A DNA stretch of 64,000 nucleotides from contig NZ_JAGIOB010000001.1 in NCBI RefSeq assembly GCF_017876495.1, positions 1,984,001-2,048,000 on the forward strand, read 5' to 3'. The stretch is from Microlunatus capsulatus (GTDB lineage: Bacteria > Actinomycetota > Actinomycetes > Propionibacteriales > Propionibacteriaceae). Positions 1 to 64,000 of this stretch are shown one piece after another; the first letter of the stretch is position 1; each line of letters starts with the position of its first letter. Both the position numbers and the translations under genes were made by a program. The notes beneath the pieces were generated by a model, which searched no databases, was not told the DNA's origin, and was given only the letters and a program-made list of their open reading frames with translations.

Positions 1-1
1 G

Positions 2-160
2 AAGGAGCAGGAGGCCGCAACTCTGGTCTTCGTGGTGACAGACGAAAACCGGCTCTTCGAGTCGGTGTGTCGCGATCTTCCGGACCACGTGGAGCCGGTG
101 CGGCTCTACGAGTCGTACCTCCGTAACTTCGAGATTGAGTCTGGACGGGGAGCCCGGTGA
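2..160 (+). CDS. DNA methyltransferase, C-terminal fragment (5' end outside window)
   Basis: An open frame enters from the left edge and stops at TGA 158-160, giving about 52 residues that end ...LYESYLRNFEIESGRGAR. The following helicase begins at GTG 157, so the two genes overlap by four bases (GTGA) and are co-transcribed. Tails like this, directly before a type III Res-like helicase, usually belong to the site-specific methyltransferase (Mod) partner. No catalytic motif lies in the visible part, so the identification rests on context and on my recognition of the tail. It could also be another protein of the same defence locus. Confidence 0.55.
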   Translation, partial: KEQEAATLVFVVTDENRLFESVCRDLPDHVEPVRLYESYLRNFEIESGRGAR

Positions 161-2751
161 AGTTCCGGCTGCATGATTACCAGGCCGAGGCCGTCGCTGA
201 CGTTCTTGAGCGACTCGAGGAAGCCAAGACAATCTACGAACGCGACGACACGGTGTCGTCGTTCTCGCTGACCGCGAGCACCGGCGCGGGCAAGACGGTC
301 ATGGCGGCTGCGGTAATCGAGGCGCTGTTCTACGGCAACAGCGACCTCGACTTCGAGCCGGACCCCGGCGCGGTGGTGATCTGGTTCTCCGACGACCCCA
401 ACCTCAACGACCAGACCCGTGGTCGGCTGATGGAGGCCGCGGATAAACTGCTGCACTCCGACCTGGTCACGGTCGCGCCACCCTTTGCCAAGCCCCGGCT
501 CGACCCGGGCAAGGTCTACTTCCTCAACACTCAGCGGCTCGGTCGCAACTCGCTGCTCACCCGTGGGCATGACGCGGACGAGGGTGAGTCGCTCCCGGGC
601 CTCGCTCGCGACGCCCATCCGGACCTGCAGGGTTGGACGATCTGGGAGACGATCGCCAACACCATCCACGCCGAGGACACAACCGTCTACCTGGTTCTCG
701 ATGAGGCACACCGCGGGTTCAACACGAAGGCCAAGTCCGAAAAGCCCACGATCATCAAGCGACTGGTCGACGGGCACGCCGGGTACCCACCGATCCCGGT
801 GGTCTGGGGGATCTCGGCCACCATCGAGCGGTTCGAGGTGGCGATGCACGCGGTCAGCCGGACGCGACGCCAGCTCCCCATGGTCACCGTCAACGGCTTC
901 CGCGTGCAGGAGTCCGGCCTCGTGAAGGACACGATCGTCCTCGAGATCCCGGCCGAGGCGGGCGCCTTCGACTCCGTCCTCGTTCGGCGTGCGGCGCGCA
1001 AGCTGCGCGAGTCCTCGGAACGGTGGGGCCGGTACGCGGACTCGCAGAGCCTGCCCACCGTCGTGCGACCGTTGCTCGTGCTGCAGTCGCCGGCCGCTCC
1101 CGATCCCGACGACATCGCTCGCGCTCTGGACACCATTTTCGCCGAACTGCCCGAGTTGGACGAGGCTTCGGTGCGGCACGTGCTCGGTGAGCACACAGTG
1201 CAGAGGTTCGGGACTTGGGAGGTGGAGTACATCGAGCCACAGCGGGTGGAGGACACGACGCGGGTGCGGGTTCTGATCGCCAAGGACGCGATCTCAACCG
1301 GGTGGGACTGCCCGCGGGCCGAGGTGCTGGTGTCGTTCCGTCCGGCGAAGGACCACACCCACATCACCCAGCTGCTCGGGCGGATGGTCCGCAACCCGCT
1401 CGCGCGGCGGATCCCCGGCGACGAGAAGCTCAACTCGGTCGAGTGCATTCTGCCCTTCTTCGACCGCACCACCGCGGGGAAGGTCGTCAAGTTCCTCACC
1501 GGAGCAACCGAGGGCGTCGACCTCGCCGGCAAGAAGGTCATTCATGAGGAGTGCTCCCTCAAGCCGAACCCTGACGTTTCGGACGAGATCTGGTCGTGCT
1601 GGGACGCCTTGCCCAGCGAGACCGTGCCCAAGCGTGGGGCGTCGCCGGTTCGGCGGCTCACGTCGCTGGCGCTGGCGCTGTCTCAAGACGGGCTACGCCC
1701 TGGGGCGATCGCCGACGCCGAGACGCGGATGCACGTGCTGCTCGACGAGGCGGGGGCGACGCATGCCGACCAGGCGGAACGCGCCGTGGCCGAGGTGTGG
1801 GCCGTCCGCGGCCAGTCGATCGCGGGGCGGATCGGCAAGCCGGGAGCGCAGTTGACGTACGCAGACTTCGTCGAACGGGCGGACGACCGCGCGATCCGGG
1901 TGGCCTTCGAGGACGCACGTAAGGCATTCGGCCCGGACGTCGCGACGTCGTACGTCAACCACCTGGCGGGCGACGACGACTCCGGCGACGACAGCCTGCG
2001 GGAGGCGTACGTCGCCACGGCCGCCCTAGCCACCGTGACCAAGGTCCGCGACCTAGTCGATGGCGCAGCCGCAGCGCTCGCCGCCGACTGGCTCGCAGAG
2101 CACGCCGACGCGATCCGTCACCTGACCGACCTGCGTCGGCAGGACTACGAGGAGATCCGGGCGCTCGCTACCAGCCCGCAGCCGGCCAGCCTGGACCGAC
2201 CACGGACGCGCATCGAGGACTACAAGGTCGAGTTGCCCGACGGCTACCTGGTTGACGCTCCACTAGTGACGCGCCATCTGATGGCCGACGACCACGGTCG
2301 CATGCCGATCGGGTCGCTCAACGACTGGGAGCGCGAGGTCTTAACTCGCGAGCTGGCCCGGCCCAGCTCGGTCGGCTGGTACCGCAACCCGCCACGCCAG
2401 TCCACCGACTCAATCGGCATCGCCTACCGGGACGAGTTCGGCAACTGGCGCTCGATGCATCCTGACTTCATTTTCTTTAATGAGGTCGACGGAGCCGTCC
2501 GACCCTCGATCGTGGACCCGCACGGTCACCATCTCGAGGACTCGATGGTCAAACTGCAGGGCCTTGCTCGCTACGCCGCCGACCACGGCGACCAGTTCGA
2601 ACGCATCTGGGCCGTATCGTTCCTTGGTCCGGCTATGAAGATCCTCGACCTGAAGCTGACCGTCGTCCGAGACGCAGTCCTCGCCGCTCAAGCGTCGCCC
2701 TTGGAGCTTTACGAGTCGACGGTGGCTGTGGAGTATGTTGCCGTTGGTTGA
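157..2751 (+). CDS. Type III restriction Res-like DEAD/DEAH helicase-endonuclease
   Basis: An 864-residue SF2 helicase of the type III restriction Res class, expected to use ATP while acting on DNA with a methyltransferase partner. Visible motifs are Walker A STGAGKT (41-47), DEAH (182-185), SAT (220-222), STGWDCPRAEV (about 380-390) and motif VI QLLGRMVRN (405-413). The C-terminal part has HPDFIFF near 768-774, the usual first half of a PD-(D/E)xK nuclease. The second half reads SIVDPHGHH near 785-792 instead of the standard E-x-K. The GTG start overlaps the preceding methyltransferase stop. Restriction activity is inferred; the variant nuclease core may change or abolish cleavage. Confidence 0.85.
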   Translation: MKFRLHDYQAEAVADVLERLEEAKTIYERDDTVSSFSLTASTGAGKTVMAAAVIEALFYGNSDLDFEPDPGAVVIWFSDDPNLNDQTRGRLMEAADKLLHSDLVTVAPPFAKPRLDPGKVYFLNTQRLGRNSLLTRGHDADEGESLPGLARDAHPDLQGWTIWETIANTIHAEDTTVYLVLDEAHRGFNTKAKSEKPTIIKRLVDGHAGYPPIPVVWGISATIERFEVAMHAVSRTRRQLPMVTVNGFRVQESGLVKDTIVLEIPAEAGAFDSVLVRRAARKLRESSERWGRYADSQSLPTVVRPLLVLQSPAAPDPDDIARALDTIFAELPELDEASVRHVLGEHTVQRFGTWEVEYIEPQRVEDTTRVRVLIAKDAISTGWDCPRAEVLVSFRPAKDHTHITQLLGRMVRNPLARRIPGDEKLNSVECILPFFDRTTAGKVVKFLTGATEGVDLAGKKVIHEECSLKPNPDVSDEIWSCWDALPSETVPKRGASPVRRLTSLALALSQDGLRPGAIADAETRMHVLLDEAGATHADQAERAVAEVWAVRGQSIAGRIGKPGAQLTYADFVERADDRAIRVAFEDARKAFGPDVATSYVNHLAGDDDSGDDSLREAYVATAALATVTKVRDLVDGAAAALAADWLAEHADAIRHLTDLRRQDYEEIRALATSPQPASLDRPRTRIEDYKVELPDGYLVDAPLVTRHLMADDHGRMPIGSLNDWEREVLTRELARPSSVGWYRNPPRQSTDSIGIAYRDEFGNWRSMHPDFIFFNEVDGAVRPSIVDPHGHHLEDSMVKLQGLARYAADHGDQFERIWAVSFLGPAMKILDLKLTVVRDAVLAAQASPLELYESTVAVEYVAVG

Positions 2752-3038
2752 GGTCGTACCCGAGACCACGAGGTGCGCGGCGTCCGGGTGCAGCCCTCGC
2801 AGAGAGCCCGGGAATCTCAATTGACTTATTCCCCGCTTCTCTCGTGACGCAATCCCTGGGCAGCACCCCCTTACAGGGATGTCATCACCGCGCTTGCGAA
2901 GGCATCGCTCGAGTTCGAAAGTCACACAGTGCGGACACCTCCCGAACGCCTGCCGACCTTCCACGCGCACGAGGAGCCGCCCGCATCGCCTGCACTCGCC
3001 CGCGGGCTCACCGGTGGGGGCCGAGCCGCCGAGCTCTC
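2752..3038. other. Gene-poor stretch between helicase and integrase remnant
   Basis: I see no convincing intact gene. A minus-strand reading around 2880-3000 contains two CxxC pairs (ECRRCGRLL and RCPHC), as in a small zinc ribbon, but it has no clear start and lies inside a long shadow frame. It may be a relic of the same integrated island as the helicase. Confidence 0.4.
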
Positions 3039-3276
3039 GCCGCTTGGTCACCCGAAGCACTGCGTCGGCGGACCCACACCTTCCGCAAGACGGTGGCGAC
3101 CCTGCTGGACGGGAGTGGCGCCAGCGCCCGCATAATCGCCGACCAGCTGGGTCACTCTCGGGTGTCGATGACCCCAGGACGTCTACCTCGGCCGGCGGGT
3201 CGCGAACGCCGGCAACCTCGCCGCGCTGGGGTCGTACGGACCTCCGTCCGCCAGCTCGGGAACCGAGCCCCCGTGA
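3039..3276 (+). pseudogene. Tyrosine integrase remnant (C-terminal catalytic part, frameshifted)
   Basis: The frame through 3075 reads HTFRKTVATLL then ADQLGHSRVSMT, the HxxR and LGH box of a tyrosine recombinase. After codon ATG-ACC near 3170 one extra C shifts the frame. In the next frame the protein resumes as QDVYLGRRVANAGNLAALG, including the expected catalytic tyrosine, and stops at 3274-3276. The N-terminal two thirds is missing. It sits about 70 bases from tRNA-Lys, the classical position of an integrative-element integrase. The gene is therefore dead, or the frameshift is a sequencing error in an already truncated copy. Confidence 0.75.
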
Positions 3277-3346
3277 GGCATTCGTCTCCCCTGACCGCAT
3301 CCGAGGACGCTGCAGCCGACAAATCCGCCGCTGACTAGGTGACTTG

Positions 3347-3419
3347 TAGGCCCCGTGGGACTCGAACCCACAACCCGCGGATTAAAAGTCCGCTGCTCTG
3401 CCAGTTGAGCTAGAGGCCC
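3347..3419 (-). tRNA. tRNA-Lys (TTT)
   Basis: A 73-nt cloverleaf on the minus strand. The acceptor GGGCCTC pairs with GGGGCCT using two G-U pairs. The D-stem is GCTC/GAGC, the anticodon loop is CTTTTAA (anticodon TTT), and the T-arm is GTGGG-TTCGAGT-CCCAC. CCA is not encoded. The adjacent integrase remnant suggests this gene served as an integration site. Confidence 0.95.
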
Positions 3420-3529
3420 CGGTCCGGGCGGCAGCACAGGCGACCCGGTGACCGACAGGACGGATGTGCCGACCCGGCGTCCATCATCGCAGACCGCACC
3501 ACCCCGGCGCGGCCGACAGAGCAGTTCCC

Positions 3530-4063
3530 TCAGTGGCTCGACCGCGAAGCCATCACCTCGTCGTAGACGGCCCAGTCGGAGGTGAGCACCGCCGGCCGCC
3601 AGCCGACCTCGACGGCGACCCGGTCGAGCAGAGGGTCGAGGTCGGCGACCAATAGGCCGTTGACGACGATGCCGCGGACCCCGCCGGCCGGACCGAGCAG
3701 CGCGACGACCGGCCGTCGGCCCATCACCCCAGGGCTGACCTGCCACCTCACCCGGATCTCCCGGGCCTCGTCGAAGCGCAGCCGGGCCAGCACGCGGTCG
3801 CCGGCGCGGCGCTCGACGGCGTCGGCGCCCACGTGGACCCGCGTCCTGCTGATCACGCGGAGCAGCACCAACGGCGCGACGAGGACGACGAGACCCACCC
3901 CGACGGCCGCGAAAACATAGAGCCCCCGGCCTTCGACGACGTCGAGCGCCTGCCGAAGGATGCCCAGCACCGCGACAGCGCCGAGCACGGCCGCGACGGC
4001 CAGCGCCACGACGACGCCCCACCGGGGCGCCAAGACGACGGGCAGGGAGGGATCAGAAGTCAC
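3530..4063 (-). CDS. Membrane protein with PH-like domain
   Basis: A protein of about 177 residues with two hydrophobic helices near the N-terminus (VVVALAVAAVLGAVAVLG and VGVGLVVLVAPLVLL). A basic soluble region with beta-strand character follows (SRTRVHVGADAVERRAGDRV...). This layout is typical of small actinobacterial bPH-type membrane proteins of unknown role. I chose GTG 4063, which overlaps the upstream MFS stop by 11 bases. A start at 4108 would add 15 basic, low-complexity residues and overlap by 56 bases. Probably translated with the transporter. Function unknown. Confidence 0.6.
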   Translation of the reverse strand: MTSDPSLPVVLAPRWGVVVALAVAAVLGAVAVLGILRQALDVVEGRGLYVFAAVGVGLVVLVAPLVLLRVISRTRVHVGADAVERRAGDRVLARLRFDEAREIRVRWQVSPGVMGRRPVVALLGPAGGVRGIVVNGLLVADLDPLLDRVAVEVGWRPAVLTSDWAVYDEVMASRSSH

Positions 4064-5486
4064 GCGGGCGGAACCGGCCCTCGCGCAGCCGGCCCTCGAT
4101 GCCCTCAAGGCTGTGCCCGGTGAGCTCCGGCATCCGCAGGTAGACGAAGACCCAGGCAGCGACGTTGAAGGCGGCGTAGAGCCACATCGTCAGGCCCACA
4201 CCGATGCCCTCGATGATCGACAGCAGCGTGAGCGTGATCAGCATGTTGGTCGCCCACAGCGTCATCGACTGCGCGCTGGTGCCGGCGCTGCGCACGGCGA
4301 GCGGGTAGATCTCCGACCCGGTGAGCCAGCCCATCAGCTGCAGGCCGCCGGCGTTGAAAAACATGAAGACGACGAGGCAGGCCACGATGAACGGGACGTC
4401 CCCGCGGCCGCTGTGGCCGGTGACGAACAGGGCGCCCAGCACCGCGAGGCTGACGGCCGCACCGGGGACCATGATCAGCGTCAGCCGTCGCCGGCCCACC
4501 TTGTCGACGATCGCGAGCCCGACGATCATCATCACCAGGTACGTCACGCCGAGGGCCACGCTCACCCGCAGCGCTGCGGTGGTGGAGAACCCGTTGTCGG
4601 TGAGGATCGTCGGGGCGTAGTAGATGATCATCTCGATGCCGCTCAGCTGGGTGAAGACGGCGATGCCGCAGCCCACCACCAGGGCCGGGCGCACCCACCG
4701 CTTCCGCAGCCCGCGCCAGCCGCGGTTGCCGCTGCCGGCGTCGCGCTCGCGGTCCTCGAGGGCGACGATCTCGTCCAGCTCCGGACCCAGGTCGCTGCCG
4801 TCCTCCCGCACCCCGCGCAGGGCCTCGCGGGCCTCGTCGTGCCGGTCGCCCTTGACGAGCCACCGCGGGCTCTCCGGCAGCCGCAGCATTAGCAGGCCCA
4901 TGATCAGCGCCGGCACCGCCGCGCTGCCCACCGAGACGCGCCAGGGCACGACCTCGGTCGCCCCCACCAGCGTCGCGATGACGATGCCCGCGCCGATGCC
5001 CAGCTGGAAGGTCAGGACCAGGCGACCGCGCTTGCTGGCCGGCGCCAGCTCGGCCACGTACATCGGCACGACCTGGGTGGCGCCGCCGACGGCGAAGCCG
5101 AGCACGACGCGCGCCAGAGAGAGGCCGGCGGCGTTCGGGGCGACGGCGCAGGCGAGCGAGCCGACGACGAAGACGGCCGAGACCAGCAGCACCGTGCGAC
5201 GGCGGCCCAGCCGCTCCGACAGCCGGCTGCAGACGAAGGCGCCCAGCACGGCCCCGAAGAGGATGCTGGCGGCGATCACCTGCTCCATGCCGGTGCCGAT
5301 GGTGAAGTCCTCGCTGATCTGCAGCAGGGCGCCGGAGATGATGCCGGTGTCGTAGCCGTAGAGCAGGGCCGAGATCGCCGACACGACGGCGGCCATCAGC
5401 ATCCGCCCGGTCAGGTGCTGCGAGACCTCGGGCCCGGTGCGGTCGCCCTTGCGGGCGGATGAGGTCGACTGCGCCTCTGCGGTCAT
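4053..5486 (-). CDS. MFS sugar porter
   Basis: A 477-residue twelve-helix transporter of the sugar porter family (XylE/AraE/IolT type), expected to bring a pentose, hexose or cyclitol across the membrane with protons. Diagnostic signatures are YGYDTGIISGALL (43-55), RLSERLGRRR (88-97), PESPRWLVKG (204-213), GIEMIIYYAPTIL and DKVGRRRLTLI. The final PETKGxSLE motif appears as PELTGHSLEGIE. A good AGGAGA ribosome site precedes the ATG. It is divergent from the secreted peptidase gene and about 1.3 kb from the sugar catabolism operon. The substrate cannot be read from sequence. Confidence 0.9.
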   Translation of the reverse strand: MTAEAQSTSSARKGDRTGPEVSQHLTGRMLMAAVVSAISALLYGYDTGIISGALLQISEDFTIGTGMEQVIAASILFGAVLGAFVCSRLSERLGRRRTVLLVSAVFVVGSLACAVAPNAAGLSLARVVLGFAVGGATQVVPMYVAELAPASKRGRLVLTFQLGIGAGIVIATLVGATEVVPWRVSVGSAAVPALIMGLLMLRLPESPRWLVKGDRHDEAREALRGVREDGSDLGPELDEIVALEDRERDAGSGNRGWRGLRKRWVRPALVVGCGIAVFTQLSGIEMIIYYAPTILTDNGFSTTAALRVSVALGVTYLVMMIVGLAIVDKVGRRRLTLIMVPGAAVSLAVLGALFVTGHSGRGDVPFIVACLVVFMFFNAGGLQLMGWLTGSEIYPLAVRSAGTSAQSMTLWATNMLITLTLLSIIEGIGVGLTMWLYAAFNVAAWVFVYLRMPELTGHSLEGIEGRLREGRFRPRDF

Positions 5487-5693
5487 GGGGGAGGTCTCCT
5501 GGGAGGGGCGGCGGACGCGCCAGCCACGTCCCTCCCGGACGGTATGCCACCCCGTCCGAGCGGCGACGGCACCCCCGGTCGCGCCCTCACGAGAGGCCTC
5601 GGAGCTGGAGCGGGGACGAAAGTCCTGGGGCAGTTGGGACGACTGTTACACGACAGAAACATGACGGACGGCGTTCCGTCGGTACTGTCTCCC

Positions 5694-5777
5694 GCGAGGT
5701 CCGGTACAAGCAGCCGCACGGCTGCCTCGCCCGCGGGGGTCGGGCAGGACCAGATCCGGGCGAGGCGCCGCCTCGCC
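5694..5777 (+). promoter_or_regulatory. Structured leader upstream of secreted peptidase
   Basis: The 334-base divergent region 5487-5820 holds no gene. Within it GCGAGG (5694-5699) pairs with CCTCGC (5725-5730) around an inner hairpin GCAGCC-gcac-GGCTGC (5710-5725). A second hairpin has arms GGCGAGGCG (5759-5767) and CGCCTCGCC (5769-5777). Together they form a folded 5' leader ahead of the ATG at 5821, which has its own GAGGA ribosome site. I could not match it to a known riboswitch class. Confidence 0.35.
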
Positions 5778-5820
5778 GCACCGCACCCGGGCGACCGGGC
5801 GACCGACGAGGACCGACCCC

Positions 5821-6708
5821 ATGCTCCGCACGCTCGCACTCCCCCTGCTCACCCTGCTGACCCTGCTCGGCCTGGTCGTGACCGCGACGCCCGCCTCGGC
5901 GGCCCCGAAGCCCGCGGCCGTCCCGGTGCTGCCGGTGGTCGACATGACCGCCCTGACCGCCGCCGCGCACGTCGAGGGCTACCGCGGCAACCAGCCGGCC
6001 CTCGGCGACGACGACTCGACCCGGCTCGTCCAGCTGGCCCTGACCGCCCGCGGCTTCCGCGTCGTCGCCGACGGCCACTACGGCCGGGCCACCACGGCGG
6101 CCTACATCAAGTACCAGCGCTCGCTGGGCTACAAGGGCGTCGACGCCAACGGCATTCCCGGCCCGCAGTCCCTGGCCCGGCTCGGCCAGGGCCGGTTCGC
6201 CGTCGCCCGGGTGGTGCAGATCGGCAGCCGCAACGACCGCTACGGCACCAAGCGGGTCAACACCCGGACCCGGCAGATGCTCACCGCGGCCGACGCCACC
6301 GTCCCCTGGACCATCACCGTCACCCAGGGCTCCTACTGCGTGCTGACCAAGGCCGGCTGCGCGAAGGCGTCCGGCGGCACCCACGACGCGGGCGGCAGCA
6401 TCGACCTCAAGGTCGCCGGGATGACGAGCACCCAGCGCTGGCGGACCGTGCAGGCCCTGCGCCAGGTGGGCTTCGCCGCCTGGCTGCGGCTGCCCAGCCA
6501 GTGCGGCGGCTGCTGGCCGGCCCACATCCACGCCATCGCGATCGGCGACACCGACCTGTGGCAGAAGAACGGCAAGTACACCAACCGCGACCAGGTCGCC
6601 GACTACTTCGTCGGCCGCAACGGCCTGGCCGGGCACGCCCGGGACAACACCCCCACCCGCTACCGCACCCCCTTCACCACCTGGGAGCGCTACGCCGGGA
6701 TCGTCTGA
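5821..6708 (+). CDS. Secreted peptidoglycan-binding M15-type peptidase
   Basis: A 295-residue exported protein. Residues 1-28 are a Sec signal peptide ending in ASA|AP. A peptidoglycan-binding type 1 fold follows (about 45-120, with DDSTRLVQLALTARGF and DGHYGRATTAAYIKYQ). The C-terminal half carries the zinc-ligand pattern of M15 D-Ala-D-Ala peptidases: GGTHDAGGSIDLKV (H...D) and the later HIHAIAIGD (HxH). It probably trims wall peptides outside the cell. A strong terminator lies between it and the convergent kinase gene. Confidence 0.75.
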   Translation: MLRTLALPLLTLLTLLGLVVTATPASAAPKPAAVPVLPVVDMTALTAAAHVEGYRGNQPALGDDDSTRLVQLALTARGFRVVADGHYGRATTAAYIKYQRSLGYKGVDANGIPGPQSLARLGQGRFAVARVVQIGSRNDRYGTKRVNTRTRQMLTAADATVPWTITVTQGSYCVLTKAGCAKASGGTHDAGGSIDLKVAGMTSTQRWRTVQALRQVGFAAWLRLPSQCGGCWPAHIHAIAIGDTDLWQKNGKYTNRDQVADYFVGRNGLAGHARDNTPTRYRTPFTTWERYAGIV

Positions 6709-6735
6709 CCCCCGCGTCCCCCTGACGTACCGCAC

Positions 6736-6759
6736 CCCCCGACCTCTGCAGGTCGGGGG
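6736..6759. terminator. Bidirectional hairpin terminator
   Basis: A perfect 10-bp stem CCCCCGACCT / AGGTCGGGGG with loop CTGC lies between two convergent genes. It can serve both strands. There is no strong T-run, as is usual in high-GC actinobacteria. Confidence 0.75.
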
Positions 6760-6769
6760 CTGCGGGCGC

Positions 6770-8257
6770 TCAGAGCTTGTCGAACCACGGCTCCAGGCGC
6801 TGGTAGGCCTCCATGAACAGGGCGTACTCGCCCGCGTACCGGGCGTGCCGGTCCGGCTCGGGGGCCTGGGAGGTGAGCTCCTCGGAGAACCGTCCGGCGA
6901 CGTCGAAGTCGTCGAAGATGCCGACCCCCACGCCGCCGACGATCGCCGCGCCCACCGCCGTCGCCTCGTCCACGAGGTTCCGCCGGGTCACCGGCACGCC
7001 CCAGACGTCGGCGAAGACCTGCAGCAGCAGCCGCGAGTTCGCCGCCCCGCCGATGGCGTCGACGGCCTCGATGGGCGTCCCGTTCTCCACGAACGCCAGC
7101 AGGCCCGTGTAGAGGTTGAAGGCCACGCCCTCGAGGACGGCCCGGGTGAGGTGCGCCGGCCCGTGGTGCCGGCCCAGACCGGCGAAGACCGCGCGCGCCG
7201 CGGGGTTCCAGTAGGGCGAGCGCTCCCCCAGCAGGTGCGGCAGGAAGTAGAGGCCGTCCTCGCTGGCCTGGACGTCGGCCGCGTCGGCCAGCAGCCGGGC
7301 GTAGCGGTCGTCCTGACCGGGGGCGAGGGTGTCGATCACCCACTCCAGCGACGCGCCGCCGGCCTGCATCGTCGCCGTCGGCACGTAGCGCCCTGGCAGC
7401 ACGTGGTTGAAGGTCATGCTGCGCATCTGCGGGTCGTGCAGCGGCGCGTCCGCGGCGACGGAGACCCACGACGACGAGCCCAGGTAGCCGTAGGCGCCGG
7501 ACTCCGGCCCGAGGATGCCGGCACCCAGCGCGCCCATCGGGCCGTCGCCACCACCCATCACCACGGGGGTGCCGGCGGCCAGGCCGGTCGCGGTGGCAGC
7601 CTCGTCGGTGACTCGGCCCACGACCGCCGTCGAGGCGACGACGTCGGGGAACAGCGACAGCGGCAGGGCGGCGGCCTCGAGCAGCTCGTCGGACCAGCGG
7701 CCGGCGGCCTGGTCGTAGGCGTTGGTGCTGGAGGCGTCGGACGGGTCCGTGGCCAGCACGCCCGTCAGCCGGAAGGCCACGTAGTCCTTGGCCAGCACGA
7801 CCTTCTGCGCCCGGGCGAACGTCTCGGGCTCATGATCACGGACCCACATGACCTTGGACAGCGAGTACGTCGGGTTGAGCCGGTGGCCGGTGATCCGGTA
7901 CCCGCGCTCCATGCCCACGCGCTCCACCAGGGTGGCGGTCTGGGCCACCGAGCGGGTGTCGGCCCAGATGATCGCCGGCCGCACCGGGACGCCGTCGCCG
8001 TCCAGCAGCACGGCGCCCATCATCTGCCCCGAGAAGGAGACGACCTCGACGTCGGCGGGCGCCACGGAGGCCTGCGCCAGCAGGTCCCGGGTGGCGCGGC
8101 AGACGGCGTTCCACCAGTCGCCGGCGTCCTGCTCGGCCTTGCCGCGGGGCCCGAAGTCGGTGCCGTAGGTCGCCGTCACGGCGGCCACCACCCGGCCCTC
8201 GTCGCTGACCAGCGTGGCCTTGTCCCCGGTGGTGCCGAGGTCGTGCGAGATGATCAT
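6770..8257 (-). CDS. FGGY-family carbohydrate kinase (xylulokinase-like)
   Basis: A 495-residue sugar kinase that transfers phosphate from ATP to a ketose or polyol. It has the N-terminal HDLGTTGDKATL phosphate loop, GQMMGAVLLDGDG, a WADTRS motif and a central GGGDGPMGALGAGIL ATP-binding segment. The C-terminal signature DAIGGAANSRLLLQVFADV is typical of xylulokinase-like members. It is the last gene of a six-gene operon whose genes all overlap by four bases (ATGA with the isomerase-like gene upstream). The true substrate is unknown; the neighbouring isomerase-like protein may make the ketose it phosphorylates. Confidence 0.88.
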   Translation of the reverse strand: MIISHDLGTTGDKATLVSDEGRVVAAVTATYGTDFGPRGKAEQDAGDWWNAVCRATRDLLAQASVAPADVEVVSFSGQMMGAVLLDGDGVPVRPAIIWADTRSVAQTATLVERVGMERGYRITGHRLNPTYSLSKVMWVRDHEPETFARAQKVVLAKDYVAFRLTGVLATDPSDASSTNAYDQAAGRWSDELLEAAALPLSLFPDVVASTAVVGRVTDEAATATGLAAGTPVVMGGGDGPMGALGAGILGPESGAYGYLGSSSWVSVAADAPLHDPQMRSMTFNHVLPGRYVPTATMQAGGASLEWVIDTLAPGQDDRYARLLADAADVQASEDGLYFLPHLLGERSPYWNPAARAVFAGLGRHHGPAHLTRAVLEGVAFNLYTGLLAFVENGTPIEAVDAIGGAANSRLLLQVFADVWGVPVTRRNLVDEATAVGAAIVGGVGVGIFDDFDVAGRFSEELTSQAPEPDRHARYAGEYALFMEAYQRLEPWFDKL

Positions 8258-8862
8258 GCCCGCTGGTACCCGCGGTGGTCGGGGTTCTCCCGCACCCGGT
8301 ACCCGGCGCCGTCCACCTCGACCAGCGACCGCATGCCGCCGGCCCGCTCGATGATCGCGTAGTCCTGGCCGGCGTCCGCGGCGTAGGTGAAGAGGGTGGC
8401 GAAGCGCTCGTCGCCGACGTTGACGCTGCGGTGCACCCAGTGCCCCGGCACGTAGACGGCCTTGCCCGGGGTCACCTCGACGACGTGGCTCTGGCCGTCG
8501 AGGCTGTCCAGCACCATGACGCCGCGCCCGCTCAGCCCGACGTAGAGCTCGGAGCGGTCCGAGACGGCGTGCAGGTGGCCGCGGGTCATCGCGTACTCCC
8601 GGCCGACGGTGCCCGGCTCCAGCACGCTGATGCCGGTGATCAGCCCGCCGGGGCCGTCCTCGGTCTGGGTGGTCTCCACCCAGTAGACGGGGCTGCCGTC
8701 GTCGGTCGAGAGGCGGTGCGCGTAGGCATCCGGGTCGCGGTACAGGCCCTCCAGGTCGGGCAGGAACTTCTCGTACCGCCCGTTGCTGCCCTCCAGCCGG
8801 CCCTCCTCGGGCCGCAGGGTCAGGGTCACCGGCGGCACCGGCCGCACCTCGGGTTCTGTCAT
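8254..8862 (-). CDS. Cupin-type phosphoglucose isomerase-like protein
   Basis: A 202-residue single-domain cupin resembling the archaeal-type glucose-6-phosphate isomerase family (PF06560). Its core shows YAMTRGHLHAVSDRSELYVGL, giving the H-x-H...E metal ligands, and later VPGHWVHRSVNVG with the fourth histidine. In the family these bind a metal that supports aldose-ketose isomerisation. It overlaps both neighbours by four bases. Given the kinase beside it, it may isomerise a free or phosphorylated sugar other than glucose 6-phosphate. Confidence 0.8.
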   Translation of the reverse strand: MTEPEVRPVPPVTLTLRPEEGRLEGSNGRYEKFLPDLEGLYRDPDAYAHRLSTDDGSPVYWVETTQTEDGPGGLITGISVLEPGTVGREYAMTRGHLHAVSDRSELYVGLSGRGVMVLDSLDGQSHVVEVTPGKAVYVPGHWVHRSVNVGDERFATLFTYAADAGQDYAIIERAGGMRSLVEVDGAGYRVRENPDHRGYQRA

Positions 8863-9836
8863 CGTCTCTCCTCCTCGTGCTCGGTCGTCCCGGTCCCGCT
8901 GAGCCAGCGGGCGGGGTTGGTCTGGGTCAGCGCCGTCACCAGCGCCGGCGAGGTCGCGCGCGCCAGTCGGGGCAGCACCCGCTCGCCCAGGTAGGCCAGG
9001 CCCGGCATCCCGCCGTAGCCGCGGTACCGGGTGGCCCGGGCGACGTCGCCGCCCAGCAGCAGCCGCTCGCCCGCCCCCTGCTCGGCGGCGCGCACCAGGC
9101 AGTCCAGCAGCAGGCTGTCGGGCCAGCGCTGGCTGCGGGCCCAGCCGTCGTAGCCGAGGTACGCGCCGGCGGCGGCCAGCTCGGCGTGCAGGCCCGGGTC
9201 GGGGTTGCGGTCGACGTGGGCCAGCGCGACGGCGGAGGCGGGCACGCCGAGGACCTCCAGTGCGCGGAGGACCTCGAAGGCGGCGCTGCCGTGCTCGAGG
9301 TGCACCATGACGGCCGCTCCGGTGCGCGTCCAGGTCGCGGCCACCGCGGCCAGCACCCGCTGCTCGAAGGCGCCGATGCTCCAGTAGCCGATGCCCGCCT
9401 TCACGACGCCGGCGCGCACCGGACGGCCGTCGTGAGCCAGGGCGGGGGCGCCGCGCCCGGGGCCGTCGACGTCGGGCTGGCCGTCGACGACGTCGGCGGT
9501 GAAGCGGTCGGCCAGCTGCGCCTCGGTGAGCTCGAGCAGCCAGTGGCCCGCGCCGTAGTGCGGCTCGCGGTGGGCGCCGGTGGTGGCGACGACGTGCAGG
9601 CCGCTCGTCGCGGCCACCCGCGCGAGAGCCGACGGGCGCCGGCCGAGGGCGGTCGGGGTGGCGTCGACGACGGCGGGGAACCCGGACGCGCGCAGCGAGA
9701 CCGCCTCCACCAGGCTGCGGGGCTCGTCGTCGAGCTCGTCGCCCGGCAGCAGCGGGCTCACCTGGAAGAGGTGCTCGTGGTAGTTCGTGGCCCCGAGCGC
9801 GTCGGCCGGGATCTCGCCCAGGACTGTGGTGATCAC
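8859..9836 (-). CDS. Phosphotriesterase-family lactonase/hydrolase
   Basis: A 325-residue TIM-barrel metallohydrolase of the phosphotriesterase family. The opening TNYHEHLF gives the HxH metal pair, VVKAGIGYW the bridging lysine, and MVHLEHG plus ALAHVDRN the next two histidines. LLLGGDVARATRY supplies the catalytic aspartate. In sugar operons such proteins are commonly lactonases that open sugar-acid lactones, which fits the dehydrogenases here. It overlaps its neighbours by four bases on each side. Confidence 0.8.
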   Translation of the reverse strand: MITTVLGEIPADALGATNYHEHLFQVSPLLPGDELDDEPRSLVEAVSLRASGFPAVVDATPTALGRRPSALARVAATSGLHVVATTGAHREPHYGAGHWLLELTEAQLADRFTADVVDGQPDVDGPGRGAPALAHDGRPVRAGVVKAGIGYWSIGAFEQRVLAAVAATWTRTGAAVMVHLEHGSAAFEVLRALEVLGVPASAVALAHVDRNPDPGLHAELAAAGAYLGYDGWARSQRWPDSLLLDCLVRAAEQGAGERLLLGGDVARATRYRGYGGMPGLAYLGERVLPRLARATSPALVTALTQTNPARWLSGTGTTEHEEERR

Positions 9837-10759
9837 CGGTGCTCGGAGGCGATCCGGCCGAGCTCGTCGACGGTGGCCGGCGGCATCGGGACGTCGAACA
9901 CCTCGGCGACGGCCTGGGTCCAGCCGTGCACGAAGTAGCGCCAGCCGTCCTCCACGTGCAGGCCGCGCTCCTCCTGCTGGGCCAGCGCCTGGTGCCAGAA
10001 GTCGAGGGGGCCGCGGTAGTTGAACTCCCAGACGACCCCGCGCTCGGGGAAGCGGACGGCGCCCGATGTCGGCGAGCCGGGCCGGTCCTTGCCCATCCCG
10101 GTCGCGTTGACGACGAGGCTGGCCGGCGGCAGCGCGGCGACCAGGGCGTCGACGTCGTCGGCGTCCCGGGTGACGGCGTAGCGGACCAGGCCCTCGGGGA
10201 GGCCGGCGCGCTCGTGCACGGCGCGGGCGTGGTCGAGGGGCTCCTGGTCCAGCGCGGTGCAGGTGATCCGCCCGGGCCGGTCGGCGCGGACGCCGAGCTG
10301 GTGGCTGAGGGCGGTGCCGGCGCCGCCGGTGCCCAGCACCAGCGCCTCGCCGCCGCCCGCGGCGAAGTGGTCGGGGGCGACGAACTCCTCCAGGGCCAGC
10401 CGGGCGGTCACCGGGTCCTTCGCGCTGCCGACCAGCCGGTCGCCGCGCTTGGCGATGCAGGAGATCTCGCCGAAGGTCTCGGCCAGCTCGTCGCAGTCGT
10501 CGAACAGGTCACGGGCGGCGGCGTGCACGGCCATCTTGTGCGTGGTGACCAGGGCGCCCCAGTGCTCGGGGTCGTCGCGGATCGCGGTGACGACGTCGCG
10601 GTACACCTCCGGCGGGGAGTCCAGGGCGACGTCGTGGCCCACCAGGGTGCGGGTGGGCAGCGCGAGGGCGTCGGCCCACTCGGGGAAGACCCGGCGGATC
10701 GACGAGCCGCCGGTGCTGACGCCGACGAAGCCCATGTAGGACGTCGAGCCGCGGGTCAC
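9833..10759 (-). CDS. Shikimate/quinate dehydrogenase-like protein
   Basis: A 308-residue protein with the shikimate dehydrogenase fold. The substrate half contains ALVTTHKMAVH, with the catalytic lysine in the VTTHK equivalent of the usual NVTIPHK. It also has FGEISCIAKRGDRLVGSAKD. The NADP half carries ALVLGTGGAGTALS. The GTG start at 10759 overlaps the aldolase stop as GTGA; upstream in-frame sequence is shadow of the aldolase. Family members oxidise ring hydroxyls, but the location in a sugar-acid operon makes a different hydroxy acid or inositol-like substrate possible. This is not a normal aro gene context. Confidence 0.75.
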   Translation of the reverse strand: MTRGSTSYMGFVGVSTGGSSIRRVFPEWADALALPTRTLVGHDVALDSPPEVYRDVVTAIRDDPEHWGALVTTHKMAVHAAARDLFDDCDELAETFGEISCIAKRGDRLVGSAKDPVTARLALEEFVAPDHFAAGGGEALVLGTGGAGTALSHQLGVRADRPGRITCTALDQEPLDHARAVHERAGLPEGLVRYAVTRDADDVDALVAALPPASLVVNATGMGKDRPGSPTSGAVRFPERGVVWEFNYRGPLDFWHQALAQQEERGLHVEDGWRYFVHGWTQAVAEVFDVPMPPATVDELGRIASEHR

Positions 10760-11409
10760 GCCCGGGCCTCCCGGGCCGCCGCGGCGAACTCCCGGGCGTT
10801 GGCGGTGATGGTGTCCCAGTCCCCGCCGGCCATCGCGGCGGCCGGGCACAGCTCCCCGCCCGCCCCGACCGCGACCGCGCCGGCCGCCAGCCACTCCGCG
10901 AGGTTGCCGGCGTTGACGCCGCCGGTGGGCACGAAGTCGACGTGCGGGAACGGGCCGCGCAGGGCCTTGAGGTAGGCCGGGCCGCCGAGCGAGGCCGGGA
11001 ACAGCTTGACGACGTGCACCCCGAGCCGGAGCGCCGTCATCACCTCGCTGGGCGTCAGCGCGCCGGACAGAACGGTCACCCCGGTGCCGAGCATGGCACC
11101 GGCGAGCTCGGCGTCCGTGCCGGGGCTGACGAGGAACTCCGCCCCGGCGTCGACGGCCTCGCGGGCCTGCCGCGGCTCCAGCACGGTGCCCGCGCCCAGG
11201 TGCACGGCGTCGCCGTGCCGGCGGCGGACCTCGCGGATCACCGCGGCGGCGTCGGGGGTGCTGTAGGTGATCTCGATGCCGGTGACCCCGCCCGCGACCA
11301 GCGCGTCGCTGGCCCGGATGCCCGCCTCGGCCGTCGGCGCCCGGAGGACGGCGACGACGGTGGCGGCGCGGAGGGCGGTGAGGTCGTCAGCGGGGCGCGG
11401 GCTGGTCAT
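10756..11409 (-). CDS. KDPG/KHG-type 2-keto-3-deoxy sugar acid aldolase
   Basis: A 217-residue class I aldolase of the Eda/DgoA family, which splits 2-keto-3-deoxy (phospho)sugar acids to pyruvate and an aldehyde. Signatures are TVVAVLRAPT, GVTGIEITYSTPDA with the catalytic glutamate, HLGAGTVLEPRQA, and GVHVVKLFPAS with the Schiff-base lysine. VDFVPTGGVNAGN is the phosphate-binding loop. The ATG at 11409 overlaps the hydroxyacid dehydrogenase stop. It implies an Entner-Doudoroff-like end to the pathway encoded here. Confidence 0.9.
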   Translation of the reverse strand: MTSPRPADDLTALRAATVVAVLRAPTAEAGIRASDALVAGGVTGIEITYSTPDAAAVIREVRRRHGDAVHLGAGTVLEPRQAREAVDAGAEFLVSPGTDAELAGAMLGTGVTVLSGALTPSEVMTALRLGVHVVKLFPASLGGPAYLKALRGPFPHVDFVPTGGVNAGNLAEWLAAGAVAVGAGGELCPAAAMAGGDWDTITANAREFAAAAREARA

Positions 11410-12380
11410 CGGGGGCCTCCAGGCAGGGGGACGAGGTTCGGGGGCTGGTCGCCCCGCAGGTGGGCGAGCACGGCGTCGACGGCGCCGCGGCCCATGCCGT
11501 CGACGGCCTGCACCGTCTGGGCGGCGGAGTGCGGGGTGAGGACGGTGCGGTCGAGCAGGTCGTCGGCCAGCAGCGGGTTGGCGTGGTCGCCGGCCTCGCT
11601 GCCCAGCACGTCCGAGGCGTAGCAGCGGAGCCGGCCGTCCCGCAGCGCCTGGGCCAGGGCGGGCTCGTCGACGAGGGTCGCGCGGGCGGTGTTGACGAGC
11701 ACGAGCGCGGGCCGGACCAGGCCGAGGAAGCGCGCGTCGACCACGACCTCCTCCCCCGGCGCGTGCAGGGAGATGACGTCGGACCCGGCGGCCAGAGTGT
11801 CGAGGTCGACGCCCTCGATACCCAGCCGGTCCAGCTCGGCGGGCGGCACCCACGGGTCGAACCCGAGCAGCCGCGGCCCGAAGCCCGACAGCCGGGCGGC
11901 GACGGCGCGGCCGATCCGGCCCAGTCCGACGATGCCGACGGTGAGCGTGCCGAGCTCGCGGGTGCGCTGCACGGCCCAGCGGCCGGCCCGGACGCCGCGG
12001 TCGCCCTGCGGGACGTCGCGCAGGCCGGCGAGCAGGAGGGCGACGGCGTGGTCGGCGACGGCGCCGGTGTTGGCGCCGGGGGTGTTGGTGACGAGCACGC
12101 CGCGCGCGGCGGCGGCCCCGAGGTCGACGGCCTCGTACCCGACGCCGTAGCGGGCGACGATCTGCAGGCCGGGGGCCGCGTCGAGGTGGGCGGCGGTCAC
12201 GGGACCGGTGCCGGCGATCCACGCGGTGGCGTCGGCGAGCAGGGGCCGGAGCGCGTCGAGGTCGTGGGTGGAGGGACCGGTGACCATCCGGGCGCCGACC
12301 GCCTCCAGCTCGGCCGCCAGGTCGAGGTCACCGGAGGAGAACGAGCGGCTGGTGACCAGCACGAGGGGCGACGTCGGCAC
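11406..12380 (-). CDS. D-2-hydroxyacid dehydrogenase (NAD-dependent)
   Basis: A 324-residue dehydrogenase related to phosphoglycerate and glyoxylate reductases. It has VGIVGLGRIGRAVA as the Rossmann loop, ARYGVGYEAVD, LVNTARATLVDEPALAQAL, and the catalytic R...E...H set ending in LTPHSAAQT. It is the promoter-proximal gene of the six-gene operon. The GTG start lies six bases after a -10-like TACCTT, so its transcript is probably leaderless. The GntR operator sits in the promoter spacer. A role in interconverting a 2-keto and 2-hydroxy acid is inferred. Confidence 0.85.
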   Translation of the reverse strand: MPTSPLVLVTSRSFSSGDLDLAAELEAVGARMVTGPSTHDLDALRPLLADATAWIAGTGPVTAAHLDAAPGLQIVARYGVGYEAVDLGAAAARGVLVTNTPGANTGAVADHAVALLLAGLRDVPQGDRGVRAGRWAVQRTRELGTLTVGIVGLGRIGRAVAARLSGFGPRLLGFDPWVPPAELDRLGIEGVDLDTLAAGSDVISLHAPGEEVVVDARFLGLVRPALVLVNTARATLVDEPALAQALRDGRLRCYASDVLGSEAGDHANPLLADDLLDRTVLTPHSAAQTVQAVDGMGRGAVDAVLAHLRGDQPPNLVPLPGGPR

Positions 12381-12386
12381 CAGGGA

Positions 12387-12425
12387 AAGGTAGTCCTGTA
12401 CGTACAGGAGGTCAACCACTACACT
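12387..12425. promoter_or_regulatory. Divergent promoters with GntR-type operator CCTGTACGTACAGG
   Basis: A perfect 14-bp palindrome at 12395-12408 fits the GntR/HutC pattern GT-N-TA-N-AC. On the minus strand it fills the 17-bp spacer between TTGACC (plus coordinates 12410-12415) and TACCTT (12387-12392). On the plus strand a TACACT -10 lies at 12420-12425. Each start codon (GTG 12380, ATG 12432) begins seven bases past its -10, consistent with leaderless transcripts and direct repression of both genes. Confidence 0.75.
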
Positions 12426-12431
12426 GCGGGG

Positions 12432-13217
12432 ATGACCAGCGCGATCGACCGTTCGTCGCCGCTGCCGTTCTACCACCAGCTGAAGCAGATCCTGCTCACC
12501 GACCTCCGCGAGCGCGACCTCACCGCCGGGGACCGGCTGCCCGGTGACCACGAGCTCTGCGCCACCTTCGACGTCTCCCGGACCGTCGTCCGCCAGGCCC
12601 TGGCCGAGCTGGAGACCGAGGGCGTCATCGTCCGGGTCAAGGGCCGCGGCACCTTCGTCGCACCGCAGAAGACGTCGGAGCACCTGGTCCAGTCCCTGAC
12701 CGGGCTGTACGAGGACGTCGCCGCCCGCGGCTCCCACCTGCGCAGCGTCGTCCGCCGCCAGGAGGTCGTCCCCGCCGACCAGCAGATCGCCGCCGAGCTG
12801 GAGATCCAGCCCGGCGCCCCGCTGATCGTCATCGAGCGGCTCCGCTTCGTCGACGACGAGCCCTGGGTGCTGGCCACCACCTACCTGCCCTACGACGTCG
12901 CCCCCGGCCTGGTCGACGACGACCTCACCGACCAGTCGCTCTACGCCCTCCTGGAGCGCCGCTACGACGTCCACCTCACCCACGGCCGACGCGGGGTCGA
13001 GGCCGCCGTGGCCCACGACGCGCTGGCCGCCGACCTGGGCGTCAAGCCCGGCGACCCCGTCCTGGTCCTGCGCAGCACCTCCCACGCCGGCGAGCGCCCG
13101 GTGGAGATGTTCGTCGCCTACCACCGCGGTGACCGCAGTCGGTTCGAGGTCACCCTCAACCGCACCCGGCCCGCCGACGCGCACCTCGAGCCCCTGATGC
13201 GGGTCACCGCCCCCTGA
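12432..13217 (+). CDS. GntR/HutC-family transcriptional regulator
   Basis: A 261-residue regulator. The N-terminal winged helix has FYHQLKQILL, AGDRLPGDHELCATFDVSR and VRQALAELETEGVIVRVKGRGTFV. The UTRA ligand domain follows from about residue 85 (LRSVVRRQEVV...PLIVIERLRF). It is transcribed away from the six-gene catabolic operon and shares its operator, so it most likely represses that operon and itself until a pathway sugar phosphate or sugar acid binds. A matching operator lies before the Gfo/SDR/ADH operon at 17867. Confidence 0.92.
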   Translation: MTSAIDRSSPLPFYHQLKQILLTDLRERDLTAGDRLPGDHELCATFDVSRTVVRQALAELETEGVIVRVKGRGTFVAPQKTSEHLVQSLTGLYEDVAARGSHLRSVVRRQEVVPADQQIAAELEIQPGAPLIVIERLRFVDDEPWVLATTYLPYDVAPGLVDDDLTDQSLYALLERRYDVHLTHGRRGVEAAVAHDALAADLGVKPGDPVLVLRSTSHAGERPVEMFVAYHRGDRSRFEVTLNRTRPADAHLEPLMRVTAP

Positions 13218-13235
13218 TCGCTACGCCAATCAGCG

Positions 13236-13459
13236 CCCTGAGCCTGTCGAAGGGCCGCCCGACTGTGCGCTCAAAGCAGTCCGCGGCCCGCCGGAACAGC
13301 GCTCAGCGCGCAGTCGACAGCGCTGAGCCAGGTGGGTACTGACCTCTGCATCGAGTGCGCGCTTCGGCAGGTCGATCGGTCGCGAAAACCTGCGTTTGCG
13401 CGCACTCGACGCCGACGCGTCAGTCCGGCGCGCGCCGGGGGCCGCCGACAGGCTCAGGG
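13236..13459. repeat. REP-like element with 14-bp terminal inverted repeats
   Basis: CCCTGAGCCTGTCG (13236-13249, continuing AAGGG) and its exact reverse complement (13446-13459) bound a 196-base stretch between convergent genes. The same arm occurs as close inverted pairs at 21373-21412 and 50283-50319, with only 4 and 1 bases between the arms. The copy here therefore looks like a REP pair split by extra sequence, or a small MITE-like unit. Confidence 0.6.
13351..13409. repeat. Nested long hairpin inside the REP-like unit
   Basis: TCGAGTGCGCGC (13351-13362) is the exact reverse complement of 13398-13409. Inside the loop GCAGGT (13367-13372) pairs with ACCTGC (13388-13393). The two nested stems could act as a terminator between the convergent GntR and isomerase-like genes, or be the core of a mobile repeat. 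Confidence 0.6.
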
Positions 13460-13467
13460 AGCGGACG

Positions 13468-14817
13468 TCAGATGTGCTGGATCCCCAGTCCGAGGACGGG
13501 AGCGACCAGCTCGAGCCGCCGCCGCAGGTCCCCCGTCGCGAGCACCGCGTGGTGCGAGGGCAGGGCCTCGACGTAGCGGTAGCCGTCGGGCACCCGGAGC
13601 ACCGCGCCGTTCAGGCAGTCGGAGTTCTCGAACTGGTGGTAGCCCGTCAGGTCGGCCGGGGTCACCGTCAGGGTGTCCATGGTCGAGGTGAGCTTGACGA
13701 TCGTCGTGTCCCCCTCGGCCATCCGGGCGTCAAGCGCGTGGGCGTTCGGGTCGACGATCTCCAGCACCCGCGGCTGCACCGACCACGACGTCGCGAACGA
13801 CTGGGGCACCACGCCGAGGAACCCGCAGTGCGCCACGAGGATGTGGTCGGCCGGCCGCTCGGCCACCTCCGGGAAGTACGGGATCTTCTCGTGCTTCAGC
13901 GCCGCGTCGCCCATGAGGAAGGGGTAGAGGTTCGTCATCATCACCGGGGTCCGCAGGGTCTGCCAGGTGAGGAACTCGGTCATCATCGAGGTCAGGTCGG
14001 CCTCGCAGCCCCACATCAGCCCCCGCTCCTCGAAGAGCAGGTTCCAGGCCAGGCAGGGCGTCGTCGGGGAGGTCGCCGACTCGTTGAGGCAGTTGATCCC
14101 GGCCGCGATGACGTCGGGCGTCTCGTCCAGCTCGTCGGACAGCGCCAGGTAGAGCCGCAGGGCCTCCGCCCGCGCCCGCCAGGACAGGGCCGACAGCTCG
14201 ACGTCGGGCGAGATCCGCTCGTGCGCCTCCACCACCCGGGTCTCGGGGACTGACGCGGCCCGCGCCGCGAGCTCGCGCCAGGAGCGTCGCTCGACGGTCA
14301 CCCCGAGCCGCTGCTCCAGGTCGCCGACGCACTCCTCCTCCCACCAGTAGAAGCGCTTGAAGATGTCGGGCTGCATGCCGGCGCCGAGGTCGTCGAGGTA
14401 GGCGAGCATCCGCGACCGGGGCAGGGTCTGACGCACGGCCAGCCCGCGGAGCACGTCGACCAGCTCCTGCCGCGAGGTGGGCGCCACGGTGTCGACGCCG
14501 CGGCGGCGCAGGTAGTCCCGGATCTCCCAGTCCCACATGGAGACGGTGCCGAACTCCGACGTCACCACGAGCAGCGGCACCCGGATCCGCCGCAGCTCCT
14601 CCAGCAGCCGGTAGGCCAGTCCGCTCATGTCCGGGACGACCACGGCGGTGACGTCGTCGGCCACCGGGTCGCCGACCCAGGCCGCCGGCCGCCACTCGAC
14701 GAGCCCCTCGGAGAGCTCCACCAGCGCCGCCAGCTGGCGGCGGAAGGACTCCCCCGGCTCCTGCTCCAGCGAGACCGGCAGCAGCACCGGCCGGGCCAGT
14801 GTCACCTGACCGGTCAC
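13468..14817 (-). CDS. L-fucose/L-arabinose isomerase-like protein
   Basis: A 449-residue protein that resembles the fucose/arabinose isomerase fold. The N-terminal half has alternating alpha/beta segments (TAVVVPDMSGLAYRLLEELR, PLLVVTSEFGTVSMWDWEI). Further on are INCLNESATSPTTPCLAWNLLFEERG and GCEADLTSMMTEFL, which correspond to the substrate and metal region. The C-terminal domain includes HILVAHCGFLGVVPQ and ATGDLRRRLEL. The GTG at 14817 overlaps the zinc dehydrogenase stop. It is the last gene of a four-gene operon. Sugar isomerase activity is likely but not certain; the family also contains proteins of unknown reaction. Confidence 0.65.
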   Translation of the reverse strand: MTGQVTLARPVLLPVSLEQEPGESFRRQLAALVELSEGLVEWRPAAWVGDPVADDVTAVVVPDMSGLAYRLLEELRRIRVPLLVVTSEFGTVSMWDWEIRDYLRRRGVDTVAPTSRQELVDVLRGLAVRQTLPRSRMLAYLDDLGAGMQPDIFKRFYWWEEECVGDLEQRLGVTVERRSWRELAARAASVPETRVVEAHERISPDVELSALSWRARAEALRLYLALSDELDETPDVIAAGINCLNESATSPTTPCLAWNLLFEERGLMWGCEADLTSMMTEFLTWQTLRTPVMMTNLYPFLMGDAALKHEKIPYFPEVAERPADHILVAHCGFLGVVPQSFATSWSVQPRVLEIVDPNAHALDARMAEGDTTIVKLTSTMDTLTVTPADLTGYHQFENSDCLNGAVLRVPDGYRYVEALPSHHAVLATGDLRRRLELVAPVLGLGIQHI

Positions 14818-15839
14818 GGGACGATGACCGCCTTGACCACCGAGCTGTCGGCGACGGCGGCGAGGGCGTCGCCGTACTCGTCCAGGCTGAAGCGCTCCGT
14901 GATGATCCCGACCGGGTCCACCCGGCCGTTCCGCAGGGCGCTCAGGGCCCGGTCGAAGGCGAACTGCTGGGCGAAGGAGCCCTTGATGGTGAGCTCCCGG
15001 CGGAAGATCTCGTACGGGGAGACCGGCCACTCGGCGGCCTCCGCGGCCATCCCGTAGACGAAGACCGTGCCGGCGTCGCGGACCAGGCCGATCGTCGTGC
15101 CCAGCACCGCCAGCGCCCCGGTCGCGTCGATGACGACGTCGAACCCGTCCGGCGCCAGCGCGCGCAGCTGCGCCTGGGAGCCCTCGGGGTCGGCGCGGTC
15201 CAGCTGCACGACGACGTCGGCGCCCCGGGCCGAGGCGAGCTCCAGCTTCGCGGCCGTCGGCGCGGCCACGACCAGCCGGCCGGCCCCGGAGCGGGCGAGC
15301 AGCGAGGTGAGGATCAGCCCGGTCGGGCCGGCGCCGAACAGCAGCACGTCCGAGCCGGGCACCAGGTCGAGCACGTCGAGGCCGTGGACCACGCAGGCCA
15401 CCGGCTCGGTGAGCACGGCGACCTCGGGCTCCAGGTCGTCGACGACGAAGCAGCGGTCGGCGTCGGTCAGCACCTGCTCGGCGAACCCGCCCGGCGCGTT
15501 GACGCCCTGCGCGGCGACGTTCCGGCAGAACACCGGCCGACCGCGCCGGCACTCGACGCAGTGGCCGCAGGTGGCGCAGTTGTTGACCACGACCCGCCGG
15601 CCGAGCAGGTCGGCATCGACGCCGTCACCCAGCGCGACGACCTCGCCGACGAACTCGTGCCCGGGCGTCAGCGGGTAGGTGGGGCCGAACTCGCCGACGT
15701 GCAGGTGCGCGTCGGTGCCGCAGACGCCGGCCACCAGCACCTTGAGCCGGACCTCGCCCGGACCGGGCTCGGGGACGGGGACGTCGGCGACGGTGAAGTG
15801 CTCGGGCCGGTCGTAGACGACCGCTCTCATCGTGTCCAC
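14814..15839 (-). CDS. Zinc-dependent medium-chain polyol/sugar dehydrogenase
   Basis: A 341-residue MDR enzyme of the sorbitol/arabinitol dehydrogenase type, oxidising a secondary alcohol with NAD(P). The catalytic zinc residues are C40 and the GHE at 60-62. Structural zinc cysteines are C91, C94, C97 and C105. The cofactor loop is VLLFGAGPTGL. The ATG at codon 4 (MRAVVYD) is an alternative start. It overlaps the isomerase-like gene and follows the SDR after 30 bases with a purine-rich ribosome site. Its substrate is probably the sugar or polyol handled by the neighbouring genes. Confidence 0.88.
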   Translation of the reverse strand: MDTMRAVVYDRPEHFTVADVPVPEPGPGEVRLKVLVAGVCGTDAHLHVGEFGPTYPLTPGHEFVGEVVALGDGVDADLLGRRVVVNNCATCGHCVECRRGRPVFCRNVAAQGVNAPGGFAEQVLTDADRCFVVDDLEPEVAVLTEPVACVVHGLDVLDLVPGSDVLLFGAGPTGLILTSLLARSGAGRLVVAAPTAAKLELASARGADVVVQLDRADPEGSQAQLRALAPDGFDVVIDATGALAVLGTTIGLVRDAGTVFVYGMAAEAAEWPVSPYEIFRRELTIKGSFAQQFAFDRALSALRNGRVDPVGIITERFSLDEYGDALAAVADSSVVKAVIVP

Positions 15840-15869
15840 GGTTCTCTCCTCAGAAGGGGGTGCAGCGGG

Positions 15870-16592
15870 TCAGGCGAGCGTGTAGCCGCCGTCCATCAGC
15901 ATCTCGGTGCCGCAGCAGAACGCGGCCTCGTCGCTGAGCAGCCACGCGGCGGCGGCGGCGACCTCGGCCGGCTCGGCGAACCGGCGCAGCGGGGTGACGG
16001 ACTTCCACTGGTCGTGCAGCTCGTGCTTGCTGCCCAGCAGCGGGGTGTCGACGTAGCCGGGCGAGAGCGCGTTGACGCGCACGCCGCGGGAGGCCCACTC
16101 GAAGGCGAGGGACTTGGTCATGGCGACCAGCCCGCCCTTGGAGGAGTTGTACGCGACCTGCTGCTGCGGGTTGTTGACGACGTGCGCGCCCGACATCGAC
16201 GCGATGGTGACGATCCGTCCGGCACCCTGGCCGAGCATCACCCGGCCCACCCGCTGGCAGGTCAGGAACACCCCGGTGAGGTTGACGCCGATGGTGCGCG
16301 ACCAGGTCGCGGCGCTCATCTCCTCCGCCGGCGTCGGCTCCTCCGAGATCCCCGCCGCGGCGACCAGCGCGTCGACCCGGCCGGCGGCGTCGACGACGGC
16401 GGCCACGGCCGCGTCGACCGAGGCCTCGTCCAGCACGTCGACGGCGACGAAGGTCCCGACGACGTCGGCGGGCTCGCGACGGTCGAGGGAGAAGACCTGC
16501 GCCCCGCGCTCGGCCAGCCACGCCGCGCAGGCGTGCCCGACGCCGCCGGCCGCACCCGTCACGACGACGACGGCGCCCTCCGGCCAGGCCAT
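15870..16592 (-). CDS. Short-chain dehydrogenase/reductase
   Basis: A 240-residue classical SDR. It shows VVVVTGAAGGVGHA as the cofactor loop, ALVAAAGISEEP in place of NNAG, the catalytic serine in TIASMSGAH, and VAYNSSKGGLVAMTKSLAFEW with the YxxxK pair. It ends MLMDGGYTLA, like many sugar and polyol dehydrogenases. The ATG at 16592 overlaps the Gfo/Idh/MocA stop (ATGA). Substrate unknown; the context suggests oxidation or epimerisation of a sugar intermediate. Confidence 0.88.
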   Translation of the reverse strand: MAWPEGAVVVVTGAAGGVGHACAAWLAERGAQVFSLDRREPADVVGTFVAVDVLDEASVDAAVAAVVDAAGRVDALVAAAGISEEPTPAEEMSAATWSRTIGVNLTGVFLTCQRVGRVMLGQGAGRIVTIASMSGAHVVNNPQQQVAYNSSKGGLVAMTKSLAFEWASRGVRVNALSPGYVDTPLLGSKHELHDQWKSVTPLRRFAEPAEVAAAAAWLLSDEAAFCCGTEMLMDGGYTLA

Positions 16593-17737
16593 CAGGCGGC
16601 CGCGCCGTCGGCCGCCGCGGTACCGGCCGCGTCGGACCAGCCCTCGATGCCGGTGGTCACCGAGGTGCCGGTCCGGATGGACTCGCCCAGGGCGAGGGAG
16701 ATCTGGTGGTCCTCGCAGGCCTCGGCCAGGGGGTACGGCGCGGGGCCCTCGCCGCGGGCCCAGGCGCCGGTGGCGGCCAGCAGGTCGGCGACGGCGAGGT
16801 CGTCCTCGGAGAACCGGGCGCCGGCGAAGGCGTTGCGCCACACCACGCGGCCGTCGAAGCTGACGTGCTGCAGGTCGACGCCCTCGAGGTTGAGGTCCAG
16901 GCCGGCCTGCCGGCGGACCAGGGAGGACTCGACGGGCGTCCACGGGTCGACGAGCCGGGTGACCTTCTCGTCCACGATCTCGCCCCGGCTGCCGCGGACG
17001 ACGATCCGGCGGGCGCGCAGCGGGTTCCACCACTGGTTGTCGGTGAAGTCGTAGAGGCCGGTGCGGCCGTCCCCGAAGTCGAGCGTGGCCAGGGTGGTGG
17101 CGGTGGGCTCGGGGGCGTCCGAGCCCGACCAGCCGGCCGGGCTCAGCGGGTTCGCCAGCGGCGCGGTGAAGGACTGCGCGTGCACGGTCACCGGCCCGCG
17201 GCCGACGCCGAGGAACCCGCGGATCATCGAGACGGCGTGGTAGAGGTGCGTCGAGCTGACCTGCACCGAGCTGACGTCGCCGATCACGCCGTCGCGGACG
17301 ACGGCCAGCCGGGCGGCGTGCTGCGGCATCAGCAGGTACTGCTCCGCGACCTGGACCAGGCCGCTCTCCCCCACCGCGGACCACAGCGTGCGGAGCCCCT
17401 CGAGGTCGGCGGCGGGCGGGGTCTCGGCCAGCACCCGCACCCCGGCCCCGGCGAGCCGGGCCGTCGTCGGGCCCATCTCGCCCCAGGGCACGCAGGGGAT
17501 GACGAACTCCGGGTCGGCCGCGAGCAGCTCCTCCTCGGTGGCGAAGGTCGGGACGCCCCAGTCGCGGGCGACCTCGGCGGCGCGCTCGGGCCGGCGGGAC
17601 ACGACCCCGGCGACGGCGAAGGCCTCGGGGGCCTGGCGGGCCAGCCGGGCGAAGAACTCCGAGCGCCAGCCGGTGCCGATCAGGCCGAAGCGGACGGGGG
17701 TCCGGGCGCTGGGGGTGGACGTCTGCGTGCTGGTCAC
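16592..17737 (-). CDS. Gfo/Idh/MocA-family oxidoreductase with variant active site
   Basis: A 381-residue protein with an N-terminal Rossmann loop FGLIGTGWRSEFFARLA and a C-terminal alpha/beta domain (VQVSSTHLYHAVSMIRGF...). Family members oxidise sugars or inositols with NAD(P). The usual EKP motif, whose lysine is catalytic, is here VLAETPPAA (103-110), so the lysine is threonine. It may therefore be non-classical or a binding protein. It is the first gene of the four-gene operon, 130 bases downstream of a promoter with the GntR-type operator. Confidence 0.8.
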   Translation of the reverse strand: MTSTQTSTPSARTPVRFGLIGTGWRSEFFARLARQAPEAFAVAGVVSRRPERAAEVARDWGVPTFATEEELLAADPEFVIPCVPWGEMGPTTARLAGAGVRVLAETPPAADLEGLRTLWSAVGESGLVQVAEQYLLMPQHAARLAVVRDGVIGDVSSVQVSSTHLYHAVSMIRGFLGVGRGPVTVHAQSFTAPLANPLSPAGWSGSDAPEPTATTLATLDFGDGRTGLYDFTDNQWWNPLRARRIVVRGSRGEIVDEKVTRLVDPWTPVESSLVRRQAGLDLNLEGVDLQHVSFDGRVVWRNAFAGARFSEDDLAVADLLAATGAWARGEGPAPYPLAEACEDHQISLALGESIRTGTSVTTGIEGWSDAAGTAAADGAAA

Positions 17738-17864
17738 ATCACTCCTGTGTGCGTGCTGGTCGGGTCCGGACCGCGGACGTGCCGTCGCGTCCCGCGGGGC
17801 GGGGCGCCGGCGTCCCGGCCCGGCGACGACGGGGTCTTGTCATCGGCGGGGAGACCGGGTTAGC

Positions 17865-17894
17865 ATCCTGTCATTACAGGTTTCACCCTGTCAA
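17865..17894 (-). promoter_or_regulatory. Promoter and second GntR operator (CCTGTCATTACAGG)
   Basis: CCTGT-CATT-ACAGG at 17867-17880 has the same arms and spacing as the perfect operator at 12395-12408. On the minus strand it overlaps a -10-like CAGGAT (plus 17865-17870) and the spacer of TTGACA (plus 17889-17894) with an 18-bp gap. A third half-site CCTGTCA lies at 17887. It should bring the Gfo/SDR/ADH/isomerase-like operon under the same GntR protein. Confidence 0.65.
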
Positions 17895-17956
17895 TCACCG
17901 CGGAACCGGCTCGATCCGGAGCGAACACCTTCAGAACCAGGCGCCTCTGCGGCCCG

Positions 17957-17988
17957 TTGACAAACTTTCTTACATTGAGTTAGGAAGT
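17957..17988 (+). promoter_or_regulatory. Importer promoter with ROK-type operator
   Basis: TTGACA (17957-17962) and TAGGAA (17981-17986), separated by 18 bases, form a sigma-70-like promoter for the ABC operon. Between and over them lies the imperfect palindrome ACTTTCTTAC-attga-GTTAGGAAGT (17964-17988). The same half-site pattern occurs before the ROK repressor gene at 25952-25976. Confidence 0.6.
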
Positions 17989-18050
17989 GCAAGCAGCCGG
18001 CGGACGACCCGTCCGGTCACCCCACCCGAGCTCTCTCAACGAGGAGAACC

Positions 18051-19430
18051 ATGCAGGACCAGACCGCGGCCCCGCAGGCCGTCGACACCACCCCGGCCGC
18101 GTCCGGCGCGTCCACCCCGTTCCGCCGCCGCACCCTGCTCCGCGCCGCCCTGGGTGGCGCCGCGGCTCTCGGGACCGGCTCGCTGCTCGCCGCCTGCAGC
18201 ACCGACGACAGCTCCTCCGCCGGCAGCGGCGCCAGCGGCAACGCCGGCGGCAACCCCGCCACCGTGCGCATGTGGAGCTGGTACGGCGAGCAGAAGGACG
18301 AGTTCCCGAAGCTCGTGGCCAAGTTCCAGGAGGCCAACCCGAACATCAAGGTCGAGAACCGCGTGTTCGGCACCCCCGACCAGTACCTCCCCGCCCTGCA
18401 GGCCGCCGTCGCGGCCGGCGACGTGCCCGAGATCTTCGCCCCGCACACCCGGGCGCTGACCTACGGCACGGGCGGCATCTCCGCCGACCTCAAGGCCGAC
18501 CTCGGCGACAGCTTCCTGTCCGACTTCTTCGACTCGGCCAACCAGGAGTACACCCTGGACGGCAAGCAGTACGCGATCGGCTGGATGGCCCAGACCTTCG
18601 GGCTGTTCTACAACCCGGACCTGCTGGACAAGGCCGGCGTCGACCCCGAGTCGCTCGAGACCTGGGACGACCTGATCGCCGCCGCGCCGAAGATCAAGGC
18701 GACCGACAAGTACGGCGTCTCCTTCAGCGCCAACCCGGGCACGAGCGCCATGGACTTCTTCCTGCCGCTGCTCACCCAGGTCTCCGACGACCCGACCTTC
18801 TTCCTGCGCCTCGACCAGGGCCTGGACGGGCTCACCTGGGAGGACCCGGTCGTCGTGCAGGCGCTGGAGCTGCAGAAGCGGATCGTCGACGCGGGCGTCT
18901 TCCAGCCCGGCACCACCGGCACCTCCGGCGACCAGGCTCCGCAGATCTTCTACACCGAGAAGTCGGCGATGCTCTTCAACGGCTCCTGGAGCCCGCAGGG
19001 GTTCATCCAGAACGCCTCGAAGGAGTTCGTCAAGAAGTACAAGGTGATGAAGAACCCGGCCATCGCGGCGGGCAAGAAGCACTGGACGGCCAACCAGGCC
19101 GGCGCCGGCTGGGCCGTCTCGGAGACCAGCGCCAACAAGGACGCCGCGCTCACCTTCATCAAGTTCCTGTACGAGGAGGCCAACTACTCCCCGGCCATGA
19201 ACAACTCGAACTCGATGCCCGCCACCAAGAGCGCCGCTGCGATCATCGAGAACCCGGTGATGAAGCAGATGACCTCCTGGCTGATCGAGGGCGAGGGCTG
19301 CCCGCACATCCCCTTCGGCAACGGCACCGTCGCCGCGGCGGACCCGCTGGTCCAGCTGTTCGAGGGCAAGGGCGTGCCGGCCGAGGTGGCCCAGCAGATG
19401 CAGGCGGCCGTGGAAAACGCCAAGGGGTGA
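18051..19430 (+). CDS. ABC sugar transporter substrate-binding lipoprotein
   Basis: A 459-residue extracellular solute-binding protein of the family-1 carbohydrate class. A twin-arginine signal RRRTLL (25-30) is followed by a hydrophobic stretch and lipobox LLAAC with C49 as the lipidated residue. A serine/glycine linker precedes the binding domain, which opens with VRMWSWYGEQKDEFPKL. Other family marks are WMAQTFGLFYNPDLLDKAG and MLFNGSWSPQGF. It is the first gene of the importer operon and captures the sugar or oligosaccharide. No ATPase is encoded nearby, so a shared MsiK-like ATPase elsewhere probably powers it. Confidence 0.93.
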   Translation: MQDQTAAPQAVDTTPAASGASTPFRRRTLLRAALGGAAALGTGSLLAACSTDDSSSAGSGASGNAGGNPATVRMWSWYGEQKDEFPKLVAKFQEANPNIKVENRVFGTPDQYLPALQAAVAAGDVPEIFAPHTRALTYGTGGISADLKADLGDSFLSDFFDSANQEYTLDGKQYAIGWMAQTFGLFYNPDLLDKAGVDPESLETWDDLIAAAPKIKATDKYGVSFSANPGTSAMDFFLPLLTQVSDDPTFFLRLDQGLDGLTWEDPVVVQALELQKRIVDAGVFQPGTTGTSGDQAPQIFYTEKSAMLFNGSWSPQGFIQNASKEFVKKYKVMKNPAIAAGKKHWTANQAGAGWAVSETSANKDAALTFIKFLYEEANYSPAMNNSNSMPATKSAAAIIENPVMKQMTSWLIEGEGCPHIPFGNGTVAAADPLVQLFEGKGVPAEVAQQMQAAVENAKG

Positions 19431-19431
19431 C

Positions 19432-20397
19432 ATGACGACCACTGCACCCCCGCAGGTGGTCGTGCCGCACGGACCCGTTCCGTCCCGCGAGGGGCGGTTC
19501 GGGTCCCGGCTCAAGCGGTCGCAACGGCTGGCCGGCTACCTCTTCGTGCTCCCCACGCTGGCGCTGTTCCTGGCCTTCGTGGGCTGGCCGATCGTCCAGA
19601 CCATCTACCTGAGCCTCACCAAGTGGAGCGGGTTCGGCGAGAAGACCTTCGTCGGGCTCGACAACTACACCCGGATGGTCGGCGACCCGACCGCCCAGCG
19701 CGCCCTCGTGGTCACGCTGGTCTTCACCGCGGTCACGACGGTGGTGCAGACCGTCCTCGGCATCGTCATCGCCGTGCTGGTCAACGAGGTGTGGCGCAAG
19801 GTCGGCATCGTCGTCCGCACCATCCTCTTCATCCCCGGCATCGTCTCCTTCGTGGTGTCGGGGGTGCTGTGGAAGCTGATCTACGACCCGAACGTGGGCA
19901 CCCTGAACCGGGTGCTGGGGTCGCTGGGCCTGGAAGGGCTGCAGCACATCTGGCTGGCCGACCGGGCCACGGTGCTGCCGGCGATCATGGTCGTCGCGAT
20001 CTGGGGCGGCATCGGCATGAACATGCTGATCTTCTTCGCCGGCATCCAGGGCATCGACCCGGGGCTGTACGAGGCCGCGCAGGTGGACGGCGCCAACGCC
20101 TTCCAGCGGTTCTTCAACATCACCGTGCCGAGCCTGCGGGTGGTCACCGGGATCGTCGTCAGCCTCGGCCTGCTCAACGGGTTCAAGGTCTTCGACATCA
20201 TCTACGTGATGACCGGCGGCGGCCCGAACCACGCCAGCGAGGTGTTCGGCACCTACCTCTACAACCTGGCGTTCGGCTCGACCTCGGGATCCCTGCCCCA
20301 GTTCGGCTACGCGTCGGCGTTCAGCGTCGTCGTCATGATCATGTGCATCCTCGCCGTCGTCGCCCAGATGACCATCACCCGGAGGGCGGAGCGGTGA
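19432..20397 (+). CDS. ABC sugar transporter permease (MalF-like)
   Basis: A 321-residue inner-membrane permease with six predicted helices. It carries the ATPase-docking EAA loop YEAAQVDGANAFQRFFNITVP. It starts one base after the binding-protein stop and overlaps the second permease by GTGA, so the three are one transcription unit. It forms a heterodimeric channel with the next gene. Confidence 0.93.
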   Translation: MTTTAPPQVVVPHGPVPSREGRFGSRLKRSQRLAGYLFVLPTLALFLAFVGWPIVQTIYLSLTKWSGFGEKTFVGLDNYTRMVGDPTAQRALVVTLVFTAVTTVVQTVLGIVIAVLVNEVWRKVGIVVRTILFIPGIVSFVVSGVLWKLIYDPNVGTLNRVLGSLGLEGLQHIWLADRATVLPAIMVVAIWGGIGMNMLIFFAGIQGIDPGLYEAAQVDGANAFQRFFNITVPSLRVVTGIVVSLGLLNGFKVFDIIYVMTGGGPNHASEVFGTYLYNLAFGSTSGSLPQFGYASAFSVVVMIMCILAVVAQMTITRRAER

Positions 20398-21287
20398 CCG
20401 CGACCCTGCAGGCCCCGACCACCTCCGGCGCCACCGCGCCGGAGAAGCGGAAGCGGACCGGCACCCGGCGTCGGCTGCCCTTCGGCAAGACGTTCGCCAC
20501 CTTCATCCTGGTGCCGATCTGCGGGCTGATGGTGTTCCCGTTCGTCTGGCTGCTGCTCACCTCGTTGCGGCCGCAGAACACCGTGTTCTCCGGGCCGTTC
20601 TTCCCGGAGTCGCTGACCGGGGCGGCCTACCCGAAGGCCTGGACCTCGATCGAGTTCCCGCTGCACTTCTGGAACAGCCTCTGGATCACCTCGGTGACCG
20701 TGGCCGGGGTGCTGGTCTTCGCCACCCTCAGCGGGTACGCGTTCGCCAAGCTGGACTTCCCGTTCAAGAACACGCTCTACCTGCTGCTGCTGACCACGCT
20801 GATGATGCCGTCGACGGCGCTGATCATCCCGCTCTACCTGCAGCTGAAGAACCTCGGGCTGCTCGACACCCAGTCGGGCCTGCTGGTCCTCTACATCTCG
20901 GGGTCGGCGCCCTTCTCGATGTTCCTCATGCGGGCGTTCTTCCAGACCCTGCCGGACGAGCTGGTCGAGGCGGCCCGGGTGGACGGCTCCAGCGAGCTGA
21001 CGATCTTCCTCCGGGTGATCCTGCCGCTGGCGCGCCCGGGCATCGCCACCGTCGTGATCTTCCAGTTCCTGCAGACCTGGAACGAGTTCCTGATGGCCAA
21101 CACGGTCCTGCAGGACACCGACAAGCTGCCCCTGCAGCCGGTGCTGTTCAGCCTCACCGGGCAGTACTCCACCGACTGGCCGACGCTGACGGCCGGCCTG
21201 ACGCTGTCGATCATCCCCGTGGTGGTCGTCTACGTCCGGATGCAGAACCAGTTCGTCGCCGGCATGACCCTCGGCGCGGTCAAGTAG
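20394..21287 (+). CDS. ABC sugar transporter permease (MalG-like)
   Basis: A 297-residue permease starting at GTG 20394 inside the preceding stop; upstream in-frame sequence is shadow. A basic cytoplasmic N-terminus (EKRKRTGTRRR) leads into six helices. The EAA loop is ELVEAARVDGSSELTIFLRVILP, typical of the MalG/UgpE/LacG class. Pairs with the previous permease. Confidence 0.93.
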   Translation: MTATLQAPTTSGATAPEKRKRTGTRRRLPFGKTFATFILVPICGLMVFPFVWLLLTSLRPQNTVFSGPFFPESLTGAAYPKAWTSIEFPLHFWNSLWITSVTVAGVLVFATLSGYAFAKLDFPFKNTLYLLLLTTLMMPSTALIIPLYLQLKNLGLLDTQSGLLVLYISGSAPFSMFLMRAFFQTLPDELVEAARVDGSSELTIFLRVILPLARPGIATVVIFQFLQTWNEFLMANTVLQDTDKLPLQPVLFSLTGQYSTDWPTLTAGLTLSIIPVVVVYVRMQNQFVAGMTLGAVK

Positions 21288-21372
21288 CCGCGCCCCTCCC
21301 CACCCGCTCGGCCGATGGGCACCACCACCCCACCGGGCGTCGTGCCCCGCCCGCCCGAGCCGCACCACCGCT

Positions 21373-21412
21373 CCCTGAGCCTGTCGAAGGGCCTCCTTCG
21401 GCAGGCTCAGGG
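21373..21412. repeat. REP-like inverted pair / hairpin
   Basis: CCCTGAGCCTGTCGAAGG (21373-21390) and CCTTCGGCAGGCTCAGGG (21395-21412) pair over 18 bases with one G-T mismatch and a 4-base loop. It lies between the second permease and the VOC gene and may reduce read-through or stabilise the transporter mRNA. Same family as 13236-13459 and 50283-50319. Confidence 0.75.
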
Positions 21413-21449
21413 CGTTCCCCACCCCCTGACCCGAACAGAGAGCTCCGCC

Positions 21450-22229
21450 ATGCCCATCCAGAACGTGATCATCAACAGCACCGACGTCGCGCGCTCGGTC
21501 GCCTTCTACACCGAGTTCCTCGACGCCGCCGTGGTCGGCGAGGCCACCGCCGAGCACGCCGTCCTCGACCTCGTCACCGCCACCCTCGAGCTGCGCTCCG
21601 TGCCCGCCGCGGACAGCACCTGGGTCGCCGACGACCTGCAGCGGGGCTTCCGCCACGTCGGGTTCAAGGTCGACCGGGTCGACCCGCGGGCCGAGGTCCT
21701 CAAGGCCGCCGGGGTCCCCTTCCACCTCGACCCGCTGAACGCCGAGGGCGGCGTGCGGATCTGCTTCTTCTACGACCCGGACGGCACGCTGCTCGAGCTC
21801 GTCGAGGGCGACCTGCAGTACGCGCAGGTCCTCGACGCCGACGGCGTGGCCGCCGAGCGCGCCCTGGGCGTGCCCGAGCGCCCGCGCTTCGACCACGTCG
21901 CCGTGACCGTCGACGACCGGGCCGCCACCGACGCCTTCTACGCGCCGCTGGGCTTCTCCTTCATCGGCACCATCGAGCAGCCCCACGACCCCCGGGGGTT
22001 CAGCATCGGCTACCTGAAGTCGGGCGCTACCGTGCTCGAGGTGTTCACCTACGAGGCCGCCAAGCAGACCCGCAGCCCGCAGCCCGACGCCCCCGGCTTC
22101 GGCTGGGCGCAGCTGGCCGGCACCGCCCCGACCGCCGGCGTGACCACGGTCGACAACACCTCGGGGGCGGCCGTGCTGGCCGACGCCGACGGCTTCCTGT
22201 TCGCCACCACCGACGGCCCGGCCGCGTGA
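21450..22229 (+). CDS. VOC-superfamily (glyoxalase-like) two-domain protein
   Basis: A 259-residue protein with two vicinal-oxygen-chelate modules. The first (3-120) has NVIINSTDVARSVAFYTEFL, HVGFKVDRVD and FYDPDGTLLELVEG. The second (from about 147) has FDHVAVTVDDRAATDAFYAPLGF. Such proteins bind a metal and act as lyases, dioxygenases or isomerases. It is embedded in a sugar operon and overlaps the aldo/keto reductase by GTGA. The reaction is not predictable. Confidence 0.8.
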   Translation: MPIQNVIINSTDVARSVAFYTEFLDAAVVGEATAEHAVLDLVTATLELRSVPAADSTWVADDLQRGFRHVGFKVDRVDPRAEVLKAAGVPFHLDPLNAEGGVRICFFYDPDGTLLELVEGDLQYAQVLDADGVAAERALGVPERPRFDHVAVTVDDRAATDAFYAPLGFSFIGTIEQPHDPRGFSIGYLKSGATVLEVFTYEAAKQTRSPQPDAPGFGWAQLAGTAPTAGVTTVDNTSGAAVLADADGFLFATTDGPAA

Positions 22230-23188
22230 CCGCGCCCGGGAGCGACGACTGGGTCCGGCCGCTCGGCTCCACCGGGCTGTCGGTGACGGCGGTGACCGTC
22301 GGGGGTGCGCCGCTGGGCAGCATGCCCGAGAACTTCGGGCACGAGGTCGCCTACGACGACGGCGTCGCCCTGGCGGCGTACGTGCTGGACTCCCCCGTCC
22401 GGGTCCTCGACACCTCCAACGGCTACAGCGGTGGCGAGAGCGAGCGCCGGATCGGCGCGGCCGTCGCGGCCCGCGGCGGGCTGCCGGCGGACTTCCTGGT
22501 CGCCACCAAGGTCGACGCGAAGGGCCGGGACTACTCCGGCGCCCGCGTCCGGGCCAGCGTCGCCGAGTCCCAGGAGCGGCTCGGCGTGGACCAGCTGCCG
22601 CTGGTCTACCTGCACGACCCCGAGTTCCACGACTTCGACGAGCTGGCGGGCCCCGGCGGCGCCGTCGAGACCCTGATGGCGCTGCGCGACGAGGGCGTGA
22701 TCGGCCACGTCGGGCTGGCGGGCGGCACCTCCCAGGAGATGCAGCGCTACCTCGCCCTCGGCGGCTTCGAGGTGCTCCTGGTGCACAACCGCTGGACCCT
22801 CGTCGACCGCAGCGCGACCGAGCTGGTGGCCCAGGCCGAGGACCTCGGCGTCGCGCTGGTCAACGCCGCCGTCTACGGCGGCGGCCTGCTGGCCAAGCCC
22901 GGCAGCACCACCAAGTACGGCTACCGCGAGGCCAGCCCGGTGACCCTGGCCGCCGTCGAGGCCATGCGCGGCGTCTGCGCCGAGCACGGCACGGACCTGG
23001 CCACCGCCGCCCTGCAGGCCTCGGTCCGCGACCCGCGGGTGAGCACGACCGTGGTCGGGCTCAGCCGGCCCGCCCGGCTGGACGCGCTGATCGAGGCCCT
23101 GCGCGTCGAGCTCGACGACAGCCTCTTCGACGCGCTCGAGGCGCTCCGCCCCCCGCGCGAGCACTGGCTGGACTCCCAGCCCTCCTGA
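22226..23188 (+). CDS. Aldo/keto reductase (aldose dehydrogenase-like)
   Basis: A 320-residue TIM-barrel oxidoreductase similar to D-threo-aldose 1-dehydrogenase and L-fucose dehydrogenase. It has RPLGSTGLSVTAVTVGGAPLG, VRVLDTSNGYSGGESERRIG with the catalytic D and Y, FLVATKVD with K, and LVYLHDPE with H. If it is an aldose dehydrogenase its lactone product could feed the phosphotriesterase-like protein encoded at 8859-9836. Its start overlaps the VOC stop (GTGA). Confidence 0.85.
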   Translation: MTAPGSDDWVRPLGSTGLSVTAVTVGGAPLGSMPENFGHEVAYDDGVALAAYVLDSPVRVLDTSNGYSGGESERRIGAAVAARGGLPADFLVATKVDAKGRDYSGARVRASVAESQERLGVDQLPLVYLHDPEFHDFDELAGPGGAVETLMALRDEGVIGHVGLAGGTSQEMQRYLALGGFEVLLVHNRWTLVDRSATELVAQAEDLGVALVNAAVYGGGLLAKPGSTTKYGYREASPVTLAAVEAMRGVCAEHGTDLATAALQASVRDPRVSTTVVGLSRPARLDALIEALRVELDDSLFDALEALRPPREHWLDSQPS

Positions 23189-23232
23189 CCTCGAGCTCCC
23201 ACCCCGCGACCCGCTGACCCCTGAGGAGACCC

Positions 23233-24615
23233 ATGACCACCCCCACCCAGCTGCCCGCCGACTTCGTCTGGGGCACCGCCACCGCGTCGTACCAGATCGA
23301 GGGCGCCGTCGCCGAGGACGGCCGCGGCCCCAGCATCTGGGACACCTTCGCCCGCACGGCCGGGAAGATCTCCGACGGCACCGTCGGCGACGTGGCCGAC
23401 GACCACTACCACCGCTACGCCGAGGACATCGCGCTGATGGCCTCGCTCGGCTTCAACGCCTACCGCTTCTCCATCGCCTGGCCGCGCATCCAGGCGACGG
23501 GCACCGGCCCGGCCAGCCAGGCCGGGCTGGACTTCTACCGCCGGATCGCCGAGACCTGCCACGAGCACGGCATCACCCCGTGGGCGACGCTCTACCACTG
23601 GGACCTGCCGCAGGCGCTGGAGGACCAGGGCGGCTGGCTGAACCTCGACACCGCGGCCGCCTTCCGCGACTACGCGGCGCTGACCCACGACGCGCTGGGC
23701 GACGTCATCCAGCACTGGATCACCCTCAACGAGCCGTGGTGCTCGGCCTTCCTCGGCTACGGCAACGGCGTGCACGCGCCCGGGAAGCAGGTGGGCACGG
23801 ACGCTTTCAAGGCCGCGCACCACCTGCTGCTCGGCCACGGCCTGGCGATGAACGCGATGCGGGAGAGCCGGCACACGGACTCGGTGCTGGGCATCACGCT
23901 GAACCTCTACTCGGTGCGCCCCGCCTCGGACTCCGAGCTGGACCACGAGGCCGCCCGCCGCACCGACGGCATCGGCAACCGCTTCTTCCTCGACCCGGTG
24001 CTCACGGGCTCCTACCCGAGCGACGTGCTGCTGGACGCCGGGCTCAGCGACTGGTTCGAGGAGCGCAGCGGGGACCTCGACGTCATCCACGTGCCCGTCG
24101 ACTTCATGGGCATCAACTACTACAGCCGGCACACCGCGGCCGGCCCGGAGGACGGCGTCTTCGCCGACCCGTCGGTGCCCAGCGCCTCACCGGGCAGCGA
24201 GCGCGTCCAGCACGTCGACACCGGCGCCGACAAGACGTTCATGGGCTGGGAGATCCACCCCGACGGCCTGGTCGACGTCGTCGCCATGGTGGCCGAGCGC
24301 TCGGGCGACCTGCCGATCTACATCACCGAGAACGGTGCGGCCTACGACGACCAGGTGGGCGCCGACGGCCAGGTCGACGACGAGGAGCGGCGGCACTACT
24401 TCGAGCTGCACACCGGCGCCTGCGCCGACGCGGTGGCCCAGGGCCTCCCGCTGCGCGGCTACTTCGCCTGGAGCTTCATGGACAACTGGGAGTGGGCCTT
24501 CGGCCTCAGCCGCCGCTTCGGGCTGGTCCACGTCGACTACGACACCCAGGTCCGCACGGTGAAGAAGAGCGGCGCCTGGTTCCGCGACTTCCTCGCGGCG
24601 CAGCAGCAGGCCTGA
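23233..24615 (+). CDS. bglA: GH1 beta-glucosidase/6-phospho-beta-glucosidase family
   Basis: A 460-residue glycoside hydrolase family 1 enzyme, cytoplasmic (no signal peptide). It has FVWGTATASYQIEGA near the N-terminus, the acid/base glutamate E167 in TLNEPW and the nucleophile E366 in YITENG. The aglycone-side motif is AWSFMDNWEWAFGLSRRFG. It should release monosaccharide from a beta-linked glycoside imported by the ABC system just upstream. A good GAGGAG ribosome site precedes the ATG, and a long hairpin ends the unit. Confidence 0.92.
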   Translation: MTTPTQLPADFVWGTATASYQIEGAVAEDGRGPSIWDTFARTAGKISDGTVGDVADDHYHRYAEDIALMASLGFNAYRFSIAWPRIQATGTGPASQAGLDFYRRIAETCHEHGITPWATLYHWDLPQALEDQGGWLNLDTAAAFRDYAALTHDALGDVIQHWITLNEPWCSAFLGYGNGVHAPGKQVGTDAFKAAHHLLLGHGLAMNAMRESRHTDSVLGITLNLYSVRPASDSELDHEAARRTDGIGNRFFLDPVLTGSYPSDVLLDAGLSDWFEERSGDLDVIHVPVDFMGINYYSRHTAAGPEDGVFADPSVPSASPGSERVQHVDTGADKTFMGWEIHPDGLVDVVAMVAERSGDLPIYITENGAAYDDQVGADGQVDDEERRHYFELHTGACADAVAQGLPLRGYFAWSFMDNWEWAFGLSRRFGLVHVDYDTQVRTVKKSGAWFRDFLAAQQQA

Positions 24616-24630
24616 GGCCCACCCGTGGGC

Positions 24631-24682
24631 TGACGTGTCAGAACCTGGGGCGGTCCCGGCCGCCCCAGCGTCTGACACGTCG
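24631..24682. terminator. Long bipartite hairpin between GH1 and ROK genes
   Basis: The outer arm GACGTGTCAGA (24632-24642) pairs with TCTGACACGTC (24671-24681). The inner arm CTGGGGCGG (24645-24653) pairs with CCGCCCCAG (24660-24668). Two-base internal bulges separate the stems. It lies between convergent genes and should terminate both. The long symmetric outer arm could also be a mobile or protein-binding repeat. Confidence 0.7.
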
Positions 24683-24697
24683 GCTCACGGCGAGGGG

Positions 24698-25933
24698 TCA
24701 GTGGACGGCGAGGGCCAGCCGGCTCGACGTCTGGTGCGGCGTCAGCCGGCTGTGCAGCACGAGCGACGCGGCCCCCAGGGCCGCGGAGATGTCGCTGGAC
24801 CGGGACAGCCCGATCTTGGTCGGGTGCACGGCGCGGACGAAGCTGAGCCGCTCCAGGTCCTGCCAGATGCGGCGCAGGTAGATCTCCCCCGCCGCCCCGA
24901 AGCCCGGACCGGCCAGGATGATCTGGTCGAGGTCCAGCAGGTTGGTCACCGAGACCAGCGCGCGGGACAGGTAGAACGCCGACTCCTCGATGACCGGGAG
25001 CGCCTGCTCGTGGTCGGCGGCCGCGGCCCGGGCGACGCGCTCGGCGTCCTGCCGGACGGTGGCCCGGTCCCCCTGCAGGCCCAGCTCGGCGGCCAGGCCG
25101 GGCTGCTCCAGCGCCCGCTCGACGATCCGGGCGGGGGCCGCGAGCATCTCCAGGCAGCCCTGGCTGCCGCACCAGCACGGCGGGCCGTTGACGTCGAGGA
25201 CCATGTGGCCGATCTCGCCGACGTTGGAGGACGAGCCCCGGTAGATGTCGCCCTTGGTGACCAGGCCGAGGCCGAAGCCGGTGGCCATGTAGACGGTGGC
25301 GAAGTCCGCCGAGGCCGGGATGCGGCCCACCCAGAACTCCCCGATCGCGGCGCAGGTGGAGTCGTTCTCGACCACGACGGGCAGGTCGGTGGCCGTGCTC
25401 AGCGTCTCCTCGAGGTCGAAGAGCTCCCAGTCCTCCGACTGCGGGTTGCCGCGGAGCACCTGGTGGGCGGTGTCCTGACGGCCGGCGACCGCCATCCCGA
25501 TGCCCATCACCGTGCTCCGGTCGACGCCGGCGGAGCCGACCAGGCCCTCCAGCTCGGCGGCGACCCGCGGGATCACGACGCCGGGGGTGTCGTGGCCGAT
25601 CCCGTCGGCGTCGAGCCGGGCGATCACCTCCCCCGCCAGGTCGGTGACGAGGTAGGTGATGCTGGCGAAGTCCAGCGAGACCCCGACGGCGTGCCGGGAC
25701 CGGGCGTTCAGCTGCAGCAGGGTGCGCCGCTTGCCGCCGGTGCGGTCGCCGAACCCGACCTCGGCGATCAGGCCCTCGGTCAGCAGCTGCTTGACGATGC
25801 GGGAGATGGACGCCCCGGTGAGCCCGGAGCGGTCGGCGAGCTCGATCCGGCTGACGACGCCGCTGGAGCGGATGAGGTCGAGGATCGCGCTGTGGGTCTC
25901 GACCGCCGTCGCGCCCTTCAGGTGCTTGGCCAC
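24698..25933 (-). CDS. ROK-family transcriptional repressor
   Basis: A 411-residue protein. The N-terminal HTH reads THSAILDLIRSSGVVSRIELADRSGLT with recognition helix GASISRIVKQLL. It is fused to a ROK sugar-kinase-like domain containing VGVSLDFASITYLVTDLAG, a GHMVLDVNG histidine motif and the zinc motif CWCGSQGCLE. ROK regulators of this layout sense a sugar and repress transport genes. An operator-like sequence 20-40 bases upstream resembles the one in the ABC promoter, suggesting control of the importer operon and itself. GTG start. Confidence 0.92.
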   Translation of the reverse strand: MAKHLKGATAVETHSAILDLIRSSGVVSRIELADRSGLTGASISRIVKQLLTEGLIAEVGFGDRTGGKRRTLLQLNARSRHAVGVSLDFASITYLVTDLAGEVIARLDADGIGHDTPGVVIPRVAAELEGLVGSAGVDRSTVMGIGMAVAGRQDTAHQVLRGNPQSEDWELFDLEETLSTATDLPVVVENDSTCAAIGEFWVGRIPASADFATVYMATGFGLGLVTKGDIYRGSSSNVGEIGHMVLDVNGPPCWCGSQGCLEMLAAPARIVERALEQPGLAAELGLQGDRATVRQDAERVARAAAADHEQALPVIEESAFYLSRALVSVTNLLDLDQIILAGPGFGAAGEIYLRRIWQDLERLSFVRAVHPTKIGLSRSSDISAALGAASLVLHSRLTPHQTSSRLALAVH

Positions 25934-25951
25934 GTCACGTCCACGACCACG

Positions 25952-25976
25952 ACTTTATTGCAGAGGTCAGGAAAGG
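25952..25976 (-). promoter_or_regulatory. ROK operator-like sequence upstream of ROK gene
   Basis: ACTTTATTGCAGAGGTCAGGAAAGG matches the ABC promoter site (17964-17988) at 14 of 25 positions. The conserved outer halves are ACTTTnTTnCA and GnAAG. On the minus strand it contains TAAAGT, which can serve as -10 for the repressor gene, giving autoregulation. Confidence 0.5.
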
Positions 25977-25988
25977 GTGCACGCCGCG

Positions 25989-26381
25989 TCAGCCGAGGTA
26001 CAGGCAGAAGGGGTGGCCCGCCGGGTCGACGTGCACGCGGACGTCGTCCTGGGGCTGGAAGGCGCTGGCCGGCGCTCCGCAGGACTCCGCGTGCGCGCTG
26101 GCCGCCGCGAGGTCCTCGACCTCGATCTCCAGGTGCAGCTGCATCTGCTGGTCCTCGGGGCCGCGGGGCGGCCAGACCGGCGGGACGTGGTGGGGCTCGG
26201 CCTGGAAGGCCAGGGCGACGCCGCCGGCCGGGTCGCGCAGCACCGCCCACTCCGCCGAGGACTCCTCGACCTCCCAGCTCAGCAGCCGCTGGTAGAAGGC
26301 CAGCAGCGCCGGGACGTCGCGGCAGCCGAGGTTGACGTGGCTGACGCGGAGCCGTGGCCGGTCAGCCCCCGGCCCGCTCAC
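25989..26381 (-). CDS. VOC-family glyoxalase-like protein
   Basis: A 130-residue single VOC module. RVSHVNLGCRDVPALLAFYQRLL opens the first beta-alpha-beta unit, LHLEIEVEDLAAASAHAE the second, and VHVDPAGHPFCLY ends it. GTG 26381 overlaps the DUF1992 stop as GTGA, so longer upstream frames are shadow. Likely a small metal-dependent enzyme or antibiotic/toxin-binding protein; the ligand is unknown. Confidence 0.82.
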   Translation of the reverse strand: MSGPGADRPRLRVSHVNLGCRDVPALLAFYQRLLSWEVEESSAEWAVLRDPAGGVALAFQAEPHHVPPVWPPRGPEDQQMQLHLEIEVEDLAAASAHAESCGAPASAFQPQDDVRVHVDPAGHPFCLYLG

Positions 26382-26755
26382 CGCGACGCCCGCCAGCGCT
26401 GCAGGGCCGCCTCGACGTCGACCGTCGGCACGACCACCGGGACGCCGGCCTCGGGCGGGCGCCGGCGGAGGTCGAGGATCCGCTGGTTGAGGTCCTCGAC
26501 CAGCTCGCGGGCCGCGGCCTCGTCGCGGACGCCGGCCAGCGCCGTCGGCAGCTGCTCGACCTCCCGGCGCAGCGCCAGGCCCGGCGGCAGCGGGGCGGAG
26601 ATCTTCTCGCGCTCGATCAGGCCCTTGACCCACCAGTTCGGGTCGTGCTTCGCCACCCCGGGGATGGGACGACCGGCCCCGGGCAGGTCGTCGAACTCCC
26701 CGCGCTCCTGCGCCTCGCGGACCTGGCGGTCCACCCAGCTCTCGTACCGCTCCAT
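26378..26755 (-). CDS. DUF1992 protein (DnaJC28-like conserved domain)
   Basis: A 125-residue protein with the DUF1992 signature WVDRQVREAQERGEFDDLPGAG...KHDPNWWVKGLI. The domain is shared with eukaryotic DnaJ subfamily C member 28, where it is linked to a J-domain; no J-domain is present here. It is divergent from the GroEL-apical-domain-like membrane protein across an 85-base gap, an intriguing pairing of two chaperone-associated folds. It overlaps the VOC gene downstream. Confidence 0.85.
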   Translation of the reverse strand: MERYESWVDRQVREAQERGEFDDLPGAGRPIPGVAKHDPNWWVKGLIEREKISAPLPPGLALRREVEQLPTALAGVRDEAAARELVEDLNQRILDLRRRPPEAGVPVVVPTVDVEAALQRWRASR

Positions 26756-26840
26756 GCCTGGCTCCTCCCGGGAACGCCTCGCCCTCGAGACTAGCCATCG
26801 CCGACCCGGCCGGCGGGGACCGGTGTGCCACCCTGGGGCG

Positions 26841-27542
26841 GTGGACCCCTGGAGCGTCGGGCTGGCGGTGCTGGTCGTCGTCGGGCTGGCCGCCGTCGTC
26901 TTCGGCGCCCTCCACGACCGGGCCCGGAACCGTCGCCGGGCGGCGGAGGTGCTGGCCCCGCCGGACCGGGTGATCCCCCACTTCCGGGCCGACGCGCCCG
27001 CGCCGCGCTACCTCTCCGAGCTGCAGGCGCGCCGCCCGCCCGAGGACCCGCGGCCCGTCCTGGACGCCGCCGGCCGCGCCGAGGTCGAGCGCCAGCTGGC
27101 GGACGGCGCCGGCACCGGCGTGGCGGTCGGCTGGGCGTCGGCGGACTTCGTCACCGACCCGGCCACGGGCTGGGCGGTCCTCGACGAGCCGGTCGTCCTG
27201 GTCTGCGCCGACGAGGTGGTGAGCCTGCGCGAGCTGCTGGGCCTGCTGGAGCGCCTCCTGCTGAGCCGGACGCCCCTCGTGCTGGTCGCGCCCCGGGTCG
27301 CCCGTGAGGTGCAGGCGACGCTGGAGGTGAACCGCCTCCGCGGCCTGCTGTCCGTCGTCGTGGTGCTGGTGGGCGACCCGGCCGAGCGGGACGCGCTGGC
27401 CCGGGGCTGCGGCGCCACCCCCACCGAGCGCGCGGACCGGCAGGCCGGGTACCTGCCGCCGACGGTGCTGGGCCGCTGCCGCCGCTGGGTGAGCACCGAC
27501 CGGCGCAGCCTGGCCGTCACCCGGGAGACGAGCCCGGCCTGA
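26841..27542 (+). CDS. Membrane-anchored GroEL apical-domain-like protein
   Basis: A 233-residue protein. One N-terminal membrane helix (about 5-24) is followed by HDRARNRRR, which predicts a cytoplasmic C-terminus. After a linker, residues 94-228 track the substrate-binding apical domain of GroEL. GWASADFVTDP matches GYxSxYFVTDP, VLDEPVVLVCADEVVSLRELL matches the segment before the polypeptide-binding helix, LERLLLSRTPLVLVAPRV matches LEKVLQAGKPLLIIAEDV, and ATLEVNRLRG matches ATLVVNKIRG. VLGRCRRWVSTDRRSLAV matches the end of the domain. The equatorial ATPase parts of GroEL are absent. Chaperone, sensor or decoy roles are all inference. Confidence 0.75.
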   Translation: MDPWSVGLAVLVVVGLAAVVFGALHDRARNRRRAAEVLAPPDRVIPHFRADAPAPRYLSELQARRPPEDPRPVLDAAGRAEVERQLADGAGTGVAVGWASADFVTDPATGWAVLDEPVVLVCADEVVSLRELLGLLERLLLSRTPLVLVAPRVAREVQATLEVNRLRGLLSVVVVLVGDPAERDALARGCGATPTERADRQAGYLPPTVLGRCRRWVSTDRRSLAVTRETSPA

Positions 27543-27561
27543 GCCGCCCTACGCTGCCCGG

Positions 27562-27942
27562 GTGACGGAGACGGGTGCGGACCGGCGGTGGCCGCGGGGC
27601 GTCTACGGCGTCGGCGACGAGCCGGACCCCCGCTTCAGCTTCGCCAACGAGCGCACCTTCCTGGCCTGGGTGCGCACCGCGCTGGGGTTCGTCGCGGCCG
27701 GGGTGGCGCTGGCCGCCGTCGGCCGGCTGGGCGGCGGGCTCGGCGTCGAGGCCCGGGTGGCCGCCCTGCTGCTCGTCCTCGCCGGCCTGGTCTGCGGCGT
27801 CGGCGCCCTGGTCCGCTGGGCCCGCAACGAGCGGGCGCTCCGGCTGGGCGAGCCGCTGCCGTCGTCGGCCCTGCTGCTGGCGGTCACGGGCATCGTCGTG
27901 CTGGCGGCCGCCGTCGCGCTCGTCCTGGTCACGTTCGCGTGA
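27562..27942 (+). CDS. DUF202 (YidH-family) membrane protein
   Basis: A 126-residue protein with three predicted helices and the DUF202 start FSFANERTFLAWVRTALGFVAAG. The family is of unknown function and widespread in inner membranes. The GTG start is 19 bases after the apical-domain gene stop, so the two are probably one transcript. Confidence 0.85.
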   Translation: MTETGADRRWPRGVYGVGDEPDPRFSFANERTFLAWVRTALGFVAAGVALAAVGRLGGGLGVEARVAALLLVLAGLVCGVGALVRWARNERALRLGEPLPSSALLLAVTGIVVLAAAVALVLVTFA

Positions 27943-27980
27943 GCCGGTGAGGGCGGTGACCACGTGAGGTCGGTGAGCGG

Positions 27981-28331
27981 GTGAGGTCGGGGGCCGCCGG
28001 TCGCGGCCCCTGGGACCCGGGCCTGCAGAGCGAGCGGACGGCGCTGGCCTGGCAGCGGACCCTGCTCTCGGGCCTGGCCTGCTCGCTGGTGGTGGCCCGG
28101 CTGCTGGCGCTGGTGTCCTGGCCGGCCGCGGTGGTCGCGGGCATCGCCGCGGTGGTGACGACGGCGGCGCTGGGCGTGCTGGCCCGCCGCCGGTTCCGCC
28201 GCAACGACGACGCGGTCCGGCAGCGCCGCCCGCTCGCCGACGCACGGGCGCCGCTGCTGCTCAGCGTCCTCGTCGTGCTGACGGCCCTCGGGGCCGCCGT
28301 CGTGGTGCTGGGCTCGGGCCCTCAGTCGTAG
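27981..28331 (+). CDS. DUF202-family membrane protein (second copy)
   Basis: A 116-residue, three-helix protein with the shorter DUF202 signature PGLQSERTALAWQRTLLSG. Tandem DUF202 genes of the long and short type are common in actinobacteria and may form a hetero-oligomer. The last ten bases overlap the end of the convergent zincin gene. GTG start. Confidence 0.82.
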   Translation: MRSGAAGRGPWDPGLQSERTALAWQRTLLSGLACSLVVARLLALVSWPAAVVAGIAAVVTTAALGVLARRRFRRNDDAVRQRRPLADARAPLLLSVLVVLTALGAAVVVLGSGPQS

Positions 28332-28675
28332 CCGAGCTCGTGCAGCCGGTCGTCGTCGATGCCGAAGTGGTGGGCGATCTCGTGCACGACGGTGACGTGC
28401 ACCTCCTCGACGACGTCCTCGTGGGTGTCGCAGATCGCGAGGATCGGCAGCCGGTAGATGAGGATGCGGTCCGGCAGCACGCCGGCGTAGAACTCGCCGC
28501 GCTCGGTGAGCGGCACCCCGTCGTAGAGCCCGAGCAGCCCGGCGAGGTCCGGGGGCGGGGCGTCCTCCACGAGGATCACGCAGTTCTCGACCAGCGCCAG
28601 CAGCTCGTCGGGCACCTCGTCGAGGGCCTGCTGGACCAGCGCCTCGAACTCCGGCGCCTCCATCGTCACCGTCAC
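28322..28675 (-). CDS. Minimal zincin metallopeptidase-family protein
   Basis: An acidic protein of about 117 residues of the actinobacterial minimal-metallopeptidase type. The core VTVVHEIAHHFGIDDDRLHELG gives HExxHxxGxxD, an extended zinc-binding motif. The N-terminal part FEALVQQALDEVPDELLALVENCVI is helical. GTG 28675 overlaps the upstream membrane-protein stop; ATG 28663 is the alternative. Peptidase activity has not been general for the family, so the substrate is unknown. Confidence 0.82.
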   Translation of the reverse strand: MTVTMEAPEFEALVQQALDEVPDELLALVENCVILVEDAPPPDLAGLLGLYDGVPLTERGEFYAGVLPDRILIYRLPILAICDTHEDVVEEVHVTVVHEIAHHFGIDDDRLHELGYD

Positions 28676-29340
28676 CGGGCGGCCTCCGGGGCCGGGCGCG
28701 GGGCCGGGCCGAGGACCCGGTCGAGCCACCAGACCAGCGCCGAGAGGAGGAAGAGGAAGACGGCGATGCCGAGCGCGGCGACCGTCACGGCGACCGCCCC
28801 GTTCTCGCCGACGTCGAGGAACGGGTAGGGGTACCAACCGGTGACCGCGCCCACCACCAGCGTGTAGAACAGCCAGGCGAAGGGGTAGATGAGGGCCAGC
28901 AGCACCACCCGCCGGGTCACCCGGCGCCGCGGCCCGAACAGCACCCAGCCCAGCACCGTCAGCAGCGGCACGACCACGTGCAGCAGCTTGTCCACCGCGT
29001 AGGACCACCCCTCCAGGTCCAGCAGCGGGCGCAGCAGGAACCAGTGCACGACGCCGGTGATGGTGATGGCGACGACGGCGTCCAGCCGCAGCACCCGCCA
29101 CACCGGGCCGTCGACCCGCGGGTCGCGCGCGGCGGCCGCGCAGGTCACCAGCACCAGGACGTTGGACAGGATCGTGAAGTAGCTGACCAGGTGGAACAGC
29201 CGCTCCCCCAGCCCCGGCGGGTCGACCTCGACCAGCGTCGCGGCGCCGCTGGCGGTCAGCACCAGCTGGGCGACCAGGGCGAACGCCGCGACGAGGGCCG
29301 TGAGGCCGTGGGACAGGCGTGCCGCGGACGTCGACCTCAT
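28672..29340 (-). CDS. Pr6Pr-family integral membrane protein
   Basis: A 222-residue protein with six predicted helices. It carries typical Pr6Pr/FAR-17a-like features: FHLVSYFTILSNVLVLV, VVHWFLLRPL with a helix histidine, DKLLHVVVPLLTVLGWVLFGPRR and YPYPFLDV. Function is not known; the wider family includes steroid- or lipid-handling proteins. Its stop is overlapped by the zincin start, so they are co-transcribed. Confidence 0.85.
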   Translation of the reverse strand: MRSTSAARLSHGLTALVAAFALVAQLVLTASGAATLVEVDPPGLGERLFHLVSYFTILSNVLVLVTCAAAARDPRVDGPVWRVLRLDAVVAITITGVVHWFLLRPLLDLEGWSYAVDKLLHVVVPLLTVLGWVLFGPRRRVTRRVVLLALIYPFAWLFYTLVVGAVTGWYPYPFLDVGENGAVAVTVAALGIAVFLFLLSALVWWLDRVLGPAPRPAPEAAR

Positions 29341-29457
29341 GAGCCGCAGCCTAGTGGTCGCCGCCGACGGCGCTTCGTGCATGAATAACAACCGTGAAAC
29401 TACATCGCTGTCATCCGCGTGTCGGCTTGCCAATCGGGTCGAATCGTTACTCAACCC

Positions 29458-29487
29458 TTGCTTCGACCGCTGGGGCAGCCCTAGAGT
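29458..29487 (+). promoter_or_regulatory. Promoter of SH3-repeat wall hydrolase
   Basis: TTGCTT (29458-29463) and TAGAGT (29482-29487) with an 18-base gap give a plausible sigma-70 promoter. This leaves a 5' leader of roughly 105 bases before ATG 29599. The rest of 29341-29598 has no gene; it is noticeably more AT-rich than its surroundings near 29380-29450. Confidence 0.5.
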
Positions 29488-29598
29488 CCTGAGCAACCTG
29501 GGGTTCTTGTGACGGACGTGACGCAATCGTTGTGCTGTCCCTCCCAGGACTCGGGTGCACGCAGAGCCGTCGCCGACGGCCCACAGGAGGGACTCCGA

Positions 29599-30918
29599 AT
29601 GCACGTCATCCGAGCAGGTCTGAGGACCGGCGCACGACTGCTCGTCTGCACCGCGCTGCTGGTGGGGCTGGTGGGCACCGCCCCGGCGTCCGCCGTCAGC
29701 ACCGCGACGACGACCGAGGCGCTCAACGTCCGGTCCGGGCCCGGCACCACCTACCGCGTGCTGGGCACCCTGCGCGACGGGCAACGGGTGACCACCCTCA
29801 GCACCAGCGGGGGCTGGACGCGCATCGAGTTCCGCGACGCCAAGGCCTACGTCGCCGCGAAGTACCTGCGGACGACGGCGGCCACCCCCGTCGTCGCCAC
29901 CCCCTCGGTCGCCGCGGGCAGCCTGCGGGCGACGACGACCGCGGTCAACGTCCGGACCGGTGCCGGCACCTCCCACGCCGTCCTGCGCGTGCTGGCCGGC
30001 GGCACCCGGGTCACCATGACCGGGCGGACCGCGGACGGGTTCGCCGAGGTCGTGCTCGGCAGCCGGAAGGGCTGGGTCGCCAGCACCTACCTCAAGGCGA
30101 CGACCGGGGTGCCGGCCGTCGTGGGCACCCGGGTCGCCACCGCCGCCCTGGACATCCGCTCCACCGCCGCCGACGAGTACACCCGCATCGCCGAGGTGAA
30201 GAAGGGCACCAAGCTCTCTATCACCGGCGCCGTCGCCAACGGCCGCGCGCAGGTGGTCTACGCCAAGGCGGCCCGCTGGGTGACCGCCAAGTACCTCGCC
30301 GCGCCGACCGCCGACCAGCCCGCCGTGCCCGGCCTGCCGCGGGTCACCGGGACCCGCTACGCCACGGCGACCCTGGACATCCGCTCCACCAGCGCCGACT
30401 CCTACACCGCCGTCGGCGAGGTGCCGCGCGGCACGGCCCTGAGCATCACCGGCGTGGTCGTCGACGGCCGGATGCAGATCATCTGGAACAAGGCGGCCCG
30501 CTGGGTGACCGCGAAGTACCTCGCGACCAGCCGGCCCTCGGTCGACAACGGCGCCGGCGCAGGCGTCGAGCGAGGGCTGAAGCCGAACGCCGTCAAGGTG
30601 CACCGCGCCGCCCGGCTGCAGTTCCCGCAGATCACCACCTACTACGGCGTCCGCGCCGACTCCATCCCGGACCACCCCTCGGGCCGCGCGCTGGACCTGA
30701 TGATCCCGTCCTACACCTCCTCGGGCGGCAAGGCGCTGGGCGGCGAGGTCGCGGCCTGGGCCCGGACCAACGCCCGCGCCCTCGGCATCCAGTACGTGAT
30801 CTGGAACCAGCGCATCTGGAACATCCAGCGCGACAAGGAGGGCTGGCGCCCGATGGCGGACCGCGGCGGGGACTCGGCGAACCACAAGAACCACGTGCAC
30901 ATCACGGTCTACGGCTGA
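29599..30918 (+). CDS. Secreted SH3-repeat protein with M15-like C-terminal domain
   Basis: A 439-residue exported protein. The signal peptide ends at ASA|VS near residue 34. Four bacterial SH3 repeats follow (about 38-92, 112-170, 178-235 and 255-312). Each has a variant of LNVRSGPGT/LDIRSTxAD, and repeats 3 and 4 both end ARWVTAKYLA. The last 110 residues form a wall-hydrolase-like domain with HPSGRALDLMIPS and the final NHKNHVHITVYG, a zinc H...D...HxH arrangement. It probably binds peptidoglycan through the SH3 repeats and cleaves it. GGAGG ribosome site. Confidence 0.8.
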   Translation: MHVIRAGLRTGARLLVCTALLVGLVGTAPASAVSTATTTEALNVRSGPGTTYRVLGTLRDGQRVTTLSTSGGWTRIEFRDAKAYVAAKYLRTTAATPVVATPSVAAGSLRATTTAVNVRTGAGTSHAVLRVLAGGTRVTMTGRTADGFAEVVLGSRKGWVASTYLKATTGVPAVVGTRVATAALDIRSTAADEYTRIAEVKKGTKLSITGAVANGRAQVVYAKAARWVTAKYLAAPTADQPAVPGLPRVTGTRYATATLDIRSTSADSYTAVGEVPRGTALSITGVVVDGRMQIIWNKAARWVTAKYLATSRPSVDNGAGAGVERGLKPNAVKVHRAARLQFPQITTYYGVRADSIPDHPSGRALDLMIPSYTSSGGKALGGEVAAWARTNARALGIQYVIWNQRIWNIQRDKEGWRPMADRGGDSANHKNHVHITVYG

Positions 30919-30971
30919 TCCAGCGGCCGGTGCGGGGCCCGGTGCTCGGCGGTACACTCGCCGGGCACCAG

Positions 30972-31044
30972 GTCCCCATCGTCTAGCGGCCTAGGACACC
31001 GCCCTTTCAAGGCGGCAGCGCGGGTTCGAATCCCGTTGGGGATG
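30972..31044 (+). tRNA. tRNA-Glu (TTC), element integration site
   Basis: The acceptor GTCCCCA/TGGGGAT, anticodon loop CTTTCAA (TTC) and T-arm CGGG-TTCGAAT-CCCG are clear. CCA is encoded at 31045-31047. A -10-like TACACT lies at 30953-30958. The 3' 44 bases (31004-31047) are repeated at 40898-40941, so the integrated element rebuilds the tRNA 3' end. Confidence 0.96.
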
Positions 31045-31047
31045 CCA
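31004..31047 (+). repeat. attL: 44-bp direct repeat in tRNA-Glu 3' end
   Basis: Begins CTTTCAAGGCGG in the anticodon arm and ends TGGGGATGCCA. Identical to 40898-40941. Bases just outside differ on both sides, so 44 bp is the full identity. Confidence 0.95.
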
Positions 31048-31117
31048 AGACAACCGACCTCTGACCAGGTGATTTGGTCGTTCGGCCCTCAGTCGGAGTC
31101 CGAGGTACCCGGGCCGG

Positions 31118-31137
31118 GGACACATCCGGGACACACA
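31118..31137 (+). repeat. Putative integrase arm site, left copy
   Basis: GGACACATCCGGGACACACA, 71 bases inside attL. A copy with one change (T for the central C) lies at 40773-40792 inside the other end, in the same orientation. Internal GGACACA repetition suits an arm-type integrase or excisionase binding site. Confidence 0.55.
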
Positions 31138-31143
31138 TTCGAC

Positions 31144-32295
31144 TCAGTCCCGCCGGAGCTCGACGACGGCGCCGCCGCCCTGGAGCCCCTGCATCAAGGC
31201 ATCGAGCCGGTCGACGGCTTGGTTCGACCCGTCCTCGAAGAGGCCGCCGTACCGGGTGAGTGTGAAGGCGACGCTGTTGTGGCCGGCCCACTCCGAGACC
31301 TCACGGACGTTGCAACCAGCGGCGACCAGGATGGCGACGAAGCTGTGCCGCAGGCCGTGGAAGGTGAAGCCGTCGAGGCCAGCGCGCTCGACAGCCGGAC
31401 GCCATGCCTCACGAGCGAAGGTCGACCGGAAGAGCGGGCCACCTCGCCGAGCGGTGAAGACCAGGGCGTCAGGTTCTCGGCCGACGTGATCCGCCAGGTG
31501 CTGCTCGAGCCGCCTCATCACTGAGCGGGCGACGGGGATCGTGCGCTTGGACCGCCGCGTCTTCGGCTCCTGGCCCAGCGTGACCTTGCCGTGCACCTCG
31601 ATAGCTGTGGACTCGACGATGATCCGCGACCGGAGAGCGTCGATGCTGGCCCTGGTGAGCCCGACCGCCTCACCCCACCGCAACCCACCGTATGCGCCGA
31701 CCAGGACAAGGGCGACGTACTGATCGGGCATCTCCGCCGCGAGACGCTCGACCTGGGACTGTGCGAGGAAGCGAGGTGGCTTCGAGCGCTCAGCCGGTAG
31801 TGGCACGTCGGCGGCGGGGTTCAGTGCGAGCCGTCGGTCGGAGATGGCTGCTGCTAGGCACTGACGCAGGGCGAACACCGCCTTGCGGACCGTGGCAGGC
31901 GAGAGCCCGCTCGCCACCATCTCAGCTACCCAGGCTCGGACCGCACCGTTGCTGATCTTCAGCAGCGGGGTCGCCCCGAACCTCGGCAGAACCTGCCGAG
32001 ACAACGTCGTCGCCAGCCGCGCGTGCGTCGTCGGCCGGAGATCGTGACGCGTGAGCAACCACTCCCCCGCCCAGACCGACAGCCGGACCTCACCCCGCCG
32101 AGGGTCGTGCCACGTCCCACCCGACAGCTCGAGCTCGATCTCGGCCCTGCGCCGCTCAGCGTCGACCAGACGGCGCTTGGTCTCGCTGTGCTCCCGACCG
32201 GCCCCATCCCGGTATCGAACCTTGTAGCGCACCACCGTCCTCACCCGACCCGACTTGTCCTGCTGCTGCAGCTCACGGCGCTCGATCGACGTCAT
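31144..32295 (-). CDS. int: Tyrosine-type site-specific integrase
   Basis: A 383-residue recombinase. The N-terminal arm-binding part has VVRYKVRYRDGAGREHSETK. The core-binding domain comprises about residues 65-165. The catalytic domain shows AYGGLRWGEAVGL (first Arg), FHGLRHSFVAIL (HxxR), EWAGHNSV and the nucleophile tyrosine in FTLTRYGGLF. Start ATG 32295 overlaps the excisionase stop (ATGA). It lies beside attL and points toward the tRNA, the normal arrangement for this element class. Confidence 0.95.
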   Translation of the reverse strand: MTSIERRELQQQDKSGRVRTVVRYKVRYRDGAGREHSETKRRLVDAERRRAEIELELSGGTWHDPRRGEVRLSVWAGEWLLTRHDLRPTTHARLATTLSRQVLPRFGATPLLKISNGAVRAWVAEMVASGLSPATVRKAVFALRQCLAAAISDRRLALNPAADVPLPAERSKPPRFLAQSQVERLAAEMPDQYVALVLVGAYGGLRWGEAVGLTRASIDALRSRIIVESTAIEVHGKVTLGQEPKTRRSKRTIPVARSVMRRLEQHLADHVGREPDALVFTARRGGPLFRSTFAREAWRPAVERAGLDGFTFHGLRHSFVAILVAAGCNVREVSEWAGHNSVAFTLTRYGGLFEDGSNQAVDRLDALMQGLQGGGAVVELRRD

Positions 32296-32525
32296 CACGG
32301 CTCCCGGACAGGATCGGCCTGACCCTCGATCCACGCCTCGACCGCCGAGCGCCGGTAGCGGACGTAGCGGCCTATCCGGTAACCCGACGGCCCCTCCCCG
32401 CGACAGCGCCACGCGTACAAGGTCGCGACCGGCACTCCGAGCATCTCCGAGAGGTCGGCGAGCGTCATCAGCCTCTCGGGAGGCTCCGTCACGATCGGCC
32501 TCTTGCTCATCTGCGTTCCTCTCAT
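32295..32525 (-). CDS. xis: Excisionase / AlpA-like MerR-type HTH protein
   Basis: A 76-residue protein with RLMTLADLSEMLGVPVATLYAWRCRGEGPSGYRIGRYVRYRRSAVEAW split as helix-turn-helix plus wing (about 18-64), the HTH_17 excisionase fold. It overlaps both the Rep stop and the integrase start by four bases, giving a rep-xis-int operon as in pSAM2. It should direct integrase toward excision. Confidence 0.9.
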   Translation of the reverse strand: MRGTQMSKRPIVTEPPERLMTLADLSEMLGVPVATLYAWRCRGEGPSGYRIGRYVRYRRSAVEAWIEGQADPVREP

Positions 32526-34075
32526 CTCGGACTGGTGTGCTGACGCGCTGCGGCCTTCTCCTGGGCGTACTCACGGGCCCGGGCGGCGGCGGCAGCAGCC
32601 AGGGCTGTCTCGCCCTCATCCGCCCAGCCGGATCCGAGGTAGGACCACCGTCCGATCACGAGGGTGGTCTCCTCCTCATCGGCGAGGAGATCAGCTTCGA
32701 GGCTGGCCAGGTCCAGTGGGGTGCCGCTGGCCCGGCTGGCGGCAATACGGGCCTGGGCGCGTTGCCGGGCGCGGCGCAGCTGGCCGAGGGTGATCGAGTA
32801 GCGGCGGGACTTCGTGGCGAAGTGGCCGCGGAACCCGAGCATCCGCCCCCAGTGCCCCAGCAGCTCATACGGGCTGCGGCCGGTGGCGAGGGTGGCGACC
32901 TGGGCGCGGAGGTTCAGGTCGGCGATGGTGGCCTGCAGGCGGCGGTGGTGGGCGGTGCTGGTGGCGACGTCGTCGCTGGCGGTCTTCGTCGAGTACTTGG
33001 CCAGGTACCCGGCGACCTGGGCTGCGGTGAGCGCCTGGTCGTCATCGGGGCGGTGGGAGCGAACGACCCGGACGTCGAGCTGACGGCCGAACACCAGGCG
33101 GCGGGGCACGTCCTGATCGTCGACGGCAGGCACGTGCAGGTGCACCGTAGACGCCGCCTGAGTTACGAGGGTGGCGAGCACGTCAGCCGTCACCGCGCCA
33201 GGCGGGTCGGTGACCCCGCTGGGACTCCGGGGGCCGTCGAGGCGGATGAGGGCGTGGAAGTGAACGGCGCCGCGGCGTTGGAACTCCGCCACCTTGGCGT
33301 ACTGCACCGTCGCCACCTCCGGCAACGCATGAGCAGGGATGCCGAGGTGGTGGGCGAGGCCGCGGTGCAAGGCGATCGTGAACCGGCGCCACAGGTCGGG
33401 GGCGAACCACTGCCACACCACATGGGACGCGTAGTCGTAGCAGTCCGGGCACAGCGGCTGCCCCAGCAGGACGGCAGACCTTCTGCCCTCGACGCCCTCG
33501 GCATGGACCAGTCCGCAGGCGAGCGGCCGGCCGTGCGGGCACCGACGGTTCAGGTCGCCGGGGTGGCAACGCCCGCTGGTGTGGACGCGGCCGAAGGAGG
33601 GGGCGGTGAGGGTGGCGAACAGCAGCGGGTGGTCGGCCACCGACTCGGGGACCGTCTTCCCGCCGGTGACGCCGGCGCGGATGAGGTGGAACATGTCCGC
33701 CGCGTAGAGACGGGAGCAGGACGGGCACTCCGACGCCCGCCGGTTCCCACACCGAACGTGCACCACACCCAGCGGGTGATCAGAGCTCGAGAAGCTCGAC
33801 AGCACCTCACCGGTGGCCGGATCGATCCGCTCAGAGGTGCCACGAAGGCGGACCGGTCGGACGCAGTTGCCGACCCGAGCCAACGTGTCAGCCCAGGCGC
33901 CGAAGTCCTTCGACACCAGCCTGGCCACGACCAGCTGCGACACCTCAGCAGTCAGGTCGTCGAGCTTGAGCAGGCCACGGCCGGAGTCCTCGTCGTCGTG
34001 CTGCCAGGCGCGGTCATGGTGGGCCGCAGGGCCGGCGTTCAGTGTTGAGGGGAGGTCCACGGTGACGATCACCAC
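32522..34075 (-). CDS. repSA: RepSA-like replication initiator
   Basis: A protein of about 517 residues related to pSAM2 RepSA. An N-terminal zinc-binding region has CGNRRASECPSCSRLYAAD and CPDCYDYA. The HUH nicking motif is GAVHFHALIRLDG, and the probable catalytic tyrosines are in VAGYLAKYSTKTA. It would nick a double-strand origin for rolling-circle copying of the excised circle. I placed the start at GTG 34075 because an upstream ATG at 34120 lies inside a 16-bp hairpin; GTG 34072 and 34060 are also possible. First gene of rep-xis-int. Confidence 0.85.
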   Translation of the reverse strand: MVIVTVDLPSTLNAGPAAHHDRAWQHDDEDSGRGLLKLDDLTAEVSQLVVARLVSKDFGAWADTLARVGNCVRPVRLRGTSERIDPATGEVLSSFSSSDHPLGVVHVRCGNRRASECPSCSRLYAADMFHLIRAGVTGGKTVPESVADHPLLFATLTAPSFGRVHTSGRCHPGDLNRRCPHGRPLACGLVHAEGVEGRRSAVLLGQPLCPDCYDYASHVVWQWFAPDLWRRFTIALHRGLAHHLGIPAHALPEVATVQYAKVAEFQRRGAVHFHALIRLDGPRSPSGVTDPPGAVTADVLATLVTQAASTVHLHVPAVDDQDVPRRLVFGRQLDVRVVRSHRPDDDQALTAAQVAGYLAKYSTKTASDDVATSTAHHRRLQATIADLNLRAQVATLATGRSPYELLGHWGRMLGFRGHFATKSRRYSITLGQLRRARQRAQARIAASRASGTPLDLASLEADLLADEEETTLVIGRWSYLGSGWADEGETALAAAAAARAREYAQEKAAARQHTSPR

Positions 34076-34080
34076 CCAGA

Positions 34081-34124
34081 GGGTGTGCCGCGCGGCTAGT
34101 GCGAACCCGCCGCGCGGCACACCC
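34081..34124. repeat. Perfect 16-bp hairpin upstream of rep
   Basis: GGGTGTGCCGCGCGGC (34081-34096) pairs fully with 34109-34124 around a 12-base loop. It lies just before the likely rep start and may be a terminator, a control structure for rep, or part of the origin. The stretch 34125-34417 beyond it contains no gene I can support. Confidence 0.7.
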
Positions 34125-34417
34125 GGTCTTGAGGGTGGCCGGCTACCGCCGCCACGAGAGGGGCGAGGCCTTCGATGCGGGGGTTCGCAGCCGCACCGAG
34201 ACGCAACAGTTCAGAGGTGTTGGCAGCCAGCGCAGCAAGTGCAGTGTTTTTGTGCGGCGAGTGTGTGTGGACCCGTAGGCCAGGGTGGGGAGCCGACCCC
34301 CAGGCATTAAGCCGTTGTGTTGTGGCGCGCGTTCAATCTGCTACAAGAAGCATGACATACGCCTCTGACAGAACCTGCGGCTCACGACCTGACGAGTTCC
34401 GAACGACACTCCGACGG

Positions 34418-35626
34418 TCATCTACCCCGGGCAGGGACGTCGGTCGTCGAGTCAACCGCCTGAGTCCTCGGCGCAGGCCGTCGGCTGACCACGCTGATGA
34501 CGACCAGTGCTGCGGCGGTGACGACGGCGCAGCCGACGAAGATGCCCCGATTACCGAACACCGTGAGAGACCCGAGAGCGATCAGAGGCCCAGAGACGAT
34601 CGCACCGATGCGGCGCGTGTTCATGTACAGCCCGGTCGAGAGCCCAGGACGCGGGATCATCTGCTGGAACAGCGGGAGCCCGACGCCGGCGATCGCGGCG
34701 AAGGCCCAGGCGTTGAGGGGTTGCAGGATGAGCAGGAGGACTGGCCCAGGTGTCGCAGCCACCCCCAGGTAGTAGGCGATGCCGGCGAGGGTGCCGGTGG
34801 TGAGCAGCCCGAAGCTGGAGTAGCGGGAGCTGAGCCGGCCGATCAGGATCAGGGCCGGCACTTCGAGGCCGGCAGCGACTCCGAGCGCGATGCCCGCCCA
34901 GACCACGTCGACGTGCAAGGTCTCGGTCACGTAGACGGTGAGGATCGAGGTGACCGTGGCGTTCCCGGCTTGGAGCAGCACGAAGGCCGCCACGACCAGG
35001 ATGACCGCAGTCCGGTTGAGGCCGAGGTCCTCCTCCTCGAACGTCGCCTTGGCGCCCGCCGAGCTCTCGGACGCGAGGGTGCGTCGGTGCTGGGCGGAGA
35101 GGGCCGCGGTGGCCGTGATACCGAGCACGGAGACTGCGGCGAGGGCGAGCAGGATGGCTCGTTCGCCGAGGATGCCGATGATGAGGGTGGCCAGCGGTGG
35201 TCCGCCGACCCAGGCGACCGAGACGATGGCGCGGGTGTTGACGATGTCAGCGGGCCTCGCGCCGGCGTGGCGGAGGTGGGCGTAGAGCAGGCTGCTGCCG
35301 ACGCCGGCGGGGCCGCCGACCAGGACCAGGGCGAGGACCGCCACGGGCAGCGAGGTGGTGCTGGCCAGCAGCAGGGCGAGGAGCAGGGTCAGCACGCCGC
35401 AGCCGACCATCGGGCGCAGGTAGTCGCCGTGGCGGTCAGCGTAGGCGGGCACCACCAGGGAGGCGATGAACCCGCTCGCGTTGTAGACCGCGAGCACGAC
35501 GCCGACCTCGGTGGTGGTGGCGTCGTAGAGGCTGACCAGGATCAGCGCCAGGGCCGGGTTGAGGAACGCGATCTGCAGCCCCCAGATCAGGGCCGTGGAG
35601 GGAACCAGCAGTCGGGCTGTTCTCAC
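34418..35626 (-). CDS. MFS transporter, sugar-efflux (SET)-like
   Basis: A 402-residue twelve-helix transporter resembling SetA/SetB sugar efflux proteins: LNPALALILVSLYDATTTEV, YNASGFIASLVVPAYADRHG and a conserved middle loop after about residue 190. GTG 35626 overlaps the CMD gene stop (GTGA); upstream in-frame residues are shadow. It is element cargo, transcribed with the CMD gene. It may export a toxic sugar-like or redox-active compound handled by the divergent reductases. Confidence 0.85.
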   Translation of the reverse strand: MRTARLLVPSTALIWGLQIAFLNPALALILVSLYDATTTEVGVVLAVYNASGFIASLVVPAYADRHGDYLRPMVGCGVLTLLLALLLASTTSLPVAVLALVLVGGPAGVGSSLLYAHLRHAGARPADIVNTRAIVSVAWVGGPPLATLIIGILGERAILLALAAVSVLGITATAALSAQHRRTLASESSAGAKATFEEEDLGLNRTAVILVVAAFVLLQAGNATVTSILTVYVTETLHVDVVWAGIALGVAAGLEVPALILIGRLSSRYSSFGLLTTGTLAGIAYYLGVAATPGPVLLLILQPLNAWAFAAIAGVGLPLFQQMIPRPGLSTGLYMNTRRIGAIVSGPLIALGSLTVFGNRGIFVGCAVVTAAALVVISVVSRRPAPRTQAVDSTTDVPARGR

Positions 35627-35937
35627 TCGGCGAAGACGCGCTTGGCGACCTGCAGGGCGGACATGGCCTTGGGCCAGCCGGCGTAGAAGGCGAGATGGGT
35701 GAGCGCTTCCACGAGCTCGGTCTCGGTGAGGCCGTTCTGCTTGGCGCGAGCGAGATGTCCTACGAGCTGTTCGGTACTGCCCGAGGTGACGAGGCTTGCC
35801 ACGGTGACGAGGCTGCGGTCGCGCTTGGAGAGCTCGGGGCGTTCCCAGACGTCGGCGAAGAGGACGTCGTCGGTCAGCTGGGCGAGTTTCGGGGCGATGT
35901 CGCCGACGGCGCGCTGGGCGGGGGTCTGCTCGGGCAT
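35623..35937 (-). CDS. Carboxymuconolactone decarboxylase-family protein
   Basis: A 104-residue helical protein with the CMD core ELSKRDRSLVTVASLVTSGSTEQL and HLARAKQNGLTETELVEALTHLAFYAGWPKAMSA. It lacks the CxxC of AhpD peroxidases, so it is closer to the gamma-carboxymuconolactone decarboxylase branch. ATG 35937 has an AAGGA ribosome site. CMD genes beside SDR and AKR genes are a recurring set in actinobacterial redox clusters. Confidence 0.88.
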   Translation of the reverse strand: MPEQTPAQRAVGDIAPKLAQLTDDVLFADVWERPELSKRDRSLVTVASLVTSGSTEQLVGHLARAKQNGLTETELVEALTHLAFYAGWPKAMSALQVAKRVFAE

Positions 35938-36010
35938 GGTGTGTTCCTTCGTCGAGGGCGTGCGCATTCAGCACCAGGCGTGGCTGGCACCGGGGTGGTG
36001 GTCGGGGTCG

Positions 36011-36883
36011 TCAGCGGTCGAGGTCGGCGGCGGCGGCTTCCCGGGTGGCGGCGAGGTTCCCGAGCAGCTGGATCCGTTCCTCCGTGGGCGACCCGGCAAC
36101 GGTGGTGTAGGCGTACAGGGTGCAGCCGGGGTGGTCGGGCAGCTCGAGGCCTTCAAAGGTGAACTCGAGGTCGCCGACGTCGGGGTGGTGGATGCGCTTG
36201 GTGCCGCTGCGGTGGAAGCGGACGTTGTGGGCCGACCAGCGGAGGCGGAAGTCGTCGCTGCGGGTGACGAGCTCACCGATGAGGTCGGTGAGGGCCTTGT
36301 CGTGCGGGTGCTGCCCGGCGGTGCTGCGCAAGGAGGCGGCGATGCTGTTCGCGCCCTGCTCCCAGTCGGGGTAGAAGCTGCGCGACAAGGGGCTGAAGAA
36401 GGTGAAGCGGGCCATATTGGCGCCGTTGCTGGGGTCGTCCAGCATCGGCGCCATCAGCGCGCGGCCGAGCGCATTGGTGGCGAGGAGGTCTTTGCGCTGG
36501 TTGACGACCCACGCGGGGGCTCCGGTCACGGCGTCGAGGAAGCGTTGCAGCGACGGTCGCACCGTTCCGTCGGTGGCTCGGGGGCGGCGTCGGGCCAGGG
36601 CTGGGGTCGCGGCCCGGGCGAGGTCGCGCAGGTGGGCGGTCTCGGCCTCGTCGAGCTGTAGGGCGGTGGCGACGGCGTCGAGGATCTCGGGTGAGACGCC
36701 GGTCAGGTTGCCGCGTTCCATCTTGGCGTAGTAGTCAGTGCTGACCGAGGCGAGCATCGCGACCTCCTCGCGCCGCAGCCCCGTCACCCGTCGGCGGCCG
36801 CCCGTGAGCAAGCCCGCCTGGTCCGGGGTGACACGAGCACGGCGAGTGCGAAGAAACTCGCGTACCTCGGCCTGGTTGTCCAT
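36011..36883 (-). CDS. XRE-family regulator with MmyB-like ligand domain
   Basis: A 290-residue regulator. The HTH (1-75) contains EVREFLRTRRARVTP, VTGLRREEVAMLASVSTDYY and KMERGNLTGVSPEILDAVA. The ligand domain (from 105) has the MLTR features PAWVVNQRKDLLATNALGRAL, NMARFTFFSP and LRWSAHNVRFHRSGTKRIHHPDVGDLEF. Such proteins usually sit beside and control a short-chain dehydrogenase, as here. It faces the SDR-AKR-AKR-flavodoxin genes across 147 bases. Confidence 0.9.
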   Translation of the reverse strand: MDNQAEVREFLRTRRARVTPDQAGLLTGGRRRVTGLRREEVAMLASVSTDYYAKMERGNLTGVSPEILDAVATALQLDEAETAHLRDLARAATPALARRRPRATDGTVRPSLQRFLDAVTGAPAWVVNQRKDLLATNALGRALMAPMLDDPSNGANMARFTFFSPLSRSFYPDWEQGANSIAASLRSTAGQHPHDKALTDLIGELVTRSDDFRLRWSAHNVRFHRSGTKRIHHPDVGDLEFTFEGLELPDHPGCTLYAYTTVAGSPTEERIQLLGNLAATREAAAADLDR

Positions 36884-36986
36884 GACCTCCACGCTACGAG
36901 GGATCGTCGCCGTGGAGGAGTGACTGCTGGTACACGGATAACCCCGCACTCCCACACCCTGCCCATCAGCACTTCACTAGTTGGTG

Positions 36987-37002
36987 CAGCCCTCAAGGGC
37001 TG
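36987..37002. promoter_or_regulatory. Palindrome in regulator/SDR divergent region
   Basis: CAGCCCT-CA-AGGGCTG is a perfect inverted repeat placed 28 bases before the SDR start. Just upstream is the partly symmetric CACTAGTTGGTG. Either could be the operator for the XRE protein. Confidence 0.45.
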
Positions 37003-37030
37003 AGGACCACCAGCGAGAACGGAAGTGCTC

Positions 37031-37753
37031 ATGACTGCCACCCAGCCGGTCGCCGTGATCACCGGAGCCTCCTCCGGCATCGGTGCCGCCACCGCCCGCA
37101 GCCTTGCCGCTGCTGGCTACCGCGTCGCGTTGCTCGCGCGTCGTCTCGACCGGATCACCGCCCTGGCGGCCGAGCTCGGCGAGGGCGCCCTCGCAGTCGA
37201 GGCCGATGTGACCGACCGCGACGCCCTCGTGGCCGCCGCCGAACGGGTCCAGGCCGAGCTCGGGGGAACCGACGTCCTGGTCAACAACGCCGGCGTCATG
37301 CTGCTCGGCCCGTTCTCAGCCGAGCAGCGGAACGACTACCGCCAGATGGTCGAGGTGAACCTCCTGGGGGCCATCACCACCACCGAGGTCTTCCTCGACC
37401 AGCTGAAGGACGGTGGCGGGGACATCATCAACATCTCCTCGGTCGCCGGCCGCACCGCCCGTGCCGGCAACGGGGTCTACGCCGCCACCAAGTGGGGCAT
37501 GAACGGCTGGTCGGAGTCCCTGCGCCACGAGCTGCTGCCCGATGTCCGCGTCACGCTGATCGAGCCCGGCATCGTGGCCACCGAGCTGTCGACCCACATC
37601 ACCCACGAGGAGACCCGGCAGGGTGTCCAGCAGGCCTATGACGTCGCCGAGGTCACCGCCGACGACGTCGCCGAGATCATCGCCTTCACCCTCGCCCGCC
37701 CGCGGCGCCTCGCCATCAACGAGATCCTCCTGCGCCCCGCCGGCCAGGCCTGA
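37031..37753 (+). CDS. Short-chain dehydrogenase/reductase (element cargo)
   Basis: A 240-residue classical SDR: VAVITGASSGIGAATA cofactor loop, LVNNAGVMLLG, and the catalytic triad spread over INISSVAGR and GVYAATKWGMNGW. Its C-terminal ITHEETRQGVQ...RLAINEILLRP resembles NADP-dependent YdfG-like members. ATG 37031 follows GGAAG. It leads a four-gene plus-strand unit controlled from the XRE divergent region. Confidence 0.92.
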   Translation: MTATQPVAVITGASSGIGAATARSLAAAGYRVALLARRLDRITALAAELGEGALAVEADVTDRDALVAAAERVQAELGGTDVLVNNAGVMLLGPFSAEQRNDYRQMVEVNLLGAITTTEVFLDQLKDGGGDIINISSVAGRTARAGNGVYAATKWGMNGWSESLRHELLPDVRVTLIEPGIVATELSTHITHEETRQGVQQAYDVAEVTADDVAEIIAFTLARPRRLAINEILLRPAGQA

Positions 37754-37780
37754 TCTCTCGACCTCCACCTACTCATCTAG

Positions 37781-38776
<996 letters not shown>

Positions 38777-38809
38777 CCACCAGCACTCACCACACAAGAA
38801 GGACCTCTC

Positions 38810-39697
38810 ATGCCTGACGTGACCACCCTGACCCTCAACAACGGCGTCACCCTGCCCGCCCTCGGCCTCGGCGTCTTCCAGACCCCGCCCGATGAGACCC
38901 GGGACGCCGTCACCGCCGCCCTGACCGCTGGCTACCGCCACATCGACACCGCAGCCGCCTACGGCAACGAGCGCCAGGTCGGCGAAGCCGTCACCGCCTC
39001 CGACCTCGACCGGTCCGAGGTCTTCATCGAGACCAAGATCTGGATCAGCGACTACGGCTACGACCAGACCCTGCACAGCTTCGAGAAGTCCGCACGCAAG
39101 CTCGGCGTCGACCAGATCGACCTCCTGATCCTGCACCAGGCCCTGCCCTCGGAGTTCGACAAGACCCTCAGCGCCTACAAGGCGCTGGAGAAGCTCCTGG
39201 CCGACGGCAAGGTGCGCGCCATCGGCGTCAGCAACTTCATGGTCGACCACCTCACCCGCCTCCTCGACGTCGCCACCGTCGTCCCTGCGGTCAACCAGAT
39301 CGAGGTCCACCCCTACTTCCAGCAGCGCGAGATCCAGGACTTCGGCAACAAGCACGGGATCCTCACCCAGGCGTGGTCCCCCATCGGCGGCATCACCTTC
39401 TACCGCGACAGCCAGCACACCAGCACCCTCGAAGACCCGGTCATCACCGACATCGCCGCCGCTCAGGGCGCCACCCCAGCCCAGGTGATGCTGCGCTGGC
39501 ACCTCCAGCAGGGCCGCTCCGTCATCCCCAAGTCGACCAAGCCGCACCGCATCGCCGAGAACATCGACGTCTTCAACTTCGAGCTCACCACCCAGCAGAT
39601 GAGCGCCATCGACGGCCTGGACACCGAGCAGCGCGGAGGACCCGAGCCCGAGGCCATCACCCTGGAGAACTTCGGCCGGCCGATCCCGGAGGACTGA
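38810..39697 (+). CDS. Aldo/keto reductase (AKR5, diketogluconate reductase-like)
   Basis: A 295-residue AKR: NGVTLPALGLGVFQTPPDET, HIDTAAAYGNERQVGEA (D, Y), VFIETKIW (K), LLILHQALP (H) and SVIPKSTKPHRIAENIDVF. Its close family reduces 2,5-diketogluconate and methylglyoxal-like carbonyls. Only 33 bases separate it from the previous AKR; AAGGA ribosome site. Confidence 0.92.
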   Translation: MPDVTTLTLNNGVTLPALGLGVFQTPPDETRDAVTAALTAGYRHIDTAAAYGNERQVGEAVTASDLDRSEVFIETKIWISDYGYDQTLHSFEKSARKLGVDQIDLLILHQALPSEFDKTLSAYKALEKLLADGKVRAIGVSNFMVDHLTRLLDVATVVPAVNQIEVHPYFQQREIQDFGNKHGILTQAWSPIGGITFYRDSQHTSTLEDPVITDIAAAQGATPAQVMLRWHLQQGRSVIPKSTKPHRIAENIDVFNFELTTQQMSAIDGLDTEQRGGPEPEAITLENFGRPIPED

Positions 39698-39709
39698 GCT
39701 CTGGTCGGC

Positions 39710-40411
39710 ATGGGTCTCCACCCCGACCTGAGCCGGCGGGCTCTTCTGCACCGCGGCGCCGTCCTCGGCGCCGCGGCTGCAGGGGGCGCGCTGCTCAGCT
39801 CCTGCACTTCACCACCACGAACGGACTCGGCCAGCACGCCGACCGCTGACCCGAAGGAGAGACCGACGACGACAGCGGAAGACTCTGCGCGGACGCTGCT
39901 GGCCTACTTCTCCCGACCCGGAGAGAACTACTACTACGGCGGTCGCCGTGACCTCGAGGTCGGCAACACCGAAGTCCTGGCCCGCATGATCGCCGACCTC
40001 ATCGACTGCGACACCTACCGGATCGACGCGGCCGACCCCTACTCCTCGGACTACGACGCCACGGTCAGCCGCAACTCCCAGGAGCAGAACGACGACGCCC
40101 GACCAGCGATCGCCAACCCGATCCCGTCGATCACGCAGTACGACACCGTGCTGGTGGGCAGCCCCATCTGGAACGTCAGGCCCCCGATGATCCTGAGCAC
40201 TTTCCTCGACAGCCAGGACTTCACCGCCAAGACCGTGCACCCCTTCGTCACCTACGCCGTCAGCGGCCTGGGCCGAACTGAGGAGGTCTACGCCGCGGCC
40301 CTGCCCGGTGTCCAGCTCGGTCCCGGGCTCGCCGTCCAGGGCGAGGAGGTCGCCCAGCACCGGGACGACGTGGAAGCCTGGCTCCGCACATCCGGTCTCC
40401 TCAACACCTGA
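39710..40411 (+). CDS. Exported flavodoxin-like lipoprotein
   Basis: A 233-residue protein. The twin-arginine-like start SRRALLHRGAVLG leads to lipobox LLSSC (C about 32). A flavodoxin fold follows: ARTLLAYFSRPGENYYYGG is the FMN phosphate loop, DTVLVGSPIWNVRPPMILSTFLDS the middle strand and FVTYAVSGLGRTEEVYA the second loop. Folding in the cytoplasm with FMN before Tat export is consistent. It may deliver electrons at the membrane surface, linked to the reductases encoded upstream by only 12 bases. Confidence 0.85.
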   Translation: MGLHPDLSRRALLHRGAVLGAAAAGGALLSSCTSPPRTDSASTPTADPKERPTTTAEDSARTLLAYFSRPGENYYYGGRRDLEVGNTEVLARMIADLIDCDTYRIDAADPYSSDYDATVSRNSQEQNDDARPAIANPIPSITQYDTVLVGSPIWNVRPPMILSTFLDSQDFTAKTVHPFVTYAVSGLGRTEEVYAAALPGVQLGPGLAVQGEEVAQHRDDVEAWLRTSGLLNT

Positions 40412-40897
40412 CTGAGCACCAGCGAAGCAGCGGTTACGACTTTCCTTACTGGTTCAAGAGCCTCGCTGCGCTCGGCGGAGCCCTCCGGCTCCGCGTGTCC
40501 TCGCTGCGCTGCGGGCCGCTACGCCCGCGGGCTCAACTGGTCACGTCACGGGGTTGCGGTTCTGCCGGTGGGGTCGGCGACGACCCGATCACACAGGATC
40601 TGCACGACCCCGACCGGCATCAAGGGCGCTGCGCGTCGCTGCGCGATGACCTTCGGCCACCCTTGACCCCGGCCGGTGCCGAGCATCTGGGCTGGTCATC
40701 GGGCCGCCACCTCACTGGGGCCGCGGACCGGCTCAGTCCGTGATCGAACAGTGCTGGCGACAGCTGGTCCGCGGACACATTCGGGACACACAAACGTCGG
40801 AACCGGTGGCAGAGAGCTGCAGACGATGAGTGGTCCAAACCGCTGTTTTGAGCGTGAAACGCTCTCGGTGGACGTCCACGGACAGCACCGGTTTGCT
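40412..40897. other. Non-coding right end of the element with clustered palindromes
   Basis: No supported gene. From 40460 to 40650 there are many short inverted repeats (for example GGAGCCctccGGCTCC and GCTGCGCGtCGCTGCGCG-like runs), similar in style to transfer loci or single-strand origins of actinomycete plasmids. The second copy of the putative integrase arm site is at 40773-40792. Confidence 0.45.
40773..40792 (+). repeat. Putative integrase arm site, right copy
   Basis: GGACACATTCGGGACACACA matches 31118-31137 at 19 of 20 positions and lies 105 bases inside attR, in direct orientation. Confidence 0.55.
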
Positions 40898-40941
40898 CTT
40901 TCAAGGCGGCAGCGCGGGTTCGAATCCCGTTGGGGATGCCA
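40898..40941 (+). repeat. attR: 44-bp direct repeat of tRNA-Glu 3' end
   Basis: Identical to 31004-31047 and not part of a complete tRNA, since the 5' half is missing. It marks the right boundary of the integrated element. Confidence 0.95.
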
Positions 40942-41101
40942 GCAGACAGCCTCCCGACCAGGAGATGCGGCAGACGGCAGCTGGCCGATGCCCCGGCACT
41001 CGAGCCGGAGACGCCGCTGGAACACACCCCGCGCTCGGTCTGGCCGGAGCTGAGACGGCGCCGCCGCCCGGAGCCCTCGACATCGGATCGCGCCTTTCGG
41101 A

Positions 41102-41117
41102 ATACCCCCCCGGGGTA
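41102..41117. promoter_or_regulatory. CsoR-like copper operator
   Basis: ATACCCCCCCGGGGTA contains the arms TACCCC and GGGGTA with a C-rich centre, the well-known CsoR recognition pattern. It lies 17 bases upstream of the ATG of the His-rich DUF4396 gene. No csoR gene is in the window. Confidence 0.65.
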
Positions 41118-41133
41118 CGCGGTTGGGGCTGGC

Positions 41134-41646
41134 ATGACCGCCACCGGACCCCTGAGCAGCCGTCAGCACCACGGACACCCTCACCACCCCATCGACCAGC
41201 CGAAGGGGAAGGCGCTGACCCGGCTCGCCGTGTCCGCCACCCTGCACTGCCTCACCGGCTGCGCCATCGGCGAGGTGCTCGGCATGGTCCTCGGCACCTG
41301 GTGGGGCTGGTCGAACGGCGCCACCGTCGTGCTCGCCGTCGCGCTGGCCTTCCTCTTCGGCTACGCCCTCACCCTGGGGCCGGTGCTGCGCTCGGGCCTC
41401 CCGCTGAGGACCGCCATCACCGTGGCGCTCGCTGCCGACACCGTCTCCATCCTCACCATGGAGGTCGTCGACAACGCGGTCGTGCTCGCCGTCCCCGGCG
41501 CCCTGGAGGCCGGACTGACCAGCCCGCTCTTCTGGGGCAGCCTGGCCGCCGCCCTGCTGATCGCCTTCGCCGTCACCGTCCCGGTCAACCGCGCGCTGAT
41601 CGGACGCGGGAAGGGCCATGCCGTCGTCCACCAGTACCACCACTGA
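41134..41646 (+). CDS. His-rich DUF4396 membrane protein
   Basis: A 170-residue protein with four predicted helices in the DUF4396 pattern, including LTGCAIGEVLGMVLG, LAFLFGYALTLGPVL, DTVSILTMEVVDNAVVL and PLFWGSLAAALLIAFAVT. The N-terminus RQHHGHPHHP and the C-terminus VVHQYHH are rich in histidine, suggesting metal binding. Together with the CsoR-like operator directly upstream, this points to a copper-related role. A longer frame from 40930 runs through att-derived sequence and is not used. Confidence 0.8.
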   Translation: MTATGPLSSRQHHGHPHHPIDQPKGKALTRLAVSATLHCLTGCAIGEVLGMVLGTWWGWSNGATVVLAVALAFLFGYALTLGPVLRSGLPLRTAITVALAADTVSILTMEVVDNAVVLAVPGALEAGLTSPLFWGSLAAALLIAFAVTVPVNRALIGRGKGHAVVHQYHH

Positions 41647-41995
41647 TCCCGCCACGGCCCCCGCTGCCGTGATCGCTGAGGGCGGCTCCGCCCGCGGACC
41701 CGTCCGGGACGCACGAGCACCGGTCCCCGCGGTAGGCGGAACGGGACGACGAGTGGCTCCGACGCCGGACCCGGGTGGAGCGCCGGCCCGCCGACGACGG
41801 GGCGGTTGAGCCGATCCTGAGGTCACGTCGAGGTGCGGCGTCCTCCTGAGGAAGTGCTCGCGGGAACCGGCCGTCAGCGCAGAGGGGCCGTGGAGGTCGC
41901 CCGGGCAGAGTTCTTCTCACCAGCCCGGACGGGCAGGTGAGCCGGCCGGGGGGCAGCTCGAGACACCCGACCAGCCCTCACCGCCAGGAGCCACC
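41647..41995. other. Gene-free stretch
   Basis: About 350 bases with no supported gene, tRNA or strong hairpin. Its final part carries the AGGAG ribosome site for the TasA-like gene. Confidence 0.5.
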
Positions 41996-42628
41996 GTGAC
42001 CACCACCGCCACCTGCACCGCCCGCACCGCCGGCCGCCCGTCCCGCCGCCTCGCCAAGGTCGCCACCCTGCTGGCCGTCCCGGCCGCCGTCGCCGTCTCC
42101 GGCCTCGTCGTCTCCCAGGCCTCCTACTCCGCCTACTCCGCGACCACCGTCAACCCCACCAACAACTGGGCCACCGGCACCGTCGCGCTCACCGACGACG
42201 ACAACGGCACCGCCGCCTTCACCGCCGCCAACCTCAAGCCCGGCTCCACCGGCGAGAAGTGCATCACCGTCACCTCCAAGGGCTCCCTCGCCTCGAACGT
42301 CAAGCTCTACGCCACCGGCGCGACGACGACCAAGAACCTGGCCGCCCACATCAACCTCAAGGTCGTCCAGGGCACCGGCGGCTCGTTCGGCTCCTGCGCC
42401 GGCTTCACCCCGCTGCCCTCGGGCTCCGAGCTCTACTCCGGCACCGTCGCCGGGTTCGCCTCCACCGCCACCGGCTTCGGCACCGGCGTCGGCACCTGGG
42501 CCCCGACCGGCACGGCGGACGAGACCCGCACCTACCAGGTCACCTACGCCGTCCGCACCGAGGCACCGGACAGCACCCAGGGCGGCACCGCCGCCCTCGG
42601 CCTCACCTTCGAGGCCCAGAACAGCTGA
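41996..42628 (+). CDS. TasA/camelysin-like secreted protein
   Basis: A 210-residue exported protein. A basic N-terminus (RRLAKVATLL) and hydrophobic core run to SQASYSAYSATTVNP, the cleavage region typical of SipW-processed TasA/CalY-like proteins. The mature part shows NNWATGTVALTDDDNGTAAF and LKPGSTGEKCITVTSKG, recurring in actinobacterial family members, and a beta-rich, glycine/threonine-rich remainder. No SipW-type peptidase gene is nearby. It may form surface fibres or be a lone secreted beta-sandwich. Its 3' end overlaps the convergent LysR gene by 26 bases. Confidence 0.7.
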   Translation: MTTTATCTARTAGRPSRRLAKVATLLAVPAAVAVSGLVVSQASYSAYSATTVNPTNNWATGTVALTDDDNGTAAFTAANLKPGSTGEKCITVTSKGSLASNVKLYATGATTTKNLAAHINLKVVQGTGGSFGSCAGFTPLPSGSELYSGTVAGFASTATGFGTGVGTWAPTGTADETRTYQVTYAVRTEAPDSTQGGTAALGLTFEAQNS

Positions 42629-43613
42629 TCCCGTCCCGCACCGGACCGCGGGTCTCCGACCCGGTGGGGAACGCCGGCACCCAGCGGCGACCGCCCCAGC
42701 CCGCCCGCACCGGCCCGCCCCGCCGCCGGGCCGCGGCGACGAGGAGGTCGACGACGCGCTGGAGGGCACGTCCGGCGGGCTCCCTCCACGTCAGCTCCAG
42801 AGGCAGGGTGAGGGGCGGGTCGAGAGGGCGGAGGACGACGCCCTCGGAGCGCCTCGGCTCGCTCAGCGGGAGGACCGCGGGCCCGACGCCCTTGCCGGCG
42901 GCGACGCCCCGCAGCACGATGTCGGGCCCGGTCGTGGCGTTCGACTCGGTGACGAGCTGCCCCGGTCGGCTCGGGCCCTCAGGCAGCAGGTGACCCTGCA
43001 TCCGGTCCCACGCGTGGGCCGACAGGGGCCGGGGGAACATGACGACCGGCTCCTCGCGGAGGTCCGCCACCCGGACGCGCGGAGAGGCCGCGAGGCGGTG
43101 GCCCGCGGGCAGCGCCAGGTGGACGTCGACCTCGAGCAGCAGGGCGCCCGCGAGGCCCAGCTCCTCGCCCCCTCCGTCCCACACCACGGCGGCGTCCGCG
43201 CTCTCCTCGCGCACCGCGACGAGCGCGTCCTGGGTGGAGCTGGTCATCAGGACGACGCCGAGGGCGGGATCGGCGGCCAACCGCCGCAGGTGAGGGGCGA
43301 GCAGGACCTCCGCGCCGGACGCCACCCGCAGCAGGACCTGCTCGGGCTCCCCCGCGGCCGTCCGCACCTCCTCGCGGGCGCGGTCGGCCCGGGTGAGGAG
43401 GACCCGCGCGTGCGCGAGCAGCACCTCACCGGCCGACGTCAGCGTCACCGGTCCGGGGCGGGCGCGCTCGACCAGGACCACGCCCAGCCCGCGCTCCAGG
43501 ACCCGGAGCTGCTGCGACAACGTCGGGGTGGCGATCTTCAGCCGCTGCGCGGCCCGCCCGAAGTGGCGCTCCTCGGCGATCGCCACGAAGTAGCGGAGCT
43601 GACGGAGCTCCAT
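42603..43613 (-). CDS. LysR-family transcriptional regulator
   Basis: A 336-residue regulator. The HTH (1-60) is ELRQLRYFVAIAEERHFGRAAQRL, TPTLSQQLRVLERGLGVVLVER. The periplasmic-binding-like sensor domain spans about 90-300 (VLLRVASGAEVLLAPHLRRL...LREEPVVMFPR...VAAGKGVGPAVLP). It is divergent from the formaldehyde-dehydrogenase operon across 167 bases and is its probable regulator. Confidence 0.9.
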   Translation of the reverse strand: MELRQLRYFVAIAEERHFGRAAQRLKIATPTLSQQLRVLERGLGVVLVERARPGPVTLTSAGEVLLAHARVLLTRADRAREEVRTAAGEPEQVLLRVASGAEVLLAPHLRRLAADPALGVVLMTSSTQDALVAVREESADAAVVWDGGGEELGLAGALLLEVDVHLALPAGHRLAASPRVRVADLREEPVVMFPRPLSAHAWDRMQGHLLPEGPSRPGQLVTESNATTGPDIVLRGVAAGKGVGPAVLPLSEPRRSEGVVLRPLDPPLTLPLELTWREPAGRALQRVVDLLVAAARRRGGPVRAGWGGRRWVPAFPTGSETRGPVRDGISCSGPRR

Positions 43614-43780
43614 GACCAGGCACGTTAGTCCCGCCCTCACGGCAGGACAAGAGCTCCACCCCGGTCGGGTGCATCCATCGCACGCCCGCAGGTACAGGGC
43701 GGGTGAGGACGGAGGAGCGGTGCCGTCCCGGCACCCACGAACCGCCCTCGCCGACCCACGGTCTACCTCCAGGAGGCGTG

Positions 43781-43900
43781 ATGAACATGGTCGTCCACCC
43801 AGGACACCCCTGCCCTGCTGCGGCCGGGCCCCCGCGGCCCGGTCCGGAGGGACCGGCGGTGAACGCCGGACCCAGCTCCCCTGACGGGGGCGTCCGGTGA
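43781..43900 (+). CDS. Small proline-rich ORF at head of dehydrogenase operon
   Basis: A 39-residue frame (MNMVVHPGHPCPAAAG...) preceded by a perfect AGGAGG at 43771-43776. Its stop overlaps the GTG of the next gene (GTGA), as do most linked genes here. The ribosome site gives a 4-base gap to the first ATG or 10 bases to the third codon ATG. The product is rich in proline and glycine with no known domain. It may be a real small protein or a leader peptide coupling translation of the next gene. Confidence 0.45.
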   Translation: MNMVVHPGHPCPAAAGPPRPGPEGPAVNAGPSSPDGGVR

Positions 43901-44388
43901 CCGCCCGCGCGATCAGCACCGCGGCGCTGGCCGTCGGCGGCGGCGCCGTCGTGCTGGTCCGGCACCTGCAGCAGCGGGTCGCCGGGAGCAGCGGGGGCGG
44001 CGGCGAGCCGCGGTCGCGGTGGCGAGCGGTCACCGTCAACCGCAGCCCCGAGGAGGTGATGCCCGAGGGACGTGCGCCCGGTCCGCTGGCCGAGCTCGGC
44101 GACCTGGTGGAGGTGGAGGTGCGGCCCGCACCGGCCGGGCGGGGCAGCGAGCTGCGCGCCCGGCTCCGGGGGCCGGAGCCCTCCGGGGCCGCATCGGCGG
44201 CGGCCCGGCTGTCCGGGGACGACCCCCGCCAGCGGGTCCGCGCCGCGCTGCGCGAGGCCAAGCAGCTGATCGAGGTGGGCGAGGTGCTGCGCGTCGACCC
44301 GACGCCGCACGGCCGACGGACACCGACGCCGACCGGGGCCGTCGTCGAGGCGGCCACGAAGCGCGCCGGTGGGGAGGGAGTGCTGTGA
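43897..44388 (+). CDS. Conserved hypothetical protein of dehydrogenase operon
   Basis: A 163-residue protein with a short N-terminal hydrophobic segment (ISTAALAVGGGAVVLVRHL). A soluble domain follows containing WRAVTVNRSPEEVMPEGRAPGPLAELGDLVEVEVRPAPAGRG and DDPRQRVRAALREAKQLIEVGEVLRVDP, read in pieces. The VNRSPEEV and VEVRPAPAGRGSELRARL segments recall SRPBCC-type proteins. It overlaps the formaldehyde-dehydrogenase-like gene (GTGA), indicating functional linkage. Role unknown. Confidence 0.65.
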   Translation: MTARAISTAALAVGGGAVVLVRHLQQRVAGSSGGGGEPRSRWRAVTVNRSPEEVMPEGRAPGPLAELGDLVEVEVRPAPAGRGSELRARLRGPEPSGAASAAARLSGDDPRQRVRAALREAKQLIEVGEVLRVDPTPHGRRTPTPTGAVVEAATKRAGGEGVL

Positions 44389-45560
44389 GGGCCCTGTGCT
44401 GGACCGGGGTGAACGAGACCGCCGTCGAGACGGTCGACGACCCGACGATCCTCAACGACCGCGACATCATCCTCAAGGTGCGGCTGACCACGACCTGCGG
44501 GTCGGACCTGCACCTGCTCGGCGGCTACATCCCGACGATGCGCGCCGGCGACGTGCTCGGCCACGAGTTCATGGGCGAGGTGGTCGAGGTGGGCCCGGCC
44601 GTGCAGAAGCACCACGTCGGCGATCGCGTCGTGGTGTGCTCGTTCATCTCCTGCGGGCAGTGCTGGTACTGCCAGCACCAGCTGTACTCGCTCTGCGACA
44701 ACGGCAACCCCAACCCGGCGCTCACCGAGACGATGTGGGGCTCCTCCATCGGCGGCTGCTTCGCCTACAGCCACGCCCTCGGCGGGTTCGCCGGCAGCCA
44801 CGCCGAGTACGTCCGGGTGCCCTACGCCGACGAGGGCGCCTTCCCCGTCCCCGACGGCGTCTCGGACCTCGCCGCTCTGTTCGCCTCCGACGCCGCCCCC
44901 ACCGGGTGGACCGGGGCCGACCTCGCCGGCATCACCCCCGGTGACACCGTCGCGGTCTGGGGGGCCGGCGGCGTCGGCCAGATGGCGGCCCGGGCGGCGA
45001 TGCTGCTGGGCGCGGAGCAGGTCGTCGTCATCGACCGGCTGCAGAACCGCCTGCAGCAGGTGCGCCAGCACATCGGCGCCGAGACGCTGGACTACACCCA
45101 GGACGAGGTCGTCGCCGAGCTGAAGGAGCGCACCGGCGGTCGCGGGCCCGACGTCTGCATCGAGGCCGTCGGCATGGAGGCGCACAGCACGGGACCGCAG
45201 TACCTCTACGACCAGCTGAAGCAGCAGCTGCGGCTGCAGTCCGACCGGCCCACCGCGCTGCGCGAGGCCATCTACGCCTGTCGCAAGGGCGGCAGCCTGT
45301 TCGCCCTGGGCGTGTTCGGCGGGCTCGTCGACAAGTTCCCCTTCGGCGCCATCATGAACAAGGGCATGACGGTCCGCGGCGCCCAGCAGCACGGGCACCG
45401 CTACATCCCGATGATCCTCGAGCGGATCGCCGCCGGCGAGATCAGCACCGAGCACCTGGCCACCCACGTCCTCCCCCTCGAGGACGGTCCCCGTGGCTAC
45501 TCCATGTTCAAGAACAAGGAGGACGGCTGCGTCCGCGCCGTCTTCCAGCCCGGCCGGTGA
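44385..45560 (+). CDS. Zinc dehydrogenase, glutathione-independent formaldehyde dehydrogenase-like
   Basis: A 391-residue MDR enzyme. The catalytic zinc region TTTCGSDLHLLGG and VLGHEFMGEVVEVG are clear. The structural zinc loop is SCGQCWYCQHQLYSLC, and the NAD loop is VAVWGAGGVGQMAARAAML. The long insert after GMEAHSTGPQYLYDQL resembles formaldehyde dismutase/dehydrogenase members. It probably oxidises an aldehyde or alcohol. GTG 44385 overlaps the preceding stop. It is followed after 43 bases by a paralogue. Confidence 0.85.
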   Translation: MRALCWTGVNETAVETVDDPTILNDRDIILKVRLTTTCGSDLHLLGGYIPTMRAGDVLGHEFMGEVVEVGPAVQKHHVGDRVVVCSFISCGQCWYCQHQLYSLCDNGNPNPALTETMWGSSIGGCFAYSHALGGFAGSHAEYVRVPYADEGAFPVPDGVSDLAALFASDAAPTGWTGADLAGITPGDTVAVWGAGGVGQMAARAAMLLGAEQVVVIDRLQNRLQQVRQHIGAETLDYTQDEVVAELKERTGGRGPDVCIEAVGMEAHSTGPQYLYDQLKQQLRLQSDRPTALREAIYACRKGGSLFALGVFGGLVDKFPFGAIMNKGMTVRGAQQHGHRYIPMILERIAAGEISTEHLATHVLPLEDGPRGYSMFKNKEDGCVRAVFQPGR

Positions 45561-45603
45561 CCAGCAGGAACCGGCGCAGCACCCCACCGACAGGAGGTAC
45601 GAC

Positions 45604-46764
45604 ATGAAGGCCGTGGTCTACGAGGGCCCGCGCAAGGTCAGCGTCAAGGACGTGCCGGACGCGCGCATCGAGCGTCCGACCGACGTCCTGGTGCAGATCA
45701 CCACGACGAACATCTGCGGTTCGGACCTGCACATGTACGAGGGCCGGACCGACTTCGAGACCGGTCGATGGTTCGGGCACGAGAACCTGGGCCGGGTGAT
45801 CGAGGTCGGCGCCGGCGTCGACAAGGTCCGGGTGGGCGACTACGTCGTCCTGCCGTTCAACGTCGCCTGCGGTCACTGCAAGAACTGCGAGCGCGGCCTC
45901 ACCAACTACTGCCTGACCGCGCAGCCCAAGGCCGAGTGGGCCGGAGCGGCGTACGGCTTCGCCGACATGGGTCCCTGGGCCGGTGGCCAGGCGGAGCTGC
46001 TCCGGGTGCCCTGGGGTGACTTCAACTGCCTGCGGCTCGGCGAGGACGCCGAGGAGCGGCAGACCGACTACGTGATGCTGGCCGACATCTTCCCGACCGG
46101 GTACCACGCCACCGAGCTGGCCAACGTGAAGCCGGGAGACCAGACGGTCATCTACGGTGCCGGCCCGGTCGGCTGCATGGCCGCCTACTCCGCCGTGCTC
46201 AAGGGCGCGAGCAAGGTGATGGTCGTCGACCGGCACCCCGACCGGCTGAAGAAGGCCGAGGAGATCGGCGCCATCCCGATCGACGACTCGTTGGTCGACC
46301 CGGTCCAGGCGGTGATGGAGATGACCATGGGCCTCGGCGCGGACAACGGCTGCGAGTGCGTCGGCTACCAGGCCCACGACCCCCAGGGCGACGAGCACCC
46401 GAACCTGACGCTCAACAACCTGGTCAAGTCGGTCCGGTTCACGGGAGAGATCGGCGTGGTCGGCGTCTTCATCCCCCAGGACCCGGGCGGGCCGGACGAG
46501 CTGGCCCGGCAGGGTGCCGTCGCCTTCGACTTCGGCGAGTTCTGGTTCCGCGGCCAGAAGCTCGGCAGCGGGCAGTGCCCGGTCAAGAAGTACAACCGGG
46601 CCCTGCGCGACCTCATCGCCGGCGGGAAGGCGACGCCGTCCTGGATCGTCAGCCACGAGCTGTCGCTCGACCAGGCGCCCGAGGGCTACCAGCACTTCGA
46701 CAACCGCGAGCAGGGGTGGACGAAGGTCGTCCTGCACCCTGACGGCGCCACGGCGGGGGTGTGA
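45604..46764 (+). CDS. fdhA: Glutathione-independent formaldehyde dehydrogenase-like enzyme
   Basis: A 386-residue MDR enzyme close to the Pseudomonas FdhA group: NICGSDLHMYEGRTDFETG, WFGHENLGRVIEVG, structural zinc ACGHCKNCERGLTNYC, and TVIYGAGPVGCMAAYSAVL for NAD. MGLGADNGCECVGYQAHDP is typical of this group. AGGAGG ribosome site. Together with the previous gene it gives two related aldehyde-oxidising enzymes in one operon; the symbol is by family likeness only. Confidence 0.85.
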   Translation: MKAVVYEGPRKVSVKDVPDARIERPTDVLVQITTTNICGSDLHMYEGRTDFETGRWFGHENLGRVIEVGAGVDKVRVGDYVVLPFNVACGHCKNCERGLTNYCLTAQPKAEWAGAAYGFADMGPWAGGQAELLRVPWGDFNCLRLGEDAEERQTDYVMLADIFPTGYHATELANVKPGDQTVIYGAGPVGCMAAYSAVLKGASKVMVVDRHPDRLKKAEEIGAIPIDDSLVDPVQAVMEMTMGLGADNGCECVGYQAHDPQGDEHPNLTLNNLVKSVRFTGEIGVVGVFIPQDPGGPDELARQGAVAFDFGEFWFRGQKLGSGQCPVKKYNRALRDLIAGGKATPSWIVSHELSLDQAPEGYQHFDNREQGWTKVVLHPDGATAGV

Positions 46765-46765
46765 C

Positions 46766-47323
46766 GTGGCCGGCGAGCTGAGCGGACGACGGGTCGCCAT
46801 CCTGGCGGCCGACGGGGTCGAGCGGCTGGAGCTGGAGCAGCCCCGGAAGGCCCTGGACGAGGCCGGTGCGGAGACGGTCCTGCTCTCGATCAAGACGGGA
46901 GAGATCGCAGCGCGGGACCACGACCTGGTGGACGCCGGCACCTTCGGCGTCGACCGGGAGGTCAGCGACGCCACCCCCGAGGAGTTCGACGCCCTGCTGC
47001 TGCCGGGCGGGACGGTCAACCCCGACCAGCTGAGGACCGACGCCACGGCGGTGGCCTTCGTGCAGGCGTTCGTCGACTCGGGCCGACCCGTGGCGGCGAT
47101 CTGCCACGGGCCGTGGACGCTGGTCGAGGCCGACCGGGTGCGAGGCCGGCGGCTCACGTCCTGGCCGAGCCTGCGCACCGACCTCCGGAACGCGGGGGCG
47201 GACGTCGTCGACGAGCAGGTCGTCACCGACGGCACCCTCACCACGAGCCGGTCGCCGGACGACCTGCCGGCCTTCTGCGAGCGCATCGTGCAGGAGTTCG
47301 GCGCGGGTCCCCGACGGTCCTGA
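46766..47323 (+). CDS. DJ-1/PfpI-family protein
   Basis: A 185-residue single-domain protein. The nucleophile elbow AICHGPW carries the conserved cysteine. The upstream acid is in ADGVERLELEQP and the core has FDALLLPGGTVNPDQL. Relatives are glyoxalases/deglycases or stress proteases. GTG 46766 follows the dehydrogenase stop by one base, so it is co-expressed and probably part of an aldehyde-stress response. Confidence 0.9.
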   Translation: MAGELSGRRVAILAADGVERLELEQPRKALDEAGAETVLLSIKTGEIAARDHDLVDAGTFGVDREVSDATPEEFDALLLPGGTVNPDQLRTDATAVAFVQAFVDSGRPVAAICHGPWTLVEADRVRGRRLTSWPSLRTDLRNAGADVVDEQVVTDGTLTTSRSPDDLPAFCERIVQEFGAGPRRS

Positions 47324-47379
47324 GCCGCGCGTCCGGCCCTGCGCCGGACGTCCCCATTCCCCGGAGAAAGGAGCACCAC

Positions 47380-48021
47380 GTGGCCGACCGTGTCCTGTCC
47401 ACCCGCCGCGCCCTCATCTGCGCCGGTGCCGGCGTCGTGACCGGCACGGTCTCCGGCCTGGCCGTCGACGCACGGCTCGGCCCCCTCGTCGGCTGGTGCA
47501 CGGCCGGCGTCCTCGCCCTCGTCTGGGTCTGGCGCCTGTGCTGGCCCCAGGACGCGGACGGCACCCGTCGCGTCGCCCGGGAGGAGTCCTCCTCCCGGGT
47601 GACCGACGACGCCGTCGTCACCGCCTGCTTCGCCAGCCTGGTCGCCGTCGTCGTCGCCCTGACCCAGACGAACAGCCAGGACCCCGATCCGGTGTCGGTG
47701 CTGCTGGTCGTCCTGGGCGTCCTCGGCACCATGGTGGCCTGGGCGCTCGTCAACACGGTCTGGGCCCTGAAGTACGCCCGCCTCTACTTCGTCGACCACG
47801 CGTCGGGCGGGTTCGACGTCAAGCAGAAGGACCCGCCCCGCTACAGCGACTTCGCCTACCTCGCCTTCACGGTCGGCATGTCGTTCGCCGTCTCCGAGAT
47901 CGAGCCGACCAGCAGCCTGATGCGGCGCAAGACCCTCCAGCACGCGCTGCTGTCCTACTTCTTCGGCACCGTGGTCATCGCCGTCGCCATCAACTTCGTC
48001 ACCAACCTCGGCCAGGGCTGA
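47380..48021 (+). CDS. DUF1345 membrane protein
   Basis: A 213-residue protein with five or six helices and the DUF1345 features ALVNTVWALKYARLYF and PRYSDFAYLAFTVGMSFAVSE. The family has no assigned reaction. AAAGGAG ribosome site; last gene of the dehydrogenase operon, about 56 bases after the DJ-1 gene. Confidence 0.85.
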   Translation: MADRVLSTRRALICAGAGVVTGTVSGLAVDARLGPLVGWCTAGVLALVWVWRLCWPQDADGTRRVAREESSSRVTDDAVVTACFASLVAVVVALTQTNSQDPDPVSVLLVVLGVLGTMVAWALVNTVWALKYARLYFVDHASGGFDVKQKDPPRYSDFAYLAFTVGMSFAVSEIEPTSSLMRRKTLQHALLSYFFGTVVIAVAINFVTNLGQG

Positions 48022-48045
48022 GCCTGCTCCCCGTCCCGCGCGGTG

Positions 48046-48531
48046 CTACGACGAGGCGGCGGCGGCCTCGAGGAGCTGGGCGGCGCGGGCCCGCACCTCG
48101 TCGTCGGACATCGGGGAGGTGCGCAGCTCGGCCAGCGCGGCCAGGTAGAGGGCGTTGGGCGCCTGCAGCTCCAGGGCGATGCCGTCCGGGTCGACGAAGT
48201 TCAGGTGGTGGCCCAGCGGCATGTCCTGGATCGGGCTGCACGGGACGCCCGCGGCCTGCAGGACCTCCTCCCACACGACGAGCTCCTCGCGCGAGGCGGC
48301 GGCCAGGCCGAGGTGGTCGAGCCCGGTCCGCAGCGCGCTGAACCGCTCGCCGGTCCCGCCCTCGGGACGGATCAGCGCGATCGTGAACCCGGTGGCCCGG
48401 TGGATGCAGACGCGGGCCGGACCGGTGTCGAGCACGACCACGAAGCCCAGCACGTCGCGGTAGAAGCGGGTGCTGACGTCGAGGTCGCGGACGGTCAGCG
48501 CGAGGTGGTTGATCCCGGCGAACGCGGGCAT
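48046..48531 (-). CDS. VOC-family (glyoxalase/fosfomycin-resistance-like) protein
   Basis: A 161-residue protein. The core GINHLALTVRDLDVSTRFYRDVLGF and LDHLGLAAASREEL are two VOC half modules with histidine ligands; NFVDPDGIALELQAP supplies the glutamate. The C-terminal 40 residues (LRTSPMSDDEVRARAAQLLEA) are an alpha-helical extension not usual in the family. Monocistronic. Confidence 0.88.
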   Translation of the reverse strand: MPAFAGINHLALTVRDLDVSTRFYRDVLGFVVVLDTGPARVCIHRATGFTIALIRPEGGTGERFSALRTGLDHLGLAAASREELVVWEEVLQAAGVPCSPIQDMPLGHHLNFVDPDGIALELQAPNALYLAALAELRTSPMSDDEVRARAAQLLEAAAASS

Positions 48532-48695
48532 CGGGTCTCCTCCGAGGTCAGCCCGGCGACGGCGTGGCCGGGGCCGCGCCGACCAGCGCCGTCGGCCGCT
48601 CGTCGTCGTGGGCTCGCGTCGACCCTAGCGAGCCGGAGCCGGGCCCACCCTGGGATGAACACCCACCCTGGCGACCCTCCGAGGGCCGGGCGCCC

Positions 48696-49637
48696 TCAGT
48701 GCTGGGCGGCGCGGGCCCGGCGCGGCACCAGGTGCAGCACCGCGACCACCACCGCGCCGACGACGACGCCGATCACCGCCGAGGCGGCGGTGTTGACCAG
48801 CCAGCCGAGGACCCCGCCGACGGCGGGCACCGCGTGGGCGGCGGCCTCCTCGGCGCCGTGCACCAGCGCGTAGGGGGCGTGCCAGCCGAGCTCGTCGGCG
48901 CCCACCAGCAGGATGTGGCCCCCGACCCAGAGCATCGCCACGACGCCGACGGTGGAGAGCAGCGCGAGCAGCTTCGGCATCCCGCGGACCAGCAGCAGGC
49001 CGACCCGGCGGGCGGCCGCGGAGCTGCGCCCGGACAGGTGCAGCCCGACGTCGTCCATCTTCACGATGAGCCCGACGACGCCGTAGACCAGCAGCGTGAT
49101 CCCGATCGCGACCACGACGAGGATGATCGCGCGCGACAGCAGGCCCTCGTCGGCCACCTCGTTGAGCGAGATGACCATGATCTCGGCGGAGAGGATGAAG
49201 TCGGTGCGGATGGCGCCCTTGACCATCACGTCCTCCTGGTCGGCGCCGCGCGCCGCGGCGGGTGCCTCCTCCTCGGCGTGGTGCCCCGAGACCTTCTCGT
49301 AGAGCTTCTCGGCGCCCTCGAAGCAGAGGTAGACCCCGCCCACCATGAGGATCGGCGTCAGCAGCCAGGGCAGGAACTGGCTGAGCAGCAGGATCACCGG
49401 GAGGATCACCAGCACCTTGTTGCGCAGCGACCCCAGCGCGATCCGCTTGATCATCGGCAGCTCGCGGTCGGCGGTGAAGCCGTGCACGTAGCGCGGGGTG
49501 ACCGCGGTGTCGTCGACGACGACGCCGGCCGCCTTCGCGCTGGCCCGGCCGGCCGCCGCACCGACGTCGTCGACCGAGGCGGCCGCCATCTTCACCATGG
49601 CGGCGACGTCGTCGAACAGGGCGAGGAGGCCGCTCAT
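48696..49637 (-). CDS. DUF808 (YedI-like) membrane protein
   Basis: A 313-residue inner-membrane protein with the DUF808 signature SGLLALFDDVAAMVKMAAASVDDVGAA at the start. LPWLLTPILMVGGVYLCFEGAEK and AIRTDFILSAEIMVISLNEV follow. Several helices follow to a C-terminal histidine/arginine tail. Function unknown. Confidence 0.9.
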   Translation of the reverse strand: MSGLLALFDDVAAMVKMAAASVDDVGAAAGRASAKAAGVVVDDTAVTPRYVHGFTADRELPMIKRIALGSLRNKVLVILPVILLLSQFLPWLLTPILMVGGVYLCFEGAEKLYEKVSGHHAEEEAPAAARGADQEDVMVKGAIRTDFILSAEIMVISLNEVADEGLLSRAIILVVVAIGITLLVYGVVGLIVKMDDVGLHLSGRSSAAARRVGLLLVRGMPKLLALLSTVGVVAMLWVGGHILLVGADELGWHAPYALVHGAEEAAAHAVPAVGGVLGWLVNTAASAVIGVVVGAVVVAVLHLVPRRARAAQH

Positions 49638-49709
49638 CGGGCAGTCCGCGGTCGTCGGGTCATGGGGAGAACGCTATCGGCCCCGGGAGGTCGGCACCCC
49701 GCGAGCGGC

Positions 49710-50243
49710 TCAGGACCCGGCGAGCGCCGCGCGGTGCCGGGCGGCGAGGTCGACGTAGACGGCGGCCCCGGCCACCACCCGTGCGTGCTCGTCGTCGGTG
49801 AGCGGCCGCAGCACCCGGCCGGGGACGCCGGCGACCAGGGACCGCGGCGGGATGACCGCACCCTCGCGGACGACCGCCCCCGCCGCCACCAGCGAGCCGG
49901 CGCCGACGACCGCGCCGTTGAGGACGGTCGCGTTCATCCCGATCAGGCACCGGTCCTCGACGACGCAGCCGTGCACCACCGCCGCATGCCCCACCGTGAC
50001 CCCCGCGCCGATCAGCGCGGGCAGGTCGGTGTCGGTGTGCACGACGACGTTGTCCTGCAGGTTGCTGCCGGCGCCGAGCCGGACGGCGGCCATGTCGGCC
50101 CGCACCACCGCGCCGTAGAAGATGCTGGCCTGCGCGCCCACGTGGGCGTCGCCGACGACGGTGGCGTTCGGCGCCAGCCAGGCCGTCGGGTCGATCTGGG
50201 GCTCGAGGCCCTCGTAGGGCAGGACCAGCGGACGGAGGCTCAT
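49710..50243 (-). CDS. Gamma-class carbonic anhydrase-family protein
   Basis: A 177-residue left-handed beta-helix protein with repeated hexapeptides (VVGDAHVGAQASIFYGAVVRAD). The histidine ligands are in VVVHTDTD and VTVGHAAVVHGCVVEDRCLIGMNATVLNG, as in CaiE/YrdA-type members. Many such homologues have weak or no carbonic anhydrase activity. Confidence 0.9.
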   Translation of the reverse strand: MSLRPLVLPYEGLEPQIDPTAWLAPNATVVGDAHVGAQASIFYGAVVRADMAAVRLGAGSNLQDNVVVHTDTDLPALIGAGVTVGHAAVVHGCVVEDRCLIGMNATVLNGAVVGAGSLVAAGAVVREGAVIPPRSLVAGVPGRVLRPLTDDEHARVVAGAAVYVDLAARHRAALAGS

Positions 50244-50282
50244 CTCCGCAGGCTAGCGAGGCCTCCGGCGCGACCGCTGCAG

Positions 50283-50319
50283 CCCTGAGCTCGTCGAAGG
50301 CCCTTCGACACGCTCAGGG
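50283..50319. repeat. REP-like inverted pair / hairpin
   Basis: CCCTGAGCTCGTCGAAGG and CCTTCGACACGCTCAGGG, one base apart, pair at 16 of 18 positions. Same family as at 13236 and 21373. Lies between the carbonic anhydrase-like and USP genes. Confidence 0.7.
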
Positions 50320-50340
50320 CACGGGTGGCCGGCCCCCGCG

Positions 50341-50739
50341 TCAGACCGCGGGCGGCTTGACGGCGGTCACGGGGCAGGCGGCGTCGAGGAGCAGCTGCTG
50401 CGCGGTGCTCCCGAAGAGCAGCTTGCCGACCGGCGACCGGCGGCGCAGGCCGATCACCAAGAGGTCGGCCCCCACCTCGTCGACCGTGGCCAGGATGGCC
50501 TCGGCGGCGGGCCGGCCGTCGACCGGCTGCCGCACCTCGTGCTCGATGCCCTCGCGCTCCAGCTCGGCGCGCAGCGCGTCGAGGTCGGGCTGGCTGGCGA
50601 ACAGCGGCGACGCGTAGTTGCCGTCCTTGCCCGTGTTCACCACCACGAGCGACCCGGCCGCGGCCAGCGCCGCCCCCTTCGCGTGCTCGAGCGCTGCCTG
50701 GCCCTCGCGGGTGGGGGTGTAGCCGACGACGATCTTCAT
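50341..50739 (-). CDS. Universal stress protein (UspA family)
   Basis: A 132-residue USP. MKIVVGYTPTREGQAALEHA opens the fold and the ATP-binding end is VIGLRRRSPVGKLLFGSTAQQLLLDAACPVTAV, matching G-2x-G-9x-G(S/T). ATG 50739 has an AGGAG ribosome site; a longer frame from 50781 is not needed. Confidence 0.92.
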   Translation of the reverse strand: MKIVVGYTPTREGQAALEHAKGAALAAAGSLVVVNTGKDGNYASPLFASQPDLDALRAELEREGIEHEVRQPVDGRPAAEAILATVDEVGADLLVIGLRRRSPVGKLLFGSTAQQLLLDAACPVTAVKPPAV

Positions 50740-50840
50740 GGTTCTCCTGGGGTCGGGCGGACGGACGGGCCGTGCGCCCATCCTGTCCGCCCCGGGCCCC
50801 TGGGGGAACCGCGTCCCGGCGACGCGCGCCGGGACGCCTC

Positions 50841-51206
50841 TCAGCCCTCGGCGGCCGGAGCGTGCCAGGCGACGCCCGGCGCGGTCTCGACGAGGACCAG
50901 CAGCAGGTTGTCCTTCTTGATCCCCACCTCGGCCACCCGGTCGGCGACGGCGGTCATCCCGCGCTGCTTCTGCTCGTCGGTGTAGCCCGGCGACGCGAGG
51001 ATCTCGATGAAGACGATGTCGGTGCGGTCGGCGTCGGGGAACGTGCGGGAGTAGACCAGCTCGCCCTCGTCGTGCAGCCGGAACACCTGGAACAGGTCGT
51101 CGGGGGTCATGTCCAGACCCGACACCAGGCCCGCGTGGACGGCGTCGCTGATCTGGCTCATCCGGGGGGCGAGCTCCCGGTGCATGTCGATGCGCACGTG
51201 CGGCAT
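50841..51206 (-). CDS. Tautomerase-family protein
   Basis: A 121-residue protein whose initiator Met is followed by proline (MPHVRIDMHRELAP), the catalytic Pro of the tautomerase superfamily. The remainder contains FRLHDEGELVYSRTF and DRTDIVFIEILASPGYTDEQKQR, like the MSAD/cis-CaaD-related group. ATG 51206 follows GAGGA; the longer frame would bury the catalytic proline and is rejected. Confidence 0.88.
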   Translation of the reverse strand: MPHVRIDMHRELAPRMSQISDAVHAGLVSGLDMTPDDLFQVFRLHDEGELVYSRTFPDADRTDIVFIEILASPGYTDEQKQRGMTAVADRVAEVGIKKDNLLLVLVETAPGVAWHAPAAEG

Positions 51207-51259
51207 GACGGTCCTCCTCGTCGGCCGGCGGACGACCGTCGTCCGCCGCCCGGCCATTG

Positions 51260-51272
51260 TTACAGAAAGTAA
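51260..51272. promoter_or_regulatory. AT-rich palindrome TTACAGAAAGTAA
   Basis: A TTAC-N5-GTAA inverted repeat in an otherwise very GC-rich spacer, 54 bases upstream of the tautomerase start. It fits a TetR/MarR-type operator or promoter element. No such regulator gene is adjacent. Confidence 0.4.
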
Positions 51273-51378
51273 TAAGGCTGGCGCAGGCGCCCCGGACGCA
51301 CGTCGCCCCCCGGCTCCCGGTCCCCCGCCGGTGGGCGGGAGGACGACGGGGCCCGGGGGGCGACGGACGTCAGGAGGT

Positions 51379-53238
51379 TCAGCGGCGGACCTGCACCCCC
51401 ACGAAACCCGCGCCGGTGACGGTGTAGCGCTGCGGCAGCCGGGTCTCGCGGACGGTGCTGAAGTCGTCGTCGTCCTCCGAGCCCAGCAGCAGGCTGACGG
51501 CCAGGTCGTTGTTGTGCGGCGCCTTCCTCAGGCCGGCGATCACGCCGTCCAGGCTCTCCGACAGCTCGTCGTCGCAAGCCGACGGGTCGAGGAAGCAGCC
51601 CTCGTCCTCGTCCTCGCCCAGCACGCTGGAGCCCTGGCCGCCCGCGACGAGCAGCACCCCGGACTGGCCCTGGGTGCGGGCCGGGACCTTGACGGTGCTG
51701 ACGACCCGCCGGACGGTGCTGCTGCGGAACGCCTTGAGGGTGGTGCGGACCTTGAGGGTGGTGCCGGCCTTGACCGTCACCGAGGACGGCGCGCGGTACG
51801 CGCCCTTGCCCACGGCCACCTCGGTCTTCGCCACCCGGTACTGGCGGAAGTCGCTGGTCACGTTGGACTCCAGGGTGACGCCGGTGATGGTGACGGCCTC
51901 GTCGTCCTGGTTGACCAGCGAGTCGACGGCGTAGGCGAGGTCGAACGCGGGCTCGGCGCTGATGTCATCGCGCGAGGCCCACTGGTTGGTGCGGCTGACC
52001 GTGAAGGCCTTGCCGCCCGCCCGGGTGCCCGTGATCACCCAGTGGCTGCTGGCGCGGCCGTCGCCGACCTCGTCGAAGACGTTGTCGAAGTTGGCGAGCG
52101 CGGCGTAGGCGGCGATCTCGGGCAGCATGTCCGGGGCCGCGACCCGCGTGGTGCCGGTCCGGGCCCGGCCCGTCGTCGAGTTCCGGATCGTCGTCGTGAC
52201 CGGGACCGTGCGGGGCAGCACGCCGAGCCGGGCGCGCAGCCCCGAGGTCCGGTCCTGGTCCACGATGCCCACGGGGTCGCCCACCGTGGCCAGCTTGTAG
52301 GCGCCGAAGGCGTCGTCGCGGATGATCGCCAGCGAGCTGCCGACGCTCGCGCCGTACGACACGGCCCCGGCGAAGGCGAGCGGGTGGCCGAAGGCGAGCG
52401 CCTGGTCACCGCAGACGGCGGTGGTGGTGCCCGTGCCGGCGGCGGTGACGTCGCCGTAGGAGAGCACCCCGGTGAAGTTGCCGCCGGGGACCGGCACGGC
52501 GAGCGGGCCGGCCGCGGCCGGGGCCGCCCGTCCGGAGCCGGCGTGGGCCAGGACCGAGAGACCGGCGGCGTCCGCCCCCGCCTGGAAGCGGGCGACGCGG
52601 TCGGAGCTGAGGCCGCTCAGCGAGAGCGGGACCGGGAGCCGCTGCAGGCCCCCGCGGGGCACCGCGGCGGCCGCCCGGCTGCTGACCTGGCGGCGCAGGG
52701 CGCTCGGCAGGGCGACGGTGCGGTCCTCGCGGACGGCGCCCGCACGGGCGGCCGGCCGGACGCCGAGGTCCAGCAGCGGCAGCATGTCGGCGGCGGGCGT
52801 CACCCCGCCGATCGGGGAGTTGGCGCTGGTGAAGCCGTAGGAGACCGAGCCCAGCAGCCGACCGCCGACGTAGACCGGCGAGCCGGACATGCCGGCCCAG
52901 ATCCCGCCGCCGCCCTGGTCGACCACGTGGCCGCCGGCGACGTCGGAGACCTCGACGACGATCATGTCCTTGCCGGCGCCGATGCCGTCCGGGAGCACGC
53001 CGAGCACCTCGACGGCGAAGGGCTGCGGCGTGGTGCCGCGGACGACCGTGAGGCCCTCCCCGACGGTGCCGGGCACCACCTCGGCCACCGGCACGGGGGC
53101 GGGGCAGGGGTCGACCGCGGCCGGACGGACGGCCGGCCCGGCCGCGGCGGGTGAGGCCAGCACCCCGGCCACCAGGGCGACGGCCAGGCCGGCTCCCGCC
53201 GACCGGACCTGCCACCGACGTCGTGCTGCACGCTGCAT
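51379..53238 (-). CDS. Secreted SpoIVB-type (S55) serine peptidase-domain protein
   Basis: A 619-residue exported protein. The signal peptide spans residues 1-33 (ends PAAAG|PA). The S55 domain begins near 45 with VAEVVPGTVGEGLTVVRG. It has a histidine region GGHVVDQGGGG and the serine motif WAGMSGSPVYVGG (S118/S120), then SANSPIGGVTPAADML. The C-terminal 300 residues are beta-rich (FDNVFDEVG..., TLKVRTTLKAFRSSTVRR) and end in a repeat-like adhesive-type region. SpoIVB itself signals in Bacillus sporulation, but actinobacterial relatives are widespread in non-sporing species, so a wall or secretion role is more likely. Confidence 0.8.
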   Translation of the reverse strand: MQRAARRRWQVRSAGAGLAVALVAGVLASPAAAGPAVRPAAVDPCPAPVPVAEVVPGTVGEGLTVVRGTTPQPFAVEVLGVLPDGIGAGKDMIVVEVSDVAGGHVVDQGGGGIWAGMSGSPVYVGGRLLGSVSYGFTSANSPIGGVTPAADMLPLLDLGVRPAARAGAVREDRTVALPSALRRQVSSRAAAAVPRGGLQRLPVPLSLSGLSSDRVARFQAGADAAGLSVLAHAGSGRAAPAAAGPLAVPVPGGNFTGVLSYGDVTAAGTGTTTAVCGDQALAFGHPLAFAGAVSYGASVGSSLAIIRDDAFGAYKLATVGDPVGIVDQDRTSGLRARLGVLPRTVPVTTTIRNSTTGRARTGTTRVAAPDMLPEIAAYAALANFDNVFDEVGDGRASSHWVITGTRAGGKAFTVSRTNQWASRDDISAEPAFDLAYAVDSLVNQDDEAVTITGVTLESNVTSDFRQYRVAKTEVAVGKGAYRAPSSVTVKAGTTLKVRTTLKAFRSSTVRRVVSTVKVPARTQGQSGVLLVAGGQGSSVLGEDEDEGCFLDPSACDDELSESLDGVIAGLRKAPHNNDLAVSLLLGSEDDDDFSTVRETRLPQRYTVTGAGFVGVQVRR

Positions 53239-53433
53239 CCGGACTCCTCGTGTCCTCCGCGGTCCCGGACCGCGCGGTCGCTCGACGGGCGGCACCCGGC
53301 GATGCCAGGGACCGTAGCCGTCGGCGACCGGGGGCGGGGGCACGAAAGGCGCACGGAAAGGTCACGATTCGCCGTCGGCACCGGCCGCGGACGTCGGGCC
53401 GGGCACGATTTCCAGCCACCCCGTCCGGTGGGC

Positions 53434-53439
53434 TATAGT
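53434..53439 (+). promoter_or_regulatory. -10 element of tRNA-Asp promoter
   Basis: TATAGT, 43 bases before the tRNA, in a GC-rich setting. TTCCAG 18 bases upstream is a weak -35. It may drive both tRNA-Asp and tRNA-Phe. Confidence 0.55.
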
Positions 53440-53481
53440 TTCGCGGGCACCCGGTGAGGGTGCAGCGAGTTGGGCCAGCAA

Positions 53482-53555
53482 GGCCCCGTAGCGCAGTTGG
53501 TTAGCGCGCCGCCCTGTCACGGCGGAGGTCGCGGGTTCGAGTCCCGTCGGGGTCG
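53482..53555 (+). tRNA. tRNA-Asp (GTC)
   Basis: A 74-nt cloverleaf: acceptor GGCCCCG/CGGGGTC, anticodon loop CTGTCAC (GTC), T-arm GCGGG-TTCGAGT-CCCGT region. CCA is not encoded. Confidence 0.95.
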
Positions 53556-53649
53556 CGAGAGCGGTGATGTCTCCATCTATCTGGGGAGTCACCGCTTCTG
53601 TGTTCGTCAGCCGGTGGTGGGAGAAGTCTCCCGCCAGCTGTCGGGCTTC

Positions 53650-53723
53650 GGCCAGGTAGCTCAGCTGGTAGCAGCGTTCGCCTGAAAAGTGAAAGGTCGC
53701 CGGTTCGAACCCGGCCCTGGCCA
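53650..53723 (+). tRNA. tRNA-Phe (GAA)
   Basis: Acceptor GGCCAGG/CCTGGCC, D-arm GCTC/GAGC-like, anticodon loop CTGAAAA (GAA), T-arm GCCGG-TTCGAAC-CCGGC. Ninety-four bases after tRNA-Asp and probably co-transcribed. Confidence 0.95.
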
Positions 53724-54004
53724 CCCCTTCCTCACCCAGCCACCCGGCGTCATCCCCGGGTCGCGCGGCCCCCGGCTGCATCCAAGCCCGGCCCCCGCTC
53801 CGAACCCTCTGCACGACGTCCCACCTCCGTGGCCGCGTCGGCCACGGCACGGGACGAGAGGACGGAGCACCGGTGAGCAGAGGGGCTGCGCTCCCGCCCG
53901 CCGCCCCCCGCGGGCGCGCCGGCCGGGTCCGGTGTCCCCGACGGGTTCGGCTTCACCCCGGACGGTCGATTAGAGTGACGGCGACCGGCGACGGGAGCCG
54001 GTGA

Positions 54005-54592
54005 ATGCTCAGACCACGGAGGGAACCAGCGGTCGTGACCGTCACGCCAGACGACGACCTGAGCGCCGTGGTCGAGGCGTTCGTCGCGGGTGACGAGCGC
54101 GCCCTGGAGAAGATCTACCGCCGCTTCTCCGCCCTCGTCTTCACCGTCGCCCTCCGCTCGCTCGGCGACGTGACCGAGGCCGAGGACGTCGTCCAGAAGG
54201 TCTTCGTGGCGGCCTGGACCGGCCGGCACACCTACAAGGCGGACCGGGCCAGCATCTCCGCCTGGCTGATGGGCATCACCCGCAACAAGGTCGCCGACAC
54301 CCACGCCGCCCGGACGAAGCAGCGCCGGATCCAGAACGAGGTCGGGGCCAACCTGCCCCTCGCGCCCGACACCCTGGACATCGCCGAGCGGCTGATCATC
54401 GCCGACGAGATCGCCAAGCTCGACGCCGTCCCCCAGAAGGTGCTGCGGATGGCCTTCTACGAGGACCTGACGCACGCCCAGATCGCCGAGCGGATGCAGC
54501 TCCCCCCGGGCACGGTCAAGAGCCACATCCGCCGCAGCCTCATCAAGCTCCGACGCCGGATGGAGGTCGCCAGCAGTGCACACGAGTCCTGA
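54005..54592 (+). CDS. ECF-type RNA polymerase sigma factor (SigK-like)
   Basis: A protein of up to 195 residues. Region 2 has LEKIYRRFSALVFTVALRSLGDVTEAEDVVQKVFVAAW. Region 4 has LDAVPQKVLRMAFYEDLTHAQIAERMQLPPGTVKSHIRRSLIKLRR. It directs transcription of a stress regulon when released from the anti-sigma factor encoded next. ATG 54005 or GTG 54035 (with GGAGG upstream) may be the start. A TAGAGT -10 lies near 53971. The gene overlaps the anti-sigma gene by 17 bases. Confidence 0.92.
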   Translation: MLRPRREPAVVTVTPDDDLSAVVEAFVAGDERALEKIYRRFSALVFTVALRSLGDVTEAEDVVQKVFVAAWTGRHTYKADRASISAWLMGITRNKVADTHAARTKQRRIQNEVGANLPLAPDTLDIAERLIIADEIAKLDAVPQKVLRMAFYEDLTHAQIAERMQLPPGTVKSHIRRSLIKLRRRMEVASSAHES

Positions 54593-55313
54593 CGTCCTCG
54601 CGCTCCTCGCGCTCGGCGAGGACGCCGCCACCGACGCCGACCTCGAGCACATCTCCGGGTGCCCCGGATGCCGGGGTGAGCTGGCGGCGCTGACCGCCGC
54701 GGCCGGCAGCGCGCGCCGGGCCGGCGAGGCCACCCTGGTCGCGCCGCGGCCCGAGGTGTGGCAGCACATCAGCGAGGAGCTCGGCCTGACGTCGGCCGGC
54801 TCCGGCACCCCGCCCGCCGGGCCCCCGTCCGCCGTCGCCCCGGTCCCCGCTCCCGGCCGTCCCGGCGAGCGGCGCCGGACCCGCGTCGCCGCCTTCGTCC
54901 TGGCCGCCGCCCTCGCGCTGGCCGTCGGGGTCGGGGTGGGCGCCAACCTCGACCGGGTGGCTCCGGGCGGGCAGCGGGAGGTGGCCTCCGTGCCGCTGAA
55001 CGCCCTGCCGTCGTGGCCGGGCTCCTCCGGCCGCGCCGTCGTCGAGGAGGACGGCGCGGGGAACCGGACGCTGGTGGTCACCGTCAGCTCCCCCGAGGCC
55101 GCCGACGGCCCGCGCGAGGTCTGGATGACCACGACGACGGCCGACCCGATGATCGCCATGGGCTACCTGGTCGACGGCCGGGGCCGGTTCCCGATCGCCC
55201 CGACGATCGACCTCCAGGAGTTCCGGCTGGTCGACGTCTCCCAGGAGCCCGCCGGCGACGACAACTTCCGGCACTCGGGGAACTCGATGCTGCGCGGCAA
55301 GCTGCCGGTGTGA
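54576..55313 (+). CDS. RskA-type zinc anti-sigma factor
   Basis: A 245-residue membrane anti-sigma factor. The ZAS motif HISGCPGC (HxxxCxxC) is near residues 26-33. A proline-rich linker leads to a single helix (VAAFVLAAALALAVGVGVGAN, about 107-128) and an extracytoplasmic RskA domain with LPSWPGSSGRAVVEEDG and MTTTTADPMIAMGYL. It should hold the upstream sigma factor at the membrane until proteolysis. GTG start; stop overlaps the kinase start by GTGA. Confidence 0.92.
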   Translation: MHTSPDVLALLALGEDAATDADLEHISGCPGCRGELAALTAAAGSARRAGEATLVAPRPEVWQHISEELGLTSAGSGTPPAGPPSAVAPVPAPGRPGERRRTRVAAFVLAAALALAVGVGVGANLDRVAPGGQREVASVPLNALPSWPGSSGRAVVEEDGAGNRTLVVTVSSPEAADGPREVWMTTTTADPMIAMGYLVDGRGRFPIAPTIDLQEFRLVDVSQEPAGDDNFRHSGNSMLRGKLPV

Positions 55314-56086
55314 CCTCCGCCCCCGGCGAGGTCTTCACCAAGCACGACCCCGACGCCGCCCCCGGCTTCTTCGCCGCCGAGGCGGCGGGGCTGGCCTGGC
55401 TGGCGGCGGCCGGGCCCGGCGCGGCCGCCGTCGTGGAGGTCCGCGCGGTGACGGCCGACCGGCTGGTCCTGCAGCGACTGCACCCCATCCGGATGACGCG
55501 AACAGCGGCGCGCGAGCTCGGCGCGGCGCTCGCTCTCACCCACGCCGCCGGCGCGGACGCCTTCGGCACTCCCCCGCCCGGGCGTCCGCCGCAGGGCTGG
55601 ATCGGCCGGCAGCCGATGAGCATGGTCCCGACGCCCACCTGGGGCCGGTTCTACGCCGAGCAGCGCGTGCTGCCGTTCGCGCGGGCGGCCGCGCGGCGGG
55701 GGACCCTCCGAGCGTCCGGGCTGCGGGCCGTCGAACGGGTCGCCGACCGGCTGGTCGCCGGCGAGCTCGACGACGGCCGACCGCCCGCCCGGCTGCACGG
55801 AGACCTCTGGTCCGGCAACGTCGTGCCGACGGCGGACGGGATCGTGCTCATCGACCCGGCCGCCCACGGCGGGCACGGGCTCACCGACCTGGCGATGCTG
55901 GACCTGTTCGGCCTGCCCGAGCTGGCGGCGGTGATGGACGCCTACGCCGCGGCGGCCGACCTCGACGCCGGCTGGCGCGACCTGCTGCCCCTGCACCAGC
56001 TGCACCCGCTGCTGGTGCACGCGGTCAGCCACGGCGCCGGGTACGGGGACGAAGCAGAACGGGCCGCCCTCCGCTCCGTCGGCTGA
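55310..56086 (+). CDS. Fructosamine kinase-family protein
   Basis: A 258-residue protein with the aminoglycoside-phosphotransferase/fructosamine-3-kinase fold. The phosphotransfer motif is RLHGDLWSGNVV, followed by VLIDPAAHGGHGLTDLAML (the DxD metal motif variant) and an N-terminal KHDPDAAPGFFAAEAAGLAWL. It may deglycate proteins or small amines by phosphorylating ketosamines. It overlaps the anti-sigma stop, so it is probably under the same ECF control. Longer upstream frames are shadow. Confidence 0.88.
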   Translation: MTSAPGEVFTKHDPDAAPGFFAAEAAGLAWLAAAGPGAAAVVEVRAVTADRLVLQRLHPIRMTRTAARELGAALALTHAAGADAFGTPPPGRPPQGWIGRQPMSMVPTPTWGRFYAEQRVLPFARAAARRGTLRASGLRAVERVADRLVAGELDDGRPPARLHGDLWSGNVVPTADGIVLIDPAAHGGHGLTDLAMLDLFGLPELAAVMDAYAAAADLDAGWRDLLPLHQLHPLLVHAVSHGAGYGDEAERAALRSVG

Positions 56087-56114
56087 CCGACGGCGGGGGA
56101 CGACCCGGACCTGA

Positions 56115-56127
56115 GCCCCTGCGGGGC
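56115..56127. terminator. Short GC hairpin between convergent genes
   Basis: GCCCC-tgc-GGGGC lies between the kinase and the convergent NDH-2 gene. The stem is only five pairs, so its strength is uncertain. Confidence 0.4.
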
Positions 56128-56135
56128 GGGACGAC

Positions 56136-57404
56136 CTACTTGCGGATCGCCTTGAGCTTCGGCGTCTCCATGACGTCGCCGACGATGGCGCTGGAGCGGC
56201 TGGGCAGCAGGTAGCGCGAGAACAGGTTGAGCAGCGTCTGCGCCCGGTTCCGGTTGCCCAGCAGGTAGACGATGTGCAGGAAGATCCAGCCCAGCCAGGC
56301 CAGGACGCCCTTGAGCTTGAGCCCCTGGGGCATCTGCAGCACGGCGTCGCCGCGGCCGATCGTGGCCATGGTGCCCTTGTTGTGGTACTTGAAGCTCTCG
56401 GTCTCCAGGCCGCGGTGCAGCCGGGCGATCTGGTCGGCGGCGAACTTGCCGGTCTGGATCGCGGGCTGCGCGAGCTGCGGCAGCGGGTTCTCCACGGTGA
56501 GGCTGGCGTCGCCGAGGGCGAAGACGTTCTCGTGGCCGATGACGCGCAGGTCCGAGTTCACCTCGATGCGACCACCGCGGCCGATCGGGATGCCCCAGTC
56601 GCGCAGCACCGGGCTGCCGGAGACACCGGCCGCCCAGATGACGAGGTCGACCGGCAGGGTGGTGCCGTCCTTGAAGTCCACCCGGTCGGGGTGCACCTCG
56701 GTGATGGCGGTCTTGAGCCGGACGTCGACGCCGCGCTTGACCAGCTCCTTGAGCGCGTACTGGCGCAGCGAGTCCTCGAAGGGCGCGAGCAGCGCGTCGC
56801 CCATCTCCACCAGGACCACGTGCACGCGGGCCGGGTTGAGCTCGGGGTAGGTGGCGGGCAGGGCCTCGGTCTTCAGCTCGGCCAGCTGGCCGGCCATCTC
56901 GACCCCGGTGGCGCCACCGCCGACGACGACGATGGTGAACGCCCCGGTGTTGGGGCTCGACATGCCGGCGATGATCTCCATCGAGCCGAAGATCGTGTCG
57001 CGCACCTTGAGGGCGTCGGCGCGGGTGTACATCGACATCGTGTACTCGGCCGCGCCGGGGATGCCGAAGTGGTTGGTGGTGATGCCGGTCGCCAGGCAGA
57101 GGTAGTCGTAGCCGACCCGGACGCCGTCGTCGCAGAGGACCTCGTTGGCGTCGTGGTCGATGCCGGTCACGGTGGCGCGGCGGAAGCGGACGCCGCTGTG
57201 GCGGGCCGCGAAGTAGCGCAGCGAGTAGGTCACGTCACCGGCGTTCAGGCCCCCGGTGGCCACCTGGTAGAGCAGGGGCTGGAAGGTGTTGTACGGGTGC
57301 CGGTTGATGAGGGTGACCCGGAAGCCCTCCTTGGCCAGCTCTGCCGTCGCGGACAGCCCGGCGAATCCTGCTCCGACAACGACGACGTGCGGCATCTCAG
57401 TCAC
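56136..57404 (-). CDS. ndh: Type II NADH dehydrogenase-like FAD oxidoreductase
   Basis: A 422-residue flavoprotein. The FAD loop is HVVVVGAGFAGLSATAELAKEG, the NAD loop TIVVVGGGATGVEMAGQLAEL, and the quinone/FAD end ENVFALGDASLTVENPLPQLAQPAIQTGKFAADQI. The C-terminal amphipathic helix region GVLAWLGWIFLHIVYLLGNRNRAQTL is characteristic of membrane-bound NDH-2. It passes electrons from NADH to menaquinone. GTG 57404 (VTEMPHV) is preferred; TTG 57416, overlapping the upstream stop, and ATG 57395 are alternatives. Confidence 0.92.
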   Translation of the reverse strand: MTEMPHVVVVGAGFAGLSATAELAKEGFRVTLINRHPYNTFQPLLYQVATGGLNAGDVTYSLRYFAARHSGVRFRRATVTGIDHDANEVLCDDGVRVGYDYLCLATGITTNHFGIPGAAEYTMSMYTRADALKVRDTIFGSMEIIAGMSSPNTGAFTIVVVGGGATGVEMAGQLAELKTEALPATYPELNPARVHVVLVEMGDALLAPFEDSLRQYALKELVKRGVDVRLKTAITEVHPDRVDFKDGTTLPVDLVIWAAGVSGSPVLRDWGIPIGRGGRIEVNSDLRVIGHENVFALGDASLTVENPLPQLAQPAIQTGKFAADQIARLHRGLETESFKYHNKGTMATIGRGDAVLQMPQGLKLKGVLAWLGWIFLHIVYLLGNRNRAQTLLNLFSRYLLPSRSSAIVGDVMETPKLKAIRK

Positions 57405-57412
57405 AGGCCCAT

Positions 57413-58438
57413 TCAATCAGTGTCGGAGCCTCCTCCCAAGCGGGCCCCGTCCCCACCCCCTGTGATGCTGGGCACCGGGCCGTACGCGCGGACCCAGCGG
57501 GCGGTCGTCGCGAGCACCGAGGCCCGGACGGCGGGGGCCGAGAGCACCAGGTCGTGCACCCCGTCGGGCACCCGGACCAGCGTCACGTGCCGCCCCAGCC
57601 GGACGGCCCGCAGCGCGATCTGCTCGACGTCGAGCACGGTGTCGGCGCCCCGCAGGCCCTCGTGCCAGCGGCGGCCGAAGTCGCTCGTGGCCGACGCGAG
57701 GACCAGCACCGGCACCTCGAGGCCCAGCCCGGCGGCGACCTTCTGGTGCCCGGCGAGCACCGCCCGCAGCCAGCCGGCGCGGACGGGCGGGCTGGGGCTG
57801 GACTTCAGCGCGGTGTCGTAGGTCCACTCGCCGCCGTGGTCGGCGTGCAGCACCCGGGCGTAGTGGCCGAGGTCGGGCGGCAGCCGCAGCACCGACGTCG
57901 GGTTCCGACTGCCCAGGGCGTCGACGATCGGGCTGCCCACCGTGCGGACCAGCGCCGAGCCCTGCAGGTCCAGCCACGGCGAGTTGAGGACGAGCGCGTC
58001 GACCCGGCCGGGCCGGGCGGCCGCCCACAGCGCGCTGACGAGCCCGCCGGTCGAGTGCCCCACGAGGAGCAGCCCGTCGTGGTCCTCGGCCAGGACGGCG
58101 GCGGCGGCGTCCAGCTCCTCGAAGTGCTCGGCGAGGTCGGTGACGAACCCCCGCAGCTGGCCCGGGCGCAGGCTGCGGCCGTAGCGGCGCAGGTCGAGGG
58201 CGTAGAACGCGAGGCCGAGGTCCTCGAGGGCGTCGGCCAGGTGGGTCTGGAAGAAGTAGTCGTTCCAGCCGTGCACGTAGAGGACGGCGGGCCGCCGGTC
58301 ACCGCGCGGCTGACCGGCCCGCCGGACCAGGGTGGCCACCAGCCCGGTGCCCGCCGGCTCCCCCGCCGCCGGCGCGCCGGGCAGCGGCAGCTCGGTGCTC
58401 TCGTAGCCCGGCAGCAGGTCCGGGTGCCATGACCTCAC
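57413..58438 (-). CDS. Alpha/beta hydrolase (monoacylglycerol lipase-like)
   Basis: A 341-residue serine hydrolase. The oxyanion region is AVLYVHGWNDYFFQTHLADAL, the nucleophile elbow GLLLVGHSTGGLVSALW, and the acid/histidine end VLVLASATSDF...VRVPDGVHDLVLS. No signal peptide. The stop lies just before the NDH-2 start, so they are one transcript. The substrate is probably a lipid ester. Confidence 0.88.
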   Translation of the reverse strand: MRSWHPDLLPGYESTELPLPGAPAAGEPAGTGLVATLVRRAGQPRGDRRPAVLYVHGWNDYFFQTHLADALEDLGLAFYALDLRRYGRSLRPGQLRGFVTDLAEHFEELDAAAAVLAEDHDGLLLVGHSTGGLVSALWAAARPGRVDALVLNSPWLDLQGSALVRTVGSPIVDALGSRNPTSVLRLPPDLGHYARVLHADHGGEWTYDTALKSSPSPPVRAGWLRAVLAGHQKVAAGLGLEVPVLVLASATSDFGRRWHEGLRGADTVLDVEQIALRAVRLGRHVTLVRVPDGVHDLVLSAPAVRASVLATTARWVRAYGPVPSITGGGDGARLGGGSDTD

Positions 58439-58492
58439 ACCACCCAGGGTGGCAGAGCCGGGCCGGGGACCCCTCGAGCGGCTCGAGGGCGG

Positions 58493-58966
58493 TCAGCGGA
58501 CCAGGCCGCAGCTGACCGGGTAGCGGTAGAGCTCGTGGCGGCGCACGGCCAGGGCCGCGAGGACGGCGGGGACCACGGCCGCGACGAAGGCCACCGGGAG
58601 GACGGCGAAGCCGACCAGCAGGACGGTCAGCACACCGCTCACCGCCACGACGAGCGTGTAGAGCAGCGAGAAGTTCAGCGCCTCGAGGGCGTTCGCGCGC
58701 AGCCACGGGCTGCGGTCGCCGAGCACCAGGAGCGCGACCAGAGGCCCGACGAACCCGGTGACCGGGACCGAGAGGTGCGTCAGCAGGGCCCAGCGGTCCT
58801 CGTCGCCACGGCTCAGCGGCGTTCCGGCGACCGGCCGCGGAGCTCCCGGGGTCGAGGGTGCCGACGCGGCACCACCCCAGGGCCCCGGACGCGGTTCAGC
58901 GAACGGAGTTCCCGGGTGGGGGTGCTGCAGAGGAGGTCCGGACGGCTCCGGGCTCGGCTGGCTCAT
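58493..58966 (-). CDS. DUF4870 (Tic20-like) membrane protein
   Basis: A 157-residue protein. A proline-rich cytoplasmic N-terminus (about 1-55) precedes a DUF4870 domain with DEDRWALLTHLSVPVTGFVGPLVALL, NALEALNFSLLYTLV and three or four helices. Function unknown; such proteins often have disordered proline-rich tails in actinobacteria. Confidence 0.88.
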   Translation of the reverse strand: MSQPSPEPSGPPLQHPHPGTPFAEPRPGPWGGAASAPSTPGAPRPVAGTPLSRGDEDRWALLTHLSVPVTGFVGPLVALLVLGDRSPWLRANALEALNFSLLYTLVVAVSGVLTVLLVGFAVLPVAFVAAVVPAVLAALAVRRHELYRYPVSCGLVR

Positions 58967-58993
58967 GTCGCCAGGCTAGGCCCGGAGGCCCGG

Positions 58994-59206
58994 TCAACCG
59001 GACTTGCGGAGGTCCCCGTAGGTGTCCGGCGAGTCGTCCTGCTCGTCGGTGTCCTGGTCGGCCAGGTCGGCGTAGGCAGGAGGCACCTCGTGACCTTCCG
59101 ACCCTCGGAGCTCGGCCGCCAACGAGCTGAAGTCCGTGTCGAACGCACGGTACTTGAGCTCCCGGGCAACCTTCGTCTGCTTTGCCTTTGCACGGCCGCG
59201 CCCCAT
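58994..59206 (-). CDS. DUF3073 small basic/acidic protein
   Basis: A 70-residue protein with the DUF3073 start MGRGRAKAKQTKVARELKY and a segment RAFDTDFSSLAAELRG. The tail is acidic (ADQDTDEQDDSPD). The family is confined mainly to actinobacteria, lies near pur genes as here, and has no known function. Confidence 0.93.
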   Translation of the reverse strand: MGRGRAKAKQTKVARELKYRAFDTDFSSLAAELRGSEGHEVPPAYADLADQDTDEQDDSPDTYGDLRKSG

Positions 59207-59279
59207 GTCGGGTCGACCCCCTCGCCTTTGTCCGCCAGCGGCTCAGCCGCGGCTCAGGATGAATTCTGTCGTGGGCACG

Positions 59280-59307
59280 ATGCTACCCAATGGGCGCAAC
59301 GGCGCAA
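59280..59307 (-). promoter_or_regulatory. Promoter of DUF3073 gene
   Basis: Reading the minus strand, TTGCGC (plus 59302-59307) and TAGCAT (plus 59280-59285) are spaced by 16 bases. This leaves a leader of about 65 bases to the ATG at 59206. Confidence 0.5.
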
Positions 59308-59342
59308 AGCACGGCCCACCCCCGGGCCGGGTGCGACCCCGG

Positions 59343-60410
59343 TCAGGCGACCGCGTGCTCCCCGACCAGGCTCACGGCGCCGGGAGCGTCGGTTCCCGCA
59401 GCGCTGACGCTACCGCAGACCCACGCCCGCAGGCCACGCCCGGCGAGCAGCGCGACCGCGGCGTCGACGGAGGCCGCGGGCAGGACGGCGACCATGCCGA
59501 CGCCGAGGTTCAGCGTCGCCTCGAGGTCGGGGCGCGACACCGCGCCCACCTCCTGCACCAGCCCGAAGACCGGCGGCAGCGCCCAGCTGCTGCGCTCCAC
59601 CTGCACGGCCAGGCCGGACGGGACCACCCGGGCCAGGTTGTTGGCCAGCCCGCCCCCGGTGACGTGGCTCATCGCGTGCACCTCGACGGCGTCGACCAGG
59701 GCCAGGCAGTCGCGGGCGTAGACGCGGGTGGGCTCCAGCAGCTCCTCGCCCAGCGTGCGCCCCAGCTCGGGGACGTCGCGGTCGAGCGCCCAGCCCGCGT
59801 GCTCCAGCAGCACGTGCCGGACCAGCGAGTAGCCGTTGGAGTGCAGCCCCGACGACTCCAGGGCCAGCACGACGTCGCCGGCCCGGACGCGCTCGGCTCC
59901 TAGGATGCGGTCCCGCTCGACGACGCCGGTCGCGGCCCCCGCCACGTCGTACTCGTCCGGTCCCAGCAGGCCCGGGTGCTCGGCGGTCTCCCCGCCCAGC
60001 AGGGCGCAGCCGGCGTGGGCGCAGGCGTCGGCGATGCCCCGGACGATGGCGGCCACCCGCTCGGGAACCACCCGCCCGCAGGCGATGTAGTCGGTCATGA
60101 ACAGCGGCTCGGCGCCGCAGACGACGAGGTCGTCGACGACCATGCCGACGAGGTCGAAGCCGATCGTGTCGTGCACGCCCATGGCCTGCGCGATCGCCAC
60201 CTTGGTACCGATGCCGTCGGTGGAGGTGGCCAGCACCGGGTGCCGCATGGCGGCGATCGGGCCGGCGTCGAACAGCCCGGCGAAGCCCCCGAGGCCGCTG
60301 AGGACCTCCGGGCGGCGGGTCCGGGCGACCGACTCCTTCATCAGCTCGACGGCGCGGTCACCGGCCTCGATGTCGACGCCGGCGGCGGCGTAGGCGGACT
60401 GCTGGGTCAT
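59343..60410 (-). CDS. purM: Phosphoribosylformylglycinamidine cyclo-ligase
   Basis: A 355-residue AIR synthetase, the fifth step of purine synthesis, closing the imidazole ring with ATP. Signatures are YAAAGVDIEAGDRAV, MRHPVLATSTDGIGTKVAIA, IGFDLVGMVVDDLVVCGAEPLFMTDYIA, CALLGGETAEHPG and MSHVTGGGLANNL. It follows purF by 41 bases in the same direction. Usual length for the family. Confidence 0.96.
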   Translation of the reverse strand: MTQQSAYAAAGVDIEAGDRAVELMKESVARTRRPEVLSGLGGFAGLFDAGPIAAMRHPVLATSTDGIGTKVAIAQAMGVHDTIGFDLVGMVVDDLVVCGAEPLFMTDYIACGRVVPERVAAIVRGIADACAHAGCALLGGETAEHPGLLGPDEYDVAGAATGVVERDRILGAERVRAGDVVLALESSGLHSNGYSLVRHVLLEHAGWALDRDVPELGRTLGEELLEPTRVYARDCLALVDAVEVHAMSHVTGGGLANNLARVVPSGLAVQVERSSWALPPVFGLVQEVGAVSRPDLEATLNLGVGMVAVLPAASVDAAVALLAGRGLRAWVCGSVSAAGTDAPGAVSLVGEHAVA

Positions 60411-60451
60411 CGGGCTCCTCGGGTGGGCGTCGCTCGGGGCGGGTGCCCGGG

Positions 60452-62020
60452 TCAGGGACGGCTGAGCGCGTCGGCGGCGCCGACACCGGCGACGGCGGCG
60501 CTCAGGCCGTCCGCGTCGGTCCGGGTGCCCTCGTCGGCCAGCGGGTGGCCGATCCGCTCGCTCAGCGGCAGCTCGACGGGGTAGACGCCGTCGAAGCAGG
60601 CACGGCAGAGCTTGTCCATGCCGACCTCGGTGGCGTCGACCAGGCCCTCCAGCGACACGTAGCCGAGCGAGTCGGCGCCGATGGAGCGGCAGATCTCGTC
60701 GGTGGTGAGCCCGGTCGCGATCAGCTCGGCCCGGGAGGCGAAGTCGATGCCGTAGAAGCACGGCCACTTGACCGGCGGGGACGAGATCCGCACGTGGATC
60801 TCCAGGGCGCCGGCCTCGCGCAGCATCCGGATGAGCGCGCGCTGGGTGTTGCCGCGGACGATCGAGTCGTCGACGACGACCAGCCTCTTGCCGGCGATGA
60901 CGTCGCGCAGCGGGTTGAGCTTGAGCCGGATGCCGAGCTGGCGCAGCGTCTGGCTGGGCTGGATGAAGGTGCGGCCGACGTAGGAGTTCTTGACCAGGCC
61001 CTGGCCGTAGGGGATGCCCGACTGCTCGGCGTAGCCGATGGCCGCCGGCGTGCCCGACTCGGGCACCGGGATGACCAGGTCGGCGTCGACGGGGAACTCC
61101 TTGGCCAGCGTGCGGCCGACCTCCACGCGCACCGAGTGCAGCCGCTTGCCCGAGATGGTGGTGTCGGGCCGGGCCAGGTAGACGAACTCGAAGAGGCAGC
61201 CCTTGGGGGCCGGCTCGGCGAAGCGGGTGCTGCGCAGGCCCGAGGCGTCGACGGCGACCATCTCGCCGGGCTCGATCTCGCGGATGAACGAGGCGCCGAC
61301 GATGTCGAGCGCGGCCGTCTCGCTGGCCACCACCCAGCCACGCTCCAGCCGGCCGAGGACCAGCGGGCGGATGCCCTGCGGGTCGCGCGCGGCGTACAGC
61401 GTCTCCTCGTCCATGAACACGAGGCTGAAAGCGCCCTTGAGCCGGGGCAGCACCTCGGCGGCCGCCTGCTCCGTCGTCATCCCGGGGTAGGTGGACATCA
61501 GCGCCGTGACCAGCGAGGTGTCGTTGGTCGAGTCGTGGGTGCCCTGGTGGCTCCAGCTGCGGGTGATCCCGCCGGGGACCAGCGAGTCCTCCGGGCGGTC
61601 CCGCTCGGCGAGCCACTGCTCGAGCTCGGCGGTGTTGGTGAGGTTGCCGTTGTGGCCCAGCGCCAGGCCGCCCGAGGCGGTGGGCCGGAACGTCGGCTGC
61701 GCGTTCTTCCAGACGCTGGCCCCGGTGGTCGAGTACCGCGCATGGCCGATGGCCAGGTGCCCGCGCAGGGAGTTCAGCGTGGTCTCGTCGAAGACCTGGG
61801 AGACCAGCCCCATGTCCTTGAAGACCATGATCTGGGAGCCGTTGCTGACGGCGATGCCCGCGGACTCCTGCCCGCGGTGCTGCAGGGCGTAGAGCCCGAA
61901 GTAGGTGAGCTTGGCGACCTCCTCGCCGGGCGCCCACACGCCGAAGACGCCGCAGGCGTCCTGCGGTCCGCGGTCCTGGGGGTCGAGGTCGTGGTTCAGC
62001 CGGCCGTCTCCGCTCACCAC
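60452..62020 (-). CDS. purF: Amidophosphoribosyltransferase
   Basis: A 522-residue enzyme for the committed step of purine synthesis, making phosphoribosylamine from PRPP and glutamine. A short propeptide precedes the catalytic cysteine C23 in DACGVFGVW. The glutaminase domain has LGHNGNLTNTAEL and the PRPP loop is RLVVVDDSIVRGNTQ. Four-cysteine iron-sulphur-type positions (CFYGIDF, ICRSIGAD, KLCRACFDG) are consistent with the Bacillus-type enzyme. GTG start. Confidence 0.97.
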   Translation of the reverse strand: MVSGDGRLNHDLDPQDRGPQDACGVFGVWAPGEEVAKLTYFGLYALQHRGQESAGIAVSNGSQIMVFKDMGLVSQVFDETTLNSLRGHLAIGHARYSTTGASVWKNAQPTFRPTASGGLALGHNGNLTNTAELEQWLAERDRPEDSLVPGGITRSWSHQGTHDSTNDTSLVTALMSTYPGMTTEQAAAEVLPRLKGAFSLVFMDEETLYAARDPQGIRPLVLGRLERGWVVASETAALDIVGASFIREIEPGEMVAVDASGLRSTRFAEPAPKGCLFEFVYLARPDTTISGKRLHSVRVEVGRTLAKEFPVDADLVIPVPESGTPAAIGYAEQSGIPYGQGLVKNSYVGRTFIQPSQTLRQLGIRLKLNPLRDVIAGKRLVVVDDSIVRGNTQRALIRMLREAGALEIHVRISSPPVKWPCFYGIDFASRAELIATGLTTDEICRSIGADSLGYVSLEGLVDATEVGMDKLCRACFDGVYPVELPLSERIGHPLADEGTRTDADGLSAAVAGVGAADALSRP

Positions 62021-62107
62021 GGAAGTCTAACGGCCGCGGGCCGCCCGGGCTCCCGCGCGCCCGCGGCCTCCCCGGGCGGCCGGTGGTCGGCCACTACCCT
62101 TCTCGGC

Positions 62108-63859
62108 ATGCCTGCCTGGAGACGACCCCGCGTCCTGAGCCTCAGCGGGTGGTCCGGCGTGCTCGGCTCGAGCCGGGCCAAGATGGTCGACCTGCTGGTG
62201 CAGAACGGCGCGCAGGTGGCCGCGGTCGTGGCGGTGGTGCTGCTCTTCGCCGGCGGCGGGGCCGTCCAGCTGGTCGGCGTCGCCGTCGGGCTGGTGGGGC
62301 TGGCCCTCGTCGGCTGGCTGCTGCGGCGGAGCGCGGCCCGCCGGCCGGAGCTGCTCGGCTCCTACGTCGGCGCCCGCCTCGTGCTGCTGGTGGCGGTCAC
62401 GGGCGCGCTGCTCGCCCGGCGGCCCGACGACGCCGTCTGGATCTGGGTCGGCACCGGGCTGGCGCTGCTGGCCGTCCTCGCCGAGAGCTCTCTGCGCAGC
62501 ATGCTCACCAAGACCGACACGGTCGCGGTCAACCTGCCCGGCGTCCCCGTGGTGCCCGAGCCGCCCTTCCCGGTGGCGGTGCTCCCGTGGGTCACCCTCG
62601 CGGTGACGGCGCTGGGCTGGGTGCTGGCCCTGGTGGCGGCGCCCGGCTGGCTGCACCTGGTCGCCGGGCTGGTGGCCCTGGCCACCGCAGCCGTCCTCGT
62701 CGTGCACGCCGGCCGGGCCAACCTGGCCGCGCGCCGGGCCGCGCGCGGGCTGCGGAAGGCGCTGGTCGCGCACGCGCCGGCCTTCGTCGTCTACTACTCC
62801 ACCGTCGTCGGCGCGCGCTACCAGCTGGGCATGTGGCTGCCCTACCTCGAGCGGCTCGGCGTCCCGTTCGTCGTCATCACCCGGGCGCCCGAGACCGTCC
62901 CGGTCATCGCCTCGCTGACCTCCGCCCCGGTCCTGGTGCCCCGGAAGAACAGCACCGTGGGCACCCTCGACCAGCTGGTGGTGCCGTCGATGAAGGCCGC
63001 CTTCTACGTCCAGGGCAGCGCCGCCAACTCCTCCTTCCAGCGCTACCGGCGGCTGACCCACGTCTGGCTGAACCACGGCGACTCCGACAAGGCCGCGAAC
63101 TTCAGCCCCCGGCACGCCACCTACGACAAGCTCTTCGTCTCGGGCCAGCAGGGCGTCGAGCGCTACGCGGCGCACGGCGTCCAGGTGCCGCCGGAGAAGT
63201 TCGTCGTGGTGGGCCGCCCGCAGATCGAGCGGATCGAGGTGCACGACGAGCCGCTGGCCGCCGGGGCCCCCCGGACCGTCCTCTACGCCCCCACCTGGCG
63301 CGGCGGCCGGCCCGCGACCAACTACTCCTCGCTGCCGCTCGGCGACCGCGTCGTCGAGGCGCTGCTGGCCCGCGGGGCGACCGTCGTCTTCCGGCCGCAC
63401 CCGCTGAGCTACAACGAACCGGAGGACGCCGCCGTCGTCGCCCGCATCCAGCAGCGGCTGGCCGACGACCGGGCCGCCAGTGGCCGCGCCCACGTCTGGG
63501 GGCCGGCGGCCGAGACCGAGCGGGACATCCCGGCCTGCATCAACGGCGTCGACGCGCTGGTCACCGACGTCAGCTCCGTCGCCTCGGACTTCCTGGCCTC
63601 GGGCAAGCCGCTGGCCATGGTGGCCATCCGCTCCTCGGGCACGGCCTTCACCGACGAGTTCCCGATGGCGCGGGTCTCCTACGTCATCGAGAAGGACCTC
63701 TCGACGCTGGACGCGGCCCTGGACCACCTGCTGGGCGACGACCCGCTGCGCGAGCGGCGGCTGGCCTACCGGCACCACTGCCTGGGCGACCACCTCGGCG
63801 CCCGCGCGGCGGACGAGTTCCTGCGGGTGGCCGGGGCGATCGTCCGGGGCCAGCGGTGA
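62108..63859 (+). CDS. CDP-glycerol:poly(glycerophosphate) transferase-like membrane enzyme
   Basis: A 583-residue protein. An N-terminal membrane part with about six helices runs to residue 215 (ALVGWLLRR..., VLLVAVTGALLARR, WVTLAVTALGWVLALV). The CDP-glycerol glycerophosphotransferase domain (TagB/TagF family) follows. It has VVYYSTVVGARYQLGMW, THVWLNHGDSDKAANFSPRH, YDKLFVSGQQGVERY, VLYAPTWRGG, VVFRPHPLSYNEPED and DALVTDVSSVASDFLASGKPL. It probably adds polyol phosphates to a teichoic-acid-like or other surface polymer at the membrane. ATG 62108; longer in-frame sequence upstream is shadow of purF. Confidence 0.88.
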   Translation: MPAWRRPRVLSLSGWSGVLGSSRAKMVDLLVQNGAQVAAVVAVVLLFAGGGAVQLVGVAVGLVGLALVGWLLRRSAARRPELLGSYVGARLVLLVAVTGALLARRPDDAVWIWVGTGLALLAVLAESSLRSMLTKTDTVAVNLPGVPVVPEPPFPVAVLPWVTLAVTALGWVLALVAAPGWLHLVAGLVALATAAVLVVHAGRANLAARRAARGLRKALVAHAPAFVVYYSTVVGARYQLGMWLPYLERLGVPFVVITRAPETVPVIASLTSAPVLVPRKNSTVGTLDQLVVPSMKAAFYVQGSAANSSFQRYRRLTHVWLNHGDSDKAANFSPRHATYDKLFVSGQQGVERYAAHGVQVPPEKFVVVGRPQIERIEVHDEPLAAGAPRTVLYAPTWRGGRPATNYSSLPLGDRVVEALLARGATVVFRPHPLSYNEPEDAAVVARIQQRLADDRAASGRAHVWGPAAETERDIPACINGVDALVTDVSSVASDFLASGKPLAMVAIRSSGTAFTDEFPMARVSYVIEKDLSTLDAALDHLLGDDPLRERRLAYRHHCLGDHLGARAADEFLRVAGAIVRGQR

Positions 63860-64000
63860 GCGGGCCTGCACCGGCGGCTCCGCGGACCGGCCTCGGCGCT
63901 GCCGACCTCGACGCCCTCGACGCCGCCCTGGCGTCCGACGACGCCGAGCGGCTCGCCCGCTACCCCGGCGAGCGCACCGACCGCCAGCCCGTGCACACCG
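63856..64000 (+). CDS. DUF6986/aldolase-like protein, N-terminal fragment (runs off window)
   Basis: A GTG at 63856 overlaps the transferase stop (GTGA) and opens a frame that continues past the window: GLGAADLDALDAALASDDA then RYPGERTDRQPVHT. The RYPGxRxxRQPVHTVY-like opening is typical of DUF6986 proteins related to HpcH/HpaI and malate-synthase-like TIM barrels. Only 48 residues are visible, so the assignment is tentative. Confidence 0.6.
   Translation, partial: MSGPAPAAPRTGLGAADLDALDAALASDDAERLARYPGERTDRQPVHT

Follow-up and report, generated by a model that had tools for sequence, protein, structure and literature searches.

Microlunatus capsulatus has a protein in which the apical domain of the chaperonin GroEL stands alone, anchored to the membrane by an N-terminal helix. 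It belongs to a membrane protein family which is without a name in the Pfam and NCBIfam models that we searched; its anatomy and its status as a family are near certain. We favour, tentatively, the view that it is a cytosol-facing, membrane-tethered, ATP-independent peptide-docking module derived from GroEL. Peptide binding and the identity of any partner are proposed here from the pattern of conserved residues. The gene lies in the window, by which we mean the whole 64,000-nt stretch of DNA that was analysed. The coordinates given below are positions within the window; residue numbers are those of the window protein unless marked as GroEL.

26841..27542, plus strand: whole gene, coding for membrane helix, linker and GroEL apical domain (233 aa, GTG start)
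26847..26954, plus strand: N-terminal helix, residues 3-38; membrane part about 6-24, then a basic juxtamembrane stretch
26955..27062, plus strand: Pro-rich linker, residues 39-74; conserved, block pLDDT 82-88, a high value for a linker
27108..27524, plus strand: GroEL apical domain, residues 90-228, equivalent to GroEL 191-335 by profile, model and alignment
Within the apical domain: helix H, about 129-142; helix I, about 155-166; the invariant N164, equivalent to GroEL N265
27562-27942 and 27981-28331, plus strand: two DUF202 membrane proteins downstream, the first starting 19 bases after the gene; given as context only

The initial annotation had described a stand-alone, membrane-anchored apical domain, present from start to finish. 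Profile, structure prediction and homologues all bear this out. The structure was predicted with 54 sequences of the family as input; the model reaches a mean pLDDT of 94.0 and contains in succession a helix (2-37), an extended linker, a short helix, a second helix (75-87) and an alpha/beta domain; its numbering is that of the protein minus one. The predicted fold of this last domain is the apical fold of group I chaperonins and no other: model residues 89/90-227 align to 191/192-335 of structures 1jon and 1srv, within the limits of the laboratory minichaperones (about 191-336/345). Residues 1-89 form the membrane helix, the linker and short helices. The equatorial (ATPase) and intermediate domains are absent, as had been claimed, and therefore there is no ATPase. 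The layout of helix, linker and apical domain is common to all 54 aligned homologues. Standard models hardly see this protein: in the Pfam search it has no match to PF00118 at E<=1, and eight NCBIfam GroEL models match it at 22-53 bits, short of their curated cut-offs of at least 352.

The DNA of the window is rich in GC and yields many spurious long open reading frames, so that one might think of a chance or low-complexity similarity in such a frame, or of a decaying groEL fragment. Such an origin is practically excluded. The profile and structure matches rule out a similarity confined to short or low-complexity stretches, and a remnant in decay is ruled out by the 54 open homologues and their dN/dS values. 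At the level of sequence comparison purifying selection on the gene is shown: dN/dS is 0.15-0.39 for the full length in six pairs, and 0.08-0.51 when parts of the gene are taken alone.

The most hydrophobic stretch of the protein is residues 6-24. In all 54 homologues there is a hydrophobic helix near the N-terminus, with more positive charge after it than before it, and in the juxtamembrane stretch D26 is found in 53 of them and R27 in 49. By the positive-inside rule this charge pattern would place the apical domain in the cytosol, with the N-terminus out. A single helix with the domain on the cytoplasmic side had been proposed before, and the charges support it; the topology is derived from them. 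The linker is extended in the predicted model and parts of it are among the best conserved columns of the alignment: P41, R43, P46, P55 and Y57 are each kept in 42-53 of the 54 homologues.

The aligned homologues have 23-86% identity to the window protein; two loci with undetermined bases (L033, L058) and a partial copy (L059) were left out. In a profile search 137 of the 197 genomes of the window's family, the Propionibacteriaceae, have a hit with E<=1.6e-30, a level that none of the listed GroELs reaches. As some of the hits cover the protein only in part (G001, G522, G541, G545, G551, G553, G561, G570), not all 137 genomes show the membrane helix. Divergent members score lower than GroELs in the profile listing and are thus hidden behind them. 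Of 14 remaining genomes that were listed in full, nine (G022, G045, G064, G079, G517, G038, G543, G026, G070) contain stand-alone frames with a length of 212-286 aa, and the other five (G031, G032, G040, G044, G051) have only GroEL-sized frames. The apical protein is therefore present in at least 146 of the 197 genomes, the 137 strong matches plus nine of the 14 listed in full. In genus g4 frames of 212-219 aa stand alone in all five genomes checked. Six named records carry the gene, all from Propionibacteriaceae, including Microlunatus kandeliicorticis and a Friedmanniella MAG. One genome, G563, has two different copies, on contigs C93 and C71 (272 and 153 bits); it could represent mixed genomes.

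Among the matches listed outside the family we find nothing comparable. At the level of the order, 147 genomes were searched; 35 of them reach E<=1e-30, and each of these belongs to the window's family. The full profile was also run on 393 genomes of the class: among the matches listed outside the protein's own genome, the frames have at least 360 aa and match from profile position 70 or later, with the exception of G339 (from position 26, in a 534-aa frame). An N-terminal profile, A2, was run on 384 class genomes; it gives E 2.2e-32 for the own genome and 1.8e-4 (22 bits) for the next best. When the full profile was applied to seven loci from the A2 list only L121 and L125 matched, in their N-terminal part (18 and 16 bits); since the match consists of a membrane helix and an Ala/Glu-rich stretch, we take it as chance. 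None of the 42 genomes outside the family listed at E<=0.001, 20 of which had at least three class-search matches, has the family layout, and their apical-part matches lie in frames of at least 329 aa. Short apical exceptions outside the family are G210 (108 aa, at a contig end) and G167 (272 aa, 28 bits); G360 and G122 have weak matches, N-terminal only, of 21-22 bits. A viral locus, L133, matches residues 97-192 only. In one genome of the phylum, G669, groEL matches are found in several pieces on both contigs (C1:1011380-1012881 and C2:318523-320030), either broken genes or assembly trouble. The apical protein thus seems to be confined to Propionibacteriaceae, although divergent members elsewhere could be missed.

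A tree of 22 family rows and 49 GroEL apical domains has a single branch separating the two groups, with SH-aLRT 100 and length 1.84; it comes from a quick search with long-branch warnings and does not fix the point among the GroELs where this branch attaches. From it we infer a single origin of the family.

What the domain may bind should be reflected in its groove. In GroEL the residues A152, Y199, S201, Y203, F204, L234, L237, L259 and V263 are described as important for substrate binding (PMC3268035). The mobile loop of GroES is contacted by L234, L237 and V264, and the mutation N265A is reported to block GroES binding while substrate binding is kept (PMC3514286). By cryo-EM non-native Rubisco is touched by N265, V264 and Y203, and R268 contacts it in each of four subunits (PMC10723157); another study places N265 and T266 in a table under GroES binding as well as under substrate folding (PMC2741606). 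We have studied eight groove positions, in GroEL numbering Y199, Y203, F204, L234, L237, L259, V263 and V264: the list of PMC3268035 without A152 and S201, plus V264. As a control we used all 50 GroEL loci, taken without a groove-containing motif. In them the eight positions are all hydrophobic in 48 cases, and seven of them are in the other two.

The family does not have the fully hydrophobic substrate groove of a group I chaperonin: among its 54 members all eight positions are hydrophobic in 3, seven in 23, six in 18, five in 9 and four in 1. The losses are unevenly spread, which shows, as far as the alignment tells, a selective remodelling of the groove. Position 203 is charged in 30 of the 54 and position 263 in 28; 204, 234, 237 and 264 are never charged. 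There are 39 positions at which 90% or more of the 50 GroELs are hydrophobic; of these, the family has a hydrophobic residue least often at 211, 203, 193 and 263 (4, 13, 14 and 22 of 54, respectively). The L234, L237 and V264 equivalents are all hydrophobic together with Asn at N265 in 52 of 54, and N265 is the sole invariant column of the alignment; L237, V264 and N265 are among the best-kept groove residues. Elsewhere the position of GroEL E252 is Pro in 41 of 54, and at that of R268 22 of the 54 have Q and 16 have R. Five of the eight positions are hydrophobic in the window protein, and the other three, 203, 259 and 263, are D, Q and E, respectively; position 259 is hydrophobic in 48 of the 54 homologues.

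These figures bear on the suggestion, made in the initial annotation as a possibility, that the protein is an ATP-independent holdase: a natural minichaperone, tethered to the membrane, which would bind unfolded or translocating chains without ATP. The limits of the domain match those of the laboratory minichaperone (191-345), and six to eight groove positions are still hydrophobic in 44 of the 54 homologues. However, this role is weakened because the Y203 and V263 equivalents are retained together in only one of the 54 proteins and because three of the eight positions are polar in the window protein. Regulation does not favour it either. Upstream of the apical gene we searched for the heat-shock site CIRCE, with a consensus which we take to be the standard one, and did not find it: the best match has 8 mismatches in 18, with 7-10 over the 54 loci. 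Nor was a HAIR site found upstream of the gene. The two groEL loci of the genome have CIRCE-like sites with 1 and 2 mismatches in 18, in the longer stretches scanned there. HrcA/CIRCE control is usual for actinobacterial groEL (PMC5904260). We consider that the protein is probably not a general holdase; such a role is unlikely.

The residues kept in the groove could point instead to GroES, a type of partner which had also been suggested. A dedicated receptor would capture the co-chaperonin at the membrane, storing it or delivering it to GroEL on membrane or secreted clients. The three loop contacts and N265, present in 52 of 54, favour this idea. The genome has a canonical GroES and also a second, divergent GroES-like protein with 65 bits to PF00166 and the loop GGGILIPA. 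The latter is found at G000:C1:1310972-1311229 (L135:1456-1905, minus strand); judged by eye, its neighbours resemble a DUF3618-type membrane protein and a peroxiredoxin. At least two GroES matches are present in 62 of 98 class genomes. Within the family the presence of the divergent GroES is not tied to that of the apical protein. The eight genomes of genera g22 and g27 all contain two GroES, with only two matches each to the A1 profile and no apical protein seen; A1 matches were checked in G040 and G051 and are GroEL-sized. Conversely, G003, G015 and G018 have the apical protein with one GroES. The second GroES is therefore not an obligate partner, and a dedicated pairing with it finds no support in these distributions. 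A single apical domain is moreover expected to bind GroES weakly, without the avidity of the ring. We regard a dedicated receptor as very unlikely.

The partner might also be a membrane protein bound by another face of the domain, which would then be a scaffold: the apical fold kept, the groove unused, with DUF202 proteins as candidates for docking. A DUF202 match is found on the same strand within 1.5 kb downstream in 22 of the 54 loci, and the well-conserved linker would also suit a scaffold. In one of the 54 loci, L024:1501-2625 (G021:C691), the apical frame continues without a stop into the downstream DUF202 gene, giving 375 aa from the chosen start; either a genuine fusion or a fault in the draft genome could explain this. 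On the other hand, 32 of the 54 loci have no match to the two DUF202 proteins of the window, although 31 of the 54 hold at most about 1.5 kb downstream; because of these 32 loci the partnership is not shown to be general. The conservation of L237, V264 and N265 also argues against an unused groove. A scaffold appears somewhat unlikely.

Other neighbours are variable. Upstream of the gene, diverging from it, there is a DUF1992-type protein (Pfam DJC28_CD), and downstream, converging, a protein which by eye resembles a zincin-type metallopeptidase. Of the 47 longer loci, counted as greedy clusters named by eye, 33 have the metallopeptidase, 41 have an SH3-repeat protein and 12 have DUF1992. The SH3-repeat protein of the window (29509-30918, plus strand) has a signal-like start, as judged by eye. 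Among these recurring neighbours no firm operon partner or functional link was found. Further on, in 31144-34120 on the minus strand, there are in a row a tyrosine-recombinase-like, a small helix-turn-helix (excisionase-like) and a replication-initiator-like frame; by eye it looks like an integrated actinomycete element.

We return to the docking module. The apical domain would have split from a chaperonin once, in an ancestor of the Propionibacteriaceae or early within the family, would have been fused to a signal-anchor helix and then maintained by purifying selection. The protein would lie in the plasma membrane, N-terminus out and apical domain in the cytosol, lacking an ATPase domain and, to judge from the sequence, a ring. 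Its H/I groove may bind an extended hydrophobic segment much as GroEL binds the mobile loop of GroES, thereby bringing a partner to the membrane: GroES, a neighbouring membrane protein or its own conserved linker in cis. Avid general capture of unfolded chains would probably have been given up. Several observations go against this proposal. The hydrophobic character of L234, L237 and V264 is kept at a rate similar to that of most other positions which are hydrophobic in GroEL, so that structural need alone might account for it, and L234 and L237 also serve substrates (PMC3268035). V264 and N265 touch non-native Rubisco as well; R268, another Rubisco contact, is Q in some members of the family and R in others (PMC10723157 for the contacts). 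The Q of the window protein at the L259 position does not fit easily, and no partner was found: the second GroES does not track the apical protein and the neighbours vary. A bolder form of the proposal is that evolution has separated two uses of the groove, with substrate capture removed and docking of the GroES-loop type kept, giving an ATP-free adaptor by which, in Propionibacteriaceae, the plasma membrane would be connected with GroES or GroES-like loops of the chaperonin system; this we consider unlikely.

In the laboratory, apical domains in isolation have served as tools since the 1990s. Mycobacterial GroEL1 and GroEL2 (Cpn60.1, Cpn60.2) are three-domain proteins without a membrane anchor; the apical identity of the window protein to them is 33% and 30% (3m6c, 1sjp). 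With GroEL/Cpn60 in general the family shares the apical fold; it differs by the missing equatorial and intermediate domains, hence the ATPase, by its membrane anchor and by the lack of a CIRCE site. It has also lost the AEDV-(D/E)-GE motif of actinobacterial GroEL. Laboratory minichaperones such as GroEL 191-345 and GrAD 190-333 are described as ATP-free (PMC9138447). The window protein has the same boundaries, but it is natural, membrane-anchored, and has a remodelled groove and a conserved linker. The Fab1_TCP domain of PIKFYVE/Fab1 is described as an apical-like domain within a kinase, most similar to CCT3 (PMC2846930). Compared by description only, both are chaperonin apical-type domains outside a chaperonin; Fab1_TCP is eukaryotic, of group II type and part of a kinase, whereas the window protein is bacterial and of group I type. 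In titles and abstracts of the literature, a scope which excludes subscription papers and preprints, we recognised no natural stand-alone bacterial apical domain.

The finding defines a new membrane protein family. It suggests that evolution has put to use, as a docking module at the membrane, what was known as a minichaperone of the laboratory, and it bears on whether a lone apical domain can serve the cell without ring, cage or ATP. Selection has retained the apical protein, next to ordinary GroELs, in the majority of the Propionibacteriaceae genomes sampled. The protein family can be used as a natural experiment to tell the groove residues needed for substrates from those needed for the co-chaperonin.
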